This document shows positions 1 to 64,000 of a stretch of DNA of 64,000 bases, one piece after another; within the stretch, counting starts at the first letter, position 1; each line of letters opens with the position of its first letter. This DNA comes from Rhodovulum sp. 12E13 (GTDB taxonomy: Bacteria > Pseudomonadota > Alphaproteobacteria > Rhodobacterales > Rhodobacteraceae). The notes under the pieces are model-generated. The model saw nothing but the letters and a program-made list of their open reading frames with translations, was not told the DNA's origin and ran no database searches. A program made the translations under genes and the position numbers. Location: NCBI RefSeq assembly GCF_003340565.1, contig NZ_QPLK01000007.1, positions 1 to 64,000 on the forward strand. Direction: 5' to 3'.

Positions 1-800
1 TCTTTGCCGGAAACCACGGGGTCTGCGCGCAGGGGGTCAACCCCTTCCCGCAGGCGGTGACGGCGCAGATGGTGGCCAACTTCCGCGCCGGCGGGGCGGC
101 GATCAACCAGCTTTGCGGGGTGGCCGGTGCCGAGCTGTCGGTGGTGGCCCTCGATCTCGACCGGCCCACGGCGGATTTCACCCAGGCGCCGGCGATGACC
201 GAGCCCGACGCCCTCGCCGCGCTGCGCGCCGGGGCCGATGCGGTCGATGCCTCGTCGGACGTGCTGATCCTCGGCGAGATGGGTATCGGCAACACCACGG
301 TCGCCGCCGCGCTGGCCCACGCGCTCTTCGGCGGCACGGCGGCCGATTGGTCCGGGCCGGGCACCGGCGCCGATCCCGCCGGAGTGGCGCGCAAGGCCGA
401 GGTCGTGGCGCGCGGGGTGGCGCGCCATGCGGGCCTCTCGCCCATGGGCACCCTCGCGGCGCTCGGCGGGCGCGAACAGGCCGCGCTCTGCGGCGCGGTG
501 CTCGCCGCGCGTGCGGCGCGGATTCCGGTGATCCTCGACGGGTTCATCTGTACCGCGGCGGTGGCCCCGCTGTACGCCGCCGACCCCGCCCTGATCGCCC
601 ATTGCCTCGCCGGGCATCGCAGCGCCGAGCCCGGCCACGCCCGCCTGCTCGCGGCGATGGACCTCGCGCCGCTGCTCGATCTGGGCCTGCGACTGGGCGA
701 GGGCACCGGGGCCGCACTCGCCCTCGGCCTGCTGCGCGGGGCGCTCGCCTGCCACGACGGCATGGCGACCTTCGCGGAGGCGGGGATCGCGGGCGGATGA
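1..800 (+). CDS. cobT: CobT, nicotinate-nucleotide:dimethylbenzimidazole phosphoribosyltransferase (5' truncated by window edge)
   Basis: The product transfers phosphoribose from nicotinate mononucleotide to 5,6-dimethylbenzimidazole, making alpha-ribazole phosphate for the lower ligand of cobalamin in the cytosol. The reading frame is open from base 3, and about 265 residues are visible of a family usually near 340, so the N-terminus lies outside the window. Seen directly: a FAGNHGV...[11 protein letters not shown] block at the start, a GEMGIGNTT phosphate-binding loop, [10 protein letters not shown], and a C-terminal [13 protein letters not shown] block that holds the family's catalytic glutamate. 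Its stop overlaps the cobS start (ATGA at 797-800), so the two genes are translationally coupled and consecutive in the pathway. Identification is firm. Confidence 0.95.
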
Positions 801-1549
801 GCGCCCTCCGGCGCCGGTGGGACGAGGCGCGCCTTGCGCTGATGCTGCTCACGCGCCTACCCGCGGGACGGATCGCGCATGACATCCCGCTTGCCCGGTC
901 CCGCTGGGCCTATCCGCTCGTGGGCGTGCCGGTGGGGCTGATCGCGGGCCTCCTGCATTGGGGCGCGCTCGGCCTCGGGGCGTCCGCCGCGGTCGCCGCG
1001 GTCGCGGCCCTCGCCGCGCTCGCCGCCGTCACCGGCGGGCTGCACCACGACGGCCTGGCCGACTTCGCCGACGGCCTGGGCGGGTCTGACCGGGCGCAGC
1101 GGCTCGAGATCATGCGTGACAGCCGGATCGGCAGCTACGGCGTGCTGGCGCTCGGCCTGGTCGTGGCTGCCATGGGGGCCGCGATCGCCGATCTCGGGGC
1201 AGGGGTCGCGCCCGTCGCTTTCGTCGCCATCGCCGTGGCGAGCCGCTGCGCGATGCTCGCCGCCCTCGTTTTTCTGCCGCCAGCGCGGGCCGACGGCCTC
1301 GGCGCTGCGGCCCATGCGCCAGGGGGGCGGGCAGTCGCGACGGGCGGCGTTATCGCCCTTGTCTGCCTGATCCCTCTCGGCGCGACGGCCGTGCCCGTCG
1401 CCGCCGCGATGAGCGCCGCGGCGGCGGCGCTTGCCATGACCGCCCGTCGCCGCCTCGGCGGCCAGACCGGTGACGTGCTGGGCGCCGTCCAGCTTGCATC
1501 CGAAGCGGCCGGCTGGATCGCCCTTTCCGTTTCGCTATCCCCGATCTGA
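797..1549 (+). CDS. cobS: CobS, adenosylcobinamide-GDP ribazoletransferase
   Basis: CobS joins adenosylcobinamide-GDP and alpha-ribazole (phosphate) at the inner membrane, the last step of cobalamin assembly. The 250-residue product has the family length and several Ala/Leu/Val-rich membrane segments (about 40-60, 62-80, 115-165, 185-205). The signature metal-binding motif [11 protein letters not shown] is at residues 83-93 and is followed by [11 protein letters not shown] at 105-115. The start is the ATG in the ATGA overlap with cobT. The gene stands in the usual cobT-cobS pair. Immediately downstream lies a transposase remnant, so any further cob genes have been separated from it. Confidence 0.95.
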
Positions 1550-1640
1550 GCCGAGCCGGCTGCACCGCCGCGCCGCCCGGACACCGCATCCGGCCCGCAA
1601 CGATCGACCGTTCCGGCGGCTTCGGCATTCAAGCCTTGAG

Positions 1641-2001
1641 TGTCAGATCCCCTGTGAGTGTGCGGCCGTTTCTTGAAGAGCTCCGGCCTTTGGTGGTGCC
1701 AATCCTTGAGCACGTCGTTGGGCGTTCTGCCCTTCAGGACGGATTGCGGGAGCTGGCCGTTGTAGAGGCGGACGTAGCGCAGGATCGTCTGTTCGAGGTC
1801 CTCGCCGGAGCGGAAACGGTGGCTCTGCAGGACGTCCTCGATCCGGCCGTTGCACCGCTCGACCATGCCGTTCGTTTGCGGCCGCATCGGCGGCGCGAGG
1901 CGATGCTCGATCCCGAGGTCGGCGCAGAGACGGTCGAACTCGTGGTTGCCCGTTGCAGCACGCTTGCGCAGGCCGAACAGCCGGTCGGTGAACTCCTTGC
2001 C
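1641..2001 (-). mobile_element. Truncated IS481-like element, one end preserved
   Basis: The preserved end begins TGTCAGATCCCC on the plus strand at 1641, matching the TGT...ACA type of terminus in IS481 elements. The other terminus was not found between 2001 and guaB, so the element was deleted from that side. No target duplication can be assigned. Confidence 0.6.
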
Positions 2002-2058
2002 GTAGCACATCTTGAAGCGAGCGGTTGACGCGGCCATGGACGGCTGCGGAGCCATCAT
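1641..2058 (-). pseudogene. IS481-family transposase, C-terminal fragment
   Basis: Only the last third of an IS481-type DDE integrase survives. Recognisable blocks, read on the minus strand from about 2001, are GKEFTDRLFGLRKRA, HEFDRLCADLGIEHR, PQTNGMVERCNGRIEDVLQ (containing the catalytic Glu), FRSGEDLEQTILRYVRLYN and the terminal KRPHTHRGSDT. The two catalytic Asp residues and the N-terminal helix-turn-helix are missing. The sequence just upstream of the homology (2002-2058) does not match the family, and the second Asp that should precede NGKEFTD is already gone. The open frame runs out of the element into flanking DNA with no stop at its end. This is a non-functional relic between cobS and guaB. 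Confidence 0.85.
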
Positions 2059-2347
2059 GGAGCGCAGCAGTCCGCCATCCTGATTGTCGCGCTGATCTCA
2101 CCCAGATTGTCGCGCTGCAGCGCCGGCGGTTGGCCCGAATGGCAGCTCGCGGCCGAGAGCCGCCATCTGTTGCCACGCCTCTGCGGGGCCGTTCCACACC
2201 GGCAGCCTGCATCAGTTCACCCGAATTCTTATCCTTTTTTGCATCAGTCTGCATCAGTCACGGATGCGATGTTCCTGGTAATGTCCGGTTATGTTCTGGC
2301 TCCCTTCCAAGGCGGATCTCACCGTTCTTCAGCCCCCAAGCCTTTGA
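2059..2347. other. Intergenic debris between IS remnant and guaB
   Basis: No credible gene was seen. The stretch holds a direct repeat of ATTGTCGCGCTG (near 2083 and 2106). It also holds three copies of TGCATCAGT (near 2208 and two around 2245-2260), and a short minus-strand open frame (about 2107-2219, containing AEAWQQMAALGRELPFGP) that could be a scrap of another gene. It is less GC-rich than its surroundings near 2225-2345, which fits decayed mobile DNA. Confidence 0.35.
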
Positions 2348-6659
<4,312 letters not shown>

Positions 6660-6701
6660 GCGCGTGCCTTTCGCCTCGTGGGTCGGGCGAGGGGCGCGGC
6701 C

Positions 6702-8096
6702 CTAGCGCAGCGCCGCCAGCACCCGCGCCCAGCTGCGGATGCCCTTGTGAAAGCTCTCGACGTCGTATTTCTCGTTGGGCGAGTGCAGGCCGTCGTCGTC
6801 CTTGCCCCACCCTGCCAGCAACGAATCCATCCCCAGAACCGACTTGAAGTAGCCCGCCACGGGGATCGAGCCGCCCGAGCCGACGAAGGCCGCCGCTTCC
6901 CCCCATTCGTCGGTCAGCGCGCGGCGCGCGATCTCGAAGGCGGGGCTGGAGGTGTCCATCCGGCTCGCGGGCGAGGCGCCGTGGCCCTGGAACTCGACCG
7001 TGCAGTCGTCGGGCACCATGGAACGCACCATCGCGCGGAACGAGGCGCGGATGGCAAGCGGGTCCTGGGCCCCCACGAGGCGGAACGAGACCTTGGCCGA
7101 GGCCTGGCTCGGCAGCACCGTCTTGAAGCCGTCGCCGGTATAGCCGCCGACGATTCCGTTCGGCTCGGCCGTGGGGCGCGACCAGAGCATCTCGAGCGCC
7201 ATGCGCCCCTGCTCGCCCGCGAGGTCGCGCAGCCCCACGGCGCCGAGAAACGCCTCGTGGTCGAAGCCGAGCGCCTGCCACGCCGCGCGCATCTCGTCCG
7301 CAAGCTCGGGCACACCGTCGTAGAAGCCGGGAATCGTCACCCGGCCCGTCTCGTCGTGGAGCGCGGCGAGCACGCGGGCCAGCACGCGGATCGGGTTCAT
7401 CGCCGCGCCGCCATACATGCCGGAATGCAGGTCGCGGTCGGGGCAGGTGATGGTGATCTCCTCCTGCAGCATGCCGCGAAGCTGGGTGACGATGGCGGGC
7501 ACGCGGTCGGCGAAGAGGCCGGTGTCGCAGATCAGCGCGAGATCGGCGCGCAGTTCGTCGGCGTGCGCCTCGAGGAACGGGACGAGCGAGGGCGAGCCCG
7601 ATTCCTCCTCGCCCTCGAAGAAGATCGTGAGGTTGGCAGGCAGGGTGCCGTGGACCGCCCGCCACGCCCGGCACGCCTCGACGAAGGTCATCAGCTGGCC
7701 CTTGTCGTCGGCCGCGCCGCGGGCGCGGATCACGGGGCCGTTCGGCGTCTGCTCGATGGCGGGGTCGAAGGGGTCGCGGTGCCACAGGTGCAGGGGGTCG
7801 ACCGGCTGCACGTCGTAATGGCCGTAGAAGAGATAGCGCCCGGCCGGCGCGCCCTCGGGCGCGGCATGGGCCACGACCATCGGGTGGCCCGGCGTGTCGC
7901 GGCGGGCGGCGTCGAAGCCGAGGCTGTCGAGGTCGGCGACGAGCCAGTCGGCGGCGCGCCTGCACTCGGCCGCATAGGCGGGGTCGGTCGAGATGGAGGG
8001 GATGCGCAGCAGCTCCATCAGCCGGGCCGTCGCGGCGTCGAGATCGGCGTCGATCCGGGCGAGCACGGGGTCGAGGATGGGGTCTGCGTCCTTCAT
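6702..8096 (-). CDS. M20-family metallodipeptidase
   Basis: This is a 464-residue cytosolic metallopeptidase of the M20/M28 clan (carnosinase-like or DapE-like), expected to hydrolyse small peptides with two zinc ions. The metal site is visible as LFYGHYDVQP, then RGAADDKGQ with a bridging Asp, then FFEGEEESGSPS with the catalytic Glu pair. The dimerisation (lid) domain runs roughly from residue 200 to 310 and contains DLHSGMYGGAAMNP. GSGGSIPVAGYFK and SPNEKYDVESFHKG near the C-terminus complete the site. No signal peptide is seen. The substrate cannot be told from sequence. The gene follows a repeat-rich non-coding region and precedes ppc. Confidence 0.9.
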   Translation of the reverse strand: MKDADPILDPVLARIDADLDAATARLMELLRIPSISTDPAYAAECRRAADWLVADLDSLGFDAARRDTPGHPMVVAHAAPEGAPAGRYLFYGHYDVQPVDPLHLWHRDPFDPAIEQTPNGPVIRARGAADDKGQLMTFVEACRAWRAVHGTLPANLTIFFEGEEESGSPSLVPFLEAHADELRADLALICDTGLFADRVPAIVTQLRGMLQEEITITCPDRDLHSGMYGGAAMNPIRVLARVLAALHDETGRVTIPGFYDGVPELADEMRAAWQALGFDHEAFLGAVGLRDLAGEQGRMALEMLWSRPTAEPNGIVGGYTGDGFKTVLPSQASAKVSFRLVGAQDPLAIRASFRAMVRSMVPDDCTVEFQGHGASPASRMDTSSPAFEIARRALTDEWGEAAAFVGSGGSIPVAGYFKSVLGMDSLLAGWGKDDDGLHSPNEKYDVESFHKGIRSWARVLAALR

Positions 8097-8164
8097 GGCG
8101 GGCCTCCTGCGGTCGGGAGCGCGACCCTACCAGCACGCGCCCCCGTGTCCAGCCGGCGGGCGAG

Positions 8165-8300
8165 GGACGGGGCGGGTGAAGGGACGGGGCGGGTGAAGGG
8201 ACGGTGCCGGCGGCGGAACGGGGCCGGCGGCGGGACGGGGCCGGCGGAGGGACGGGGCCGGCGGAGGGACGGGGCCGGCGGAGGGACGGGGCGGGCAGCC
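8165..8300. repeat. Tandem array, eight copies of a 17-bp unit
   Basis: Eight consecutive 17-bp units occupy this span. Three central copies (8233-8283) are GGACGGGGCCGGCGGAG or differ from it at one base, and the first two copies are the variant GGACGGGGCGGGTGAAG. The array sits just upstream of the M20 peptidase start, in DNA with no credible gene. A 17-bp period is not a multiple of three, which argues against a coding role. Confidence 0.85.
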
Positions 8301-8331
8301 GCCGGCCACCGGGCGGGCAGGGCGAAAAACG

Positions 8332-8411
8332 GGGCCCTCCCGCCTCCGTTCGCCGCCTTGCGGCGGCTCGCTCCGTTGGGCCCGGCGCCGGCTGGCGCCG
8401 GCGCGGTCGCG
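8332..8411 (-). repeat. Dispersed intergenic element, family 2, copy 1 (inverted)
   Basis: Read on the minus strand, 8332-8383 carries GGGCCCAACGGAGCGAGC, a short GCCGCC/GGCGGC hairpin, then AACGGAGGCGGGAG. The same approximately 50-bp sequence recurs in direct orientation at 33502-33552. Next to it (8384-8411) is a GCGCCGGC inverted repeat. The rest of the 546-base gap between the M20 gene and the DUF1289 gene shows no gene and only GC-rich low-complexity sequence. Confidence 0.7.
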
Positions 8412-8642
8412 CGGGGCAAGCGGCGGTGCGCCCATGCCGGTAACGGCGCGGCCGCGCCGCGCCGGGCAGGGCCGGGGTGGACCGGGACGGGCAGGGCCGG
8501 AGCGAAACCGGCAGGGCCGGCCGCCACCGGAAGCAGGCAGCCGGGTCGATTGCACGGCCCCCGCGCGCGTCGGGGGCCGAAACCCGCAGCTCTCCCGCAC
8601 GCGGCACGGGCGACGCTGCCCGGGCGCTGCCGGCGGGGCCGC

Positions 8643-8915
8643 TCAGAGCTTGGGCGGCTCGCCCCGATCCGCCGGGCCGGGCGCGCTCCCGGCGCGGGCG
8701 CGGCGGCCGCCGCGGCGCCGCTTCACGCGGCCTGCGCGGTCGGGCAGGTCGGCCAGCACATCGCGCCGCTCGTCGGCGCTCATGACCGACCACATGCCGA
8801 TCTCCTGGATCGTGCGGAAGCAGCCGACACAGATCCGCTCGGTCGGATGGATCTGGCAGACCTTGATGCAGGGGCTCTCCGGCTCGTCGCGGCGCCACAC
8901 GTCGTCTCGGCCCAT
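8643..8915 (-). CDS. DUF1289 family protein (small Cys-rich protein)
   Basis: This is a 90-residue protein with the DUF1289 signature SPCIKVCQIHPTERICVGC: four cysteines spaced C-x3-C-x9-C-x2-C at about residues 16-33, followed by FRTIQEIGMW. The pattern suggests a metal or iron-sulfur site, but the family has no established function. The C-terminus (from about residue 62) is very basic (KRRRGGRRARAG). Its ATG lies one base after the ruvX stop (TGACATG), so it is almost certainly translated from the same message as ruvX. An in-frame upstream ATG inside ruvX is less likely. Confidence 0.8.
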   Translation of the reverse strand: MGRDDVWRRDEPESPCIKVCQIHPTERICVGCFRTIQEIGMWSVMSADERRDVLADLPDRAGRVKRRRGGRRARAGSAPGPADRGEPPKL

Positions 8916-8916
8916 G

Positions 8917-9426
8917 TCACTCCCTCTCTTCGACGCGCAGATGCGCCATGCGGTCGAGCGCACCCTGCAGGATGTAGGCGGCCGCGACCTTGTCGATGAC
9001 CTCGGCCCGGCGGGCGCGGCTGGCATCGGCCTCGATCAGCGCCCGCTCGGCGGCCACGGTCGACAGCCGCTCGTCCCAGAACGCCATCGGCAGATCGGTC
9101 AGCCGCTCGAGGTTGCGGGCGAAGGCGCGCGCGGACTGGGCGCGCGGCCCTTCCGTTCCGTCCATGTTGCGGGGCAGGCCGAGCACCACGCCGCCCACCT
9201 CGCGCCCGCCGAGCAGCTCCAGAAGCCGCGCGGCGTCGGCGCCGAACTTCGTCCGCTTCAGCGTCTCGACCGGCGTCGCCGAGCCGAGCAGCCGGTCGGA
9301 GAGCGCCACGCCGATCGTCTTCGTGCCGAGATCGAGCCCGGCGATCGGCCGGCCCGGCGGCACCGCGCCGGCGAAGTCCTCGATCGTCTCGCAGATCACG
9401 GCGCCCGCGGCCTTCCGTTCGGGCAC
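8917..9426 (-). CDS. ruvX: RuvX/YqgF Holliday-junction-resolvase-like protein
   Basis: RuvX is an RNase H-fold nuclease implicated in pre-16S rRNA 5'-end maturation and formerly proposed as a Holliday junction resolvase. The 169-residue protein shows GLDLGTKTIGVALSD with the first catalytic Asp, VVLGLPRNMDGTEGP, and FWDERLSTVAAERAL followed by a C-terminal EVIDKVAAAYILQ helix with the last acidic residue. Length and motif order match the family. It is the first gene of a two-gene unit with DUF1289. About 115 bases separate it from ccmI upstream. Confidence 0.93.
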   Translation of the reverse strand: MPERKAAGAVICETIEDFAGAVPPGRPIAGLDLGTKTIGVALSDRLLGSATPVETLKRTKFGADAARLLELLGGREVGGVVLGLPRNMDGTEGPRAQSARAFARNLERLTDLPMAFWDERLSTVAAERALIEADASRARRAEVIDKVAAAYILQGALDRMAHLRVEERE

Positions 9427-9541
9427 GGCACCGCTGCGCGCCGAAGGGCGCCGCCCCGTGCCGCGCCGTCGCCCGCCTCCGTCCGGTCGGGATATGCCGG
9501 CACGACCATGCCGCCCTCAGCCATGCCGGGCACCGCGCGCC

Positions 9542-10771
9542 TCATTGCGCCACGCCTGCGTCGCGGGCAGCGCGCAGAATGGGCAGGCGCGCGACCTCGT
9601 CTTCGAAGACCTGCTGCGCCTCTGCCCAGATCGCGGCCGCCTGCTCGCGCCGGCCGAGCACGCCATAGGCGCGGATCAGGCGCGCCCAGTCCTCGGGGGG
9701 GCCGCCGGTGGTGGCCAGCCGCTCCGACAGGCCCGAGACCATGCCCTCGATCATCTGCATCCGCTCGGCCGGGCTCATGCCCTCGGCCGCTTCCACGTCG
9801 GAGGGGGCGGGGCCTCGGGGCGCGGTGCCTTCGGGGGCGGGCGGCAGCCGATAGTCGATGCCGGCCCGCGCGGCGGCCTGCTCGATCTGCGCGCGGATCG
9901 GGCCGATCCACGGGGCGTCGGCCGGCCCCTCGCGCAGCTGTGCCTGCCAGATGCGGAAGGCGAGGTCGGGCCGGCCGGTCTGCAGCTGCATGGCGCCCAT
10001 GTAGTAGCGCGCCGTGCCGTTGCCGGGGTCGCGGGCGAGCGCCTCCTCGAAGGCGCGTTCGGCCTCGGGCGAGACGTAGCCGCCCGCCGCCAGCACCATG
10101 AGATCGCCGTAATCGGCCCAGTCCCGGGCGGTGGCGGCCGGCCCGAGGATCTCGATCACCCGCTTCTGCGCGGCATGGGCGGCGGCGAAATTGCCGAGGC
10201 CCGCCTCGTTGCGCGCAAGCAGGCGATGGCCGTCGAGGTCCGAGGGGCGCTCGGCCACCGTCGCGCGCAGCCGGTCCATCAGCTCGAGAAAATCGGCCGA
10301 AGCGGAGGGATCGGGCGCGGAAGGCAGGCTTGCCTCGGCCTGCGCCTGCGTCGGGCGGGTCGCGCGGCGCTCGGCGGCGTCGTCGAGACGGGCCACCAGC
10401 GGCATGTCGGGGTAGGCGGGCGCGCCGATTACGGTGTAGAGCCAGAGGCTGCCGCCGAGCACCGCCACGCCCGACAGGGCGGCGGTGACGAGGGTCGCGG
10501 CCTTCGGTGCGCGGCCCGTCGGCCCGGTCTCGGCAGAGGCACGGTCGGCCTCGAGGATGCGCCGCTTGATCTCGGTGCGCAGGCGCTCGGCCTCCTCCTC
10601 GCCGACAAGCCCGCGCGCGAGATCCTTGTCCACCGCGGCAAGCTGGTCGCGGTAGATCCGGATGTCGAAGCGCTCCATCTCGGCCTCGGCATCCTGCGCG
10701 CGGAGCAGGGCGAGCGCGATCAGCCCCGTCACGGCGAGCGCCAGCCCCGCGGCCACGATCCAGAACAGCAT
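9542..10771 (-). CDS. ccmI: CcmI, cytochrome c biogenesis apocytochrome chaperone
   Basis: CcmI holds apocytochrome c at the periplasmic face of the inner membrane for haem ligation by CcmF/H. The 409-residue protein begins with a membrane segment (MLFWIVAAGLALAVTGLIAL). A cytoplasmic loop rich in charged residues follows (RIYRDQLAAVDKDLARGLVGEEEAERLRTEI split over residues 40-70, typical of CcmI). A second membrane segment (about 92-115) comes next, then a long periplasmic tetratricopeptide region. TPR-like helices include FAAAHAAQKRVIEIL, AERAFEEALARDPGNGTARYYMGAMQL and EDWARLIRAYGVLGR. This gene stands alone, not in a ccm operon, as is common in Rhodobacterales. It diverges from soxB. Confidence 0.88.
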   Translation of the reverse strand: MLFWIVAAGLALAVTGLIALALLRAQDAEAEMERFDIRIYRDQLAAVDKDLARGLVGEEEAERLRTEIKRRILEADRASAETGPTGRAPKAATLVTAALSGVAVLGGSLWLYTVIGAPAYPDMPLVARLDDAAERRATRPTQAQAEASLPSAPDPSASADFLELMDRLRATVAERPSDLDGHRLLARNEAGLGNFAAAHAAQKRVIEILGPAATARDWADYGDLMVLAAGGYVSPEAERAFEEALARDPGNGTARYYMGAMQLQTGRPDLAFRIWQAQLREGPADAPWIGPIRAQIEQAAARAGIDYRLPPAPEGTAPRGPAPSDVEAAEGMSPAERMQMIEGMVSGLSERLATTGGPPEDWARLIRAYGVLGRREQAAAIWAEAQQVFEDEVARLPILRAARDAGVAQ

Positions 10772-10895
10772 GGCGTCTCCTCGTCCTGCCTGCGCTCCGA
10801 AATAGTCGAGGCCCGCCCCGCCCGGAACCCCCCGCGACAACGCTTCCAACGGGCCTGCCGGCGCGGCGTCCGGCCGGGTGTCGTGCGGTCTGCGC

Positions 10896-10939
10896 CGCGC
10901 CCGCCCCGCGCCCGCCCCGCGCCCGCCCCGCGCCCGTCC
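10896..10939. repeat. Four tandem copies of an 11-bp unit in the ccmI-soxB divergent gap
   Basis: CGCGCCCGCCC is repeated four times (10896, 10907, 10918, 10929; the last copy has one change). It lies in the 324-base divergent spacer between ccmI and soxB, which must hold both promoters. No clear -35/-10 or operator was recognised in the rest of the spacer. Confidence 0.75.
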
Positions 10940-11095
10940 CGGCCGCGGCGACCTGGGCCGCCCCCCGGCCACGCCGCGCCCTTCCCGCTGTCGCAATCCG
11001 TCACCATCCTGCCGCTTGCAGGCGTGGCGCACATCCCCCCGCCTGCCAAACCGGAAAGGCCAGCCCGCAGCAGAATCCGCAGGGAGCGTGAGATC

Positions 11096-12340
11096 ATGCG
11101 CCGCTATTCCGCCGCCGCCATCGTCCGCGAGGCCGCCCGCCACCACGAGGGGTGGGAGCGCGCCTGGGCCTCGCCCGAGCCCAAGCGGAAATACGACGCG
11201 ATCATCGTCGGCGGAGGCGGCCACGGCCTCGCCACGGCCTACTACCTCGGCAGGAACTTCGGCCTCACGAACGTCGCGGTGCTCGAGAAGGGCTGGCTGG
11301 GGGGCGGCAACACCGGCCGCAACACCACGATCATCCGCTCCAACTACCTGCAGGATCCGTCGGCCGCGATCTACGAAAAGGCGCGCGCGCTCTACGAGAC
11401 GATGAGCCAGGATCTCAACTACAACGTCATGTTCAGCCCGCGCGGCGTGATGATGCTGGCCCAGACCGAGCACGAGGTGCGCGGCTACAGGCGCACCGCC
11501 CACGCCAACGCCCTGCAGGGCGTCGACACGGAGTTCGTCGGCCCCGAGCGGGTGAAGGAACTGTGCCCGATCATCAACATCGAGGGCCCCCGCTACCCGG
11601 TGCTCGGCGCCCTGTGGCAGGCGCGGGCCGGCACCGCCCGGCACGATGCGGTGGCCTGGGGCTATGCGCGGGCGTGCTCGGCGATGGGCATGGACATCAT
11701 CCAGAAATGCGAGGTGACCGGCGTGCGCTCGTCGAACGGGCAGGTGATGGGGGTGGACACGACGCGCGGGCCGATCGACTGCGACAAGCTCGGCATCGTG
11801 GTGGCGGGCCATTCCGGCGCGCTGGCCGAGATGGCGGGCTTCCGCCTGCCGATCGAGTCGGTGGCGCTGCAGGCGCTGGTGAGCGAGCCGATCAAGCCGG
11901 TGATGGACGTGGTGGTGATGGCCAACACCGTGCACGGCTACATGAGCCAGTCCGACAAGGGCGAAATGGTGATCGGTGGCGGCGCCGACGGCTACAACAA
12001 CTACACCCAGCGCGGCAGCTTCCACCACATCGAGGAGACGGTGCGCGCGCTGATCGAGACCTTCCCGATCATCTCGCGGCTCAAGATGCTGCGCCACTGG
12101 GGCGGCATCGTCGACATGACCGGCGACCGCTCGCCGATCATCTCGAAGACGCCGCTCGGCAACTGCTTCATCAATTGCGGCTGGGGCACGGGGGGCTTCA
12201 AGGCGATTCCCGGCTCGGGCTGGGCGATGGCCGAACTGATGGCCAGGGGCGGCTCGCCGCTCGCTTCGGCCTTCACGCTCGAGCGCTTCCGCGAGGGCCG
12301 GTTCATCGACGAGAGCGTCGCCGCGGGGGTGGCGCACTGA
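11096..12340 (+). CDS. soxB: Sarcosine oxidase, beta subunit
   Basis: SoxB is the FAD/FMN-binding beta subunit of heterotetrameric sarcosine oxidase, which oxidatively demethylates sarcosine to glycine in choline/betaine and creatinine catabolism. The 414-residue protein has a dinucleotide fold at YDAIIVGGGGHGLATAYYL (about residues 33-51), then LEKGWLGGGNTGRNTT (the flavin-binding GGGN region), and a C-terminal GDRSPIISKTPLGNCFINCGWGTGGFKA block typical of the beta subunit. The start ATG has AGGGAG upstream. Normally soxB is followed immediately by soxD. Here soxD starts 1.66 kb downstream with other ORFs between, so separate transcription or a long polycistronic message must be assumed. Confidence 0.96.
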   Translation: MRRYSAAAIVREAARHHEGWERAWASPEPKRKYDAIIVGGGGHGLATAYYLGRNFGLTNVAVLEKGWLGGGNTGRNTTIIRSNYLQDPSAAIYEKARALYETMSQDLNYNVMFSPRGVMMLAQTEHEVRGYRRTAHANALQGVDTEFVGPERVKELCPIINIEGPRYPVLGALWQARAGTARHDAVAWGYARACSAMGMDIIQKCEVTGVRSSNGQVMGVDTTRGPIDCDKLGIVVAGHSGALAEMAGFRLPIESVALQALVSEPIKPVMDVVVMANTVHGYMSQSDKGEMVIGGGADGYNNYTQRGSFHHIEETVRALIETFPIISRLKMLRHWGGIVDMTGDRSPIISKTPLGNCFINCGWGTGGFKAIPGSGWAMAELMARGGSPLASAFTLERFREGRFIDESVAAGVAH

Positions 12341-12351
12341 GGATGGTGCGG

Positions 12352-12588
12352 TCAATCGCCTCCGCCGCCATCGGCGCTCCGACCGAAGCTCTGCGCCCCG
12401 CCGCCATCCTCGGCGGCGCGGCGCCCGGCACGCCATCGGGAGAGGGCCCAGACGCCGTTCTCGGGTTCCGTTCTGGCGCGGAAGGGAGGCCGGCGTGGGC
12501 GATGTGCGCCGCGGATGAGCGCGCCGGAGAGCGCGGTGACGATCGGCAGCAGCCGGCCGGCGAAGGGCAGATCGCGGGCGCAACCCAT
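12352..12588 (-). CDS. Doubtful small ORF, 78 residues, in the soxB-soxD gap
   Basis: I do not recognise this frame. It starts MGCARDLPFAGRLLPIV, has one hydrophobic stretch (about residues 10-25) and ends in GGGGD. A GGAAGAG sequence precedes the ATG at a usable distance. The neighbouring ORF at 12610-12777 also ends in GGGGD. The frame could be a chance opening in GC-rich DNA, and nothing beyond the ribosome-binding site and hydrophobic patch supports it. Confidence 0.2.
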   Translation of the reverse strand: MGCARDLPFAGRLLPIVTALSGALIRGAHRPRRPPFRARTEPENGVWALSRWRAGRRAAEDGGGAQSFGRSADGGGGD

Positions 12589-12609
12589 CCGCTCTTCCGG
12601 TCGAGGCGG

Positions 12610-12777
12610 TCAGTCGCCGCCCCCGCCACAAACGGTAACGTCGCCGGTATGGGCGCCGGTATAGGCGCAGCCCGCCGTGCCGCGCCGGTTGCGCGCCGCG
12701 CAGGGGCGCATCGCCGCAAGAGTCACCAGCATGGCGCGCGCCAGGGGCCGCGTGGCACCGAGGAAATCGGTCGTCAC
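12610..12777 (-). CDS. Doubtful small ORF, 55 residues, Cys-containing
   Basis: A minus-strand frame from a GTG at 12777 (or an ATG at 12732 giving 40 residues) reads TDFLGATRPLARAMLVTLAAMR, then a Cys/Gly-rich tail with TAGCAYTGAHTGDVTVCGGGGD. The tail composition is not what random GC-rich sequence usually gives, but no family is recognised and the ribosome-binding site is weak. It could encode a small secreted or membrane peptide, or be spurious. Confidence 0.25.
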   Translation of the reverse strand: MTTDFLGATRPLARAMLVTLAAMRPCAARNRRGTAGCAYTGAHTGDVTVCGGGGD

Positions 12778-12819
12778 AGGGCGCGCGGGCGAGCCGGCGC
12801 TGGCCGGCCCGCCGGCGCC

Positions 12820-12921
12820 TCAGCTGTCGTCGTCGTCGGTCCGGGCGGCTCTCATCCGGGTGTAGAGCAGCCCTGCCGTGGCGATCACCACGAGCGCGAC
12901 TCCGAGGGTCGTCATGTCCAT
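12820..12921 (-). CDS. Predicted 33-residue single-pass membrane protein
   Basis: The ORF encodes MDMTTLGVALVVIATAGLLY, a single transmembrane helix, followed by TRMRAAR (positive cytoplasmic flank) and an acidic tail DDDDS. A good Shine-Dalgarno (GGAG, seven bases from the ATG) precedes it. Hydrophobic helix, positive-inside flank and ribosome site together make it a plausible real microprotein. The function is unknown. It lies between soxB and soxD on the opposite strand. Confidence 0.5.
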   Translation of the reverse strand: MDMTTLGVALVVIATAGLLYTRMRAARTDDDDS

Positions 12922-12990
12922 GGCGCGTCTCCTGTCCGTTGCGGGGGCCTGTCCCGGCCGCCTCTGTCTCAGCGGAATGCGGCGCGCGCG

Positions 12991-13012
12991 CGGCGGCGCC
13001 ATGGCGCCGCCG
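12991..13012. repeat. 22-bp perfect palindrome
   Basis: The sequence is exactly self-complementary, centred on CCATGG with GGCGGCG arms. It lies between two divergent small genes (12820-12921 minus, 13164-13442 plus). It could be a cruciform or a dimeric regulator site. A chance GC-rich palindrome cannot be excluded. Confidence 0.5.
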
Positions 13013-13163
13013 TGTCGCATGGGGCGCCCCGGTCGCATCGCGCCTCCGCGTCCGCTCCTGCGGCCCTCCGCACGGGCAGGACGATCACGGTACCGGGGCG
13101 CCGGCGGAACGTCGCCCCCTTTCCTCTCGTTGCGCCCCTGTCAGCAACGACAGGAGCATCGTC

Positions 13164-13442
13164 ATGGCTCAGCAGCAGCGGAACACCCCCGACAGCGAGC
13201 AACACCGCACCCTCGGCGGCAAGTCGAGGCGGGGCGGGTCGAACAACGTCATCATCGGAACCGTCATCGTCATCGGCGCGATCGTGTTTTCCTTCGTCTT
13301 CTTCGGCAACTGGGAGGGGGCGGACATCGGCCGGACCGAGAGCGCCGGCGGCACGGCAGACGGCGAAGCCGCCGCGACCGCCCCGACCTACGGCGAGGGT
13401 GAGCCGGCCGACGTGGAGGGCGTCCCCGCCGCCGAGCAGTAG
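13164..13442 (+). CDS. Predicted single-pass membrane protein, 92 residues
   Basis: The N-terminus is hydrophilic and basic (MAQQQRNTPDSEQHRTLGGK, then SRRGG). A hydrophobic segment NVIIGTVIVIGAIVFSFVFF (about residues 28-47) follows. The C-terminus is acidic and Ala/Gly/Glu-rich (PTYGEGEPADVEGVPAAEQ). This pattern predicts a cytoplasmic N-terminus and a periplasmic acidic tail. A CAGGAG site sits at normal distance from the ATG. No family was recognised. It lies between soxB and soxD in the same direction and might ride in the sarcosine oxidase message, but it has no obvious catalytic role. Confidence 0.65.
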   Translation: MAQQQRNTPDSEQHRTLGGKSRRGGSNNVIIGTVIVIGAIVFSFVFFGNWEGADIGRTESAGGTADGEAAATAPTYGEGEPADVEGVPAAEQ

Positions 13443-13997
13443 GCCCGGCGCCTTCGCCCGGGTGCCCGCACGCCGGGTCGCCCGCGGGCGCCGCGCAAGG
13501 GGCGGCCTCATGACGGCCGCGTTTCCGGGGCGCCGGGCCGGCGCCGCACGACTGTTGCGGCGCCCGTCTGGCGCCGTCGCGGGTTTGGGGCGCGCTGCCG
13601 GGGGGATCGGGTCGACCGGATCCAAGATCCTCCGCGCGGCCGGCCTCGTTTTACCGTTTCGGCATGCCGGGGGGCGCCACGCCGCTCCCCGTCGTCACCG
13701 ACCGCCTGCTGCCAGTCGACCTCGCCCGCCAGTGGGGCCGGAAACCGGCTGCGCGACGACGGGCCGGAACCCGGCGGCCGGGACGCGGGGCGCTGCGCGC
13801 AGGCACGCCACGGACAGACACCCCCGCCGCGGCAACCTCGGCGACGAGCTCGTGGAGGTCCGGCGCTTCGGTGCCCCCGGCCAGACGGCCGCCCGTTTCC
13901 AGGCTGCCAATATCGGCCTGCTCACCGTCTCCACCCTGCACGAGCGGGGTGGAGACCTTCTGCTTTCCGCCCCGACCGAGAGGGAGGCACCTGACCC
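13443..13997 (+). other. Gap upstream of soxD, no convincing gene
   Basis: About 555 bases hold several GC-rich inverted repeats (for example GGCGCC-type arms near 13540-13580) but no recognised gene. One plus-strand frame ending at 14010, overlapping the soxD start by 13 bases, reads RRFGAPGQTAARFQAANIG and TVSTLHERGGDLLLSAPTE. It has only a GTG start with no clear ribosome site, so I did not call it. A soxDAG promoter is expected in this stretch. Confidence 0.3.
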
Positions 13998-14342
13998 ATG
14001 CTCCTGCTGACCTGCCCCCATTGCGGGATCGACGCCGACGAGACCGAGCTTGCGCCCGGCGGCGAGGCGCATCTGACGCGCCACGGCCCCGGCGCGACCG
14101 ACGACGATTTCGAGTCATATCTCTTCCTGCGCGACAATCCCCGCGGCGTGCATCTCGAGCGGTGGCGCCATGCCAATGGCTGCGGCAAGTGGTTCATCGC
14201 CGCGCGCTGCACGGTGAGCCTGGAAGTGTTCGGCACCTATCCGGCGCAGACCGCGCGGCCCCCGCAGCACGTGCTCGACGCGATCGAGGCCAAGCGGCCG
14301 GGCGCGACCCGGAAACTTCCCGTCATGGAGGGCGCGCGATGA
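13998..14342 (+). CDS. soxD: Sarcosine oxidase, delta subunit
   Basis: SoxD is the small zinc-binding subunit of heterotetrameric sarcosine oxidase. The 114-residue protein shows LTCPHCGIDADETELAPGG at the N-terminus, with Cys6 and Cys9 as zinc ligands, the SYLFLRDNPRGVHLERW block, then HANGCGKWFIAARCT with a further Cys, all characteristic of the delta subunit. The start ATG follows AGGGAGGCACCTGACCC. Its stop overlaps the soxA start (ATGA at 14339-14342), giving tight coupling. Confidence 0.95.
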   Translation: MLLLTCPHCGIDADETELAPGGEAHLTRHGPGATDDDFESYLFLRDNPRGVHLERWRHANGCGKWFIAARCTVSLEVFGTYPAQTARPPQHVLDAIEAKRPGATRKLPVMEGAR

Positions 14343-17332
14343 GCCTGCGTCTGCAGACGGGCGGGCGGCTGATCGACCGCGCGACCCGGTTGAAATTCAA
14401 GTTCAACGGCAAGGGGCTGAAGGGCTATGCCGGCGACACGCTCGCCTCGGCGCTGATGGCGAACGGGCAGGGCGTGCTGGGGCGTTCGTTCAAGTATCAC
14501 CGGCCGCGAGGGCTGGTGGCGTCGGGAGCGGAAGAGCCGAATGCGCTGGTGGGTCTGGGGCGCGGTGCCCGGGCCGAGCCCAATCAGCGCGCGACGACGA
14601 CCGAGCTTTTCGACGGCCTGTGGGCCGAGAGCCAGAACCACTGGCCCTCGCTCGAGCGCGACGTGGGCGCGGTCAACGGCCTGCTTGCCCGCTTTCTGCC
14701 GGCGGGCTTCTACTATAAGACGTTCATCCATCCGCGGCCGGCGTGGAAGCACCTGTTCGAGCCGGTGATCCGCGCCTCGGCCGGACTCGGGCGCGCTCCG
14801 AAGAAGCCCGACGCCGACCGCTACGAGCATTTCCACGCCTTCGTCGACGTTCTGGTGGTGGGCGGCGGCATCGCCGGGCTGAACGCGGCGATCGAGGCGG
14901 GCGCGTCGGGCGCTCGGGTGCTGCTGATCGAGCAGACGCCCCATTGGGGCGGCCGCACGCCGGTCGACGTCGAGGGCGGGGAGGCGCGGGTGGCGCAGGC
15001 GCTCGCCCGGCTGCGCGAGATGCCCAACGTGAAGATGCGCACCCGCTGCATGGGTGCGGGCGTGTACGACCACGGCTTCGTGCTGGCCTACGAGCGGGTG
15101 TCGGACCATGCGCCGGGGGGCGACGCGCCCCGCCACCGGCTGTGGAAGATCCGCGCCCGCCAGGTGATCGCGGCCACCGGCGCCATCGAGCGGCCGCTGT
15201 CCTTCCCCGGCAACGACGTGCCCGGCGTGATGCTCGCCTCGGCGGTGCGAGACTACGTGGTGAACTGGGCCACCGCGCCGGGCCGCCGGACGGTGGTGGT
15301 GACGAACAACGACGACGCCTACCGCACGGCTCTGACGCTGGTGGCGCACGGGCTGGAGGTGCCGCTGATCGTCGACGCCCGCACGGGCGGTGGCGGCGCG
15401 CTGGCCGAGATGGCGCGCGCGCAGGGCATCGAGGTGATGACCGGCGGCGCGGTGCACAAGGTGCGCGGACGGGCGGGCGTGACAGGCGTCGATGTCGGCC
15501 CGCTGGCCGAGGGCGCCGTGCGGCGGCACGTGCCCTGCGACGCGGTGGCGATGTCGGGCGGCTGGTCGCCGGTCGTCCACCTCTGGTCGCATTGCGGGGG
15601 CAAGCTGTTGTGGGCCGACGAGGGCGCCTTCTTCTACCCCGATCCCGGCCTGCCGCCGAAGGGCCGCGACGGCGAGGGCTTCGTGCTCTGCGCGGGCGCG
15701 GCGAACGGGGCGCTGCGCGCCGGCGAGGCTGCCGAGAGCGGCGCGGCGCAGGGCAGGAGCGCCGTGCAGGCCGCCGGGTTCACCGCGGAAACCGCCGAGC
15801 CGGTGACGCTCGACGCGCCCGTCGAGGCGCCGTTGACCCCCGTCTGGGTCATGCCGGAGGAGGCCGGGGTCAGCCAGCGCGAGAAGATGTGGCTCGACTT
15901 CCAGAACGACGTGAAGGTCTCCGACGTGCAGCTCGCCGCGCGCGAGGGCTTCGAGTCGGTCGAGCACACCAAGCGCTACACCACGCTCGGCATGGCGACA
16001 GATCAGGGCAAGCTGAGCAACATCAACGGGCTGGCGATCCTGTCCCAGGCGCTGAACGAGGAGATCCCGCGCGTCGGCACCACCACCTTCCGCCCGCCCT
16101 ACACGCCGATCTCGCTCGCCTCGATCGCGGGCGAGGCGCGGGGCGAGACGTTCCAGCCGATCCGCCGCACGCCGATGCACGACTGGCACGAGGCCCGCGG
16201 CGCGCGGTGGGAGCCGGTGGGTCACTGGCGCCGCCCCTACGCCTATCCGGCCAGGGGCGAGAGCGTGGAGGACGCGGTTGCGCGCGAGGTGAAGAACGCG
16301 CGGCAATCCCTCGGCCTGCTTGACGCATCGACCCTGGGCAAGATCCTCGTGAAGGGGCCCGACGCGGGGCGTTTCCTCGACATGCTCTACACCAACAACA
16401 TGAGCAAGCTGAAGGCGGGCCGCTGTCGCTACGGGCTGATGTGCACCGAGAACGGCTTTCTCACCGACGATGGCGTGGTGGCGCGGCTGTCCGACGACAC
16501 CTGGCTCTGCCACACCACCACCGGCGGGGCCGACCGCATCCACGCCTGGATGGAGGACTGGCTGCAATGCGAGTGGTGGGACTGGCAGGTTCACACCCTC
16601 AACGTCACCGAGCAATGGGGCCAGATCGCCGTGGTCGGCCCCAACGCGCGCACCGCGCTCGAGCGGCTGGGCGGCATGGACGTGAGCCGCGAGGCGCTGC
16701 CCTTCATGGCCTGGTCCGAGGGGGAACTGGCCGGCATCCCCGCCCGCGTCTTCCGCATCTCGTTCTCGGGCGAGCTGTCCTACGAGGTGGCCGTGCCTGC
16801 TCACCGCGCGCTGGAACTCTGGGAGCGGCTGTTCGATGTGGGCGCCGACCTGGGCGCGCAGCCCTACGGAACCGAGGCGCTGCACGTGATGCGAGCCGAG
16901 AAGGGCTTCATCATGATCGGCGACGAGACCGACGGCACGGTGATCCCGCAGGACCTCGGCCTCGACTGGGCGATCTCGAAGAAGAAGGACGATTACCTGG
17001 GCAAGCGCGCGCAGGAACGGCCCCACATGACCGACCCCGCGCGCTGGAAGCTCGTGGGGCTCGAGACGCTCGACGGCGCGGTCCTGCCGGATGGCGCCTA
17101 TGCGGTCGCGCCGGGCAGGACCGAACTCGGCCAGCGGCGGATGATCGGGCGGGTGACCTCGACCTACCACTCGCCCACGCTCGGCCGCGGCATCGCCATG
17201 GGGCTCGTGGAGCGGGGTCCCGAGCGGATGGGCGAGGTGCTCACCTTCCCCGGTACCGACGGGAAAACCTACAGGGCGCGCATCGTCGAGCCGGTGTTCT
17301 ACGACGCCGAAGGGGAGAAACAGGATGTCTGA
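14339..17332 (+). CDS. soxA: Sarcosine oxidase, alpha subunit
   Basis: SoxA (997 residues) binds NAD+ and tetrahydrofolate and passes the sarcosine methyl group to folate as 5,10-methylene-THF. Order of parts: an N-terminal ferredoxin-like domain without the cluster cysteines (LKFKFNGKGLKGYAGDTLAS), a nucleotide-binding domain starting at DVLVVGGGIAGLNAAIEAG (about residue 175), a middle oxidoreductase region with VIAATGAIERPLSFPGND, and a GcvT-like aminomethyltransferase domain from about 620 to the end (LLDASTLGKILVKGPDA, YGTEALHVMRAEKGFI, DLGLDWAISKKKDDYLGK). It overlaps soxD (ATGA) and soxG (8 bases), so soxDAG is one translationally coupled unit. Confidence 0.96.
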   Translation: MSLRLQTGGRLIDRATRLKFKFNGKGLKGYAGDTLASALMANGQGVLGRSFKYHRPRGLVASGAEEPNALVGLGRGARAEPNQRATTTELFDGLWAESQNHWPSLERDVGAVNGLLARFLPAGFYYKTFIHPRPAWKHLFEPVIRASAGLGRAPKKPDADRYEHFHAFVDVLVVGGGIAGLNAAIEAGASGARVLLIEQTPHWGGRTPVDVEGGEARVAQALARLREMPNVKMRTRCMGAGVYDHGFVLAYERVSDHAPGGDAPRHRLWKIRARQVIAATGAIERPLSFPGNDVPGVMLASAVRDYVVNWATAPGRRTVVVTNNDDAYRTALTLVAHGLEVPLIVDARTGGGGALAEMARAQGIEVMTGGAVHKVRGRAGVTGVDVGPLAEGAVRRHVPCDAVAMSGGWSPVVHLWSHCGGKLLWADEGAFFYPDPGLPPKGRDGEGFVLCAGAANGALRAGEAAESGAAQGRSAVQAAGFTAETAEPVTLDAPVEAPLTPVWVMPEEAGVSQREKMWLDFQNDVKVSDVQLAAREGFESVEHTKRYTTLGMATDQGKLSNINGLAILSQALNEEIPRVGTTTFRPPYTPISLASIAGEARGETFQPIRRTPMHDWHEARGARWEPVGHWRRPYAYPARGESVEDAVAREVKNARQSLGLLDASTLGKILVKGPDAGRFLDMLYTNNMSKLKAGRCRYGLMCTENGFLTDDGVVARLSDDTWLCHTTTGGADRIHAWMEDWLQCEWWDWQVHTLNVTEQWGQIAVVGPNARTALERLGGMDVSREALPFMAWSEGELAGIPARVFRISFSGELSYEVAVPAHRALELWERLFDVGADLGAQPYGTEALHVMRAEKGFIMIGDETDGTVIPQDLGLDWAISKKKDDYLGKRAQERPHMTDPARWKLVGLETLDGAVLPDGAYAVAPGRTELGQRRMIGRVTSTYHSPTLGRGIAMGLVERGPERMGEVLTFPGTDGKTYRARIVEPVFYDAEGEKQDV

Positions 17333-17888
17333 CGCGACGGTTCTGGGCGCGGCGCAGGCCGAAGGCTTTGCCACAGTGCGCGAGGTGCCGGCCCCCGGCA
17401 TGATCGCTCTCAAGGGCGACCTCTCCTCGCCTGCGCTCGCCGAGGCGGTGCGCGCCGTTACCGGCTGCGCCGTGCCGGGCCTGCGTCGGATCGAGGCGGC
17501 CGGCCCGGCCTGCGCCGGCTGGATGGCGCCCGACGAGGTGCTGCTGATCGTGCAGCGCGGCGACGTGCCCGCCGCGCTGGCGACCATCGCCGAGCGCCTG
17601 TCCGGCGCGCACCACCTCGCCGCCGACGTCTCCGACATGCGGGCGGTCTTCCGCCTCGAGGGGGCGGGCGCGCGCGAGGCGCTGGCCAAGCTCGCGCCGG
17701 TCGATCTCGCCCCCGGGGCCTTCGAGCCGGGCGAGCTGCGCCGCACCCGCCTGGCGCAGGTGCCGGCGGCGTTCTGGATGGAGGAGGGGGGCATCACCCT
17801 CGTCTGCTTCCGCTCGGTCGCGCGCTACGCGTTCGACCTGCTCGCCGGCGCCGCGGCCCCTGGCGGCGCGGTCGGCCACTTCGCCTGA
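17325..17888 (+). CDS. soxG: Sarcosine oxidase, gamma subunit
   Basis: SoxG is the structural gamma subunit of sarcosine oxidase. The 187-residue product has the family features VREVPAPGMIALKGDLSSP, then LRRIEAAGPACAGWMAPDEVLL, then HHLAADVSDMRAVFRLEGAGAREALAKL and the terminal GGITLVCFRSVARYAFDLL. Its ATG lies inside the end of soxA in another frame, the usual arrangement. It ends the cluster. A dispersed intergenic element follows about 100 bases later, before a convergent glycosyltransferase gene. Confidence 0.94.
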   Translation: MSDATVLGAAQAEGFATVREVPAPGMIALKGDLSSPALAEAVRAVTGCAVPGLRRIEAAGPACAGWMAPDEVLLIVQRGDVPAALATIAERLSGAHHLAADVSDMRAVFRLEGAGAREALAKLAPVDLAPGAFEPGELRRTRLAQVPAAFWMEEGGITLVCFRSVARYAFDLLAGAAAPGGAVGHFA

Positions 17889-17992
17889 CGGGCGCGCGGC
17901 GTCTCGCTCCGGGCGGCGCGGACCGCGTGCCCGCCGGGCACGACGGCCCGCCAGCCCGTCGCATCCCTCGCCTGCGCGCGCCGCGCCTCCGG

Positions 17993-18059
17993 CTTCTTCT
18001 TGCTTCAAATATCCCGGGGGAGTCGCCCGGAACGGGCGACGGGGGCAGCGCCCCCTGCC
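17993..18059 (+). repeat. Dispersed intergenic element, family 1, copy A
   Basis: This element has a CTTCTTCTTGCTTCAAATAT segment, then CCCGGGGGAG and two hairpins (GTCGCCCGGAACGGGCGAC and GGGGGCAGCGCCCCC). Copies share the CTTG-nTCnAAATAyyCCGGGGG core plus a GC hairpin at 21224-21272 (inverted) and 51051-51097. It lies between convergent soxG and a glycosyltransferase gene and could act as a terminator for either strand. Confidence 0.75.
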
Positions 18060-18080
18060 ACGGCGCCCCCTGCACACGCC

Positions 18081-20297
18081 CTATTCGGCGGCGCGTGGCG
18101 CGCTCTCGCCCTGTTCGACGAAGGCGCGCAGCCGCGCGTCCTCGAGCTGTGCCGCGAGCACGCGCCGCGCCGTCGCCACAGCGGCGCGGCGCAGGGCGGC
18201 GAGGTCGGCGTCGGCCAGCAGGCGCTCGGCCTCCTCGGCCGCCCGCTCTGTCTCGATCGTGGTGTCGGTCTCGCCGTTGAGGTCGAAGCGCTCCCAGTAG
18301 CCCATGTCGATCCGGTCCCTGTCCTTCGAATTGGCGGTGCCGCGCAGCCGCTTGAGCAGGAACTCCTCGCGGCTCTTGACAGCGTAGTGGTTGACCTGTC
18401 CCAGCGCATAGCCCTCTTCCCCGCCGGGAAAGCGCCAGCCCTTGCGCAGGATGGCCTCGCTCATCTCCTGCCCCGAGCCGTTGAGCCAGCGCACGGGCGG
18501 CAGGGTCTTGCGGGTCTTCTCGAAGCGGGGGCGATGGACGCCGAAATAGTCGAAGGCCGCGGGGCGAAAGAGCGACTTGACCCCCCGCACCAGCCCGTTC
18601 TCGGGCGCCTCGAGCGAGCAGCCGCGGGTGAAGCGGCCCGTCACCGGCGCGTCGACCCAGCGCGCGGCGCCGCCCGAGCCCATCAGCCGCCAGCCGAGCG
18701 AGATCGCGTCGGGGTGACCGGTCTCCTCGAGCAGGGCGGGCAGGGTGCGGTCGCCCGCGTGAAGGTTCAGAAACTCGTCGGCATCGATGACGAGCAGCCA
18801 GTCGGCGCCGCGCACCGCGTCCATCCGGTTGGCGCGCCAGTAGGCGCGGCGCTGCGGGTCCATCCCCTTGCCCACGGGGTTGTCGTGGTGGCGCAGGACG
18901 CCCATCGCCTGCAGCCGGTCGAGCATCAGGTTGGTGCCATCGGTGCAGTCGTTGGAAAAGACGGTGATGTCGGTCACGCCGAGCGCGCGGTGGTGCGCCA
19001 GCCATTCGACGAGGTAGGGCGCCTCGTTGCGCATCGTGGCGACGAGATGGAGGCGCGCCTCGCGCCCCAGGCGGGCGGGGGCGGGCAGGGGGGCGCCGTC
19101 TTGTCCGGTGTCCGTGGGCGTCTCGCCTGCGGCGTCGCGCAGGGCGGCGCGGGCGGCGCGCTTTCGCCCGGTGCGCGAGCGCGCGACCAGAAGGGCGAGC
19201 ACCTTGTCCGGCACGCCGGCGGCGCGGTACTCGGCGACCTTCTCCTGCACGGGCCTGGGCAGGTGCTGGGTGAAGAGGATCCTGTCGAGGCGGTCGAATG
19301 GCACCGACGCCGCGTGCTCGAGCTCTTCCATCCAGCGTGCGTAATCGGCGGTGGCGCGCAGGTGCGCGACACGGGCGGCGTGGTGGGCGAGCGCCTCGTC
19401 CTGCAGGCGGGCGAGCTGGGGGTCGGCGAGCCAGTCTGCCATCAGCCGGCGCGTCTCCGGCACGAGTCGAAGCGCACCCTCGTGGCGTTCCTCGTTGCGG
19501 TCGAACAGCGCGAAGTAGGCGGCGTCGTACTTGTCCTGCTTGAGGTTCACGTTGCCGCGCAGCCGCCGCAGCAGGTAGGCCTCGCGGCTCTTGACGGCAT
19601 AGTGGTTCATCTCGGCGAGGCCGTAGCCGAGCGTCGGCTTCGTCGAGCGCCAGCCTGCGCGCACGAAATCGGCGGGCATCGGGCGGCCCGAGCCGTTGAC
19701 CCATCTCTGCGCGGCCAGGGCGCGTGCGCGCGCAGCGTCGGTTCGGGCGCCGTGGACGGTGGGGCGGTGGATGCCGAGCTTCAAGTGGGGGAAGGGGCGA
19801 AAGAGCGTCTTGACCCCCCAGCCCTTGCGGAAGGCGTCGGGCGCGGCGCGCGTGTAGCTCTCGGTGACGAGGCCGGGATTCCAGTCGCTCAGGCCGGACG
19901 AGCCGAAGAAGCGCCAGGTGATCGCGCAGGCGTCGGTGCCTTCCGGCAGTGCCGCGACGAGGTCGGGCAGGCGGCCCCCGCCGGTCCTGACGGTGACGAA
20001 CTCGTCCGCGTCCATCACGAGCAGCCAGTCGCTTCCGGTCACGGCGGGGTTGGCCTCGGCGAGCGACAGGGCGTGGGGCTGTGGCTTCCTGCCTGCCGGC
20101 ACCTCGTTGCGGAAGTGGTGAACGAGGCCCATCGCCTGCAGCCGGTCGAGCATCCGGTCGGTGCCGTCGGTGCAGTCGTTGGTGTAGACGACGATCCGGT
20201 CCGCGCCGGCGGCATGGTGGTAGGCCAGCCATTCGACGAGCGAATGACCCTCGTCCTTCATCATCGACAGGATGGTGATGCCAGCCCGCTCGGACAT
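18081..20297 (-). CDS. Two-domain family 2-type glycosyltransferase
   Basis: This 738-residue protein consists of two homologous GT-A glycosyltransferase halves of the Glyco_tranf_2_4 kind. The first starts ITILSMMKDEGHSLVEWLAYHHAAG and has YTNDCTDGTDRMLDRLQAMG and VMDADEF. The second, from about residue 400, repeats VATMRNEAPYLVEWLAHHRALG, FSNDCTDGTNLMLDRLQAMG and VIDADEF. Each half ends in MNHYAVKSREAYLLRRLRG or VNHYAVKSREEFLLKRLRG. The acidic DAD motif presumably binds the metal-nucleotide sugar. No membrane segment or signal peptide is seen, so it is probably cytosolic. The start MSERAG was chosen because an upstream extension is low-complexity proline-rich. The substrate is unknown. Confidence 0.85.
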   Translation of the reverse strand: MSERAGITILSMMKDEGHSLVEWLAYHHAAGADRIVVYTNDCTDGTDRMLDRLQAMGLVHHFRNEVPAGRKPQPHALSLAEANPAVTGSDWLLVMDADEFVTVRTGGGRLPDLVAALPEGTDACAITWRFFGSSGLSDWNPGLVTESYTRAAPDAFRKGWGVKTLFRPFPHLKLGIHRPTVHGARTDAARARALAAQRWVNGSGRPMPADFVRAGWRSTKPTLGYGLAEMNHYAVKSREAYLLRRLRGNVNLKQDKYDAAYFALFDRNEERHEGALRLVPETRRLMADWLADPQLARLQDEALAHHAARVAHLRATADYARWMEELEHAASVPFDRLDRILFTQHLPRPVQEKVAEYRAAGVPDKVLALLVARSRTGRKRAARAALRDAAGETPTDTGQDGAPLPAPARLGREARLHLVATMRNEAPYLVEWLAHHRALGVTDITVFSNDCTDGTNLMLDRLQAMGVLRHHDNPVGKGMDPQRRAYWRANRMDAVRGADWLLVIDADEFLNLHAGDRTLPALLEETGHPDAISLGWRLMGSGGAARWVDAPVTGRFTRGCSLEAPENGLVRGVKSLFRPAAFDYFGVHRPRFEKTRKTLPPVRWLNGSGQEMSEAILRKGWRFPGGEEGYALGQVNHYAVKSREEFLLKRLRGTANSKDRDRIDMGYWERFDLNGETDTTIETERAAEEAERLLADADLAALRRAAVATARRVLAAQLEDARLRAFVEQGESAPRAAE

Positions 20298-20420
20298 GTC
20301 TGTCAGGGTCCCCCGGATCGTCTGCCGGCCGTGTCGTTCGTCGCGCGCGGGGCCATCCTGACGCGCACGGCCTACGATCGCATCAAGATTTGGCGGGAAT
20401 GGGGCGAAGCCGCCGGGCGG

Positions 20421-20459
20421 GGCACATTGGGGGGGCACATTGGGGGGGCGCATTGGCGG
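20421..20459. repeat. Three tandem 13-bp units upstream of the glycosyltransferase and sodB
   Basis: GGCACATTGGGGG occurs twice (20421, 20434) and is followed by a variant with two changes (20447). The array lies in the 309-base divergent gap between the glycosyltransferase gene and sodB. Otherwise the gap shows no recognised gene. It should contain the sodB promoter. Confidence 0.75.
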
Positions 20460-20606
20460 GGGCTCGGGCGGGAGCACGTCTGCGACCGCGGCGCGGGAAC
20501 AGCGCGCGGCGCGGCGGGTTGACGCGCGTGGAGGTGGGCGTCACATACCGCACGGTCTAGCGACGCCCGCCGCGACGGGCCATCACCACACCAACGGGGG
20601 ACGATC

Positions 20607-21206
20607 ATGAGCTTCACCCTTCCCGACCTGCCGTATGCCCACGACGCGCTCGCCGAGCACGGCATGAGCCGCGAGACGATGGAGTACCACCACGACATCC
20701 ACCACAAGGCTTACGTCGACAACGGCAACAAGCTGATCGCCGGCACCGAATGGGAGGGCAAGCCCGTCGAGGAGATCGTCAAGGGCACCTACCAGGCGGG
20801 CGCCGTCGCGCAGAACGGCATCTTCAACAACGCCTCGCAGCACTGGAACCACACCCAGTTCTGGGAGATGATGGGGCCGGGCAAGCCGGGCATGCCGGGC
20901 GAGCTCGAAAAGGCGCTGACCGAGGCCTTCGGCTCGGTCGACAAGTTCAAGGAAGAGTTTGCCGCCGCCGGCGCCGGCCAGTTCGGCTCGGGCTGGGCGT
21001 GGCTGGTGAAGGACACCGACGGCTCGCTGAAGGTCACCAAGACCGAGAACGGCGTGAATCCGCTCTGCTTCGGGCAGACCGCGCTTCTGGGCTGCGACGT
21101 CTGGGAGCATTCCTACTACATCGACTTCCGCAACAAGCGCCCCGCCTACCTGCAGAACTTCCTCGAGAACCTCGTGAACTGGGAGAACGTGGCCAGCCGC
21201 ATGTGA
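20607..21206 (+). CDS. sodB: Superoxide dismutase, iron type
   Basis: The 199-residue cytosolic enzyme dismutates superoxide to peroxide and oxygen. The four metal ligands are visible: a His in MEYHHDIHHKAYVDN (His28), a His in NASQHWNHTQFW, and Asp and His in CDVWEHSYYIDFRNKRP. The Gln of NNASQHWN occupies the active-site position typical of Fe enzymes, so an iron cofactor is inferred, although cambialistic use of manganese is possible. The ATG is preceded by GGGGGA. The gene is monocistronic with its own upstream gap, and an inverted copy of a dispersed hairpin element follows the stop. Confidence 0.95.
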   Translation: MSFTLPDLPYAHDALAEHGMSRETMEYHHDIHHKAYVDNGNKLIAGTEWEGKPVEEIVKGTYQAGAVAQNGIFNNASQHWNHTQFWEMMGPGKPGMPGELEKALTEAFGSVDKFKEEFAAAGAGQFGSGWAWLVKDTDGSLKVTKTENGVNPLCFGQTALLGCDVWEHSYYIDFRNKRPAYLQNFLENLVNWENVASRM

Positions 21207-21223
21207 GCGCGGCGGCCGCGGGA

Positions 21224-21272
21224 GCGGGGGGCCAGCCCCCCGCGCCCCCCGGAGTATTTCGACCAAGATGAT
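21224..21272 (-). repeat. Dispersed intergenic element, family 1, copy C (inverted)
   Basis: Read on the minus strand it is CTTGGTCGAAATACTCCGGG followed by a GC hairpin with 8-bp arms GCGGGGGG/CCCCCCGC (21224-21243). It matches copies at 17993 and 51051. It lies 18 bases past the sodB stop, so its hairpin could also serve as a sodB terminator. The remaining gap to 21540 has no credible gene. Confidence 0.7.
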
Positions 21273-21540
21273 GGGGCGGGGCGCCGGGCTCCGCCCCTTT
21301 GCTGTGTGACCCGCGTCGCAGGGGCATGGATCGGCGCCCGGGGGGACCGGGACCATGCAGTGCGGTCCATGTAGTGCGGGGCATGCGGTGCGGGGCGTGC
21401 GTTGCGCGCCGGGCACCCGCGGTAGCCCGGCGCGCGGCACTGCGGGGCAGGGTGTCGGAGGGATGGTCGCGCGTACCCTTTGCCGCATGGCGCGGACGGG
21501 CGGAATCGGGCGAAGCCTCTGCCGGAGAGGGTATGCTCCG

Positions 21541-22020
21541 ATGGCGATGTCCGACCTGCGTGATCTGTCCCTGCCCAGGCTGCTCGACATGCCCCCCCTG
21601 TGGCTCCTGCTGTTCGTGGGGCTGGCACGGGTGCAGGCGGTACGGTGGCCGGTCTGGCCGGTCGAGCTGCCGCTGGTCGACCTCGCCGCGGGCGTGCTCG
21701 TGGGGGGCGGCGTGCTGCTGATGGGGCTCGCTCTGATCGAGATGCGCCGCGCGCGCACAACGATCGTGCCGCACCTGCAGCCCGAGGCTCTGGTCACGAG
21801 CGGCGTCTTCGCGCGCACGCGCAACCCGATCTATCTCGGCGACCTGTGCATCCTGGCCGGGCTGATCCTGTTCTGGAAGGCGTGGCCGAGCCTCGTGCTC
21901 GTTCCGCTCTTCGCGTGGCTCGTGACCGACCGCTTCATCCGCCCCGAGGAGGCGCGGCTGCACGCGCGCTTCGGCGCGCGCTTCGAGCACTGGGCGCAGC
22001 GGACGCGGCGCTGGCTCTGA
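21541..22020 (+). CDS. Isoprenylcysteine carboxyl methyltransferase-like membrane protein
   Basis: This is a 159-residue polytopic membrane protein of the ICMT/PEMT-like methyltransferase superfamily. Hydrophobic segments lie at about 22-38, 47-72 and 110-130. The family signature is visible as VTSGVFARTRNPIYLGDL, where the RNPxY(L/T) motif binds S-adenosylmethionine, and the C-terminal RFIRPEEARLHARFGARFEHW motif contains the catalytic-site E and R residues. Bacterial members methylate unknown small substrates or lipids. The start ATG has GGAGAGGG nine bases upstream, whereas an ATG six bases later is also possible. It stands alone between sodB and pntA. Confidence 0.85.
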   Translation: MAMSDLRDLSLPRLLDMPPLWLLLFVGLARVQAVRWPVWPVELPLVDLAAGVLVGGGVLLMGLALIEMRRARTTIVPHLQPEALVTSGVFARTRNPIYLGDLCILAGLILFWKAWPSLVLVPLFAWLVTDRFIRPEEARLHARFGARFEHWAQRTRRWL

Positions 22021-22134
22021 CCGGGCCGCTCCGGCCGGGTGTGCGGAAGTATACCGAAACGCCCTGCAACGGCGGGCCTTGTTAGCGGTAACGGGGGCTG
22101 TTGCCTCCTGCGGCAAGGTGCTACAGGCCCCGCG

Positions 22135-22215
22135 ATGGACCGACAGACGATGAACCGACCGCACAGGGCCGCCTTGGCGCGGCCCTTTCCTTGGACAGGG
22201 GGGATTGCCACGTGA
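22135..22215 (+). CDS. Possible 26-codon leader ORF overlapping pntA start
   Basis: An ATG opens a short frame encoding [20 protein letters not shown] and six more residues. Its TGA overlaps the GTG start of pntA (GTGA at 22212-22215). A hairpin (22165-22190) lies within it. The ATG has no strong ribosome site. The exact overlap with pntA suggests translational coupling, but the frame is short enough to be chance. Confidence 0.3.
22165..22190 (+). terminator. Hairpin with TTTCC tail in the pntA leader
   Basis: The 8-bp arms AGGGCCGC and GCGGCCCT enclose CTTGGC and are followed by TTCC. The hairpin ends 21 bases before the pntA start. It looks like an intrinsic terminator but lies upstream of, not after, a gene, so attenuation or a leader structure is possible. 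Confidence 0.45.
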
Positions 22216-23792
22216 AGATCGGGTCTCCGAAAGAGGTGATGGAGGGCGAGCGGCGCGTCGCGATGACGCCCGACAGCGCAAAGCAGCTCCAGAAGCTGGG
22301 CCATGAGTGCTACGTCGAGGCGGGCGCGGGTGTGCCCGCGGGCTTCACCGACGACGCCTATGCCGAGGCGGGCGTGACGGTGGTGACGGGCGAGCAGGCG
22401 CTGTTCGACGCCGTCGACGTGGTCGCCAAGGTGCGCCCGCCGACCGAGGCCGAGGTCGACATGCTCCGCGAGGGGCAGACGCTGATCAGCTTCTTCTACC
22501 CGGCCTCGAACGAGGACCTGATGAAGCGCGCGGCCGACCGTGGCGCGACCGTGCTGGCGATGGACATGGTGCCCCGCATCAGCCGCGCGCAGAAGATGGA
22601 CGCGCTGAGCTCGATGGCCAACATCGCGGGCTATCGCGCCGTGCTGGAGGCGGGCAACGAGTTCGGCCGCTTCTTCACCGGCCAGGTCACGGCGGCAGGC
22701 AAGGTGCCGCCCGCCAAGGTGCTGGTCGTGGGCGCGGGCGTGGCGGGCCTCGCCGCGATCGGGGCGGCGACGTCGCTCGGCGCGATCACCTACGCCTTCG
22801 ACGTGCGCCCCGAGGTGGCCGAGCAGATCGAGTCGATGGGCGCGGAATTCGTCTATCTCGACTTCGAGGAGGAGACGCAGGACGGCGCCGCCACGGGCGG
22901 CTACGCCGCGCCCTCGAGCCCCGAGTTCCGCGAGAAGCAGCTCGAGAAGTTCCGCGAGCTGGCGCCGGATGTCGACATCGTCATCACGACCGCGCTGATC
23001 CCCAACCGGCCGGCGCCGGTGCTGTGGACGAAGGACATGGTCGAGGCGATGAAACCCGGCTCGGTCATCGTCGATCTCGCCGCCGAGCGGGGCGGCAACT
23101 GCGAACTGACGGTGAAGGACGACCGCGTCGTCACCGACAACGACGTGACGATCCTGGGCTACACCGACCTCAACAGCCGGATGGCCACGCAATCCTCCAC
23201 CCTCTACGCGACGAACGTCCGCCACCTGATGACGGACCTGACGCCGGAAAAGGACGGTGTGATCGTCCACGACATGGAGGACGACGTCATCCGCGGCGCG
23301 ACCATCGCGCACGAGAACGAGGTGACGTTCCCGCCGCCGCCGCCCAAGGTGCAGGCCATCGCGGCCCAGCCGAAGAAGGACAAGCCGAAGGAGCTGACCC
23401 CGGAGGAAAAGCGCGCGCAGGAGGTCGCGGCCTTCCGCAAGCAGACGATCAACCAGGTCGCGCTGCTCGGGGTGGGTGCGGCCGCGGTGCTGGCCGTCGG
23501 CGCGGTGCCGGGGATGCCGGCGAGCTTCATGCAGCACTTCATCGTCTTCGTGCTGTCCGTCTTCGTGGGCTTCCAGGTGATCTGGAACGTGGCGCACTCG
23601 CTGCACACGCCCCTGATGGCCGTCACCAACGCGATCTCGTCGATCATCATCCTGGGCGCGCTGATGCAGATCGGCTCGAGTTCGATCATCGTGACGATCC
23701 TCGCCGCGGCCGCGGTGTTCATGGCCGGCATCAACATCTTCGGCGGCTTCCTCGTGACGCGGCGCATGCTCGCCATGTTCCAGAAGTCGTGA
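22212..23792 (+). CDS. pntA: NAD(P) transhydrogenase, alpha subunit
   Basis: PntA with PntB forms the proton-translocating transhydrogenase that drives NADPH formation from NADH. The 526-residue product has an N-terminal NAD(H)-binding domain I ([20 protein letters not shown] at the start, [22 protein letters not shown] at about 175-196, [10 protein letters not shown]). A charged linker ([21 protein letters not shown]) follows, then about four membrane helices between residues 420 and 515. It is the single-chain alpha form, not the split PntAA/PntAB form. The GTG start after AGGGGGATTGCCAC was chosen because the protein otherwise begins with unrelated residues. pntB follows 17 bases later. 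Confidence 0.95.
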
Positions 23793-23809
23793 GGCGGGAG
23801 TAGGGACAC

Positions 23810-25243
23810 ATGGAAAACGCATTCACCATCGCGGCCTACGTGGTCGCCGCCGTCCTCTTCATCCTCTCGCTGGGCGGTCTTTCGGGGCAGGAAAGCGCCA
23901 AGCGCGCGGTCTGGTACGGCATCGTCGGCATGGCGCTGGCCGTGGTGGCCACGCTCATCGGCCCCGGCGCCGGCCTGTGGTGGCTTTCGCTCGTGCTGAT
24001 CGTGGCCGGAGCGGCCATCGGCGTGCAGCTCGCGCAGCGGGTGCAGATGACGCAGATGCCCGAACTCGTCGCGGCGATGCACTCGCTGGTCGGCCTCGCC
24101 GCGGTCTTCGTGGGCTTCAACGCCGATTTCGAGATCAACCGCGTGGCGGGGATGGACGAGGCGGCGATCGCCGCGCTCTCGGGCTTCGCCGAGCTCGTGG
24201 CCAAGAAGACGCCGGTCGAGATCACCATCCTTCAGGTCGAGCTGAGCCTCGGCATCTGGATCGGCGCGGTCACCTTCACCGGCTCGGTCATCGCCTACGG
24301 CAAGCTCGCGGGGCGGGTGAACACCGCGGCCGCCAAGCTGCCGGGCGGGCACCTTCTGAACGCGGCAGCGGCGCTCGGCTCGATCGCCATGCTCGCGCTC
24401 TACCTGGGCGGCGCCGGCTCGTGGACCCTGTTCCTGATGGCGCTGCTGGCGTTCTTCATCGGCTACCACCTTATCATGGGGATCGGCGGCGCCGACATGC
24501 CCGTGGTGGTGTCGATGCTCAACAGCTATTCGGGCTGGGCGGCGGCGGCGATCGGCTTCTCGCTGTCGAACGACCTGCTGATCGTGGTGGGCGCGCTCGT
24601 CGGCTCCTCGGGTGCCATCCTGTCCTACATCATGTGCAAGGCGATGAACCGCTCGTTCATCAGCGTCATCCTCGGCGGCTTCGGCGGCCCGCAGGGCGCG
24701 CAGGCGGCGGTCGAGGGCGAGATGGTGGCGACCAGCGCCGACGAGGTCGCCCAGTCGCTCGAAGAAGCCGACTCGGTCATCATCGTGCCGGGCTACGGCA
24801 TGGCGGTGGCGCAGGCTCAGAACAACGTGGCCGAGCTCACCCGCCGCCTGCGCGACAAGGGCAAGGAGGTGCGGTTCGCCATCCACCCCGTTGCGGGCCG
24901 GCTTCCGGGGCACATGAACGTGCTGCTGGCCGAGGCGAAGGTGCCCTACGACATCGTGCTCGAGATGGACGAGATCAACGACGACTTCCCCGAGACGGAC
25001 GTGGTGATCGTCATCGGCTCGAACGACATCGTGAACCCCGCCGCGCAGGACGACCCCAACTCGCCCATCGCCGGCATGCCGGTGCTGGAGGTCTGGAAGG
25101 CCAAGACCGTGTTCGTCTCGAAACGCGGGCAGGGGACGGGCTATTCGGGTATCGAGAACCCGCTGTTCTTCAAGGATAACACGCGGATGTTCTACGGCGA
25201 CGCGAAGAAGAGCCTCGACGATCTGCTCACGCGCGTCTCCTGA
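23810..25243 (+). CDS. pntB: NAD(P) transhydrogenase, beta subunit
   Basis: PntB supplies most of the proton channel and the NADPH-binding domain III. The 477-residue protein has about eight membrane segments up to residue 265, including the conserved [18 protein letters not shown] stretch and [13 protein letters not shown]. The soluble domain III contains [15 protein letters not shown] (nucleotide-binding loop), [22 protein letters not shown], and [12 protein letters not shown] with [19 protein letters not shown] near the end. A strong intrinsic terminator follows the stop codon, ending the pntAB operon. Confidence 0.96.
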
Positions 25244-25262
25244 GCGCTGCGATCCTGACAAG

Positions 25263-25293
25263 AGGGCGCCGTCCGGCCGGGCGGCGCCCTTTC
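25263..25293 (+). terminator. Intrinsic terminator of pntAB
   Basis: Nine-base-pair arms AGGGCGCCG and CGGCGCCCT flank a loop containing CCGGCCGG, followed by TTTCCC. It lies 20 bases after the pntB stop, where a terminator is expected. Confidence 0.8.
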
Positions 25294-26010
25294 CCGTTCC
25301 GGCCGCGTCGCGCGTGGGGCCCGGTCACGCCCGTGACCGTCGGAGCCGGGGAGCGCCAAGGACCGGCACGGGGAAGAGCTGCCGCGCCGTGTCGGGCCGG
25401 ATGAGGCGCTGCACGGCGCTCCGCCGCGAGATGCCTGCCCCGGACGCTCTCGCGGCGGCGCGGCGCTCTCGACCACCGGGGCGGGGCGGCGGCTCGGCCT
25501 GCCCGGGATCGGTCGCGTTGACCGCACGGCCCGGGCCGTGCGCCTTTTGCGGTCGCACCGAGGCGCGCCATGTCCGGGGGAGCGCCCTCCCGGGGGATCG
25601 ACCCCCGGTCGGCCGCCCACTCCCGTGTCTCGCGGTGCCCGCGTCGGGCCTATCGGGCCGTACGTTCGGGCGGGTGCCCGGGCGGGTGCCCTGGCTTGTG
25701 CCGGCGCATCCCGGCGATACCCGGGGAGCGAGGGCCGCGAGAACGGAAAACTGCCGGGTCGGTTAGCGAAGCGTCAAGCGCCGGCGGTGCGCATGCGAAT
25801 GCCTTTCAGGTCAACCCCTTGGCGCGGCGCCGACGCTGCCGTGATCGCCGGGGCATGGGGCTGTACGCGGCGCATCGGCCTGCGTTCGCCCGGTTCGCCG
25901 GTGATCCGCCGGCGCCCGTTTACCGCCCGTTCAAGGCTGCGGCCCTATGCCCTCACCGATCCGGGCGCGCCTCTGGCGCCCCCGACAGGCCGAAAGGAGT
26001 GAAGCGGGCA
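25294..26010. other. Long non-coding leader region of the PYP operon
   Basis: I see no convincing gene in these 717 bases. Open frames on both strands are Arg/Pro/Gly-rich shadows without ribosome sites. A 12-bp direct repeat GGGCGGGTGCCC stands at 25668 and 25680. The stretch 25740-25830 is less GC-rich than its surroundings (GAACGGAAAACTG; GCATGCGAATGCC) and is the likeliest place for the operon promoter. No operator was recognised. Confidence 0.4.
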
Positions 26011-26448
26011 ATGGAGATCATCGGAAAACTGACCGAGGACAACGGTCGCATCGAGTTCCGGTGCGAGCGGTCGGGCCTCGTGGTCCGGGGCGACTACCCC
26101 GAATGGGTGCTCGCCGCCGCGGCCGAGATGCTGGCCGCGGTCGCCGAGAAGGAAATCGAGGGCAGGATCGAGGAGCTGTCGGCCCTCGTCGAGTTCGGCG
26201 AGGCCACCGAGACTGCCGTCGACGGCGCCAAGTGGGAGCACAAGAGCCGCTTCGAGATCGTGCCGCAATGCACCGTCACAATGGGCTCGACCGAGTATCG
26301 CTGGGTCGCCCCCGATGCCGAGGCCGTCCGCATCGGCGAGTTCGACGGCCACCCCGTGAAGCGGGTCCACAACATGGCGCTGACCCGCAACGACAGCTTC
26401 CTCGCCAACGAGCCGGGAGTCGGCCCGGGCTCGGGCAAGCCGTCCTGA
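26011..26448 (+). CDS. PYP-operon protein of unknown function, 145 residues
   Basis: I do not recognise this family. The product is a small, acidic, apparently soluble protein without signal peptide or membrane segment. It starts MEIIGKLTEDNGRIEFRCER, has an alanine-rich helix (WVLAAAAEMLAAVAEKEIEGR, about residues 34-55) and a beta-rich second half (KSRFEIVPQCTVTMGSTEYR, GEFDGHPVKRVHNMALTRND). The ATG at 26011 has AGGAG 11 bases upstream, and longer in-frame starts have no support. The stop is 47 bases before the photoactive yellow protein gene on the same strand, so it is probably the first gene of that operon. A role as partner, modulator or chromophore-loading factor is inference from position only. 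Confidence 0.7.
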   Translation: MEIIGKLTEDNGRIEFRCERSGLVVRGDYPEWVLAAAAEMLAAVAEKEIEGRIEELSALVEFGEATETAVDGAKWEHKSRFEIVPQCTVTMGSTEYRWVAPDAEAVRIGEFDGHPVKRVHNMALTRNDSFLANEPGVGPGSGKPS

Positions 26449-26495
26449 CAGGCGCCCCTCTCGCCACAGACCCGATCAGCAAAGGATCACGACCC

Positions 26496-26870
26496 ATGGA
26501 AATCATCCCCTTCGGCAGCCAGGATGTCGACAACATCCTCGCGCGCGAGCCCCAGCGCGTGGAAAAGCTCGCCTTCGGCGCCGTCCTGCTCGACCGCAAC
26601 GGCAAGGTCGTCAAGTACAACCAGGCCGAGGGCCTGATCGCCGGGCGCGACCCCTCCGAGGTCGTGGGCAAGGACTTCTTCAACGAGATCGCGCCCTGCG
26701 CCAAGGGCAAGCGCTTTCACGGCGAGTTCCTCAAGTTCCACCAGACCGGGCAGGTCAACGTCATGTTCGACTACAAGTTCGACTACAAGGGCGCCAACGT
26801 GGGCGTGAAGATCCACCTCAAGTCGCAGCCCGACGGCCAGCATTGCTGGATGTTCGTCAAGCGCGCCTGA
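26496..26870 (+). CDS. pyp: Photoactive yellow protein (blue-light receptor)
   Basis: PYP is a small cytosolic PAS-domain photoreceptor carrying 4-hydroxycinnamoyl (p-coumaroyl) thioester-linked to a cysteine. The 124-residue length is nearly identical to the Halorhodospira prototype (125). The chromophore Cys is in IAPCAKG (Cys68), and the pocket residues Tyr41 and Glu45 (KYNQAEG) and Arg51 (GRDP) are all present. The C-terminal half (VNVMFDYKFDYKGANVGVKI, ending FVKRA) is of the Rhodobacter type. Relative to the prototype, Thr50 is Ala49 and Met100 is Gly99, positions that affect colour and recovery rate. AAAGGA precedes the ATG. The dedicated ligase gene downstream supports a functional photoreceptor. 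Its output partner is unknown. Confidence 0.97.
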   Translation: MEIIPFGSQDVDNILAREPQRVEKLAFGAVLLDRNGKVVKYNQAEGLIAGRDPSEVVGKDFFNEIAPCAKGKRFHGEFLKFHQTGQVNVMFDYKFDYKGANVGVKIHLKSQPDGQHCWMFVKRA

Positions 26871-26938
26871 CCCCTTGTCGGGCGCCTGGCCGAGGGGGTT
26901 GCCCCGCGGCGCGGCGCCCCCCGATCCGGAGCATTCCC

Positions 26939-27439
26939 ATGACCTACATGACCGACGCCCCCACGGCCGAGCACCCCGTGCCGATGTCGGGCCAGGGCCA
27001 CGGCTACGACGCGCCCGCCGGACTCTCGTCGGGCCAGTACCGCCTGCGCCGCTTCGGCGGCCGGCCGATCGTGTTCCAGGGCACCGAGCTCGCCATGGCG
27101 ATGAGTTTCACGCCGGGGCTGCCCTACTGGTTCGAGATCAACCTGTTTCGCGCCAACGACGGCTCTTGCCCGGTCTGCGTCAAGAAGTTCTTCTCGTCCA
27201 GCGAGGAAAAGGACTTCGCCCGCGCCTGGGTCGCGCCCTCGATCGAAGCCGCGCTCGATTCGATCGAGACCTTCGATCCCGCCGAGGACGTGCCCGTGCG
27301 CGTGAGCCTTTCGGCCGGCTCGATGACGCCAGCCGAGATGGAGGCCGCCGCGATGGACCTGCAGGCGCAGGTGACCAACGTCCGGACCCATTACGCCAGC
27401 CTCGTCGGCGAGTTCCTGCACCAGCTCGACGCCGCCTGA
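26939..27439 (+). CDS. PYP-operon protein of unknown function, 166 residues, with CPVC motif
   Basis: I do not recognise this family. The product is soluble, without signal peptide. The first 30 residues look flexible (TDAPTAEHPVPMSGQGHGYD). A compact central part follows: YRLRRFGGRPIVFQGTELAM, LPYWFEINLFRANDGSCPVC with a CxxC pair at residues 77-80, and KKFFSSSEEKDFARAWV. The C-terminal third is helical (TPAEMEAAAMDLQAQVTNVR). The CxxC might bind a metal or be redox active. GGAG stands seven bases before the ATG. It starts 68 bases after pyp, and its stop overlaps the start of the coumarate ligase gene (TGATG), so co-expression with the chromophore pathway is very likely. The function is unknown. 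Confidence 0.75.
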   Translation: MTYMTDAPTAEHPVPMSGQGHGYDAPAGLSSGQYRLRRFGGRPIVFQGTELAMAMSFTPGLPYWFEINLFRANDGSCPVCVKKFFSSSEEKDFARAWVAPSIEAALDSIETFDPAEDVPVRVSLSAGSMTPAEMEAAAMDLQAQVTNVRTHYASLVGEFLHQLDAA

Positions 27440-28923
27440 TGCGGGCTGCTTCCGTGACCGGCCCGGCACGCGCTTCGGCTGCGGAGTCGCCCTCCGCCCC
27501 TACGGCCCTCGGCGGGGTGGAGGCGCCCCGGCAGGCCTCTCTCGAGCCGGACATGTCCGGGCATCGGGGGGCGACCGGCGGCGACGCCCCGCCGGCGCTC
27601 CCGCTCGATGGCGTGTCGCTTGCCCGGATCTGTCGCGGCGCCCTCCGCGAGCGTCTGTCGCGAGGCCGCGGAGTGCCGGCGCCGCCGGTTCCCGACGACC
27701 TGCCGCTCGTCGACCGGCCCGGTGCCGCCGGACACGACGATGCCGCGCGCGACGGCGGGTCGGCATCTGGCGCCCCGCCCGGGCAAGCCTGCCTCGGCCT
27801 GGACAGTCTCGAGCTCTTGGAGGCGGTCGCCGATCTTGACCGGCGCTTCGCCCTGTCGCGCACGGGGATCGAGGATCACCTGCTGCTCTGCCCGACCCTT
27901 GCCGAGTGGGGGGCGCTCATCGCCGAGCACCTGCGGCGCTGCGGCCCGGATCTGCCGGTCACCTTCATGACGTCCGGCTCGCAGGGCGCCCCCCGGGCGG
28001 TCGCCCATCCCGCCTCGACACTGCTCGCCGAGGCCGACGCTCTTATCGAGGTGCTCGCCCCCGGCGGGACGGGCGGGCGCGTTCCAGACGCGCCCGCGGC
28101 CAGCATCGGGCCATCCACGCCCGGTCGCTCGTCGGAAGGGGCCGCCGCGTCGGAGGCGCCCGGCCGCGTCCTCGTGCTTGTCCCCTGTCACCACATCTTC
28201 GGCTTTCTCTTCGGCGCGCTGGTTCCGGCCCGTGCGGGCTGGCCCGTGATCGACCTTGCCGGCCGCGCCCCGGGGACGCTCGCCCGCACCGTCCGGCCGG
28301 GCGACCTGATCGTGGCGACCCCCTACCTGCTCTCCCTCGCTCTCCGCGCGGGGGCGCCCATTCCGGCCGGGTGCTCTGCCGTGGTCTCGGGCGCGGCGGC
28401 GGCGGCCGATGTCTGGGCCGATAGCGCCCGCGCGGGGCTCGGCCTGACCGAGATTTACGGCGCGACCGAGACAGGCGGCATCGGCTGGCGCAGGGCGCCG
28501 GATCATCCGTTCGACCTGCTGCCGCATCTGTCACGCGCCGGGAACGGCGTCGCCGGCCCTTGCGGCACGCCGCTGTCGCTGCAGGACAGTCTGGCATGGC
28601 GCGGCCCCCGCAGCTTTGACTTGCTCGGCCGGGTCGATCGTGTCGTGCAGGTAGCCGGTGTCAATGTCTCGCCGGACGCGGTCGCCCGCCACCTCGCCGC
28701 ACGGGAGGAGGTCTGCGAGGCCGCGGTGCGCCTCGACCCTGTGTCGGGCCGCCTCAAGGCGTTCATCGTGCCGACCGATCCCGCATTGTGCGCCACGCCG
28801 GGCGCGATCGAGCCGCAACTGCGTGCCGCCTGTGCTGACCTGCCCGCCCCGGCGCGACCGCAGCGCTTCGACCTCGGCACGGCCCTGCCGACCGGCCCGT
28901 CGGGCAAGCCGACCGACTGGTGA
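27439..28923 (+). CDS. pcl: 4-coumarate:CoA ligase of the PYP-activation family
   Basis: The enzyme should activate p-coumarate to the CoA thioester used to load the PYP cysteine. The 494-residue product has adenylate-forming motifs: a P-loop FMTSGSQGAPR at 177-186 (the usual Thr-Gly-x-Pro-Lys is Gln-Gly-Ala-Pro-Arg), His-His at 251-252, YGATETGG at 340-347, GRVDRVVQVAGVNV at 397-410 and a terminal SGK with Lys490. An N-terminal part with LGLDSLELLEAV (119-130) resembles a carrier-protein serine motif, as in known PYP ligases. Residues 1-55 and 208-242 are low-complexity additions that make it longer than the roughly 390 residues I recall for the family. The ATG overlaps the preceding stop. 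Confidence 0.85.
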   Translation: MRAASVTGPARASAAESPSAPTALGGVEAPRQASLEPDMSGHRGATGGDAPPALPLDGVSLARICRGALRERLSRGRGVPAPPVPDDLPLVDRPGAAGHDDAARDGGSASGAPPGQACLGLDSLELLEAVADLDRRFALSRTGIEDHLLLCPTLAEWGALIAEHLRRCGPDLPVTFMTSGSQGAPRAVAHPASTLLAEADALIEVLAPGGTGGRVPDAPAASIGPSTPGRSSEGAAASEAPGRVLVLVPCHHIFGFLFGALVPARAGWPVIDLAGRAPGTLARTVRPGDLIVATPYLLSLALRAGAPIPAGCSAVVSGAAAAADVWADSARAGLGLTEIYGATETGGIGWRRAPDHPFDLLPHLSRAGNGVAGPCGTPLSLQDSLAWRGPRSFDLLGRVDRVVQVAGVNVSPDAVARHLAAREEVCEAAVRLDPVSGRLKAFIVPTDPALCATPGAIEPQLRAACADLPAPARPQRFDLGTALPTGPSGKPTDW

Positions 28924-29132
28924 CGGCCGGCAGACACCGATGCCGCCGGCCCGGCCGTCTCGATGGGGCCGTGCCGCAGCGCCCGGACGACGGGCGCGTG
29001 ACCGCAGACCGTTCGCCCCGGTGGCATCTGCAAAAGTCTCTCGCCCGTGCGACCTTCTTCTTGACGCCCCCTGGCGCGGGCCCTAGAACGCCGCTCACGC
29101 CGTGCGGAGGATGTTCTGTCGGCGCACAGAGG

Positions 29133-29209
29133 GCGGTTGTAGCTCAGTTGGTTAGAGTACCGGCCTGTCACGCCGGGGGTCGCGGGTTCGAGCCCCGTCA
29201 ACCGCGCCA
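29133..29209 (+). tRNA. tRNA-Asp (GTC), copy 1
   Basis: A 77-base tRNA with a 7-bp acceptor stem (GCGGTTG/CAACCGC), D-arm TAGCTCAGTTGGTTAGA, anticodon loop CTGTCAC with anticodon GTC, T-arm GGTTCGAGCCC and an encoded CCA end. It is identical to the second copy 99 bases downstream. Confidence 0.97.
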
Positions 29210-29308
29210 CCTCTGTCCTTAAGCGCCGGGCCGACGGGCGGAGCCGTTCCGCCTGTGGGCGGCCCGATGCACTTCCGGGTCCGCCTTCGGTCGGCTCCGG
29301 GCGAGCGC

Positions 29309-29385
29309 GCGGTTGTAGCTCAGTTGGTTAGAGTACCGGCCTGTCACGCCGGGGGTCGCGGGTTCGAGCCCCGTCAACCGCGCCA
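29309..29385 (+). tRNA. tRNA-Asp (GTC), copy 2
   Basis: Identical over all 77 bases to the gene at 29133-29209, including the encoded CCA. The short spacer between them and the common strand suggest one transcript. The flanking sequences differ, so only the tRNA itself is conserved. Confidence 0.97.
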
Positions 29386-29655
29386 TCGCCCGCCGGCAGC
29401 GCAAGCCGCCACGCCACCCCCCCATGCGGCCGGGCACGAGGCCGAGTCGCCGGGGCCCGGCACCCTCTCGCGCTCGGGCACCCCGGCCCTGCTGATCGGC
29501 GCCACCGGCCAGGACGTGCTCGATGCCGTTCCCTGCTCCGGCATCGGCGCGACGCCCGAGCGCTCCGAGAGCCCGACGCGTTCAGCGGCGCCCTTTCGCG
29601 GGGCGGCGACGCGGTCTAGGGAGCGCACCATGCCCCACGCCCCGTGCAGCCTCGG

Positions 29656-30852
29656 ATGACCCCCGCCGCCCGCCTCGCCGCCGCCGCCGCCCTGCTCGAC
29701 GAGATTGGCGCCGGCATGCCCACCGAGAAGGTGCTGACGCGCTGGGGCCGCGGCGCGCGTTACGCCGGCTCGGGCGATCGGGCCGCGGTTCGCGACATCG
29801 TCTTCGATGTCCTGCGCACCCGGCGGAGCTGTGCCGCGCGCGGCGGCGGCTCCACAGGCCGGGCGCTCGTGCTCGGCCTCCTTCGCGAGCGCGGCGACGA
29901 TCCGGCGGCCTGGTTCACCGGCACCCGCCACGCCCTGCCGGCGCTCGCCGCGGCCGAGGCGGCAGGCGGCCGCGCCCCCGAGGGGTGGGAGGCGCTCGAC
30001 ATGCCCGACTGGCTCGGCCCCGCCCTGCGCGAAAGCCTCGGCGAGGCGACCGGCGCCGTCTGCCGGGCGCTGCGCGAACGCGCCCCCCTCTTTCTGCGCT
30101 GGCATGAGCGCCGCGCCGACGCGGGCACTGCCGTGGCCGCGCTGTCCGGGGACGGGATCGTCGCCGCGCCGCACCCCCTCGCTCCCACCGCTCTGGTCGT
30201 ACGGGAAGGTGCGCGGCGGCTCAGGCAGTCGCGCGCCTACCGCGAGGGCCTTGTCGAGCTGCAGGACGCCGCGAGCCAGGCCGTCTGCGCCGCCCTGCCC
30301 GCCGGCCCGGGTCTGCGCGTGCTCGATTACTGCGCCGGTGGCGGCGGCAAGGCGCTTGCGCTCGCCGCGCGCGGGGCCGAGGTCGTCGCGCACGACGCCG
30401 ACCCCGCCCGCATGGCCGATCTGCCCGAACGCGCCGGCCGTGCCGGCGACGCCGTCCGCATCGCCACGTCGGGCGAGGTCGCCGCGCTCGGCCCCTACGC
30501 CCTCGTTCTCGCCGACGTGCCGTGCTCGGGCAGCGGCGCGTGGCGCCGGCAGGCCGAGGCGAAGTGGCGGCTGACGCGCGAGGGACTCGACCGGCTGGTT
30601 GCTCTGCAGGCGCGCATACTGGACGAGGCGGCCGCCCGTATCCGCCCCGGCGGGCAGCTCGCCTATGCTACCTGCTCGCTGCTGAGGGAAGAGAACGAGA
30701 CGCAGGTCGCACGCTTTCTCGCCAGGGCTGGGGGGGGATGGACGCTCGAGGCCAGCCACCGCTTCGGCCTCGCTGCCGGCGGGGCGCGCGATGGGGCGGA
30801 ACAGGCCGATGGCGACGGATTGTTCCTTGCCCTCATGCGGCGATCCGGGTGA
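29656..30852 (+). CDS. RsmB/NOP2-type RNA (cytosine-5) methyltransferase
   Basis: This is an S-adenosylmethionine-dependent m5C methyltransferase of the Fmu/RsmB group, expected to act on 16S rRNA. Of its 398 residues, the first approximately 130 form a NusB-like RNA-binding domain. The catalytic domain shows LQDAASQAVCAAL, the SAM loop DYCAGGGGKALALAA (about residue 225), DVPCSGSGAWRRQ with one catalytic Cys, and YATCSLLREENE with the second. Both cysteines of the two-Cys mechanism are present. The ATG at 29656 follows the tRNA pair by 270 bases in which no other gene is seen. cckA follows 97 bases downstream with its own CtrA-type site. Substrate assignment to C967 is inferred. Confidence 0.88.
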   Translation: MTPAARLAAAAALLDEIGAGMPTEKVLTRWGRGARYAGSGDRAAVRDIVFDVLRTRRSCAARGGGSTGRALVLGLLRERGDDPAAWFTGTRHALPALAAAEAAGGRAPEGWEALDMPDWLGPALRESLGEATGAVCRALRERAPLFLRWHERRADAGTAVAALSGDGIVAAPHPLAPTALVVREGARRLRQSRAYREGLVELQDAASQAVCAALPAGPGLRVLDYCAGGGGKALALAARGAEVVAHDADPARMADLPERAGRAGDAVRIATSGEVAALGPYALVLADVPCSGSGAWRRQAEAKWRLTREGLDRLVALQARILDEAAARIRPGGQLAYATCSLLREENETQVARFLARAGGGWTLEASHRFGLAAGGARDGAEQADGDGLFLALMRRSG

Positions 30853-30883
30853 CCCTTGCACACGTCAAGGTCGAGCGGCGTCG

Positions 30884-30899
30884 TTAATCGCGCCTTAAC
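30884..30899 (+). promoter_or_regulatory. CtrA-type binding site TTAA-N7-TTAAC upstream of cckA
   Basis: TTAATCGCGCCTTAAC matches the full CtrA consensus exactly. It lies 32 bases after the rsmB-like stop and 50 bases before the cckA GTG start. CckA is the kinase that ultimately phosphorylates CtrA, so this would close a feedback loop. Confidence 0.65.
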
Positions 30900-30949
30900 G
30901 GCTCGGCCCGAAGAGTGGCGCCGAAGAATCGGAATGGAGGGCGCGCGCG

Positions 30950-33352
30950 GTGCAGGACGTGGCCGGCCCCGGCAGAACCAGCCGCTTCGCAGCCACCTAC
31001 GGGCGGCGGGCGTGGATCGTGGTGGCCCTCGCCGCCGTCCTCGCCGGGATCGCGGCACTGCTGCCCGGCCCGTTTCCCTCGATCGTTCCGCTCGCCGCCT
31101 CGGCCGCCCTCGCCGTGCTGGGCCTTGTGCTCGCAGCTCTCGCCCTGCGCGCCTGGGCTGCGCGGCGCAGCCTGCGGCGGGCCGTGGCCGCCCTGATCGA
31201 GCACGACGCCGCGCCTGGCTTCGTCACCGATGCCGAGGGCACGATCCGCACCCGCAACCTTGCCGCGCGCGAGCGGTTCGGCCGCGCGGCGACGGGCGAG
31301 CCGCCGGAGCCGACGCTCGTGCGCACCCTGCGCGACCATTTCGCCAATCCCGCCGCGCTGGTCGCCCGGATGCAGGCACGGGCCGAGGCGACCGGCGCGG
31401 CCCGCGAAGACGTGGTGATGCGCCTGGGCCACGTGCGCCTCTCTGTGCAGACGATCGATGCCGAGTCGATGCTCTGGCGCATCGAGGATATCGGCGAGCG
31501 CGGCGTGGCCCGGCATGGCGCCGACACGCTGAGCCTGCCGATGATGACCGTCAGCCGCTCGGGCGCCATCCTTTTCATGAACGACGCGCTTCGGCGGCTC
31601 GTCGGCGGGCGAGTGCGCTCGCTCGATCGCGTCTTCGTCGACCTGCCCCTGCGCCCCAACGCGGTGCACGTGGTGCACGGCGCGGCGGGGCCGGTGCGCA
31701 GCCGCGTCGTCCAGGTCGAGGGCGCGGCGGGGCGGCGCGAGATCTTCCTGATCCCGGACGACGAGGCCCACGACAACGCGGAGGCCTCTCCGCACATGGC
31801 GGCGGCGGCGGCCCATGCCGCCTTCGCGCCACAGATGGCCGAACCTTCGCCGCAGGCCGGCGACGCCGTCTCCGACGGCCTGTTCGAGAGCCTGCCGGTG
31901 GCGCTGCTGCGGCTCGATGCCGGGGGCGCGGTGCTCGCCGCCAACCGCCTCGCGCGCGATCTGCTCGGCCCCGGGACGAAACCCGGCGCACGCCTGTCGT
32001 CGCTGCTCGAGGGGCTGGGCCGCCCGGTCTCCGACTGGCTCGCCGACGCCGTTCATGGCCGCGGCCGGAGCCGCCCCGAGACGCTCAAGGCCACCCGCGC
32101 CCGGGCCGAGACCTACGTGCAGGTCACGCTGGAGCGCATGCCGGCGAACGGCGCGACCGCGCTCGTCGCCGTGCTCAACGACGCCACCGAGCTCAAGACG
32201 CTCGAGGCGCAGTTTGTCCAGAGCCAGAAGATGCAGGCCATCGGCCAGCTCGCCGGTGGCGTCGCGCACGACTTCAACAACCTGCTCACCGCGATCTCCG
32301 GCCATTGCGACCTGCTGCTGCTGCGTCACGCCCCGGAAGACCCGGATTACGCCGATCTCGTCCAGATCAACCAGAACGCCAACCGCGCCGCCTCGCTCGT
32401 GGGCCAGCTGCTGGCCTTCTCGCGCAAGCAGACGCTGCGTCTCGAGCAGATCGACCTGCGCGACGCTCTCGGCGAGTTGACCCATCTGCTCAACCGTCTC
32501 GTCGGCGAGCGGGTGACGTTGAGGCTCCAGCACGACCCCGAGCTGCGCCCGATCCGCGCCGACAAGCGCCAGCTCGAGCAGGTGATCATGAACCTCGTCG
32601 TCAACGCGCGCGACGCGATGCCCGATGGCGGCGAGATCCGCATCGAGACCGAGGTGCGCCACATTGCCGAGGAAATCCGTCGCGATCGCGTTCTCCTGCC
32701 CGCCGGCGATTACGTGCTGGTCCGCGTCGCCGACGACGGCATCGGCATCGCGCCTGACAACCTGCCCAAGATCTTCGAGCCGTTCTTCTCGACCAAGCGC
32801 TCCGGCGAGGGGACGGGGCTGGGTCTGTCGACGGCCTACGGCATCGTCAAGCAGTCGGGCGGCTACATCTTTGCCGATTCGGAGCCGGGGCGGGGGACGA
32901 CCTTCACGCTTTACTTCCCCGCCCATGAGCGGGAGGCGGAGGAACCCTCGGTCACGGCCGAGACCCGCGCGACGCCCGAGAGCGCGGCGGGCGGCGTGGT
33001 CCTGCTGGTCGAAGACGAGGCGCCCGTGCGCGCCTTCGCCTCGCGCGCGCTGCAGCTGCGCGGCTACACGGTGATCGAGGCGCAGAACGCGGAGGAGGCA
33101 CTGAAGGCGCTCGAAGACGGCGCGCTCAGGGTCGACGTCTTCGTGACCGACGTGAGCATGCCGGGGATGGACGGGCCCTCGTGGGTGCGCCTCGCCCTGC
33201 GCGACCGGCCCCAGGCCAAGGTGGTCTTCGTCTCCGGCTACGCCGAGGAGAGCTTCGCCGAGGCACAGGCCGAGATCCCGAACTCGGTGTTCCTGCCAAA
33301 GCCGTTCTCGCTCGACGACCTCGCTGCGACCGTGCACGATCAGATTCACTGA
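30950..33352 (+). CDS. cckA: CckA, hybrid histidine kinase of the CtrA phosphorelay
   Basis: CckA autophosphorylates, moves phosphate to its own receiver, then via ChpT to CtrA (cell cycle in Caulobacter; motility, gene transfer and stress in Rhodobacterales). The 800-residue protein has two membrane segments near residues 22-67, PAS-like regions (about 85-190, 200-265 and 305-415), and a dimerisation/phosphoacceptor motif [17 protein letters not shown] with His440. The ATPase domain includes [17 protein letters not shown] and [15 protein letters not shown]. The C-terminal receiver carries [13 protein letters not shown] with phospho-acceptor Asp734. The HDFNNLLT variant of the H-box is characteristic of CckA. 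The start is a GTG with GGAGG upstream, and a CtrA-type box precedes it. Confidence 0.93.
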
Positions 33353-33501
33353 TCGTCACCGTTCGGGAACGTCGCGGCGGCCGTCGCAGCAGCGCCCCCG
33401 GCTCTGCGTGTCGCGGCCGCGGACCTGAGGCGCCTTTCCGGGCGATCCGCCGTGCGCGGCGCGCAGATCGCCGGCGCTGTCGCGCGCCCGGAGGGCGCGC
33501 C

Positions 33502-33552
33502 GGGCCCAACGGAGCGAGCCGCCGCATGGCGGCGAACGGAGGCGGGAGCCCC
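33502..33552 (+). repeat. Dispersed intergenic element, family 2, copy 2
   Basis: About 50 bases starting GGGCCCAACGGAGCGAGC, with a GCCGCC-AT-GGCGGC hairpin and AACGGAGGCGGGAG, match the inverted copy at 8332-8383 almost exactly. This copy sits between the convergent genes cckA and tyrS and may terminate transcription. Confidence 0.7.
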
Positions 33553-33576
33553 CGTTGCCGCCGAAGGACCGCGGCC

Positions 33577-34842
33577 TCAGGAGGTCGCGCCGGCCTTCAG
33601 CACGACGAGGGCGTGGCGTTTCTTGCCGGCCGACAGCTTCAGCGGCGCCGCCAGGGCCTCGGCGTCGAGGATGCGGCCCGGATCGGTCACCGCCTCGTCC
33701 TCGATCCGCGCGCCGCCCTCGGCGATGAGCCGCTTGGCGTCCTTGCCCGACTTCGCCAGCCCCGACCGCACGAACAGCTGCGCCACAGAGATGCCGTCTG
33801 CCACGTCGCCCGCGCCGAGCTCGAGCCGCGGCAACTCCTGCCCGGCGCCGCCCCGCTCGAACACCTCGCGCGCCGTCGCTTCGGCCGCCGCCGCCGCCTC
33901 GGCCCCGTGCAAGAGCGTCGTCACCTCGCCCGCCAGCCGGATCTTGGCCTCGTTGATCTCGGCCCCGCCGAGCGCGCCGAGCCGCGCGCACTCGTCGAGC
34001 GGCAGTTCGGTGTAGAGCCGCAGGAAGCGCCCCACATCGGCATCCGCGACGTTCCGCCAGAACTGCCAGAACTCGTACGGCGACAGCAGCTCCGGATCGA
34101 GCCAGACCGCGCCCCCGGCCGTCTTGCCCATCTTGCGCCCGTCGGCGGTGACCATCAGCGGCGTGGTCAGGCCGAAGATCTCGGCGTCGAGCACCCTCCG
34201 CGTCAGGTCGACCCCGTTGACGATGTTGCCCCACTGGTCCGACCCGCCCATCTGCAGCCGGCAGCCGTAGCGCCGGTAGAGCTCGAGGAAATCGTAGGCC
34301 TGCAGGATCATGTAGTTGAACTCGAGGAACGACAGCGACTGCTCGCGGTCGAGCCGCGACTTGACGCTCTCGAACGACAGCATCCGGTTGACCGAGAAGT
34401 GCCGTCCGATGTCGCGCAGGAACTCGAGGTAGTTCAGCCCGTCGAGCCATTCGGCATTGTCGAGCATCAGCGCGGGCCGCTCGGCCGCGTCGTAGTCGAG
34501 ATAGCGCGCGAAGACCCGCTGCATCGAGGCGATGTTCTGCCCGATCTGCTCGGGGCTGAGCAGCGGCCGTTCGTCGGAGCGGAACGAGGGGTCGCCCACC
34601 TTGGTCGTGCCACCCCCCATCAGCGTGATCGGCTGGTGCCCGGTCTTCTGCAACAGGCGCAGGAGCATGACGTTGAGCAGGTGCCCCACATGCAGCGAGG
34701 GCGCGGTCGCGTCGTAGCCGATATAGGCCACGATTGGCCCGGCGAGCGCCGCCTCGTCGAGCGCCTGCAGGTCGGTGCAGTCGGCGAGGTAGCCGCGCTC
34801 GACAAGCGTGGCGAGAAAGTCGGATTTCGGATGGTATGTCAT
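33577..34842 (-). CDS. tyrS: Tyrosyl-tRNA synthetase
   Basis: TyrS charges tRNA-Tyr. The 421-residue class I synthetase shows [20 protein letters not shown] with the HIGH-equivalent HVGH (about residues 40-60), [12 protein letters not shown], and the Tyr/ATP site [27 protein letters not shown]. The KMSKS-equivalent is [15 protein letters not shown]. The C-terminal S4-like RNA-binding domain contains [22 protein letters not shown]. The MGKT variant of the KMSKS loop is normal for alphaproteobacterial TyrS. It converges on cckA and is divergent from anmK (90-base gap). Confidence 0.96.
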
Positions 34843-34931
34843 CGCGCACGCCCCCCCTGCGCTGGCCCCTGCCCGGAGGCCCCGCTATAGCGAGGGCCTG
34901 CGGAGAGGAAAAGGGCCGCGAGGGAGGGGCG

Positions 34932-36056
34932 ATGCGCGAGAGGTCCGGGCCCGTGCGGGCGATGGGGGCGATGTCGGGCACCTCGCTCGACGGGGTCGAC
35001 GCGGCCGTGATCGAGACCGACGGCCGCGCCGTCACTGCCTTCGGCCCCTCGGCTTACCGCCCCTACTCGGCCACCGAGCGCGAGACGCTGCGCGCCGCCC
35101 TCGGCCACTGGCCCGGCAGCCTTGAGGCCGAGGCGGCGGCGCGGGTGGTGGAAGACGCCCACGCCGAAGTTCTGGCCGATCTGCTCGCCCATGACGACGC
35201 GGGCGAGATCGCGCTGATCGGCGTTCACGGTCAGACGCTGGCGCACGAGCCGGGCGGGCGCGGCACCCACCAGGCGGGCGACGGCGCGCGGCTGGCCGAA
35301 CGGCTGGGCCGCACCGTGGTCTGGGATTTCCGCACCGCCGACATGCAGATGGGCGGGCAGGGGGCGCCGCTCGCGCCGGCCTGGCACTTTGCCTTGGCGC
35401 GCTTCATCGGCGCCGACGCGCCGCTCGCGTTCCTCAACCTGGGCGGCGTGGGCAACCTCACCTGGATCGACCCCGCCGCGCCGGGGCCCGAGGCGCCGGG
35501 CGCGCTGCTGGCCTTCGATACCGGCCCGGCCAACGCGCCCATCGACGACATGGTGGCCGCCCGCCTCGGTCTCGACTGCGACCGCGACGGGGCGCTGGCC
35601 GCGCGGGGCGAGGTCGACGGAGCCGTGCTCGAGGCGTTCTGCGCCGAGGGGTTTTTCCTGAGGGTGCCCCCCAAGTCGCTCGACAGGAACGACTTTCCCC
35701 GACTGGTCGAGGCGGTGGCGGGGCTCTCCGATGCCGATGCCGCGGCCACGCTCACGGCCGCCGCCGCCGCCGCCGTCACGCTCGGCGCGCAGCATTTCCC
35801 GGCGCCGGTCGCGCGGATTCTGGTCACCGGGGGCGGGCGGAAGAACCCCGTGATGATGCGGATGATCGCCGAGGGCCTGGGCCTGCCGGTCGAGCCGGTC
35901 GAGGTTGCCGGCCTCGACGGCGACATGCTCGAGGCGCAGGCCTTCGCCCATCTCGCGGTGCGGGTGGTGCGCGGAATGCCGACCTCGTTTCCGGGCACGA
36001 CCGGCGTTGCCGCGGCCGTGGGCGGCGGCGAGGTCTCGCGCCCGATCCCCGCCTAG
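34932..36056 (+). CDS. anmK: Anhydro-N-acetylmuramic acid kinase
   Basis: AnmK hydrates and phosphorylates 1,6-anhydro-MurNAc from cell-wall turnover to MurNAc-6-phosphate. The 374-residue ASKHA-fold kinase shows the N-terminal ATP loop [73 protein letters not shown], a SLDRNDFP motif and [12 protein letters not shown] near the C-terminus. AGGGAGGGG lies just before the ATG. It is divergent from tyrS, and its stop codon overlaps that of the convergent cupin gene by two bases (36053-36056). Confidence 0.95.
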
Positions 36057-36481
36057 CGCGGGATGTCGAAGCCCTCGGGCGCCAGCTCGAACCCCTCGAA
36101 GCGGAAGCCGGGCGACACGGTGCAGCCCGCCAGCGTCCACGCCCCCGTCGAGCGCGCCGCCTGCCACCAGCCGAGAGGCACGATGGCCTGCGGCAGCTCT
36201 CCGGCCGCAAGGTCGGCCCCCAGGGTCACGTCGCGTGCCGGCCCCGCCGCTGTCTCGGCCAGCGACAGGATGAGCGGCGCCCCCGCATAGAAATGCCAGA
36301 TCTCCGCGGCGTCGACCCGGTGCCAGTGGCTGCGCTGCCCCTCGGCAAGAAGGTAGTAGATGGCGGTGCCGGCGGGGCGCCCCTCGGCCGGCTGCTCCAC
36401 CCATGTCTGGCGATACCAGCCGCCCTCGGGGTGCGGGGCGAGCGCGAGGCGCCTCACGATGTCGTCTGCCGTCAGTGCCAT
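36053..36481 (-). CDS. Cupin-fold DUF985 family protein
   Basis: A 142-residue single-domain cupin of the DUF985 family. Typical blocks are [49 protein letters not shown] (metal-binding His region at about residues 50-70), and [32 protein letters not shown] at the C-terminus. Family members have no agreed reaction, and some structures show a nucleotide-sugar-epimerase-like cupin. No signal peptide is present. It converges with anmK with overlapping stop codons, and diverges from the small gene at 36552. Confidence 0.88.
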
Positions 36482-36551
36482 GCCGTCTCCCGCTCTCTCG
36501 GACCCGAACGCGCGCCCCCGCGTTGCCTCGAAAACCCCGAAAGGACGCGCC

Positions 36552-36749
36552 ATGCAAGAGGAAGACCCGACCGACAAGATTCTCGCGTTCGCCCGGCACG
36601 TGGGCAGGGAAGGCGACGCGCCCGAAACCATCGCCCGCAAGCGCGGCTGGATCGACGCGGCGGGCCGCCCCACCGACGAGGGCCACGAGCTTCTGCGGTC
36701 GATCGAGGAGCAGAAGGCGCAGGACGCGGTCTATCGCCTCGACCCGTGA
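36552..36749 (+). CDS. Small conserved-looking protein, 65 residues, paralogue 1
   Basis: MQEEDPTDKILAFARHVGRE opens a 65-residue soluble, acidic protein. It is clearly related over its full length to the gene at 36833-37030: both have the pattern (D)PTxxIxAFAxHxGRxxxxPExxARxRGWxDAxGxPxxxGHxLxRxxxEQ. A GAAAGGA ribosome site stands before the ATG. No family was recognised. Because the two genes are tandem, full-length and independently provided with ribosome sites, both are likely to be real. The function is unknown. Confidence 0.75.
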   Translation: MQEEDPTDKILAFARHVGREGDAPETIARKRGWIDAAGRPTDEGHELLRSIEEQKAQDAVYRLDP

Positions 36750-36773
36750 GGCCCCCTCGCGGGGCCGTGACGT

Positions 36774-36790
36774 CAGCGGTTGAACCGCTG
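36774..36790. repeat. Inverted repeat between the two small paralogues
   Basis: The arms CAGCGGTT and AACCGCTG are perfect with a single-base centre. The repeat lies 43 bases before the ATG of the second paralogue. It is suitable for a dimeric repressor or, less likely, a terminator (no T-tract follows). Confidence 0.5.
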
Positions 36791-36832
36791 TCTCCGCGCG
36801 CTCGTTTCCCTTGCAGCAAAGGGAGTTGCAGC

Positions 36833-37030
36833 ATGGACGAGCAGGAGACCGCCGACCGCATCCGCGCCTTCGCCACGCATTGCGGCCGGGCCGACACCCC
36901 GCCCGAGGCCACCGCGCGCAATCGCGGCTGGCTCGACGCCGAGGGCCACCCCGCCGAGGCGGGGCACGACCTGGTGCGCGCGCTCGACGAACAGGGAGAG
37001 ACGCGCTCGGTGTTCCGCACCGTGCTCTGA
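36833..37030 (+). CDS. Small conserved-looking protein, 65 residues, paralogue 2
   Basis: MDEQETADRIRAFATHCGRA opens the second member of a tandem pair. It aligns end to end with the product of 36552-36749 with the same length. Shared residues include AFA-H-GR, PE-, AR-RGW-DA-G and GH-L-R. The ribosome site AAAGGGAG is good. It converges on eno. The role is unknown. Duplication followed by divergence is evident, since the two copies share only about half of their residues by eye. Confidence 0.75.
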   Translation: MDEQETADRIRAFATHCGRADTPPEATARNRGWLDAEGHPAEAGHDLVRALDEQGETRSVFRTVL

Positions 37031-37061
37031 GGCGTTCTGCGCCGCGTGCGGCGTGGCGGCC

Positions 37062-38372
<1,311 letters not shown>

Positions 38373-39302
38373 CTAGGGCGCGTCGCCCGGGCTGTGAAGG
38401 GCGGGCGCGGCGCGGCGTTCCCGCGCAAGGGCGTAGAGGCCCGAGCCGATGATGAGGGCCGAACCGAGGATGAGGGCCGCGTTCACCTGCTCGCCCAGCA
38501 CGACGATGCCGAGCGCGGCGAGGAACAGCAGGCGCGTGTAGCGGAAGGGCGCGACGACCGAGACGGGCGCGGCCCGCACCGAGGCGGTGATGGTGAAGTA
38601 GGCGCCGGGCGCCACGAGCACCATCATGGCGATCGGCCCCCAGGGCGGATCGGCGGGCAGAAGGCGCCCGGGGCCGGCGAGCGACCAGACGAGGCCGACC
38701 GCGAGGATGGCGAACATCGCGTGGGCGGCCAGCACCAGCGTCGGCAGCGCGCGCGGTGCCTGCCGGTTGAGCAGGTCGCGGCCCGACAGGCACAGCATGG
38801 CGAGCACGGCGATGGCCGCGCCCGGCGCGATCCCCGCCCGCCAAGGCTGGAGCACGACGAGGACGCCCGCGAAGCCCACGGTCGCCGCGGTCCACCGCCG
38901 CCAGCCGACCCGCTCGCCGAGAAACACCGCGGCGCCGGCCATGACGGCCAGCGGCGTGGCCTGCAGGATCGCGCCCACGACCGTCAGCGGCGTCGTGCCG
39001 AGGGCGAGGATCATCGAACTTGTGCCGACGATCTCGACCGCGTTGCGCCCCAGCACGGCCGGGTGGGCGGCCTCGCGCACCAGCAGACGCTCGCCGCGGA
39101 TCACGGCGAGGGCGGCGAATGTGAAAAAGCCCGAGAGCCCCAGCAGGAACACGACCTGCGGCTGCGCCATGCGGCCCGCGGCCAGCTTGATGGCGAGATC
39201 CATCAGGGCGAACAGCGCCATGGCCGCGACCATCAGCAAGATGCCGGCGGCGTGCTCGATGCGGGGTTTCGCGAGGGATGTCGTGGTGGGGGGCGCAGCC
39301 AT
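38373..39302 (-). CDS. EamA/DMT-superfamily transporter
   Basis: A 309-residue inner-membrane protein with about ten hydrophobic segments arranged as two EamA repeats (first near residues 16-145, second near 155-295). Examples are GILLMVAAMALFALMDLAIK, GTTPLTVVGAILQATPLAVM and ALILGSALIIGSGLYALARE. Members export amino acids, nucleosides or other metabolites, and the substrate cannot be read from sequence. Its start ATG abuts the stop of the Fur-family gene (39303), so the two are co-transcribed. This raises, as inference only, the possibility of metal-linked regulation. Confidence 0.88.
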   Translation of the reverse strand: MAAPPTTTSLAKPRIEHAAGILLMVAAMALFALMDLAIKLAAGRMAQPQVVFLLGLSGFFTFAALAVIRGERLLVREAAHPAVLGRNAVEIVGTSSMILALGTTPLTVVGAILQATPLAVMAGAAVFLGERVGWRRWTAATVGFAGVLVVLQPWRAGIAPGAAIAVLAMLCLSGRDLLNRQAPRALPTLVLAAHAMFAILAVGLVWSLAGPGRLLPADPPWGPIAMMVLVAPGAYFTITASVRAAPVSVVAPFRYTRLLFLAALGIVVLGEQVNAALILGSALIIGSGLYALARERRAAPALHSPGDAP

Positions 39303-39737
39303 TCAGGCGCCGTTCTCGCCGCGGCGCGGGCGGTCGAGCTTGACGCCGTAGAGCTCGAGCTTGTGGCCCATCAGACGGTAGCCGAGGCGCTCGGCGATCC
39401 TCTCCTGCAGCGCCTCGATCTCTGGATCGACGAACTCGATCACCTCGCCCGAGTTCATGTCGATCAGGTGGTCGTGGTGGGCACGATCGGCATCCTCGTA
39501 GCGCGCACGCCCGTCGCCGAATTCGAGCTTGTCGAGCAGGCCGGCCTCCTCGAACAGCTTGACGGTGCGGTAGACGGTGGCGAGCGAGATGCGTTCGTCG
39601 CGCGCCTGGGCGCGGGCGTGCAGCTCTTCGACGTCGGGGTGGTCACGGCTCTCCGCCAAGACCTCGGCGATCACGCGGCGCTGCTCGGTCAGGCGCAGCC
39701 CCTTCTCTTCGAGGCGGTCGAGGAGCGTGTCGGACAT
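39303..39737 (-). CDS. Fur-family metalloregulator (Fur/Mur type)
   Basis: This 144-residue transcriptional regulator has a Fur-type winged helix (LRLTEQRRVIAEVLAESRDHPDVEELHARA, then RISLATVYRTVKLFEEAGLL) and a dimerisation domain with metal ligands (DADRAHHDHLIDMNSGEVIEFVDPEIEALQ). The cysteine pairs of zinc-structured Fur proteins are absent, as in alphaproteobacterial Fur/Mur. In Rhodobacterales and rhizobia this orthologue often responds to manganese (Mur), so the metal is left open. It lacks the haem-regulatory features of Irr that I would recognise. It heads an operon with an EamA transporter, whose start directly follows its stop. Confidence 0.88.
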   Translation of the reverse strand: MSDTLLDRLEEKGLRLTEQRRVIAEVLAESRDHPDVEELHARAQARDERISLATVYRTVKLFEEAGLLDKLEFGDGRARYEDADRAHHDHLIDMNSGEVIEFVDPEIEALQERIAERLGYRLMGHKLELYGVKLDRPRRGENGA

Positions 39738-39866
39738 CGGGGCCTCGTCTCTCGTCTCGCCCTATCCGATAGCCCATCGCCGCCGCTCGGGGAAGGCGCG
39801 GCGCGCGGGCCCGAATATCGTCAGAAATAACGGGCCATTCTTCGCACGAGGAATTGGAGGGGCGGG

Positions 39867-41912
39867 TCAGGGCTGGCGTGTCTCGGTCCAGTCGCCCGCG
39901 AGCAGCTTGCGCACCTTCTCGGCCGCGGCCTCCGCCGTGATGCCGAAGTGGGTGTAGAGATCGCCCGCCGGCGCCGACTCGCCGAAGCCGTGCATCCCGA
40001 TGAATCCCGACTTCTCGCGCTTACCCCGCTCGCCGTAGAGCCACCTGTCCCAGCCGAAGCGCACGGCCGCCTCGACCGCCACGCGCACCGGGCCGCCGGG
40101 CAGGACGCGCCTGCGATAGGCGTCATCCTGCGCCTCGAAGAGCTCCCAGCAGGGCATCGAGACGACGCGGGTGCCGATCCCCTCGGCCTGCAGGATCTCG
40201 CGCGCGGCCATCGCCACGGAGACCTCGGTGCCCGTGGCCATCAGGATCGCCTGCCGCTTGCCGTCGGCGTCGGCCAACACATAGGCCCCCTGCGACGTCA
40301 GGTTCTTGGTCTTGTGCTCGGTGCGCACGGTGGGCACGCCCTGCCGCGACAGCGCCAGCACCGTCGGCCCGTCGGTGCGCTCTAGCGCCACTTCCCAGGC
40401 TTCGGCCGCCTCGACCGTGTCGGCGGGACGGATCGTCAGCATGTTGGGGATCGCCCGCAACGCGGCGAGGTGCTCGACCGGCTGGTGCGTCGGCCCGTCC
40501 TCGCCCAGCCCGATGGAATCGTGCGTCATCACGTAGACGACCGGCTGGCTCATCAGGGCGGCGAGCCGCATCGAGGGGCGCGCGTAATCCGAAAAGCACA
40601 GGAACGTGCCGCCATAGGGGCGCAGGCCGCCGTGCAGCGCGAGTCCGTTCATCACCCCCGCCATCCCGTGCTCGCGGATGCCGTAGTAGACGTAGCGGCC
40701 CTTGCGGTCGGTCTCGTCGAAGGTGCCGAGGCCCTGCGTCAGCGTGTTGTTCGAGCCGGTCAGGTCGGCCGAGCCGCCGAAGGTCTCGGGCATGACCGGG
40801 TTGATCGCTTCGAGCGCGGTCTGGCTCGCGGCCCGCGTGGCCGCCTTGGGCCGCTCTTCGGCGGCGGTCTTCTTGACCGCGCGCAGGGCGGTCGTGACCT
40901 TCTTCGGCAGTTCGCGGGCCTCGATGCGATCCCATTCGGTGCGCTTGCGGGGGCTGAGCCTGTCGAGGCGCGCCTGCCAGGCCTCGCGCTCGGCCCGGCC
41001 GCGGGCGCCGATCGCCTCCCACGCGCCCTTGATCTCGGCAGGGATCTCGAAGGGCGCGTGCGCCCAGCCGTAGGCCTTGCGCGTCTCGGCGACCAGCTCG
41101 GCGTCGGTCAGCGCGCCGTGGGCCTTGGCGGTGTCCTGCGCCGACGAGCCGAGACCGATACGGGTGCGCGCAGCGATGAGCACCGGGCGGTCGGCCTGCC
41201 GCGCGGCGGACAGGGCGTTGTCGATCGCCACCGGGTCGTGCCCGTCGACGGCCATCACCTCCCACCCGCTCGCGGCGAAGCGGGCCATCTGGTCGGTCGC
41301 GTCGGCCAGGCCGACCTTGCCGTCGATGGTGATTCCGTTGTCGTCGAAGATCACGGTCAGCCGGTCGAGCTTCTGCCGGCCGGCAAGCGCGATCGCCTCC
41401 TGGCTGATCCCTTCCATCAGGCAGCCGTCGCCGGCGAAGACCCAGGTGCGGTGGCTGACGATTTCCTCGCCCCAGACGGCGCGCAGATGCGCCTCGGCCA
41501 TCGCCATGCCGACGGCGTTGGCCACGCCCTGGCCCAGCGGGCCGGTCGTCGTCTCGATGCCGGGGGCGTCGCCGTATTCGGGGTGGCCCGCCGTCTTCGA
41601 GTGCAGCTGGCGGAAGGCACGGATCTGCTCGATATCCATCTCGGGATAGCCGGTGAGGTGCAAAAGCCCGTAGAGCAGCATCGAGCCGTGCCCGTTCGAC
41701 AGCACGAAGCGGTCGCGGTCGGGCCAGTGGGGCGCGGCGGCGTCGAATTTCAGGTGCTTCTCGAAAAGCACCGTCGCGAGGTCGGCCATCCCCATCGGCA
41801 TGCCCGAATGGCCCGACCTTGCGTGCGCCACCGCGTCGAGCGCCAGCACGCGCAGGGCGGCGGCCTTCTGCCAGTGGTCGGGGTGGGTCTCCTGGAGGGT
41901 CGCGATGTCCAC
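39867..41912 (-). CDS. tkt: Transketolase
   Basis: Transketolase transfers two-carbon ketol units in the pentose phosphate and Calvin pathways, using thiamine diphosphate. The 681-residue protein shows [40 protein letters not shown], the ThDP motif [19 protein letters not shown] ending in [10 protein letters not shown], and the pyrimidine-domain [20 protein letters not shown] with the catalytic Glu. [21 protein letters not shown] follows. I chose the GTG at 41912 ([15 protein letters not shown]) because GAGAGGA stands eight bases before it. A longer frame to 41945 has no such site. It diverges from the zauP-like/zapA pair. Confidence 0.96.
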
Positions 41913-42224
41913 GTTGACGGTCCTCTCGTGCTCCGGCCCCTGCACGCGGCCGCTTGGCTGTCCGGGCGCGGTGTAGCAGCGGGGCGGGTCCCGTCAAGCC
42001 AAGGGGCGGGACGGCGGAACCGAGAGACATGGGCCGCTTCGCACAGCGCATGAAGAAGCCGGGGTAAGCGGCTGACGGGGCAGGGGGCGCATTCACCCGC
42101 GAGAGGCGCTAGGATGCATGCGAGCGAGAGGGGCGGGCGATTCGCGGCGCATCGCTCCCGAGCCGCCCCGGGGCCGCCCCCTGTCGTCGAGCGGGCGTGG
42201 ACGCACGGGCTTCGGGGCGGGAGG

Positions 42225-42276
42225 TGCAGACGGGCGGCGCAGACGGGCGGCGCAGACGGGCGGGGCGAACGGGCGA
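42225..42276. repeat. 13-bp tandem repeat upstream of the zauP-like gene
   Basis: CGCAGACGGGCGG-type units are repeated at 42225, 42238 and 42251, with a degenerate fourth copy at 42264. The array ends 11 bases before the ATG, so it forms the 5' leader next to the ribosome site. The rest of the 375-base tkt-zapA gap has no recognised gene apart from a 12-codon ATG frame at about 42030. Confidence 0.7.
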
Positions 42277-42287
42277 GGAGGGCGAGC

Positions 42288-42752
42288 ATGGCCAGCACGA
42301 GTGACACGGCAGAGATCGAGCGGCGCCTCGCCGCGGCGATGGACCGGCTGGGCGCCGCGCTGGCGCAGACGCCCGCACGGCCCGGCCCCGACCCCGCGCT
42401 GGCCGAGGCTCTCTCGGCGGCCGAGGCCGAGCGCGACCGGGCTCTCGCGCGGGCCGAGGAGGCCGAGAGCGAACTCGCCGAGGCGAAGGGATCGGGCGAG
42501 GCAGGGGAGGCCGCGTTGCGGGCAGAGCTCGACGGCCTGCGCGAGGCGCTCGAGACCGAGACGACCGCCAACGCGCAGCTGCGCGAGCGTGTCGCTGCGC
42601 TGAAGGACAAGAAGGACGCGCTCGCCACCCGCGTGGCCGAGCTCGAGGCCGAGGCCGAGCGCCTGCAATCCGCCCGCGACGCAGACCGCGCCGAGCTCGA
42701 CGAGATCATCGCCGCGCTCGAACCGCTCGTGAGGGAGCAGAGCCATGCCTGA
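42288..42752 (+). CDS. ZauP-like coiled-coil protein, partner of ZapA
   Basis: The 154-residue product is almost entirely charged heptad coiled coil (for example ALAEALSAAEAERDRALARA, then LETETTANAQLRERVAALKD and TRVAELEAEAERLQS), without a membrane segment. Its end overlaps the zapA start by 8 bases. In Caulobacter a coiled-coil protein encoded directly upstream of zapA (ZauP) works with ZapA to focus the FtsZ ring. Position and coiled-coil character suggest the same role here. The sequence itself is too repetitive to prove orthology. GAGGAGGG precedes the ATG. Confidence 0.7.
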   Translation: MASTSDTAEIERRLAAAMDRLGAALAQTPARPGPDPALAEALSAAEAERDRALARAEEAESELAEAKGSGEAGEAALRAELDGLREALETETTANAQLRERVAALKDKKDALATRVAELEAEAERLQSARDADRAELDEIIAALEPLVREQSHA

Positions 42753-43095
42753 CGTGACCGTGACCATCGGCGGCCGTGACTTCACCGTCGCCTGCCAGGA
42801 TGGGGAGGAGCCGTTCCTGAGGACGGCCGCGACCATGCTGGACCAGGAAGCGAGCGCGCTGGTCGAGCAGATCGGGCGCCTGCCGGAGAGCCGGATGCTG
42901 CTGATGGCAGGACTGATGCTGGCCGATCGCACCGCCTCGTGGGAGGAGCGCGCCCGCGCCGCCGAGGCGCGGCTGGCCGAGCAGGAGGGGAAAGCTGCCG
43001 AAGCCAGTGTCGATCCCGACACCCTGCAGCGGCTGGCCGATCTCGCCGCGCGGGCCGAGGCGATGGCCGAGGAGGCCGAGAGCCGGGCGGGCTGA
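42745..43095 (+). CDS. zapA: ZapA, FtsZ-ring associated protein
   Basis: ZapA bundles FtsZ filaments at the division site. The 116-residue product has the ZapA globular head (VTVTIGGRDFTVACQDGEEP, then RTAATMLDQEASAL) followed by RMLLMAGLMLADR and a C-terminal coiled coil (RARAAEARLAEQEGKAAEAS onward). Length and order are normal. It overlaps the upstream zauP-like gene and ends before the convergent grxD, 31 bases away. No 6S RNA was recognised next to it, unlike the arrangement in many other bacteria. Confidence 0.9.
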   Translation: MPDVTVTIGGRDFTVACQDGEEPFLRTAATMLDQEASALVEQIGRLPESRMLLMAGLMLADRTASWEERARAAEARLAEQEGKAAEASVDPDTLQRLADLAARAEAMAEEAESRAG

Positions 43096-43126
43096 GCGCC
43101 CCCCGGCCTGCCGGCCGCGACGCCGC

Positions 43127-43492
43127 TCAGGCGTTGGCTTCGCGGATCTTCTCGGCGGCGTCCTTGTCGTAGCCGACGCCCTTCTGGTCGAAGAGCTGGT
43201 CGAGCTCGCCCGAGAGCGTCATCTCGGTGATGATGTCGCACCCGCCCACGAACTCGCCCTTGACGTAGAGTTGGGGAATCGTCGGCCAGTCGGAATACTC
43301 CTTGATTCCCTGGCGGATGTTCTCGTCGGCCAGCACGTTCACGTCGGCGAAGTCGACGCCCATGTAGGAGAGCACTCCCGCCACGCGGCTCGAGAAGCCG
43401 CACTGCGGCATCGACTTGGTGCCCTTCATGAAGAGCACCACGTCGTTGCCCGTCACCGTTTCCCTGATCTGGTCCTCGACCGTCGCCGTCAT
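43127..43492 (-). CDS. grxD: Monothiol glutaredoxin Grx4
   Basis: Grx4-type monothiol glutaredoxins bind a [2Fe-2S] cluster with glutathione and, with BolA, handle cluster delivery and iron sensing. The 121-residue protein contains the CGFS active site at residues 31-34 (KGTKSMPQCGFSSRVAGVL), the TVP-type loop WPTIPQLYVKGEFVGGCDI, and normal length for a stand-alone Grx4. It is the last gene of a minus-strand run bolA-(72 aa)-(89 aa)-grxD, so the known protein partners are encoded together. Confidence 0.95.
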   Translation of the reverse strand: MTATVEDQIRETVTGNDVVLFMKGTKSMPQCGFSSRVAGVLSYMGVDFADVNVLADENIRQGIKEYSDWPTIPQLYVKGEFVGGCDIITEMTLSGELDQLFDQKGVGYDKDAAEKIREANA

Positions 43493-43521
43493 CTCTCGTC
43501 CTTCCCCTGTTCGCGGGTCCG

Positions 43522-43791
43522 CTACCCGTCGTCCTCGCCCCGCGCCCCGCGCGGCACGAAGCGTCTCGCATAGGCCTGCGGATCGCGCGGGACGCGGATC
43601 TGGGTCGCGTGCCCGCCGCCCAGGCCAGAGCTATATTCCACGTCGATGATATGGTCGCCTTCGCCGGGCGCAATCCCCCGCGGCCGCCCCGCCTCGCGAC
43701 GTATCGTCTGACGCGCCTTGGCCCAGACGGCGAGGGCTATGGCCAGGACGAGGCCAGCGATCACGGCCGCCTCGCCGAGAGCGCCGCTCAT
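43522..43791 (-). CDS. Small membrane protein, 89 residues, in the bolA-grxD operon
   Basis: I do not recognise a named family. One N-terminal membrane helix (AAVIAGLVLAIALAVWA, about residues 8-24) is followed by a basic segment (KARQTIRREAGRPRG) and a short soluble tail with GDHIIDVEYSSGLGGGHATQ and DPQAYARRFVPRGARG. It could be a membrane-anchored accessory protein. Its ATG overlaps the stop of the upstream gene (ATGA at 43788-43791), and grxD starts 29 bases after its end, so it is co-translated with its neighbours. A link to iron-sulfur handling is inferred only from this context. Confidence 0.7.
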   Translation of the reverse strand: MSGALGEAAVIAGLVLAIALAVWAKARQTIRREAGRPRGIAPGEGDHIIDVEYSSGLGGGHATQIRVPRDPQAYARRFVPRGARGEDDG

Positions 43792-44006
43792 CCCTTGCCG
43801 TGCTTCTCGGCCTCGCGCAGCAGCCAGTCGGCGCTGCGCTGGGGCGCGAGCTGTTCCGTCGGCCCCTGCTCGCGGCCGAGATAGGCGAGGAAGGTGGGGC
43901 GTGCCGCGGGCTCGATATCGCGCCAGGCGCGCCATTCGCGGATGCCCGCGTAAACGAAGACCGCGAGGTGCGGCAGCAGAAGAAGAAGGACGAGGAATGT
44001 CCTCAA
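43788..44006 (-). CDS. Small membrane-anchored protein, 72 residues, in the bolA-grxD operon
   Basis: An N-terminal hydrophobic segment (TFLVLLLLLPHLAVFVYAG) forms a signal anchor. It is followed by a soluble tail REWRAWRDIEPAARPTFLAYLG and SADWLLREAEKHGKG. No family was recognised. The gene starts 7 bases after bolA and overlaps the next gene by 4 bases. It was probably kept together with bolA and grxD, but a function is not apparent. Confidence 0.7.
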   Translation of the reverse strand: MRTFLVLLLLLPHLAVFVYAGIREWRAWRDIEPAARPTFLAYLGREQGPTEQLAPQRSADWLLREAEKHGKG

Positions 44007-44013
44007 GCCGCCC

Positions 44014-44247
44014 TCACTCCGGCGCCCGCGTGGTGAGCGCCAGCGCGTGGAGCTCGCCTGCGGACCCGTCCATCTTGCCCTTGAGCGCGGCGTAGACGGC
44101 GCGCTGCTGCTGCACGCGGTTCATGCCGCGAAAGCTCTCGTCGACGACCTGCGCGGCAAAATGCGCGCCGTCGTCGCCCTCGACGGTGATCTGCGCGTGG
44201 GGGAAGCTCTCCCTCAGAAGATCCTCGATCTCGCGCGCCGTGATCAT
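44014..44247 (-). CDS. BolA family protein
   Basis: BolA proteins partner monothiol glutaredoxins, coordinating a shared [2Fe-2S] cluster. The 77-residue product has the fold's conserved blocks: [40 protein letters not shown] with the conserved region after the variable loop, [15 protein letters not shown], and the C-terminal LHALALTT containing the invariant His ligand. It is the first gene of a four-gene minus-strand unit ending in grxD. The short length suggests a YrbA/BolA2-like member rather than the longer morphogene form. Confidence 0.92.
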
Positions 44248-44336
44248 GCATCTCCTCCTGCGTCGCCTGCCATCCCATGAGGGTAGGTCCCCCGCCGGGG
44301 TCCTGCAAGGGCAGGTTGCGTCGCCGCCGGCCCGGC

Positions 44337-45089
44337 TCAGCCGCCGAGCCCGCCCACCAGCGCCCCGACCGCGAAGGCGACCGCGGCGCAGGTGCCGCCC
44401 ACCGCCACCGTCTCGGCCACGCAGCGCGCCAGTCGTTCCTCGGTCGCGCGCCAGCGCAGCAGGCCGAGCGCGATCAGCGCGGTAAAGGTGGCGGCGACCG
44501 ACAGCCAGATCGCCGCGGGGTCTGCCGCGGGGCGCAGGAAGAAGGGCACCAGCGGGATGCCACCGAACACGATGAAGGCGCCGAAGGTGAACAGCCCGTC
44601 GGCCACCGGCGTCGCCGTGCGCATGTCGGGCATCTGCAACTCGTAGGACATCATCATGTCCACCACGAGTTCGGGGCTCTTCATCAGGTGGTCGGCCGCG
44701 ACCGCGGCATCGGTCCCGCTCAGGCCTCGCTCCGTGAGCATCTGGACGACCTCGGCGCGTTCCTGCGCAGGGCTCTCGCGCAGCTCTCGCAGCTCGGTCG
44801 CGCGCTGCGACAGATAGAGGTCGCGCTGCGAGCGGGTGGACAGAAACTCGCCCAGCCCCATCGACGTGGCGTCGGCGAACAGGTTGGCCAGCCCGAAGAC
44901 CAGAACGGCGAGCGCCCCCACCTGCTCGGCGCCCTCGGCCGACGCGCCGGCAAAGCCCGCGACGATGGCGAAGGTCGTCACGATCCCGTCGTTGCCGCCA
45001 TAGACGATCTGCTTGAGGAACTCCTGAAGCCGCCCGAGGTGGTGCGTCTCGGCGCGGTGCGCCTGCCAGTCGATCGGATCATTGGTCAT
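44337..45089 (-). CDS. VIT1/CCC1-family metal transporter
   Basis: A 250-residue membrane protein of the VIT1/CCC1/MntA family, which moves Fe2+ or Mn2+. Seen: [35 protein letters not shown] in the first helix (split by conserved GGNDG), [26 protein letters not shown] in the second, and a charged cytoplasmic loop (about 95-160) with the Glu and Met residues of the metal-binding domain. Three further helices follow (about 165-185, 190-212 and 222-248). The family's glutamates and methionines lie in [17 protein letters not shown]. The substrate is not determinable. It diverges from lipA. Confidence 0.88.
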
Positions 45090-45299
45090 CGTGCTCTCCC
45101 GCGCGCAACCTCGCGCGGCGTGGGGCCGGCCGGAAGTGGCCTTTCGCGCCCGAGCGTTTCGCTCGGACAAGCCGCGGCCGAAGGGGCCCGGCATCGCGGG
45201 CCGGCGGGGCCATGCCGGCGCATCGGTCGCGGCGCGCGGGGCGTTACTTTCCCGGCCGCGCGGGCTATATCGCCCCCGAGCAGGAGGGAGCGAAGCGAG

Positions 45300-46256
45300 A
45301 TGCGTGATCTGAAGATCCCCGACCAGCGCCACCCCGAAAAGGCGCACCGCCAGGACAACGCCCAGCCGAAGAAGCCCAAGTGGATCCGGGTGAAGGCGCC
45401 CTCGGGCAAGGGCTATGCCGAGACGGCGAAGATCATGCGCGACAACCGCCTGACCACCGTCTGCGAGGAGGCGGGGTGCCCCAACGTGGGCGAATGCTGG
45501 TCGGCCGGCCATGCCACGATGATGATCATGGGCGAGATTTGCACCCGCGGCTGCACCTTCTGCAACGTCGCTACCGGACGGCCCGACGCGCTCGACGTGT
45601 TCGAGCCGGGCCGCGTGGCCGACGCGGTGCAGAAGCTCGGCCTGAACCACGTGGTCATCACGTCCGTCGATCGCGACGACCTCGACGATGGCGGCGCCGA
45701 GCACTTCGCCCAGACGATCCGCGCCGTGCGCCACCGCGCGCCGGGCACGACGATCGAGATCCTGACGCCCGACTTCCTGCGCTGCAGGCCGGAGGCCCTC
45801 GAGACGGTGGTCGCGGCGAAGCCCGACGTCTTCAACCACAACCTCGAGACGGTGCCGGGCCTCTACCAGGAGGTGCGCCCCGGTGCGCGCTACTTCCACT
45901 CGCTGCGCCTGCTGCAGCGCGTGAAGGAGCTCGACCCGTCGATGTTCACCAAGTCGGGCATCATGGTCGGTCTCGGCGAGGAGCGCCCGCAGGTGCTGCA
46001 GGTGATGGACGACATGCGCTCGGCGGACGTCGATTTCATCACCATCGGCCAGTACCTGCAGCCCACGCCCAAGCACCACGCGGTGGCGAAGTTCGTCACG
46101 CCCGAGGAGTTCGCCGCCTACGAGAAGGCGGCCTGGGGCAAGGGCTTCCTGATGGTGTCGGCGACGCCGCTCACCCGCTCGTCCTATCACGCGGGCGACG
46201 ATTTCGCCCGCCTGCGCGCGGAGCGAGAGAAGCGGCTGGCGGCGATGGAAGCGTGA
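45300..46256 (+). CDS. lipA: Lipoyl synthase
   Basis: LipA inserts two sulfurs into octanoyl groups on lipoyl domains, using radical SAM chemistry. The 318-residue protein has both clusters: the auxiliary cluster [12 protein letters not shown] (Cys55, 60, 66) and the radical [11 protein letters not shown] (Cys81, 85, 88). Further motifs are [49 protein letters not shown] and [15 protein letters not shown], with the terminal SSYHAGDDF holding the conserved Ser that ligates the auxiliary cluster. Normal length. A twin-hairpin sequence follows the stop. Upstream is a divergent transporter gene. Confidence 0.97.
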
Positions 46257-46268
46257 CGGGGCCGCAGG

Positions 46269-46319
46269 GCAAGAGTCTTCACGAAGACTCTTGCAAATTC
46301 CTTCTGACAAGGAATTTGC
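46269..46319. terminator. Twin hairpin between convergent lipA and a cytochrome gene
   Basis: Two perfect stem-loops overlap by two bases. The first has 12-bp arms GCAAGAGTCTTC/GAAGACTCTTGC with a 2-base centre. The second has 11-bp arms GCAAATTCCTT/AAGGAATTTGC around CTGAC. They are much more AT-rich than the surroundings and lie 12 bases after lipA and 18 before the stop of the opposing gene, so they could terminate both strands. The organisation also looks like a dispersed repeat. Confidence 0.7.
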
Positions 46320-46337
46320 GCCCGGCCCTGCCGCGCT

Positions 46338-47249
46338 TCACTCGGCGTCGGGCGCTGCGACCGGCGCCAGCCCCTTGACGTAGGCGGCGATCGCCTCGCG
46401 GTCCGACGCGGGCAGTTCGGCGGTGTTCTTGACGACGCTCGCCATCGTGCCGCCGGCGCTGTCGTAGTCGGGCGTGAACCCGGTCTCCAGGTAGTAGGCG
46501 ATGTCGGCTGCCGACCAGTCGAGCGCGGCCGGCGTGATGTTGGGGATGCGGCCGCGCCCCGAGGGGTTTTCCGCCCCGCCCATCCAGCGTGCCAGGTCGA
46601 GCCCGCCCCAGCGGTCGCGCGGGGTATGGCACTCGGCGCAATGGCCCAGCGCCTCGACCAGGTAGCGGCCGCGCTCCAGCGTCTCGGACGGGGCGGCCGC
46701 GACCCAGTCGTCGGAGAGGTGGCGCCACTTCCACAGGCCGATCCCGCGGCGCAGCGTGTAGGGGAAGGCGAGCGCGTTGGGATCGTTCTCGCGGTCCGCC
46801 TCGGGGAGTGTCTGCAGGAAGGCCCAGAGATCGGCGAGATCGCGGTCTGTCATGTGAATGTAGGCGGTGTAGGGGAAGGCCGGGTAATAGTGTGCCCCCT
46901 CGGGCGAGACGCCGCGCAGCATGGCGTTGGCGAAGTCGCCCACCGACCAGGCGCCGATGCCGGCCTCGGGGTGGGGCGAGATGTTGGGCGCCACGAAGGC
47001 GCCGAACTCGCTTTCCAGCCGGTGGCCGCCGGCCAGCACCAGCCGTGCCTCGCCCTCGGCCCCGTCTTCGGCGTGGCAGGAGGCGCATCCGCCCGCGTGG
47101 AAGACGAGCCGCCCGCGTTCGGCGTCGGCCTCGACCGCGGCGATCGCGGCCAGTCGCGCCTCGGGCAGCACCTGCGGCCGCGAGATCCACCACGCGCCCC
47201 CGGCGGCGAGGGCGGCGATCAGGACGAGAAAGAGGAAGAAGCGGCGCAT
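46338..47249 (-). CDS. Dihaem c-type cytochrome, membrane anchored
   Basis: A 303-residue exported cytochrome with an N-terminal anchor (RRFFLFLVLIAALAAGGAWW) and two haem-binding motifs, CASCH at 55-59 and CAECH at 203-207. Between them are PNISPHPEAGIGAWSVGDF and FPYTAYIHMTDRDL, patterns of the dihaem cytochromes found with alcohol/sorbitol/sulfite dehydrogenases. After the second haem NITPAALDWSAADIAYYLE and a Met in the axial ligand region follow. It probably passes electrons from a periplasmic dehydrogenase to the respiratory chain. No dehydrogenase gene lies next to it. A monohaem cytochrome c' gene lies 270 bases upstream on the same strand. Confidence 0.88.
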   Translation of the reverse strand: MRRFFLFLVLIAALAAGGAWWISRPQVLPEARLAAIAAVEADAERGRLVFHAGGCASCHAEDGAEGEARLVLAGGHRLESEFGAFVAPNISPHPEAGIGAWSVGDFANAMLRGVSPEGAHYYPAFPYTAYIHMTDRDLADLWAFLQTLPEADRENDPNALAFPYTLRRGIGLWKWRHLSDDWVAAAPSETLERGRYLVEALGHCAECHTPRDRWGGLDLARWMGGAENPSGRGRIPNITPAALDWSAADIAYYLETGFTPDYDSAGGTMASVVKNTAELPASDREAIAAYVKGLAPVAAPDAE

Positions 47250-47520
47250 CGTGCCTCCGGCTGTTCGCCTCGCGCCCGGGCGGAGTAGCCGAGCGCGCAC
47301 GGGGTTTCCAGCGTGCCGTCGCCGGAACGGGAGCAGGGGGAGCCGACGCGCGGCGCCCCCCAATTTGTTGGGACAGGCCAGAACCCGCTCGCGTCGACGG
47401 GCCCATGGCCCGCGACGGGCCGACCTGCGGCGCAACGCACCAATCGGGGCGATGCCGCCGCGCGGGTCCGCGGTCGAGGCGTCGGCGGCGGCCCCCGGCG
47501 CGTCCGCCCCGCTCTGCGGA

Positions 47521-48009
47521 TCAGTTCAGTTCGGGGCCGCGATGCGCCTCGTGGCAGGCCTGGCAGGTGCCCCCCAACGCGCCGACCGCGGGCCCGAGCG
47601 CTTCCTGGCCCGTCGCGGCCACCTCGGCCAGGGCGGCGGCCTGCGTCCCGTAATCCTGCCACTTCGAGGCGAAGTCGTCGAAATCCTCCCAGATCGAGGG
47701 CTGCGCGCGGGTCGTGTCGAGCATGATGTTGTCGGAGCCCTCCGGCCAGTGGAACTCCTGGCCGAGTTGCGAGACCGCGACGAGGTTGGCGGCGGCGAGC
47801 GCCGCAGTGTCGGCGTCGTACTCGATATTGCCACGGGCCATGCCGCCGAGCATGCCGAGGTTCAGCGCCATGATCTTGAACTGGCCCTGACGCGCGGCGA
47901 CCTGATTCTCGAAGTCCTGCGCGAGCGTCGCGGCGGGCGCGAGGGCAAGGGCGGCGGCGAGGCTGGCGGCGGCGGCGTGGAGGCCGAGGCCGTTGGCGTG
48001 GCTGATCAT
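47521..48009 (-). CDS. Cytochrome c'/c556-type protein
   Basis: A 162-residue periplasmic four-helix-bundle cytochrome. The N-terminus is a signal peptide (residues 1-30, LAAALALAPAATLAQ). The haem motif lies at the extreme C-terminus, CQACHEAHR at 149-157, which is diagnostic for class II cytochromes c'. In the first helix QGQFKIMALNLGMLGGM carries Met residues that may serve as sixth ligand, as in c556-type members. Class II cytochromes often bind NO or act in electron transfer. Its neighbour is the dihaem cytochrome. Confidence 0.9.
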   Translation of the reverse strand: MISHANGLGLHAAAASLAAALALAPAATLAQDFENQVAARQGQFKIMALNLGMLGGMARGNIEYDADTAALAAANLVAVSQLGQEFHWPEGSDNIMLDTTRAQPSIWEDFDDFASKWQDYGTQAAALAEVAATGQEALGPAVGALGGTCQACHEAHRGPELN

Positions 48010-48161
48010 GTGCTACTCCTGGTGGTCGTGGTCCGGGCGTCTCCTGACGCCCGGCCCCAGTGTAGGGCGGAATGTCGCAGACGCACGACACGGCGCGCGC
48101 CGGCCGGGTCACGGTTTCGTGATCCGCGGCGGGGCGCCGCCGGCCGAAGCGGCGGAGGGGG

Positions 48162-48347
48162 TCAGAAGCTCCTCGGCGCGGGGAGGGGTGTGACGCCCAT
48201 CCAGTCCGGCCAGCCCACCCACCGCTCCACGGCGACGAGCCCGAGGCAGGCCACGATCACGCCGACGACGAGCAGCACGCGCGCGGGCGGCGGCGGCCGG
48301 TCGGCCCAGCGTTTCATCCGGAAAAGCCAGTGCAGACCGGGGATCAT
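48162..48347 (-). CDS. Small membrane protein, 61 residues
   Basis: MIPGLHWLFRMKRWADRPPP precedes one transmembrane helix (VLLVVGVIVACLGLVAVE, about residues 24-41) and a short tail with GWPDWMGVTPLPAPRSF. A GGAGGG ribosome site lies at good distance from the ATG. It begins 38 bases after the hpt stop on the same strand, so it is likely the second gene of that unit. No recognised family or function. Confidence 0.65.
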   Translation of the reverse strand: MIPGLHWLFRMKRWADRPPPPARVLLVVGVIVACLGLVAVERWVGWPDWMGVTPLPAPRSF

Positions 48348-48385
48348 CGCACCCTCCGCAGGCCCCTGAGGCGCGCCCTTCCCGC

Positions 48386-48991
48386 TCAGGCGCGCGCCCG
48401 GGACGCCGCGCGCGCCTCGTCGGTCGTGGCCTCCCGCGTGTCGTCCACGAAGCGCACGGCCCCGATATGCGGCAGATTGCGATTGGACTGGGCGTAGTCG
48501 ATGCCGTAGCCCACCACGAACTCGTCCGGGATCTCGAAGCCGGTCCAGCTTGCGCGGATCTCCACCTCGCGCCGGGAGGGCTTGTCGAGCAACGCGATCG
48601 TCTCGAGCCGCCGCGGCTGGCGCGCGCGCAGCAGGTGGATGACATGGGCCAGCGTGTGCCCGGTATCGACGATGTCCTCGACCACCAGCACGTCGCGCCC
48701 CGCGATCTCGCCGCGCAGGTCCTTGAGGATGCGCACCTCGCGCGAACTTTCCATGCCGCTGCCGTAGGATGACGCCTCGAGGAAATCGACCTCGACGGGC
48801 AGATCGAGCTCGCGCACGAGATCGGCGATGAAGATGAACGAACCGCGCAGCAGGCCCACCACGACCAGCTTGTCGGTGCCCGCGTAGGCGCGCTCGATCT
48901 CGCGGGCGAGGTCCTCGATGCGGGCCGCGATCGTCTTGGCCGAGATCATCCGGTCGACGACATACGCGCGCCCCTCGTGCGATACCGGCAT
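48386..48991 (-). CDS. hpt: Hypoxanthine phosphoribosyltransferase
   Basis: Hpt salvages hypoxanthine (and often guanine) to IMP/GMP using PRPP. The 201-residue product shows the start [37 protein letters not shown] (pyrophosphate-binding region), the PRPP loop [18 protein letters not shown] (about residues 100-117), and the C-terminal [20 protein letters not shown] and [19 protein letters not shown] purine-contacting region. The ATG at 48991 was chosen for its GGGAGG site; longer frames are unsupported. It complements guaB elsewhere in the window in purine metabolism. Confidence 0.94.
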
Positions 48992-49116
48992 GGCCGCGCC
49001 TCCCTGCTGCGTCCCGTCGCGCTGGCGGTGCGGCGGGCTTTCCCCTTGAACTCGGGGCGGGAGCATACGATCTGTCGCCCCGTTGTCCACGTCCCGAAAG
49101 GCGCCGCCCGCCCCAG

Positions 49117-49632
49117 ATGCCCACGCATTCCGAGACCCGCACGCTGCCCTATACGGCCGACCAGATGTACGCGCTGGTGGCCGATGTCGACCGCTACCCC
49201 GAGTTCATCCCGTGGACGGCGGCCTCGCGCGTGCGCTCGCAGCGGTCTTCGGGCGAGGCCGTCATCATGGACGCCGACCTCGTCATCTCGTTCAAGGTGT
49301 TCCGCGAGCGTTTCGGCAGCCGGGTGACGCTGTGGCCGGCTGAGCGGCGGATCGACACCGAGTATCTCGACGGCCCGTTTCGGCACATGATCTCCAAGTG
49401 GCACTTCGAGGATCTGCCCCAGGGCGGGTGCGAGGTGCATTTCTACGTCGATTTCGAATTCAAGAACCGTCTGCTGCAGGGCGCAGCGGGGATGTTCTTC
49501 AACGAGGCGATGCAGCGGATCGTGCGCGCCTTCGAGGCGCGGGCCCGCGACCTCTACGGTCAGCCCGCCGAAGCGCATGCCGCCGCTCCCCGCGCCGGCG
49601 GCGCGCCGGCCGCGTCCGGCCGCGGCGGATGA
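49117..49632 (+). CDS. COQ10/RatA-type START-domain protein
   Basis: This is a 171-residue polyketide-cyclase/START-fold protein of the COQ10/RatA family. Typical blocks are [35 protein letters not shown] at the N-terminus, [30 protein letters not shown] in the middle and [31 protein letters not shown] near the end. In eukaryotes and alphaproteobacteria such proteins bind coenzyme Q. In gamma-proteobacteria RatA affects ribosomes, but the toxin label is not supported here. The C-terminal tail (about 150-171) is Ala/Gly-rich and disordered. The stop overlaps the next gene's start (ATGA). Confidence 0.88.
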
Positions 49633-50975
49633 GAGGGCCGGCGCATGCCGCGGACGAGCGGGGCGCGCAGCCAGGCCTCGCCGCGCGGCTGGCGGGCTTC
49701 GCCTGCCGCGCCGTACCCACCGAGGCCGCCCTCGCAACCATGCGCCTCAGCCTCTTCGACTGGGCGGCCTGTGCCATCGCCGGCGCGGCCGAACCCGCCG
49801 CCGCGATCCTTCGTGCACAGGCCGAGGCCGAGGGCGGCGCAGGACAGGCGAGCCTCGCCGGCAGCCCGGCCATGCGCGTGCCCGCCCGCGCCGCGGCGCT
49901 GGTGAACGGCGCAGCCTCGCACGCGCTCGACTACGATGACACTCAAATGGGCCCGGTCGTGCACCCCTCGGTCGCCGTGCTGCCCGCCGCGCTCGCCGTG
50001 GCCGAACGGCAGGGCGCAGGCGGGGCGGAGATGCTCCACGCCGCCCTCGTCGGGGCCGAGGTCATGGTCCGGCTCGGCCTGTGGCTCGGCCCCGACCACC
50101 CGGGGCGCGGCTTCCACCCGACAGCGACCTGCGGCGCCTTCGGGGCGGCCGTCGCGGCCGGCCTGCTCGGCGGGCTCGACGCGGGCCGGATGGAGCAGGC
50201 GCTCGCCATTGCGGCGACGCGGGCGGCGGGGCTGCAGGCGGTGTTCGGCTCGATGGGCAAGCCGCTCAACGCCGGCACCGCCGCCGCCGCTGGCCTCGAG
50301 GCGGCCGACCTCGCCGCCGCGGGCTTCACCTGCCCGCCCGCGGCGCTCGACGGGCCGCAGGGCTTCGGTCCCGCGCATGGCGGCGCGGCCCGTCCGGAGG
50401 CGCTGCTCTCGCTCGATGCCCGCTGGGAGATGGCGCGCGTCAGCCACAAGCTGCACGCCTGCTGTCATGGCCTGCACGCCATGCTCGAGGCGCTCGCCGG
50501 GCTCGATCTGCCCGCCTCCGAGATAGATCGCGTCACGGTGCGCACCCATCCGCGCTGGCTCGCCGTCTGCGACGATCCCGCCCCCACCACAGGTCTCGAG
50601 GCCAAGTTCTCCTACCGGCTGACCGGAGCAATGGCGCTGGCGGGGCGCGACACCGGCGACCCGGCGACGTTCTCCGCCGCCGCCTGCGCCGAGCCTGCGC
50701 TGGTGCGGCTGCGGGACCGGATCGACGTGGTGGGCGACCGCGCACTGCCCGAGACGGCGACGCAGGTCGATGTCACCGCCCGCGGCGGCGCGACGACCCG
50801 GCTTGTCCACGACATCGACACGCCGCTCCCGCCCGAGCGCCTGCGCCGCCGCCTCGAGGCCAAGGCGAGCGCCCTGGCCGGCGCCGAGCGAGCCGCCATC
50901 CTCGCCGCGGCCACGCTGGCGGATGTCCCCGACATCGCCCAGGTCGGGGGCCTCCTGCGCGAGGCAGCGGCCTGA
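49629..50975 (+). CDS. MmgE/PrpD family protein
   Basis: A 448-residue member of the MmgE/PrpD superfamily, which includes 2-methylcitrate dehydratase and cis-aconitate decarboxylase. Seen: an N-terminal helical domain with LFDWAACAIAGA, LAGSPAMRVPARAAALVNGAASHALDYDDT (family hallmark, about residues 80-110), FHPTATCGAFGAAVAAGLLGGLDA, and FGSMGKPLNAGTAAAAGLEA in the active-site region. HKLHACCHGLHAMLEALAGL lies in the C-terminal lid. A catalytic role on a tricarboxylate-like substrate is likely but unspecified. No prpB/prpC genes are adjacent. Its ATG overlaps the stop of the START-domain gene. Confidence 0.88.
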   Translation: MRGPAHAADERGAQPGLAARLAGFACRAVPTEAALATMRLSLFDWAACAIAGAAEPAAAILRAQAEAEGGAGQASLAGSPAMRVPARAAALVNGAASHALDYDDTQMGPVVHPSVAVLPAALAVAERQGAGGAEMLHAALVGAEVMVRLGLWLGPDHPGRGFHPTATCGAFGAAVAAGLLGGLDAGRMEQALAIAATRAAGLQAVFGSMGKPLNAGTAAAAGLEAADLAAAGFTCPPAALDGPQGFGPAHGGAARPEALLSLDARWEMARVSHKLHACCHGLHAMLEALAGLDLPASEIDRVTVRTHPRWLAVCDDPAPTTGLEAKFSYRLTGAMALAGRDTGDPATFSAAACAEPALVRLRDRIDVVGDRALPETATQVDVTARGGATTRLVHDIDTPLPPERLRRRLEAKASALAGAERAAILAAATLADVPDIAQVGGLLREAAA

Positions 50976-51050
50976 CGAGACCCACTCGGCCCCGGCCTCA
51001 CCCGGCCCGAGCCCACCCCGGCCCGAGCGCACCCCGGCCCGCGCCCGCCC

Positions 51051-51097
51051 CTTCTTCTTGCTCGAAATATCCCGGGGGTGCGGGGGCTGGCCCCCGC
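51051..51097 (+). repeat. Dispersed intergenic element, family 1, copy B
   Basis: CTTCTTCTTGCTCGAAATAT is followed by CCCGGGGG and the hairpin GCGGGGGCTGGCCCCCGC. It is shared with 17993-18059 and, inverted, 21224-21272. It lies between the convergent MmgE/PrpD and cinA-C genes, preceded by CCCGGCCCGAG-type short repeats (50990-51045). Confidence 0.75.
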
Positions 51098-51124
51098 TTC
51101 TGGCCCTCTCGGCCTGCGCCGTCG

Positions 51125-51598
51125 TCAGCTCGGCAGCGCTGCCAGCACCATCCGCAGGGCATGCTCGACGGAGGCCGCCCTCACGGGTGCCCGGCCGAGC
51201 GGGCCGAAGTCCACGGTCTCTGCGCGCACGCCCGTCGCGTCCGCCAGGGCGAAGCACACCCGCCCCTCGGGCTTGTGCTCCGATCCTCCGGGGCCGGCGA
51301 CGCCGGTAACCGCGATGGCGAGGCCCGCGCGCGCGCGCGCCAGCGCGCCCTCGGCCATGGCGCGAGCCACCTCCTCCGACACCGCGCCGTTGGCGGCGAT
51401 CAGGGCGGGGTCGACGCCCAGCATCTCCTCCTTCGCGGCGTTGGAGTAGCTCACCCAGCCCCGGTCGAGCACGGACGACGAGCCGGGCACGTCGGTCAGC
51501 GCGCCCGCGATCAGCCCGGCGGTGCAGCTCTCGGCGGTGGCCAGTCGCACGCCCGCCGCTTTCGCCCGGGCCACGGCCTGATACGCCAGCGCCGTCAT
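51125..51598 (-). CDS. CinA C-terminal domain protein (nicotinamide-nucleotide amidohydrolase)
   Basis: The 157-residue product is a stand-alone CinA C-terminal domain (PncC-type), which deamidates NMN to nicotinate mononucleotide in pyridine-nucleotide recycling. Visible: LATAESCTAGLIAGALTDVPGSS with the catalytic Ser region, GWVSYSNAAKEEMLGV, GAVSEEVARAMAEGAL, AIAVTGVAGPGGSEHKPEGRV and the terminal RAASVEHALRMVLAAL. The N-terminal molybdopterin-like domain of full CinA is absent, which is common. It overlaps pgpA by 4 bases (ATGA, 51595-51598), and pgpA overlaps ispDF, so all three are one coupled unit. Confidence 0.92.
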   Translation of the reverse strand: MTALAYQAVARAKAAGVRLATAESCTAGLIAGALTDVPGSSSVLDRGWVSYSNAAKEEMLGVDPALIAANGAVSEEVARAMAEGALARARAGLAIAVTGVAGPGGSEHKPEGRVCFALADATGVRAETVDFGPLGRAPVRAASVEHALRMVLAALPS

Positions 51599-52095
51599 CC
51601 CGGCAGCAGGACCAGATGCGCCAGCGCCGCGAGCGCGGCCACCGCGGCCGCCGCCCACAGACCCGCGAAGACGTCGTCGGCCATCACGCCCGTCGCGTCC
51701 TTGCGCCGGTCGAAGAGGTTGGCCGGCCACCACTTGTAGATGTCGAAGAAGCGGAATCCGAAGAAGGCCACGACGATCCCCGGCCACAGCGCCAGAACGG
51801 GCGCCCCGGTCACCGCCGCCCCGATCGAGACGGGCATGAGGGCGATCCACTGGCCCACCACCTCGTCGATCACGATCTCCGAGCGGTCCGGGTCCGGGTC
51901 TCCCGCCGTCTCCAGCGCCACCGCCCGCAGGCCCGCCACGTAGACGAGCGCGGCAGCGAGCGCGAGCAGCGCCGGCCCGCCGGCCGCGTGCAGCCCCCAG
52001 GCCATCGGCAGGGCCGCGAGCGAGCCCCAGGTGCCAGAGGCGGGCCGCAGGCAGCCCACGAGCAGGACGGTGACGAAGAGGCGCGTCAGGCGCAT
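51595..52095 (-). CDS. pgpA: Phosphatidylglycerophosphatase A
   Basis: PgpA dephosphorylates phosphatidylglycerophosphate to phosphatidylglycerol at the inner membrane. The 166-residue protein has four hydrophobic segments (about 5-20, 40-57, 90-115 and 143-163). Conserved blocks are [35 protein letters not shown] (acidic catalytic cluster, about residues 66-86), [19 protein letters not shown] and [16 protein letters not shown]. Length matches the family. It is the middle gene of ispDF-pgpA-cinA, overlapping its neighbours by 10 and 4 bases. Confidence 0.94.
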
Positions 52096-53336
52096 GCCGC
52101 CCGCCCGACCAGCGCGACGGTCGCGAGCGCGGCGATCCCCTCCTCGCGGCCGGTGAAACCCAGCCGCTCCGAGGTGGTCGCCTTGACGCTCACCCGTCCC
52201 GGCTCCAGCCCCATGATCTCGGCCAGTCGTGTCTGCATGGCGTTCGCGTGCGGCCCGATCTTCGGTCGTTCGCAGACGAGCGTGCAGTCGACGTTGCCGA
52301 TGCGGAAGCCGCTCTGCACCGCGAGCCCGACCGCGTGGCGCAGGAAGATGTCCGAGGCCGCGCCCTTCCATTGCGGGTCCGACGGGGGGAAGTGCCGGCC
52401 GATGTCGCCCTGGGCGAGCGCGCCGTAGATCGCGTCCGTGATCGCGTGCATGCCCACATCGGCGTCGGAATGGCCTTGGAGGCCGCGGTCGTGGGGCACT
52501 TCCACGCCGCAGAGAATCACCGCCGTTCCCGCACCGAAGCGGTGGACGTCGTAGCCGTTGCCGAGACGGATTTCCATGTGGCCGGCGTCTCCCTCCTGGT
52601 CGGCGAGGATGCGGGCGGCGCGCGTCCAGTCCTCGGGACGGGTGAGCTTGATGTTGTCCTCCTCGCCCGGAACGATCGCAACGTCCAGCCCCGCCGCGTG
52701 TGCCACCTCGACGTCGTCGGCGGCGCCGGGCGGTGCGCTTGCATGGGCGGTGCGGATCGCGTCGAGGCGAAAGCCCTGCGGCGTCTGCGCCCGCCACAGC
52801 CCGTCGCGCGGGGCGGTCCCCGCCACCGTGCCGCCGTCGCCTTCGCGCCATAGCGCATCCGTCACCGGCAGGGCGGGCGCGGCGCCGGGGGCACGCTCCA
52901 GCGCGGCCAGCACACGGCCGATCAGCGCGCGCGTGACGAAGGGGCGCGCCGCGTCGTGGATCAGCACATGCGTCACGGGGGCGGGCAGGGCGGCCAGCCC
53001 CGCGGCGACCGAGGCCGCCCGCGTCGCCCCGCCCGCAACACTCGGCACGCCAGGGGGGAGGGCGGCGCGGGCGCGTGCCGCGTCGTCGGGGTGGATGACC
53101 ACCACGATCTCGGCGACGGCCGGGTGGTCGGCCAGCGCCGCGACCGTGCGCGCGAGCACCGGCAGGCCGCCAAGATCCTGATATTGCTTGGGCACCTCGC
53201 CGCCCATCCGCGTTCCGCGCCCGGCAGCGACGACCACGACGCCGACACGGCGCGGTGCGGCCGGCTCTGGCGCCGATGTCTCTGTCGCCGATGTCTCCGG
53301 CGTGGATGTGTCCGGCGCGGAACGGGTGGTCGGCAT
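52086..53336 (-). CDS. ispDF: IspDF, bifunctional MEP-pathway enzyme
   Basis: This fused protein carries out two non-consecutive steps of the non-mevalonate isoprenoid pathway. The N-terminal IspD half (about residues 28-255) makes CDP-methylerythritol: [36 protein letters not shown], and [10 protein letters not shown]. The C-terminal IspF half (about 258-416) cyclises CDP-ME-2-phosphate: [15 protein letters not shown] with metal ligands, [34 protein letters not shown], and [20 protein letters not shown]. The fusion is typical of alphaproteobacteria. The first 27 residues are a Ser/Thr/Pro-rich tail with repeated ETSA units that precede the catalytic fold. GGAGAG precedes the ATG. Confidence 0.95.
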
Positions 53337-53564
53337 GCTCGGGCTCTCCGGGGCGGGCACCCGTGCCGGGCGCGCGCCAATGTCTAGGCGGTGCCGCAGG
53401 GCAGGGCAACGGGGCTGCCCTCCCCCTTGCAGGCGCCCAAAAAATGGGCACATCGGGTCTCGTGGCCATTCTTGCGCCATCCACGCTTTCCAACCCGCGC
53501 GACGACCGCAATATCGGGAGCCGCATGCACAAGGATTAAGCACTTGTCCGTTTGTCTTGCAGGG

Positions 53565-54563
53565 ATGCAACTGACACCGCCGGTTCTGCTCGCCCCGCTC
53601 GCGGGGATCACCGACCTGCCGTTCCGAAGGGTCGTGGCCCGCTTCGGCGCGGGGCTCGTCGTGTCCGAAATGGTGGCGAGCCAGGAGATCGTGCAGGGCC
53701 GGCCCTCGGCCCGCGACAGGGCCGAGCTCGGCCTCGGCGAGCAGGCGAGTTCCGTCCAGCTCGCGGGCCGCGACCCCCGCTGGATGGCCGAGGCGGCGCG
53801 GCTCGTCGCGGGGCAGGGGGCGCAAGTGATCGACATCAACATGGGCTGTCCGGCCAAGAAGGTGACGAGCGCGAGCGGCGACGGCGCCTGCGGCTCGGGC
53901 CTGATGCGCGAGCCCGACCTCGCCCTGCGGCTGATCGAGGCGGTGGTGGGGGCGGTCGACGTGCCGGTGACGCTCAAGACCCGCCTCGGCTGGGACGAGA
54001 CGCTGATGAACGCGCCCGCGATCGCCCGCGCCGCGGAAGGGGCGGGCGTGCGGATGGTCACGATCCACGGCCGCACGCGCTGCCAGTTCTACAAGGGCGC
54101 CGCCGACTGGGGCGCCATCCGCGACGTGAAGGAGGCGGTGGGCATTCCCGTCATCGCCAACGGAGACATCGTCGACGCCGGCACCGCCCGCGCGGCGCTC
54201 GCCGCGTCGGGCGCCGACGGCGTGATGATCGGGCGCGGCGTTCAGGGGCGGCCCTGGCTGCTCGCGCGGGTGGCCCACGCCCTCTACGGCACGCCCTGCC
54301 CGGACGTGCCCGCCGGCCCCGCGCTCGCCGACCTGGTGGCAGAGCATTACGAGGCGATCCTGTCCTTTTACGGCGCCGCGCTCGGCGTGCGGATCGCCCG
54401 CAAGCATCTCGGCTGGTATCTCGACGCCGCCGTTGCCGACGGAGCGACCGACGCCGACACCGCCCGCGCGCTCCGCCGCCCGCTCCTGACCGAAGACGAC
54501 CCCGCCGAGGTGCGGCGGCTTGTCGGCCGCGCCTTCGTCGCGCCCCTGAGGCAGGCCGCCTGA
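53565..54563 (+). CDS. dusB: tRNA-dihydrouridine synthase (DusB/NifR3)
   Basis: An FMN-dependent enzyme that reduces specific uridines in tRNA. The 332-residue protein shows [51 protein letters not shown] with the catalytic Cys95, [28 protein letters not shown] and [13 protein letters not shown] with the phosphate-binding [18 protein letters not shown]. It heads the operon in which it is traditionally named nifR3, with ntrB starting in an overlapping TGATG. The start MQLTPPV was chosen although its ribosome site (AGGG) is close to the ATG. The upstream region is comparatively AT-rich and likely holds the promoter. Confidence 0.95.
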
Positions 54564-55702
54564 TGCCCGGATCGGGTCGCATCTGGGCCTCGCTGCCCAT
54601 GCCCGCCCTCGTCCTCGACGAGGCCGACCGCATCGTCGCCATCAATCCCGCGGCCGAGGAGTTCCTCAACACCACCATCCGCGGTGTCGCGGGAGAGCTC
54701 GTCTACGACCGTCTCGCCATCGACGCCGCCATCGAGGAGGCGCTCTCCCGCGTCCGCCGCAACCGTGCGCCCCTGTTCATCAACGATGTGGCGGTGGGCA
54801 CGGGCGAGCGCGCGCCGGTCACCGCCACGATCCAGATCGCGCCGATGGCGGACAAGCCCGAGACGGGGCGTTTGCTGTTCGTCTTCACTCCGCGCGAGAT
54901 CGCCGGTCGGCTCGGCCGTTCGGCCCAATCCGACGCGGCCGCCAAGTCGGCCGTGGGCATGGCGGAGATGCTGGCCCACGAGATCAAGAACCCGCTCGCC
55001 GGCATTGCCGGTGCCGCGCAGCTTCTCTCGATGAACCTGGAGAACGGCGACCGGGAGCTCTGCGACCTGATCGTCGAAGAGACGCGCCGCGTCTCGGGCC
55101 TGCTCGAACAGGTCGAGCAGTTCGGCAACATGCGGCCGCCCGAGCTGCGCCCCGTCAACCTGCACGACGTGCTCGAGCGGGCGCGCAAGTCGGCGCTCGT
55201 CGGTTTCGCCGCGCACATGACGATCCGCGAGGATTACGACCCGTCGCTGCCGCCGGCGCTGGCCGATCCCGATCAGCTGCTGCAGGTCTTCCAGAACCTG
55301 ATGAAGAACGCGGCCGAGGCGGCCCAGCGTAGCCCCCGGGCCGGGGCGGGGCGCACCGTCAGCGGCCAGTCGGGCGAGATCCGCCTGCGCACCTTCTACG
55401 ATTCGAGCCTTCGGGTGCGTGGGCGCGACGGCACACCCGCGCGCCTGCCCCTGCAGATCGAGATCGTCGACGACGGCCCCGGCCTGCCGCCCGTGATCGC
55501 CGCCGACATCTTCGAGCCCTTCGTGTCGGGGCGCGAGAACGGGACCGGCCTCGGGCTCGCGCTCGTGTCCAAGATCGTGGCTGATCACGGCGCCTTCATC
55601 TCCGTCGACAGCGCCCCCGGGCGCACCGCCTTCCGCCTGTCGCTGCCCGTCGCGCCGGAGGGCGCGACGCCGCCTCCGACATCCGACGCCCCCACCCCGT
55701 AG
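54563..55702 (+). CDS. ntrB: NtrB, nitrogen-regulation sensor kinase
   Basis: NtrB (GlnL) phosphorylates NtrC under nitrogen limitation and is controlled by PII proteins. The 379-residue soluble kinase has an N-terminal PAS domain (about 10-110, starting [24 protein letters not shown]). The H-box is [21 protein letters not shown] with phospho-acceptor His139. The ATPase motifs are [19 protein letters not shown] and [22 protein letters not shown]. The segment between N- and G-boxes contains an insert ([20 protein letters not shown] onward). It overlaps dusB by one base and precedes ntrC by 9 bases. Confidence 0.95.
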
Positions 55703-55711
55703 GAGACCCGC

Positions 55712-57088
55712 ATGGACGGCACCGTTCTCGTCGCCGACGACGACCGCACGATCCGCACCGTTCTGACCCAGGCGCTGACGCGCGCGGGCTGCAAGGTGCA
55801 CGCGACCTCGAGCCTCGTGACGCTGATGCGGTGGGTGGAGGAGGGCAAGGGCGACCTCGTGATCTCGGACGTCGTCATGCCCGACGGCAACGGCCTGGAA
55901 ATGCTGCCGAAGATCGGCTCCGAGCGGCCGGGCATGCCGGTGATCGTGATCTCGGCGCAGAACACGATCATGACGGCGATCCAGGCCGCCGAGGCCGATG
56001 CCTACGACTACCTGCCCAAGCCCTTCGACCTGCCCGACCTTATGAAGCGCGCGGCCAAGGCGCTCGAGACCAAGCGCCGCGCGGCGCCGCCGCCCCGGAT
56101 GGAGCGCCCGGTCGAGGAGGCCGCGGGCGGCGAGCTGCCGCTGGTGGGGCGGACGCCGGCGATGCAGTCGCTCTATCGGCTGGTCGCGCGGGTGATGAAC
56201 ACCGACCTCGCGGTGCTGGTGACCGGCGAGAGCGGCACCGGCAAGTCGCTGATCGCGCGGGCGATCCACGACTTTTCCGACCGGCGCAACCTGCCTTTCG
56301 TGGTGGCCAACGCCGAGGACCTGCGCGATCCCGAGGGGCCGGCGCGCATCCTCTCCCGCGCGCGGGGCGGCTCGATCCTGTTCGACGAGGTGGGCGACCT
56401 CGACCCCGAGACGCAGGGGCGCATCGTGCGCATGCTCGACGCGATGCCAGCCGAGTCGCCGCGCATCATGGCCACCTCCCAGAACGACCTGATGGCGCGG
56501 ATGGAGGCGGGCGAGTTCCGGCAGGATCTGTTCTACCGCCTCGGCGGGGTGACGATCGCGGTGCCCTCCCTGCGCGAGCGGGTCGACGACATTCCGCTCC
56601 TCGCCGAGCACTTCCTCGTCCGGGCCGAGCGCGACGGGATCGGCGCGCGCCGTTTCGCCGAGCCGGCGATGGATCTCGTGCGCGCCTATTCGTGGCCCGG
56701 CAACGTGCGCCAGCTCGAGAACACGATCCGCCGCCTGGTCGTCACCTCGCCCGAGGAGGAGATCACCCGCCCGGAAGTCGAACTGGTGCTCGGCAACCAG
56801 CCCGAGATCGAGCCTCTGGTGGGGGGCGGCGACGGCGAGAAGCTGTCGGCCTCGGTCGCCAAGCACCTGCGCCGCTACTTCGACCTGCATGGCGGCGTGC
56901 TGCCCCCGCCCGGCCTCTACCAGCGCGTGCTCAAGGAGGTGGAGGTGCCGCTCATCGAGATCGCGCTCGACGCAACAGGCGGAAACCAGGCCAAATGTGC
57001 CGAACTCATGGGCATCAACCGCAATACCTTGAGGAAGAAGATCACCGATCTCGATATTCGCGTGACACGCCGCCGCAAGTTGATGTAA
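55712..57088 (+). CDS. ntrC: NtrC, nitrogen-regulation response regulator lacking the GAFTGA loop
   Basis: NtrC activates nitrogen-scavenging genes. The 458-residue protein has a receiver domain (phospho-acceptor Asp53 in [12 protein letters not shown]), an AAA+ domain with Walker A GESGTGKS at 172-179 and Walker B ILFDEV at 222-227, [11 protein letters not shown], and a C-terminal FIS-type helix-turn-helix ([21 protein letters not shown]). Between Walker A and Walker B the sequence runs [20 protein letters not shown]. The GAFTGA segment that contacts sigma-54 is missing, as known for Rhodobacter NtrC, which works with the housekeeping RNA polymerase. Spacing to ntrB indicates co-transcription. 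Confidence 0.95.
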
Positions 57089-57219
57089 ACAGGCAACAAG
57101 CCGTGGCCGGCGGGGCACCTCGCCTCGGTCGAGCCACGGGATGATGCGGCGGCAGGGCGTCGGGCGTGCTAGATCTGGGCGGCACGCGTGCCACATGCCG
57201 ACAGGATGGGGGCAGGCAC

Positions 57220-59466
57220 GTGGCACGGCTCGGCCGGCGCATGACGCTCGACGGATTGGCGGGGCTCTACCGGTCTCGCCGCGTCCGGACGGCCGCGACG
57301 CTGGGCCTCGTCGTGCTGGGGCCGCTCCTCGCCGCGCTCACCTTCCTGATGCTGGGGCCGCTGGGGCAGGGGGCCGCCTCGCCGGCGCTTCGCGTCGTGC
57401 TGCTGGCCGATCTCGTCTACATCCTCGTCGTCGCGGCGCTCGTGCTCGGGCGCGTGGCGCGCATGGTGGCGGCCCGCCGGGCGCGCTCGGCCGGCTCCCG
57501 GCTGCACCTGAGGCTCGTCGGCGTCTTCGCCCTCATCGCGTTGATCCCGACCGTCTCGGTCGCCGTATTCGCCGGGCTGACGATCAATGTCGGGCTCGAG
57601 GGCTGGTTCTCCGACCGGGTGCGCAACGTGGTCGGCGCCTCGCTGGAGGCGGCCGAGGCCTACGAGGCAGAGCAGGTGCGCGACCTGCGCATCGATGCCG
57701 AGGCGCTCGCCCGCTTCCTGGACAACGCCACGCGCGGGCCCTTCGTGCCCACCGACGGCGAGCTGCGCCAACTGCTCGGTCAGGGCCAGAGCCAGATCCA
57801 GCGCGGCTTGAGAGAGGCGTATGTCATAGACGGGGCAGGCGAGATACGGGCCCGTGGCATCGGCTCGTCCTGGGCCTTCAACTACGAAGAACCCGCCCAA
57901 GAGGCGCTCGCCCGGGCCCGCGCGGGCGAGACGGTGGTGATCGAAGACTGGGACATCAACGAGTTCCGCGCCCTGATCGAGCTCGCGGGCCTCGGCGAGC
58001 GCTACCTCTACGTGTCTCGCGCGGTCGACGGCGAATTGCTCGCCCTGCTCGACGACACGCAGCAATCCGTCCGCCTCTACAACCAGCTGGAGAGCGAGCG
58101 CGGGCGGCTGCTGTTCGAGTTTTCGCTGCTGTATCTCGGTTTCGCGCTGATCCTCATCCTCGCCGCGATCTGGCTGGGCCTGTGGTTTGCCGAGCGGCTC
58201 TCGCGCCCCGTGGGCCGGCTTGCGGGCGCGGCGCAGCGTGTCGGCTCGGGCGACCTGTCGGTGCGCGTGAAGGAGGAGCGGGGCGACGACGAAATCGCGA
58301 TGCTGGGCCGCCTGTTCAACCAGATGACACGGCAGCTCAAGGCGCAGCGCGATACCCTGCTCGACGCCAACGCGCAGATCGAACGGCGGCGGCGCCTGTT
58401 CGATTCGGTGCTGTCGTCGGTCACCGCCGGCGTGATCGGGCTGGATGCCGAGGGGCGGGTCGATTTCATGAATCGCTCGGCGCTGCGCATGCTCGACATC
58501 GGGGAAAGCGACGATCAGCACGAGGCGCTGGCCGAGGCGGTGCCCGAATTCGCCGGGCTGCTGGCGCGGCTGCGCTCGGGCGAGGGCGGCACGATGCAGG
58601 AAGAGATCCGCCTCAACCGCCGCGGCAAGCTGGAGAACCTGCTGGTGCGCATGGCCGAGCGCCGCTCGGAAGACGGGCAACTCGAGGGATACGTCGTGGC
58701 CTTCGACGACGTGACCGATCTCGTGGCGGCCCAGCGCATGGCGGCCTGGGGCGACGTGGCGCGCCGGATCGCCCACGAGATCAAGAACCCGCTCACGCCG
58801 ATCCAGCTGTCGGCCGAGCGGGTCGCGCGCAAGTTCGGCCGCAAGCTGGAGGCGGCCGATGCCGAATCGCTCGAGGAACTGACGGGCGTGATCGTGCGGC
58901 AGACCGGCGATCTGCGCCGCATCGTCGACGAGTTCTCCAAGTTCGCGCGCATGCCCGAGCCCGAGCGCAAGCTGACCGACCTGACCGAACTGGTGCGCCA
59001 CGCGGTGATGTTGCAGCGGCAGCAACTGGGCCAGTCGGTCGGGGCCGACCTGCCCGAGACCGCGGTCTCGGTCGAGGTCGACGAGACCATGATCGGACAG
59101 GCGCTCACCAACCTCATCAAGAACGCGGGCGAAGCGATCGAATCGCTTCGTGAAAAGGGCGAGCCAGAGGGCTATCGGCCGGAGATCCGGGTGTCTCTGG
59201 CGCTCACCGGGACGCAGGCCGTGGTGACGATCGCCGACAACGGCATCGGCCTGCCGGAAGACCGCGCGCGGCTCTTCGAGCCGTATGTCACCACGCGGGA
59301 GAAGGGCACCGGCCTAGGCCTGCCCATCGTCCGCAAGATCGTCGAGGAGCATGGCGGGACGCTGGAATTGACCGACGCGCCGCTCTTCGAGGGCAACGCC
59401 CATCGCGGCGCGTGCGCGGAGATCCGTCTGCCGCGCGCCATGGGGCTCGAGCAGGCAGCAGAATAA
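57220..59466 (+). CDS. ntrY: NtrY, membrane-bound sensor kinase
   Basis: NtrY with NtrX forms a second two-component pair linked to nitrogen and redox control. The 748-residue protein has about three membrane segments near the N-terminus (within residues 25-130), a periplasmic stretch to about 305, and a further segment FELLYLGFALILILAAIWLG-like at about 306-325 (seen as LLYLGFALILILAAIWLGLW). A HAMP domain (RLSRPVGRLAGAAQRVGSGD) and a PAS region follow. The H-box is [25 protein letters not shown], with DNGIGLP and REKGTGLGLPIVRKIVEEHGG in the ATPase. The start is uncertain: GTG 57220 follows GGATGGGGG, while GTG 57166 and ATG 57241 are alternatives. ntrX follows 18 bases later. Confidence 0.92.
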   Translation: MARLGRRMTLDGLAGLYRSRRVRTAATLGLVVLGPLLAALTFLMLGPLGQGAASPALRVVLLADLVYILVVAALVLGRVARMVAARRARSAGSRLHLRLVGVFALIALIPTVSVAVFAGLTINVGLEGWFSDRVRNVVGASLEAAEAYEAEQVRDLRIDAEALARFLDNATRGPFVPTDGELRQLLGQGQSQIQRGLREAYVIDGAGEIRARGIGSSWAFNYEEPAQEALARARAGETVVIEDWDINEFRALIELAGLGERYLYVSRAVDGELLALLDDTQQSVRLYNQLESERGRLLFEFSLLYLGFALILILAAIWLGLWFAERLSRPVGRLAGAAQRVGSGDLSVRVKEERGDDEIAMLGRLFNQMTRQLKAQRDTLLDANAQIERRRRLFDSVLSSVTAGVIGLDAEGRVDFMNRSALRMLDIGESDDQHEALAEAVPEFAGLLARLRSGEGGTMQEEIRLNRRGKLENLLVRMAERRSEDGQLEGYVVAFDDVTDLVAAQRMAAWGDVARRIAHEIKNPLTPIQLSAERVARKFGRKLEAADAESLEELTGVIVRQTGDLRRIVDEFSKFARMPEPERKLTDLTELVRHAVMLQRQQLGQSVGADLPETAVSVEVDETMIGQALTNLIKNAGEAIESLREKGEPEGYRPEIRVSLALTGTQAVVTIADNGIGLPEDRARLFEPYVTTREKGTGLGLPIVRKIVEEHGGTLELTDAPLFEGNAHRGACAEIRLPRAMGLEQAAE

Positions 59467-59484
59467 TAGAGGAGTAGCAGGCAG

Positions 59485-60903
59485 ATGCGTGACATTCTTA
59501 TCGTTGACGACGAGCGCGACATCCGCGAGCTGGTGGGCGACATCCTGCGCGACGAGGGCTTTACCGTGCGGCTCACGGGCACCTCCGAAGGCTGCATGGA
59601 GGAGCTCGCCGCGGAGCGGCCGGCGTTGATGGTGCTCGACATCTGGCTCAAGGACAGCCGGATGGACGGGATCGACATCCTCAAGCACGTCAAGCGCGAG
59701 ATGCCGGAGGTGCCGGTGGTCATCATTTCCGGACACGGCAACATCGAGATCGCCGTCGCCGCGATCAAGCAGGGCGCCTACGACTTCATCGAGAAGCCCT
59801 TCAACATCGACCAGCTGCTCGTCGTGATCCGCCGCGCGATGGAGGCATCGCGCCTGCGCCGCGAGAACACGGAGCTGCGCCGCAAGGATGTCACCGTGGC
59901 CGAGATGGTCGGCGCGAGTTCCGCCTTCAAGTCGCTGAAGAACCAGCTCGACAAGGTGACGAAGTCGAACGGACGGGTGATGCTGACCGGCCCGTCGGGT
60001 GCCGGCAAGGAGATCGCCGCGCGCTACATCCACGCCAATTCGGCGCGCGCCGACGCGCCCTTCGTGTCGGTCAATTCGGCCTCGATCGAGCCCGAGCGCA
60101 TGGAGGAGGTGCTGTTCGGCCGCGAGGGCGCCGAGCGCGGCGTCGAGCCCGGCATGCTGGAAGAGGCGCATGGCGGCGTGCTCTATTTCGACGAGGTGGC
60201 CGACATGCCGCTCGGCACCCAGTCGAAGATCCTGCGCGTGCTGGTCGACCAGCAGTTCCAGCGCGTCGGCGGCTCCGACAAGGTGCGGGTCGACATCCGT
60301 GTGATCTCGTCGACCAACCGCGACCTTCAGACCGAGATCGAGCGCGGCTCCTTCCGGCAGGAACTGTATCACCGGCTCAACGTGGTGCCGATCCGGGTGC
60401 CGGGGCTGGAGGAACGGCGCGAGGACATTCCCGAACTGGCCCGCCATTTCATCGACCAGCTCAACGAAACACAGGGCCTGCCGCGCCGTGACCTGTCGGA
60501 AGAGGCCGAGGCGCTGTTGCAGACCATGTATCTGCCCGGCAACGTGCGGCAATTGAAGAACGTCATCGAGCGCGTTCTGATCCTTGGCGAAACCGAGCAG
60601 CCGATCAGCCCGCGCGAGCTCGAGGGCGGCGAGCCCGCCGAGATCGAGGACGGCCGCGTGGTGCTGTCGGGGGCACTCGCCACGCTTCCCCTGCGCGAGG
60701 CACGCGAGCTGTTCGAGCGGGAGTATCTGCTCACGCAGATCAACCGCTTCGGCGGGAATATCAGCCGCACCGCCACCTTCGTCGGAATGGAGCGCTCGGC
60801 CCTGCACCGCAAGCTCAAGTCGCTCGGCGTGGTGACCTCGGCCCGCGGCGGGGCACGCGCGGCCCATCTCGACGCGGCGGCGCCGAACCACGCGGCCGAG
60901 TGA
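59485..60903 (+). CDS. ntrX: NtrX, response regulator
   Basis: NtrX is the cognate response regulator of NtrY. The 472-residue protein has a receiver (MRDILIVDDERDIRELV, phospho-acceptor Asp52 in MVLDIWLKDSRMDG, Lys104 in FIEKPF). Its AAA+ domain has Walker A GPSGAGKE at 169-176 and Walker B VLYFDEVAD, with ISSTNRDLQTEI and LPGNVRQLKNVIERV. The C-terminal DNA-binding helix-turn-helix is FGGNISRTATFVGMERSALHRKLKSLG. At the sigma-54 contact position (about 213-219) it reads EGAERGV instead of GAFTGA, so activation through sigma-54 is doubtful. A weak GGAG site precedes the ATG. Confidence 0.95.
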   Translation: MRDILIVDDERDIRELVGDILRDEGFTVRLTGTSEGCMEELAAERPALMVLDIWLKDSRMDGIDILKHVKREMPEVPVVIISGHGNIEIAVAAIKQGAYDFIEKPFNIDQLLVVIRRAMEASRLRRENTELRRKDVTVAEMVGASSAFKSLKNQLDKVTKSNGRVMLTGPSGAGKEIAARYIHANSARADAPFVSVNSASIEPERMEEVLFGREGAERGVEPGMLEEAHGGVLYFDEVADMPLGTQSKILRVLVDQQFQRVGGSDKVRVDIRVISSTNRDLQTEIERGSFRQELYHRLNVVPIRVPGLEERREDIPELARHFIDQLNETQGLPRRDLSEEAEALLQTMYLPGNVRQLKNVIERVLILGETEQPISPRELEGGEPAEIEDGRVVLSGALATLPLREARELFEREYLLTQINRFGGNISRTATFVGMERSALHRKLKSLGVVTSARGGARAAHLDAAAPNHAAE

Positions 60904-61070
60904 GGCGCCGGCCCGACACGGGGCTTCCCCCGGCCGCGAGGCCGGGATCGCGCCATCGCCTCGCAGGGCGCGGCAACGATTTGTTCATTGCACTTGCCAC
61001 AATGTAGCGAGTGTCCTTCGGATGTCCGATTCCGTACGCACCGCGCATACCGGCGCTGCGGGGATCAGGC

Positions 61071-63260
61071 GTGACGGATGCCGGGGCGCAACGGGGAGGC
61101 AGCGGACAGGCTGTGCGCATCGAAGAGGTCATCGCCGTTCTCGGGGTCGTCGGGCACGATCCCGCGGTGGTCTGCGCGTGCGCGGGCGAGTCGCTGTCGG
61201 TCATCTGGTGCAACGCGGAGATGGCCCGCGCGGCCGGCCGCGACGCGGTCGATCTGCACGGCGAAGACTTCTCGGCGCTGCTGGGCGACGAGGCCGATGC
61301 CGAGCTTGGCTACTGGCTTACGGCCGCGCTGGCCGCCGGCCGTCCGTTTCGCGGGATGCTACCGTTCCGCACGGGCTGCGGCGCGACGCTCTGGGGCGAG
61401 TGTCAGGCCAGCCCGCTCGGCACCGGCGAGGATGGCGGCTGCACGCACTGGGTGTTCCTGATCCGCGACATCACCCCCGACATGGACCTGCGCGACGCGC
61501 TTGCCGGCGCCAAGGCCGAGGCCGAGCGCATGCGCACCCGCCTCTGGGCGGCGATCGAGGCCGCGCCCGACGCCTTCGCGCTCTACGATTCCGACGACCG
61601 GCTGGTCATGTTCAACGAGCGCTACCGCGAACTCTACGGCGAATCGCGCGCGGCGCTCACGCTCGGCACGCCCTTCGAGGAGATCCTGCGCGAGGGGCTG
61701 GCGCGGGGGCAATACCCCGATGCCGCCGGCCGCGAGGAGGAGTGGCTGGCGGTGCGCCTCGCGCGGCACCGCGAGCCGAAGGGCCCCCTCGACCAGGAGC
61801 TGCCGGGCGACCGCCACCTGCAGATCCGCGAGCAGCGCACGCCCGAGGGCGACACCGTGGGCTTCCGCATCGACGTGACCGAGCTCAAGCGCCAGAGCCG
61901 CATGCTCGAGAGCCAGGCGAAGGCGCTGGCCGAGCAGATGGAACGGATGCGTGAGCTCGCGCGCACCGACACGCTGACCGGCCTGGGCAATCGTCGGGGC
62001 CTCGATCTGCAGTTGCGCGCGATGGGCGAGCGGCCGCCGCCGCCCGGCCAGGGCCGTGCCTTCCTCCATATCGATCTCGACCGCTTCAAGCAGATCAACG
62101 ACATGTCGGGCCACGCCGCGGGAGACCGGGTGCTGCAGGAGGTCGCCGGCATCCTCGGCCGTTCGGTCCGCCCCGAAGATTACGTGGCGCGCGTGGGGGG
62201 CGACGAGTTCGCCATCCTGATCGAGGCAGAGGATGTCGGCCGCGTCGCCGACGGGGTCGCTGCGCGGGTGATCGAGGCCTGCCGCCTGCCGGTGTTCCAC
62301 GACGGGGTGGCCTGCCGCTTCGGCGCGAGCATCGGCATCGCCATAGCGCCCGAGAGCGGCGGGACAGCCGGCCTGATGGAGAACGCCGACATCGCCCTCT
62401 ATGCGGCCAAGGCGCAGGGGCGAAACCGCGCCGCGCGCTTCAGTGCCGACCTGCGCCACGCCGCCGAAGACCGCAAGCGGCTGGGCGACGACCTGTTGCG
62501 CGCCCTCGAGGGCGGCGAACAGATTCGCGCCTGGTACCATCCGCAGATCCGGGCCGCCGACGGGGGCATGGCGGGCGTCGAGGCGCTGGTGCGCTGGCAC
62601 CACCCCGAGCGGGGCGTGCTGCCGCCCGACGCCTTCCTCGACGTGGCCGACGACCTCGACGTGACCGCCGAGATCGACCGGCGCATCCTGCGCGCGGCGC
62701 TCGACACCGCCGCCTCCCTCGCCGCGCGGGGGGTCGCCCTGCCCAAGGTGTCGGTCAATGTCAGCTACGGGCGTCTCGCGCGGGCCGACCTGTCGGCCGA
62801 GGTCGCCCGCCTCGCGCCGCTGCCCTGTCGCGTCGCCTTCGAACTGCTCGAGACGATCGATTTCGACCGCGACGGGGGCGAGCTGATGTGGACGATCGAC
62901 GCGCTGCGCGAACAGGGCTGCGAGATCGAGATCGACGATTTCGGCTCGGGCCGCGCCTCTCTTTCCACGTTGCTGCAGCTCCGCCCCGAGCGGCTCAAGA
63001 TCGACCGCCGCCTCGTCGCCGCGCTCGACGGCGAGGGTGCGGGCGGCTCGCCGCTCATCCGCGCCATTGCCGACATGGCCCGCGCCCTCGGCATCCGCCT
63101 CTCGGCGGAGGGGGTCGAGACCGAGGCGCAGGCGGACGCGCTGCGCGGCCTCGGGTGCGACGTGCTGCAGGGCCACCTCTTCGCCCCGCCGCTCGAGGCG
63201 GAGGCGCTGGCCGACTGGCTGGCCGACCGCGCAGCCGCCCCGGCCGGCAGCCCGGCCTGA
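61071..63260 (+). CDS. PAS-GGDEF-EAL cyclic-di-GMP protein
   Basis: This is a cytosolic dual-domain c-di-GMP enzyme. Order of parts from the GTG at 61071: a PAS-like region (about 15-130), a second PAS (about 150-270, beginning AAIEAAPDAFALYDSDDRLV), a coiled linker, a GGDEF domain (DTLTGLGNRRGL, DLDRFKQINDMSGHAAGD, VGGDEFAIL; the catalytic GGDEF is intact) and an EAL domain (GVEALVRWHHPERGVLPPDAF, intact EAL; LSAEGVETEAQADALRGLG). Both activities are possible. Starts at 61011 and at GTG 61113 (GGGGAGG upstream) are alternatives. No signal peptide or transmembrane segment was seen. It sits between ntrX and trkA, which are usually adjacent. Confidence 0.88.
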   Translation: MTDAGAQRGGSGQAVRIEEVIAVLGVVGHDPAVVCACAGESLSVIWCNAEMARAAGRDAVDLHGEDFSALLGDEADAELGYWLTAALAAGRPFRGMLPFRTGCGATLWGECQASPLGTGEDGGCTHWVFLIRDITPDMDLRDALAGAKAEAERMRTRLWAAIEAAPDAFALYDSDDRLVMFNERYRELYGESRAALTLGTPFEEILREGLARGQYPDAAGREEEWLAVRLARHREPKGPLDQELPGDRHLQIREQRTPEGDTVGFRIDVTELKRQSRMLESQAKALAEQMERMRELARTDTLTGLGNRRGLDLQLRAMGERPPPPGQGRAFLHIDLDRFKQINDMSGHAAGDRVLQEVAGILGRSVRPEDYVARVGGDEFAILIEAEDVGRVADGVAARVIEACRLPVFHDGVACRFGASIGIAIAPESGGTAGLMENADIALYAAKAQGRNRAARFSADLRHAAEDRKRLGDDLLRALEGGEQIRAWYHPQIRAADGGMAGVEALVRWHHPERGVLPPDAFLDVADDLDVTAEIDRRILRAALDTAASLAARGVALPKVSVNVSYGRLARADLSAEVARLAPLPCRVAFELLETIDFDRDGGELMWTIDALREQGCEIEIDDFGSGRASLSTLLQLRPERLKIDRRLVAALDGEGAGGSPLIRAIADMARALGIRLSAEGVETEAQADALRGLGCDVLQGHLFAPPLEAEALADWLADRAAAPAGSPA

Positions 63261-63355
63261 GCGCGCCTGTCTTCACGACAGCTCACCGCGAGCGTTGACG
63301 GTCGCGCGGGGCTCTGCCATGTCGGCCCGACGGTGAGGGCGGCGATGGCGGCGCG

Positions 63356-64000
63356 ATGAAGGTAATCATCTGCGGGGCGGGCCAGGTCGGCTGGCAGATC
63401 GCCCGACACCTCTCCGGCGAGCGCAACGACGTCACCGTCGTCGACCAGAACCCCGACCTCGTGCGCCGCGCGACCGACACGCTCGACGTGCAGGGCATCA
63501 CGGGCCACGCGAGCTACCCCGACGTTCTCGACAGCGCCGGCGCCCGCGATGCCGACATGGTGATCGCGGCGACCTATTCCGACGAGGTCAACATGGTCAC
63601 CTGTCAGGTGGCGCATTCGGTCTTCGCCGTGCCGCGCAAGATCGCCCGCCTGCGTGCGCAGAGCTACCTCACGGCGATCTACTCCGACCTCTACCGGCGC
63701 GATCACATGCCGATCGACGTGGTGATCTCGCCCGAGCGCGCGGTGGCCGAGGCCGCGCTGCAGCGCCTCGCCGCGCCCGCGGCCTTCGACACCGAGAGCT
63801 TCCTCGACGGGGCGGTGCAGCTTCTCGGCATACAGCTCGAGGAGGACTGTCCGGTCCTCGGCACGCCCCTGCGCGAGCTGACCGACCTGTTCTCGACGCT
63901 CAACGCGCGGGTCGTGGGCATCCGGCGCGAGGGCTCGCTCTTTACCCCCGGGGCGCGCGACCAGCTCTTCGCCGACGACCAGATCTATGTCGCCACGCAC
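63356..64000 (+). CDS. trkA: TrkA, potassium uptake regulatory protein (3' truncated by window edge)
   Basis: TrkA is the cytosolic NAD-binding RCK protein that gates Trk potassium uptake. The first 215 residues are visible, of about 458 expected. Seen: the Rossmann loop MKVIICGAGQVGWQIARHLS (residues 1-20), NDVTVVDQNPDLVRRATDTL, GHASYPDVLDSAGARDADMV, and the first RCK-C domain from about residue 150 (LLGIQLEEDCPVLGTPLRELT). The reading frame is open to the last base. The gene lies after the ntr cluster, the usual place in Rhodobacterales, but with a c-di-GMP gene in between. The start has only a weak ribosome site. Confidence 0.94.
   Translation, partial: MKVIICGAGQVGWQIARHLSGERNDVTVVDQNPDLVRRATDTLDVQGITGHASYPDVLDSAGARDADMVIAATYSDEVNMVTCQVAHSVFAVPRKIARLRAQSYLTAIYSDLYRRDHMPIDVVISPERAVAEAALQRLAAPAAFDTESFLDGAVQLLGIQLEEDCPVLGTPLRELTDLFSTLNARVVGIRREGSLFTPGARDQLFADDQIYVATH

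Follow-up and report, generated by a model that had tools for sequence, protein, structure and literature searches.

In the pyp-pcl-tal operon of H. halophila, the gene for photoactive yellow protein (PYP) is followed on the same strand by that of its ligase (PMC12826048, in part). In its main text and operon table, this latest survey, published in 2025, covers 113 predicted pyp operons with pCL in 42 and TAL in 7, names neither gas vesicles nor small proteins like those considered below, and calls the PYP signal chain an important knowledge gap. That pyp is close to gas-vesicle (gvp) genes in both R. capsulatus and a Loktanella has been stated previously (PMC3646047, citing Kyndt et al. 2004), and Table 1 of PMC6273459 gives gas vesicles (cell buoyancy) as a PYP function for a row group that includes 'Phodobacter' (sic). 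In R. capsulatus, the gas-vesicle genes are grouped with motility genes and respond to CtrA, FnrL and RegA; during photosynthetic growth they are the most repressed of the motility genes (parts of PMC7232146, PMC4634722, PMC5359404 and PMC5643017).

The stretch of DNA analysed here (the window) comprises 64,000 nucleotides of Rhodovulum sp. 12E13. It contains a pyp locus with the following features:

25993-25999, + strand: AAAGGAG, likely ribosome-binding site of orf1; the sequence supports the ATG at 26011
26011-26448, + strand: orf1, 145 aa, no family in Pfam or NCBIfam; conserved partner of the gas-vesicle type of PYP
26481-26486, + strand: AAAGGA, likely ribosome-binding site of pyp, from sequence
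26496-26870, + strand: pyp, photoactive yellow protein, 124 aa, Rhodobacter type
26871-26938, + strand: pyp-orf3 gap of 68 bases, the site of orf2 in seven Rhodobacterales relatives
26939-27439, + strand: orf3, 166 aa, not assignable to a known family; paralogous to orf2 and to further genes of gas-vesicle islands
27439-28923, + strand: pcl, PYP-type 4-coumarate:CoA ligase-like, 494 aa, with an N-terminal carrier-like G-x-DSL segment

The preliminary description had read 26011-28923 as four genes in the order orf1-pyp-orf3-pcl on one strand, separated by gaps of 47 bases (orf1-pyp) and 68 bases (pyp-orf3), with the orf3 stop and the pcl start sharing one base in TGATG (27437-27441). All of this was confirmed. 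The proposal that the receptor, its ligase and two partner proteins are made jointly is supported as well, as it fits both the layout and the gene order conserved in relatives. The start of orf3 is preceded by a Shine-Dalgarno-like GGAG only. No same-strand promoters or terminators were predicted between the four genes, which is weak evidence, and the RNA folds of the gaps were not more stable than those of shuffled sequences. With dN/dS values against the near twin HLUCCA09 (L001) of 0.09 for orf1, 0 for pyp, 0.018 for orf3 and 0.41 for pcl, the reading frames behave as real genes, and orf1, pyp and orf3 are under purifying selection. From their translations, the genes 5' of the operon read as NAD(P) transhydrogenase subunits. 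On the 3' side, two tandem tRNA-Asp genes (29133-29209 and 29309-29385) begin about 210 bases past the end of pcl and are a possible insertion hot spot.

The window PYP scored 185.4 bits against TIGR02373, above the curated cut-off of 143.05; matches under about 60 bits were treated as ordinary PAS domains. Its Tyr41, Glu45, Arg51 and Cys68, described earlier as intact, indeed align with Tyr42, Glu46, Arg52 and Cys69 of the H. halophila protein. In H. halophila numbering, Thr50 is replaced by Ala and Met100 by Gly, and the same is true of R. capsulatus. Table 1 of PMC12826048 lists the R. capsulatus and R. sphaeroides PYPs with 435/375 nm and 1 ms, and 446/360 nm and 2 ms, respectively. By analogy with these two proteins, the window PYP is expected to absorb in two forms and to have a fast photocycle.

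The best family of pcl was TIGR02372, with a score of 301.4 bits that falls short of the curated cut-off of 334.7. The ligases of L001 (308.5), L002 (328.2) and L111 (266.0) are below the cut-off too, and that of L006 scored 589.3. In an alignment of nine ligases, pcl retains the adenylation motifs TSGSxG, YGATETGG and GR-D and the C-terminal GK lysine; we treat it as a likely functional equivalent of TIGR02372 enzymes without filing it in that family. At about residues 118-160, pcl has a carrier-protein-like stretch with D-S-L, which is also found in L002-L008, L102-L104 and L111 and was present in every PYP-type ligase examined, including those outside the window's PYP clade. Matches of this stretch to PF00550 were below the cut-off. 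If the D-S-L serine carries phosphopantetheine, the chromophore might travel via a carrier arm instead of free CoA.

A PYP scan of one genome per species gave ten loci; as it used short exact peptide patterns, it is biased to near relatives. The order orf1-pyp-(...)-orf3-pcl was found in all eight contigs with a PYP of at least 72% identity (L001-L008) and also in G144 and G083. Seven Rhodobacterales relatives (L002-L006, G144 and G083) have a further gene, orf2, of about 180-217 aa between pyp and orf3, which is absent from that position in the window and in HLUCCA09, whose PYP is identical. At this position, the loci of Methylobacterium and Rhodoblastus contain about 1.1 kb in which orf2 was not recognised. 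Hence, the four-gene compactness stressed in the preliminary description is true of the window, but because seven relatives retain orf2 it looks derived. The comparison with R. capsulatus SP108 (L006) illustrates this. Both loci have orf1, pyp, orf3 and pcl, whereas SP108 adds orf2 (orf1-pyp-orf2-orf3-pcl) and has its operon near gvpA, gvpO and gvpF. The window operon lacks orf2 and lies about 155 kb from the gvp island, and no aromatic ammonia-lyase was found in the genome, unlike at the R. capsulatus locus. Compared to the H. halophila operon, the window has orf1 and orf3 in addition and no TAL gene.

The gas-vesicle context had been missed in the preliminary description. In the window's genome (G000), three GvpA genes are located on the same contig (C95:184735-194728), in an island that also holds gvpF, gvpO, gvpN and AAA genes. 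Here pyp is neither inside nor beside the gvp island, the nearest GvpA being about 158 kb away. Two genes related to orf3 are in the island, an orf2 copy at about C95:181442-182194 and a second orf3-like gene at about C95:180744-181226. Thus, the window operon is a piece separated from an island that the other relatives have in one stretch. We are highly confident that it belongs to a conserved PYP/gas-vesicle module, of whose PYP part it is a shortened, detached copy. Two further genes of these islands deserve mention. One, at the island of G000 (L040 7004-9805; C95:199004-201805), encodes a soluble-looking protein of 933 aa that combines an MCP signalling domain with four or more PAS domains, and its relatives occur in other gas-vesicle islands. 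The other is a conserved gene whose product has a basic N-terminus and a helix-hairpin-helix-like C-terminus (L002 6013-6726, L006 5026-6066, L111 14704-15846 and others), for which Pfam gave no name above cut-off.

In hhalign comparisons, orf3 proved to share homology with orf2 (P 1.2e-8), with a gene that relatives have upstream of orf1 (P 2e-11) and with the second orf3-like copy in the window's genome (P 1e-13). In G083, orf2 and orf3 lie within a single 378-codon open frame. The same method showed orf1 and orf3 to be unrelated to each other. Pfam and NCBIfam searches with orf1 and orf3 yielded no family, profile searches for their structural relatives gave no useful match, and neither was found in the plasmid collection. 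Their sequence matches in the PDB, antibody chains in the case of orf1 and a few chains in that of orf3, are weak and look like chance. The AlphaFold2 model of orf1 was poor (pLDDT 63.6). That of orf3 was good (pLDDT 82.0) and shows a sheet of five strands with two helices, one of them short and the other long and C-terminal. Fold searches gave a confident match for neither orf1 nor orf3; for orf3, no PDB chain reached an E value of 0.001 or lower. The highest VIA-align rows, PARP WGR and Pur-alpha (Z up to 5.8), are within the chance range, and a nucleic-acid-binding role for the modelled orf3 is only a thought. Residues 74-80 of orf3 (DGSCPVC) contain a CxxC pair that is shared with HLUCCA09 and absent from the other orf3 proteins.

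Among 296 genomes of the family, a PYP above the TIGR02373 cut-off was found in four (G000, G253, G083 and G144), two of which are of one genus, so that by genus there are three independent cases. It had been suggested earlier that homologues of the two small genes occurring widely without pyp would speak against an association. For orf3 this is not what we found: it is present in exactly the four PYP genomes, and a profile scan agrees. The same is nearly true of orf1, which is present in the four PYP genomes and in three others, one with a stub (G140) and two with divergent copies (G008 and G162), the latter two having no PYP. The copy of G162 is on a 4.2-kb contig. In G140, the 62-residue stub is next to the upstream paralogue, the helix-hairpin-helix gene and a PAS-MCP gene, a locus that reads as a deletion scar. 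Clear GvpA (three matches) is confined to the four PYP genomes and G051, and weak single matches are present in G217, G220 and G168. Fisher tests over the 296 genomes gave 3e-9 for orf3 and 1.6e-8 for gas vesicles, values that ignore relatedness. Because G051 has gvp genes without PYP, orf1 or orf3, gas vesicles do not require them. Its gas-vesicle cluster (L082; C5:660001-680000) includes a TAL-like lyase gene at about 8571-10151, and no PYP, pcl, orf1 or orf3 was found in that stretch; it may be a remnant of a PYP system that has been lost.

In all 11 members of the window's PYP clade (support 100/99), orf1, orf3 and pcl are present together with gas-vesicle genes. In one search, both orf3 and GvpA were present in seven genomes of this clade, whereas five genomes with other PYPs (G303, G465, G564, G441 and G586) had neither. 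A profile of the orf2/orf3 family (A3), run blind to PYP in 347 alphaproteobacterial genomes, gave one clear match beyond the window's genome, in G919 (E 7.8e-9). Partial matches in G698 and G807 (E about 5e-4 and 9e-4) are marginal and were judged to be chance. The order in G919 is orf3-family gene, an unassigned 514-aa gene product, orf1, pyp, pcl, gvpA, helix-hairpin-helix gene, gvpN, gvpO, gvpA and gvpF. Its PYP is 43% identical and is placed as sister to the 11-member clade (98/97) in a tree that is unrooted and has long branches.

We also looked for the source of the chromophore. A search for aromatic ammonia-lyases (PF00221: HAL, PAL and TAL) gave no matches in G000 (100% complete) and G253 (92%), and matches in the 13 other genomes of the same search. 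Most clade members have a match of about 430-515 bits on the pyp contig, which we take to be a TAL-type enzyme. In G144 and G301, the only match is at about 600 bits and is presumably a histidine ammonia-lyase. Because no aromatic ammonia-lyase was found in G000, the p-coumarate of the window's organism probably comes from outside; import from the environment has been suggested for some PYP bacteria (PMC12826048, in part).

The best overall explanation of these findings, to which we assign a probability of roughly 0.55, is that the locus is the light-sensor operon of a PYP/gas-vesicle module that would place buoyancy under the control of light. Within it, orf1 and orf3 are probably dedicated functional partners of PYP. 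Because orf1, orf3 and PYP co-occur with gvp genes, control of gas vesicles is the most likely output, which we would put at slightly under even odds from gene linkage. More tentatively, orf1 and the orf2/orf3 family may form the output apparatus of a single-domain PYP. The ligase would activate p-coumarate, taken up from outside, for attachment to Cys68, and light would alter PYP. Then, orf1, orf3 or both would bind the lit receptor and relay its signal to the synthesis and assembly of gas vesicles, perhaps by way of the orf2/orf3 paralogues of the gvp island, so that light adjusts buoyancy.

A different role for orf1 and orf3 would be that of maturation factors, which would help PYP to receive or retain its coumaroyl chromophore and carry no signal. 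The base shared by orf3 and pcl fits with this, and so do the position of orf1 5' of pyp in all clade members and the divergent orf1 of G008, which lies between an aromatic lyase gene and a pcl-like gene in the absence of pyp. However, in Caballeronia and Indioceanicola the PYP operon includes pyp and a ligase but neither orf1 nor orf3; in H. halophila, the two proteins described as necessary for chromophore synthesis and activation are TAL and pCL (PMC12826048, in part); and the orf3 paralogues in gas-vesicle islands would be left unexplained. Hence, we regard such a role as unlikely. Those paralogues, retained at both sites in the window's genome, also speak against orf1 and orf3 being passengers kept by linkage alone. 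The intact operon at a separate site shows that linkage to gvp can be broken, but the two genes stayed beside pyp after this separation and are under purifying selection, which makes the passenger explanation very improbable.

As several islands carry a PAS-MCP gene, taxis is a conceivable output as well. The island's soluble PAS-MCP would then receive the signal of PYP, with the gas vesicles as mere neighbours. Besides the multi-PAS MCP gene at the island of G000, there are MCP-signalling relatives in L003, L004, L006 and L007 and a CheW gene adjoining the scar in G140, and both PYP-MCP fusions and phototaxis are known (parts of PMC12826048 and PMC9664959). On the other hand, an MCP gene was not seen in the stretches examined from L002, L005, L008 and G919, whereas gvp genes are present in all genomes of the clade. 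Phototaxis as the output is quite unlikely on this evidence, and gas-vesicle control is the output that we prefer.

The link between PYP and gas vesicles has been published. The orf1 and orf2/orf3 families are apparently undescribed: our search of the open-access literature gave no description of them, which is no proof of absence. As two families of small proteins that accompany one PYP clade and gas vesicles in the genomes surveyed, they are prime candidates for the partners of PYP and straightforward to study by binding and deletion, for instance in R. capsulatus, which carries the fuller module. Furthermore, a PYP and its ligase without a detectable aromatic ammonia-lyase suggest light sensing that relies on an external chromophore precursor. 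If orf1 and the orf2/orf3 family do form an output apparatus of PYP, it would be a blue-light buoyancy switch.
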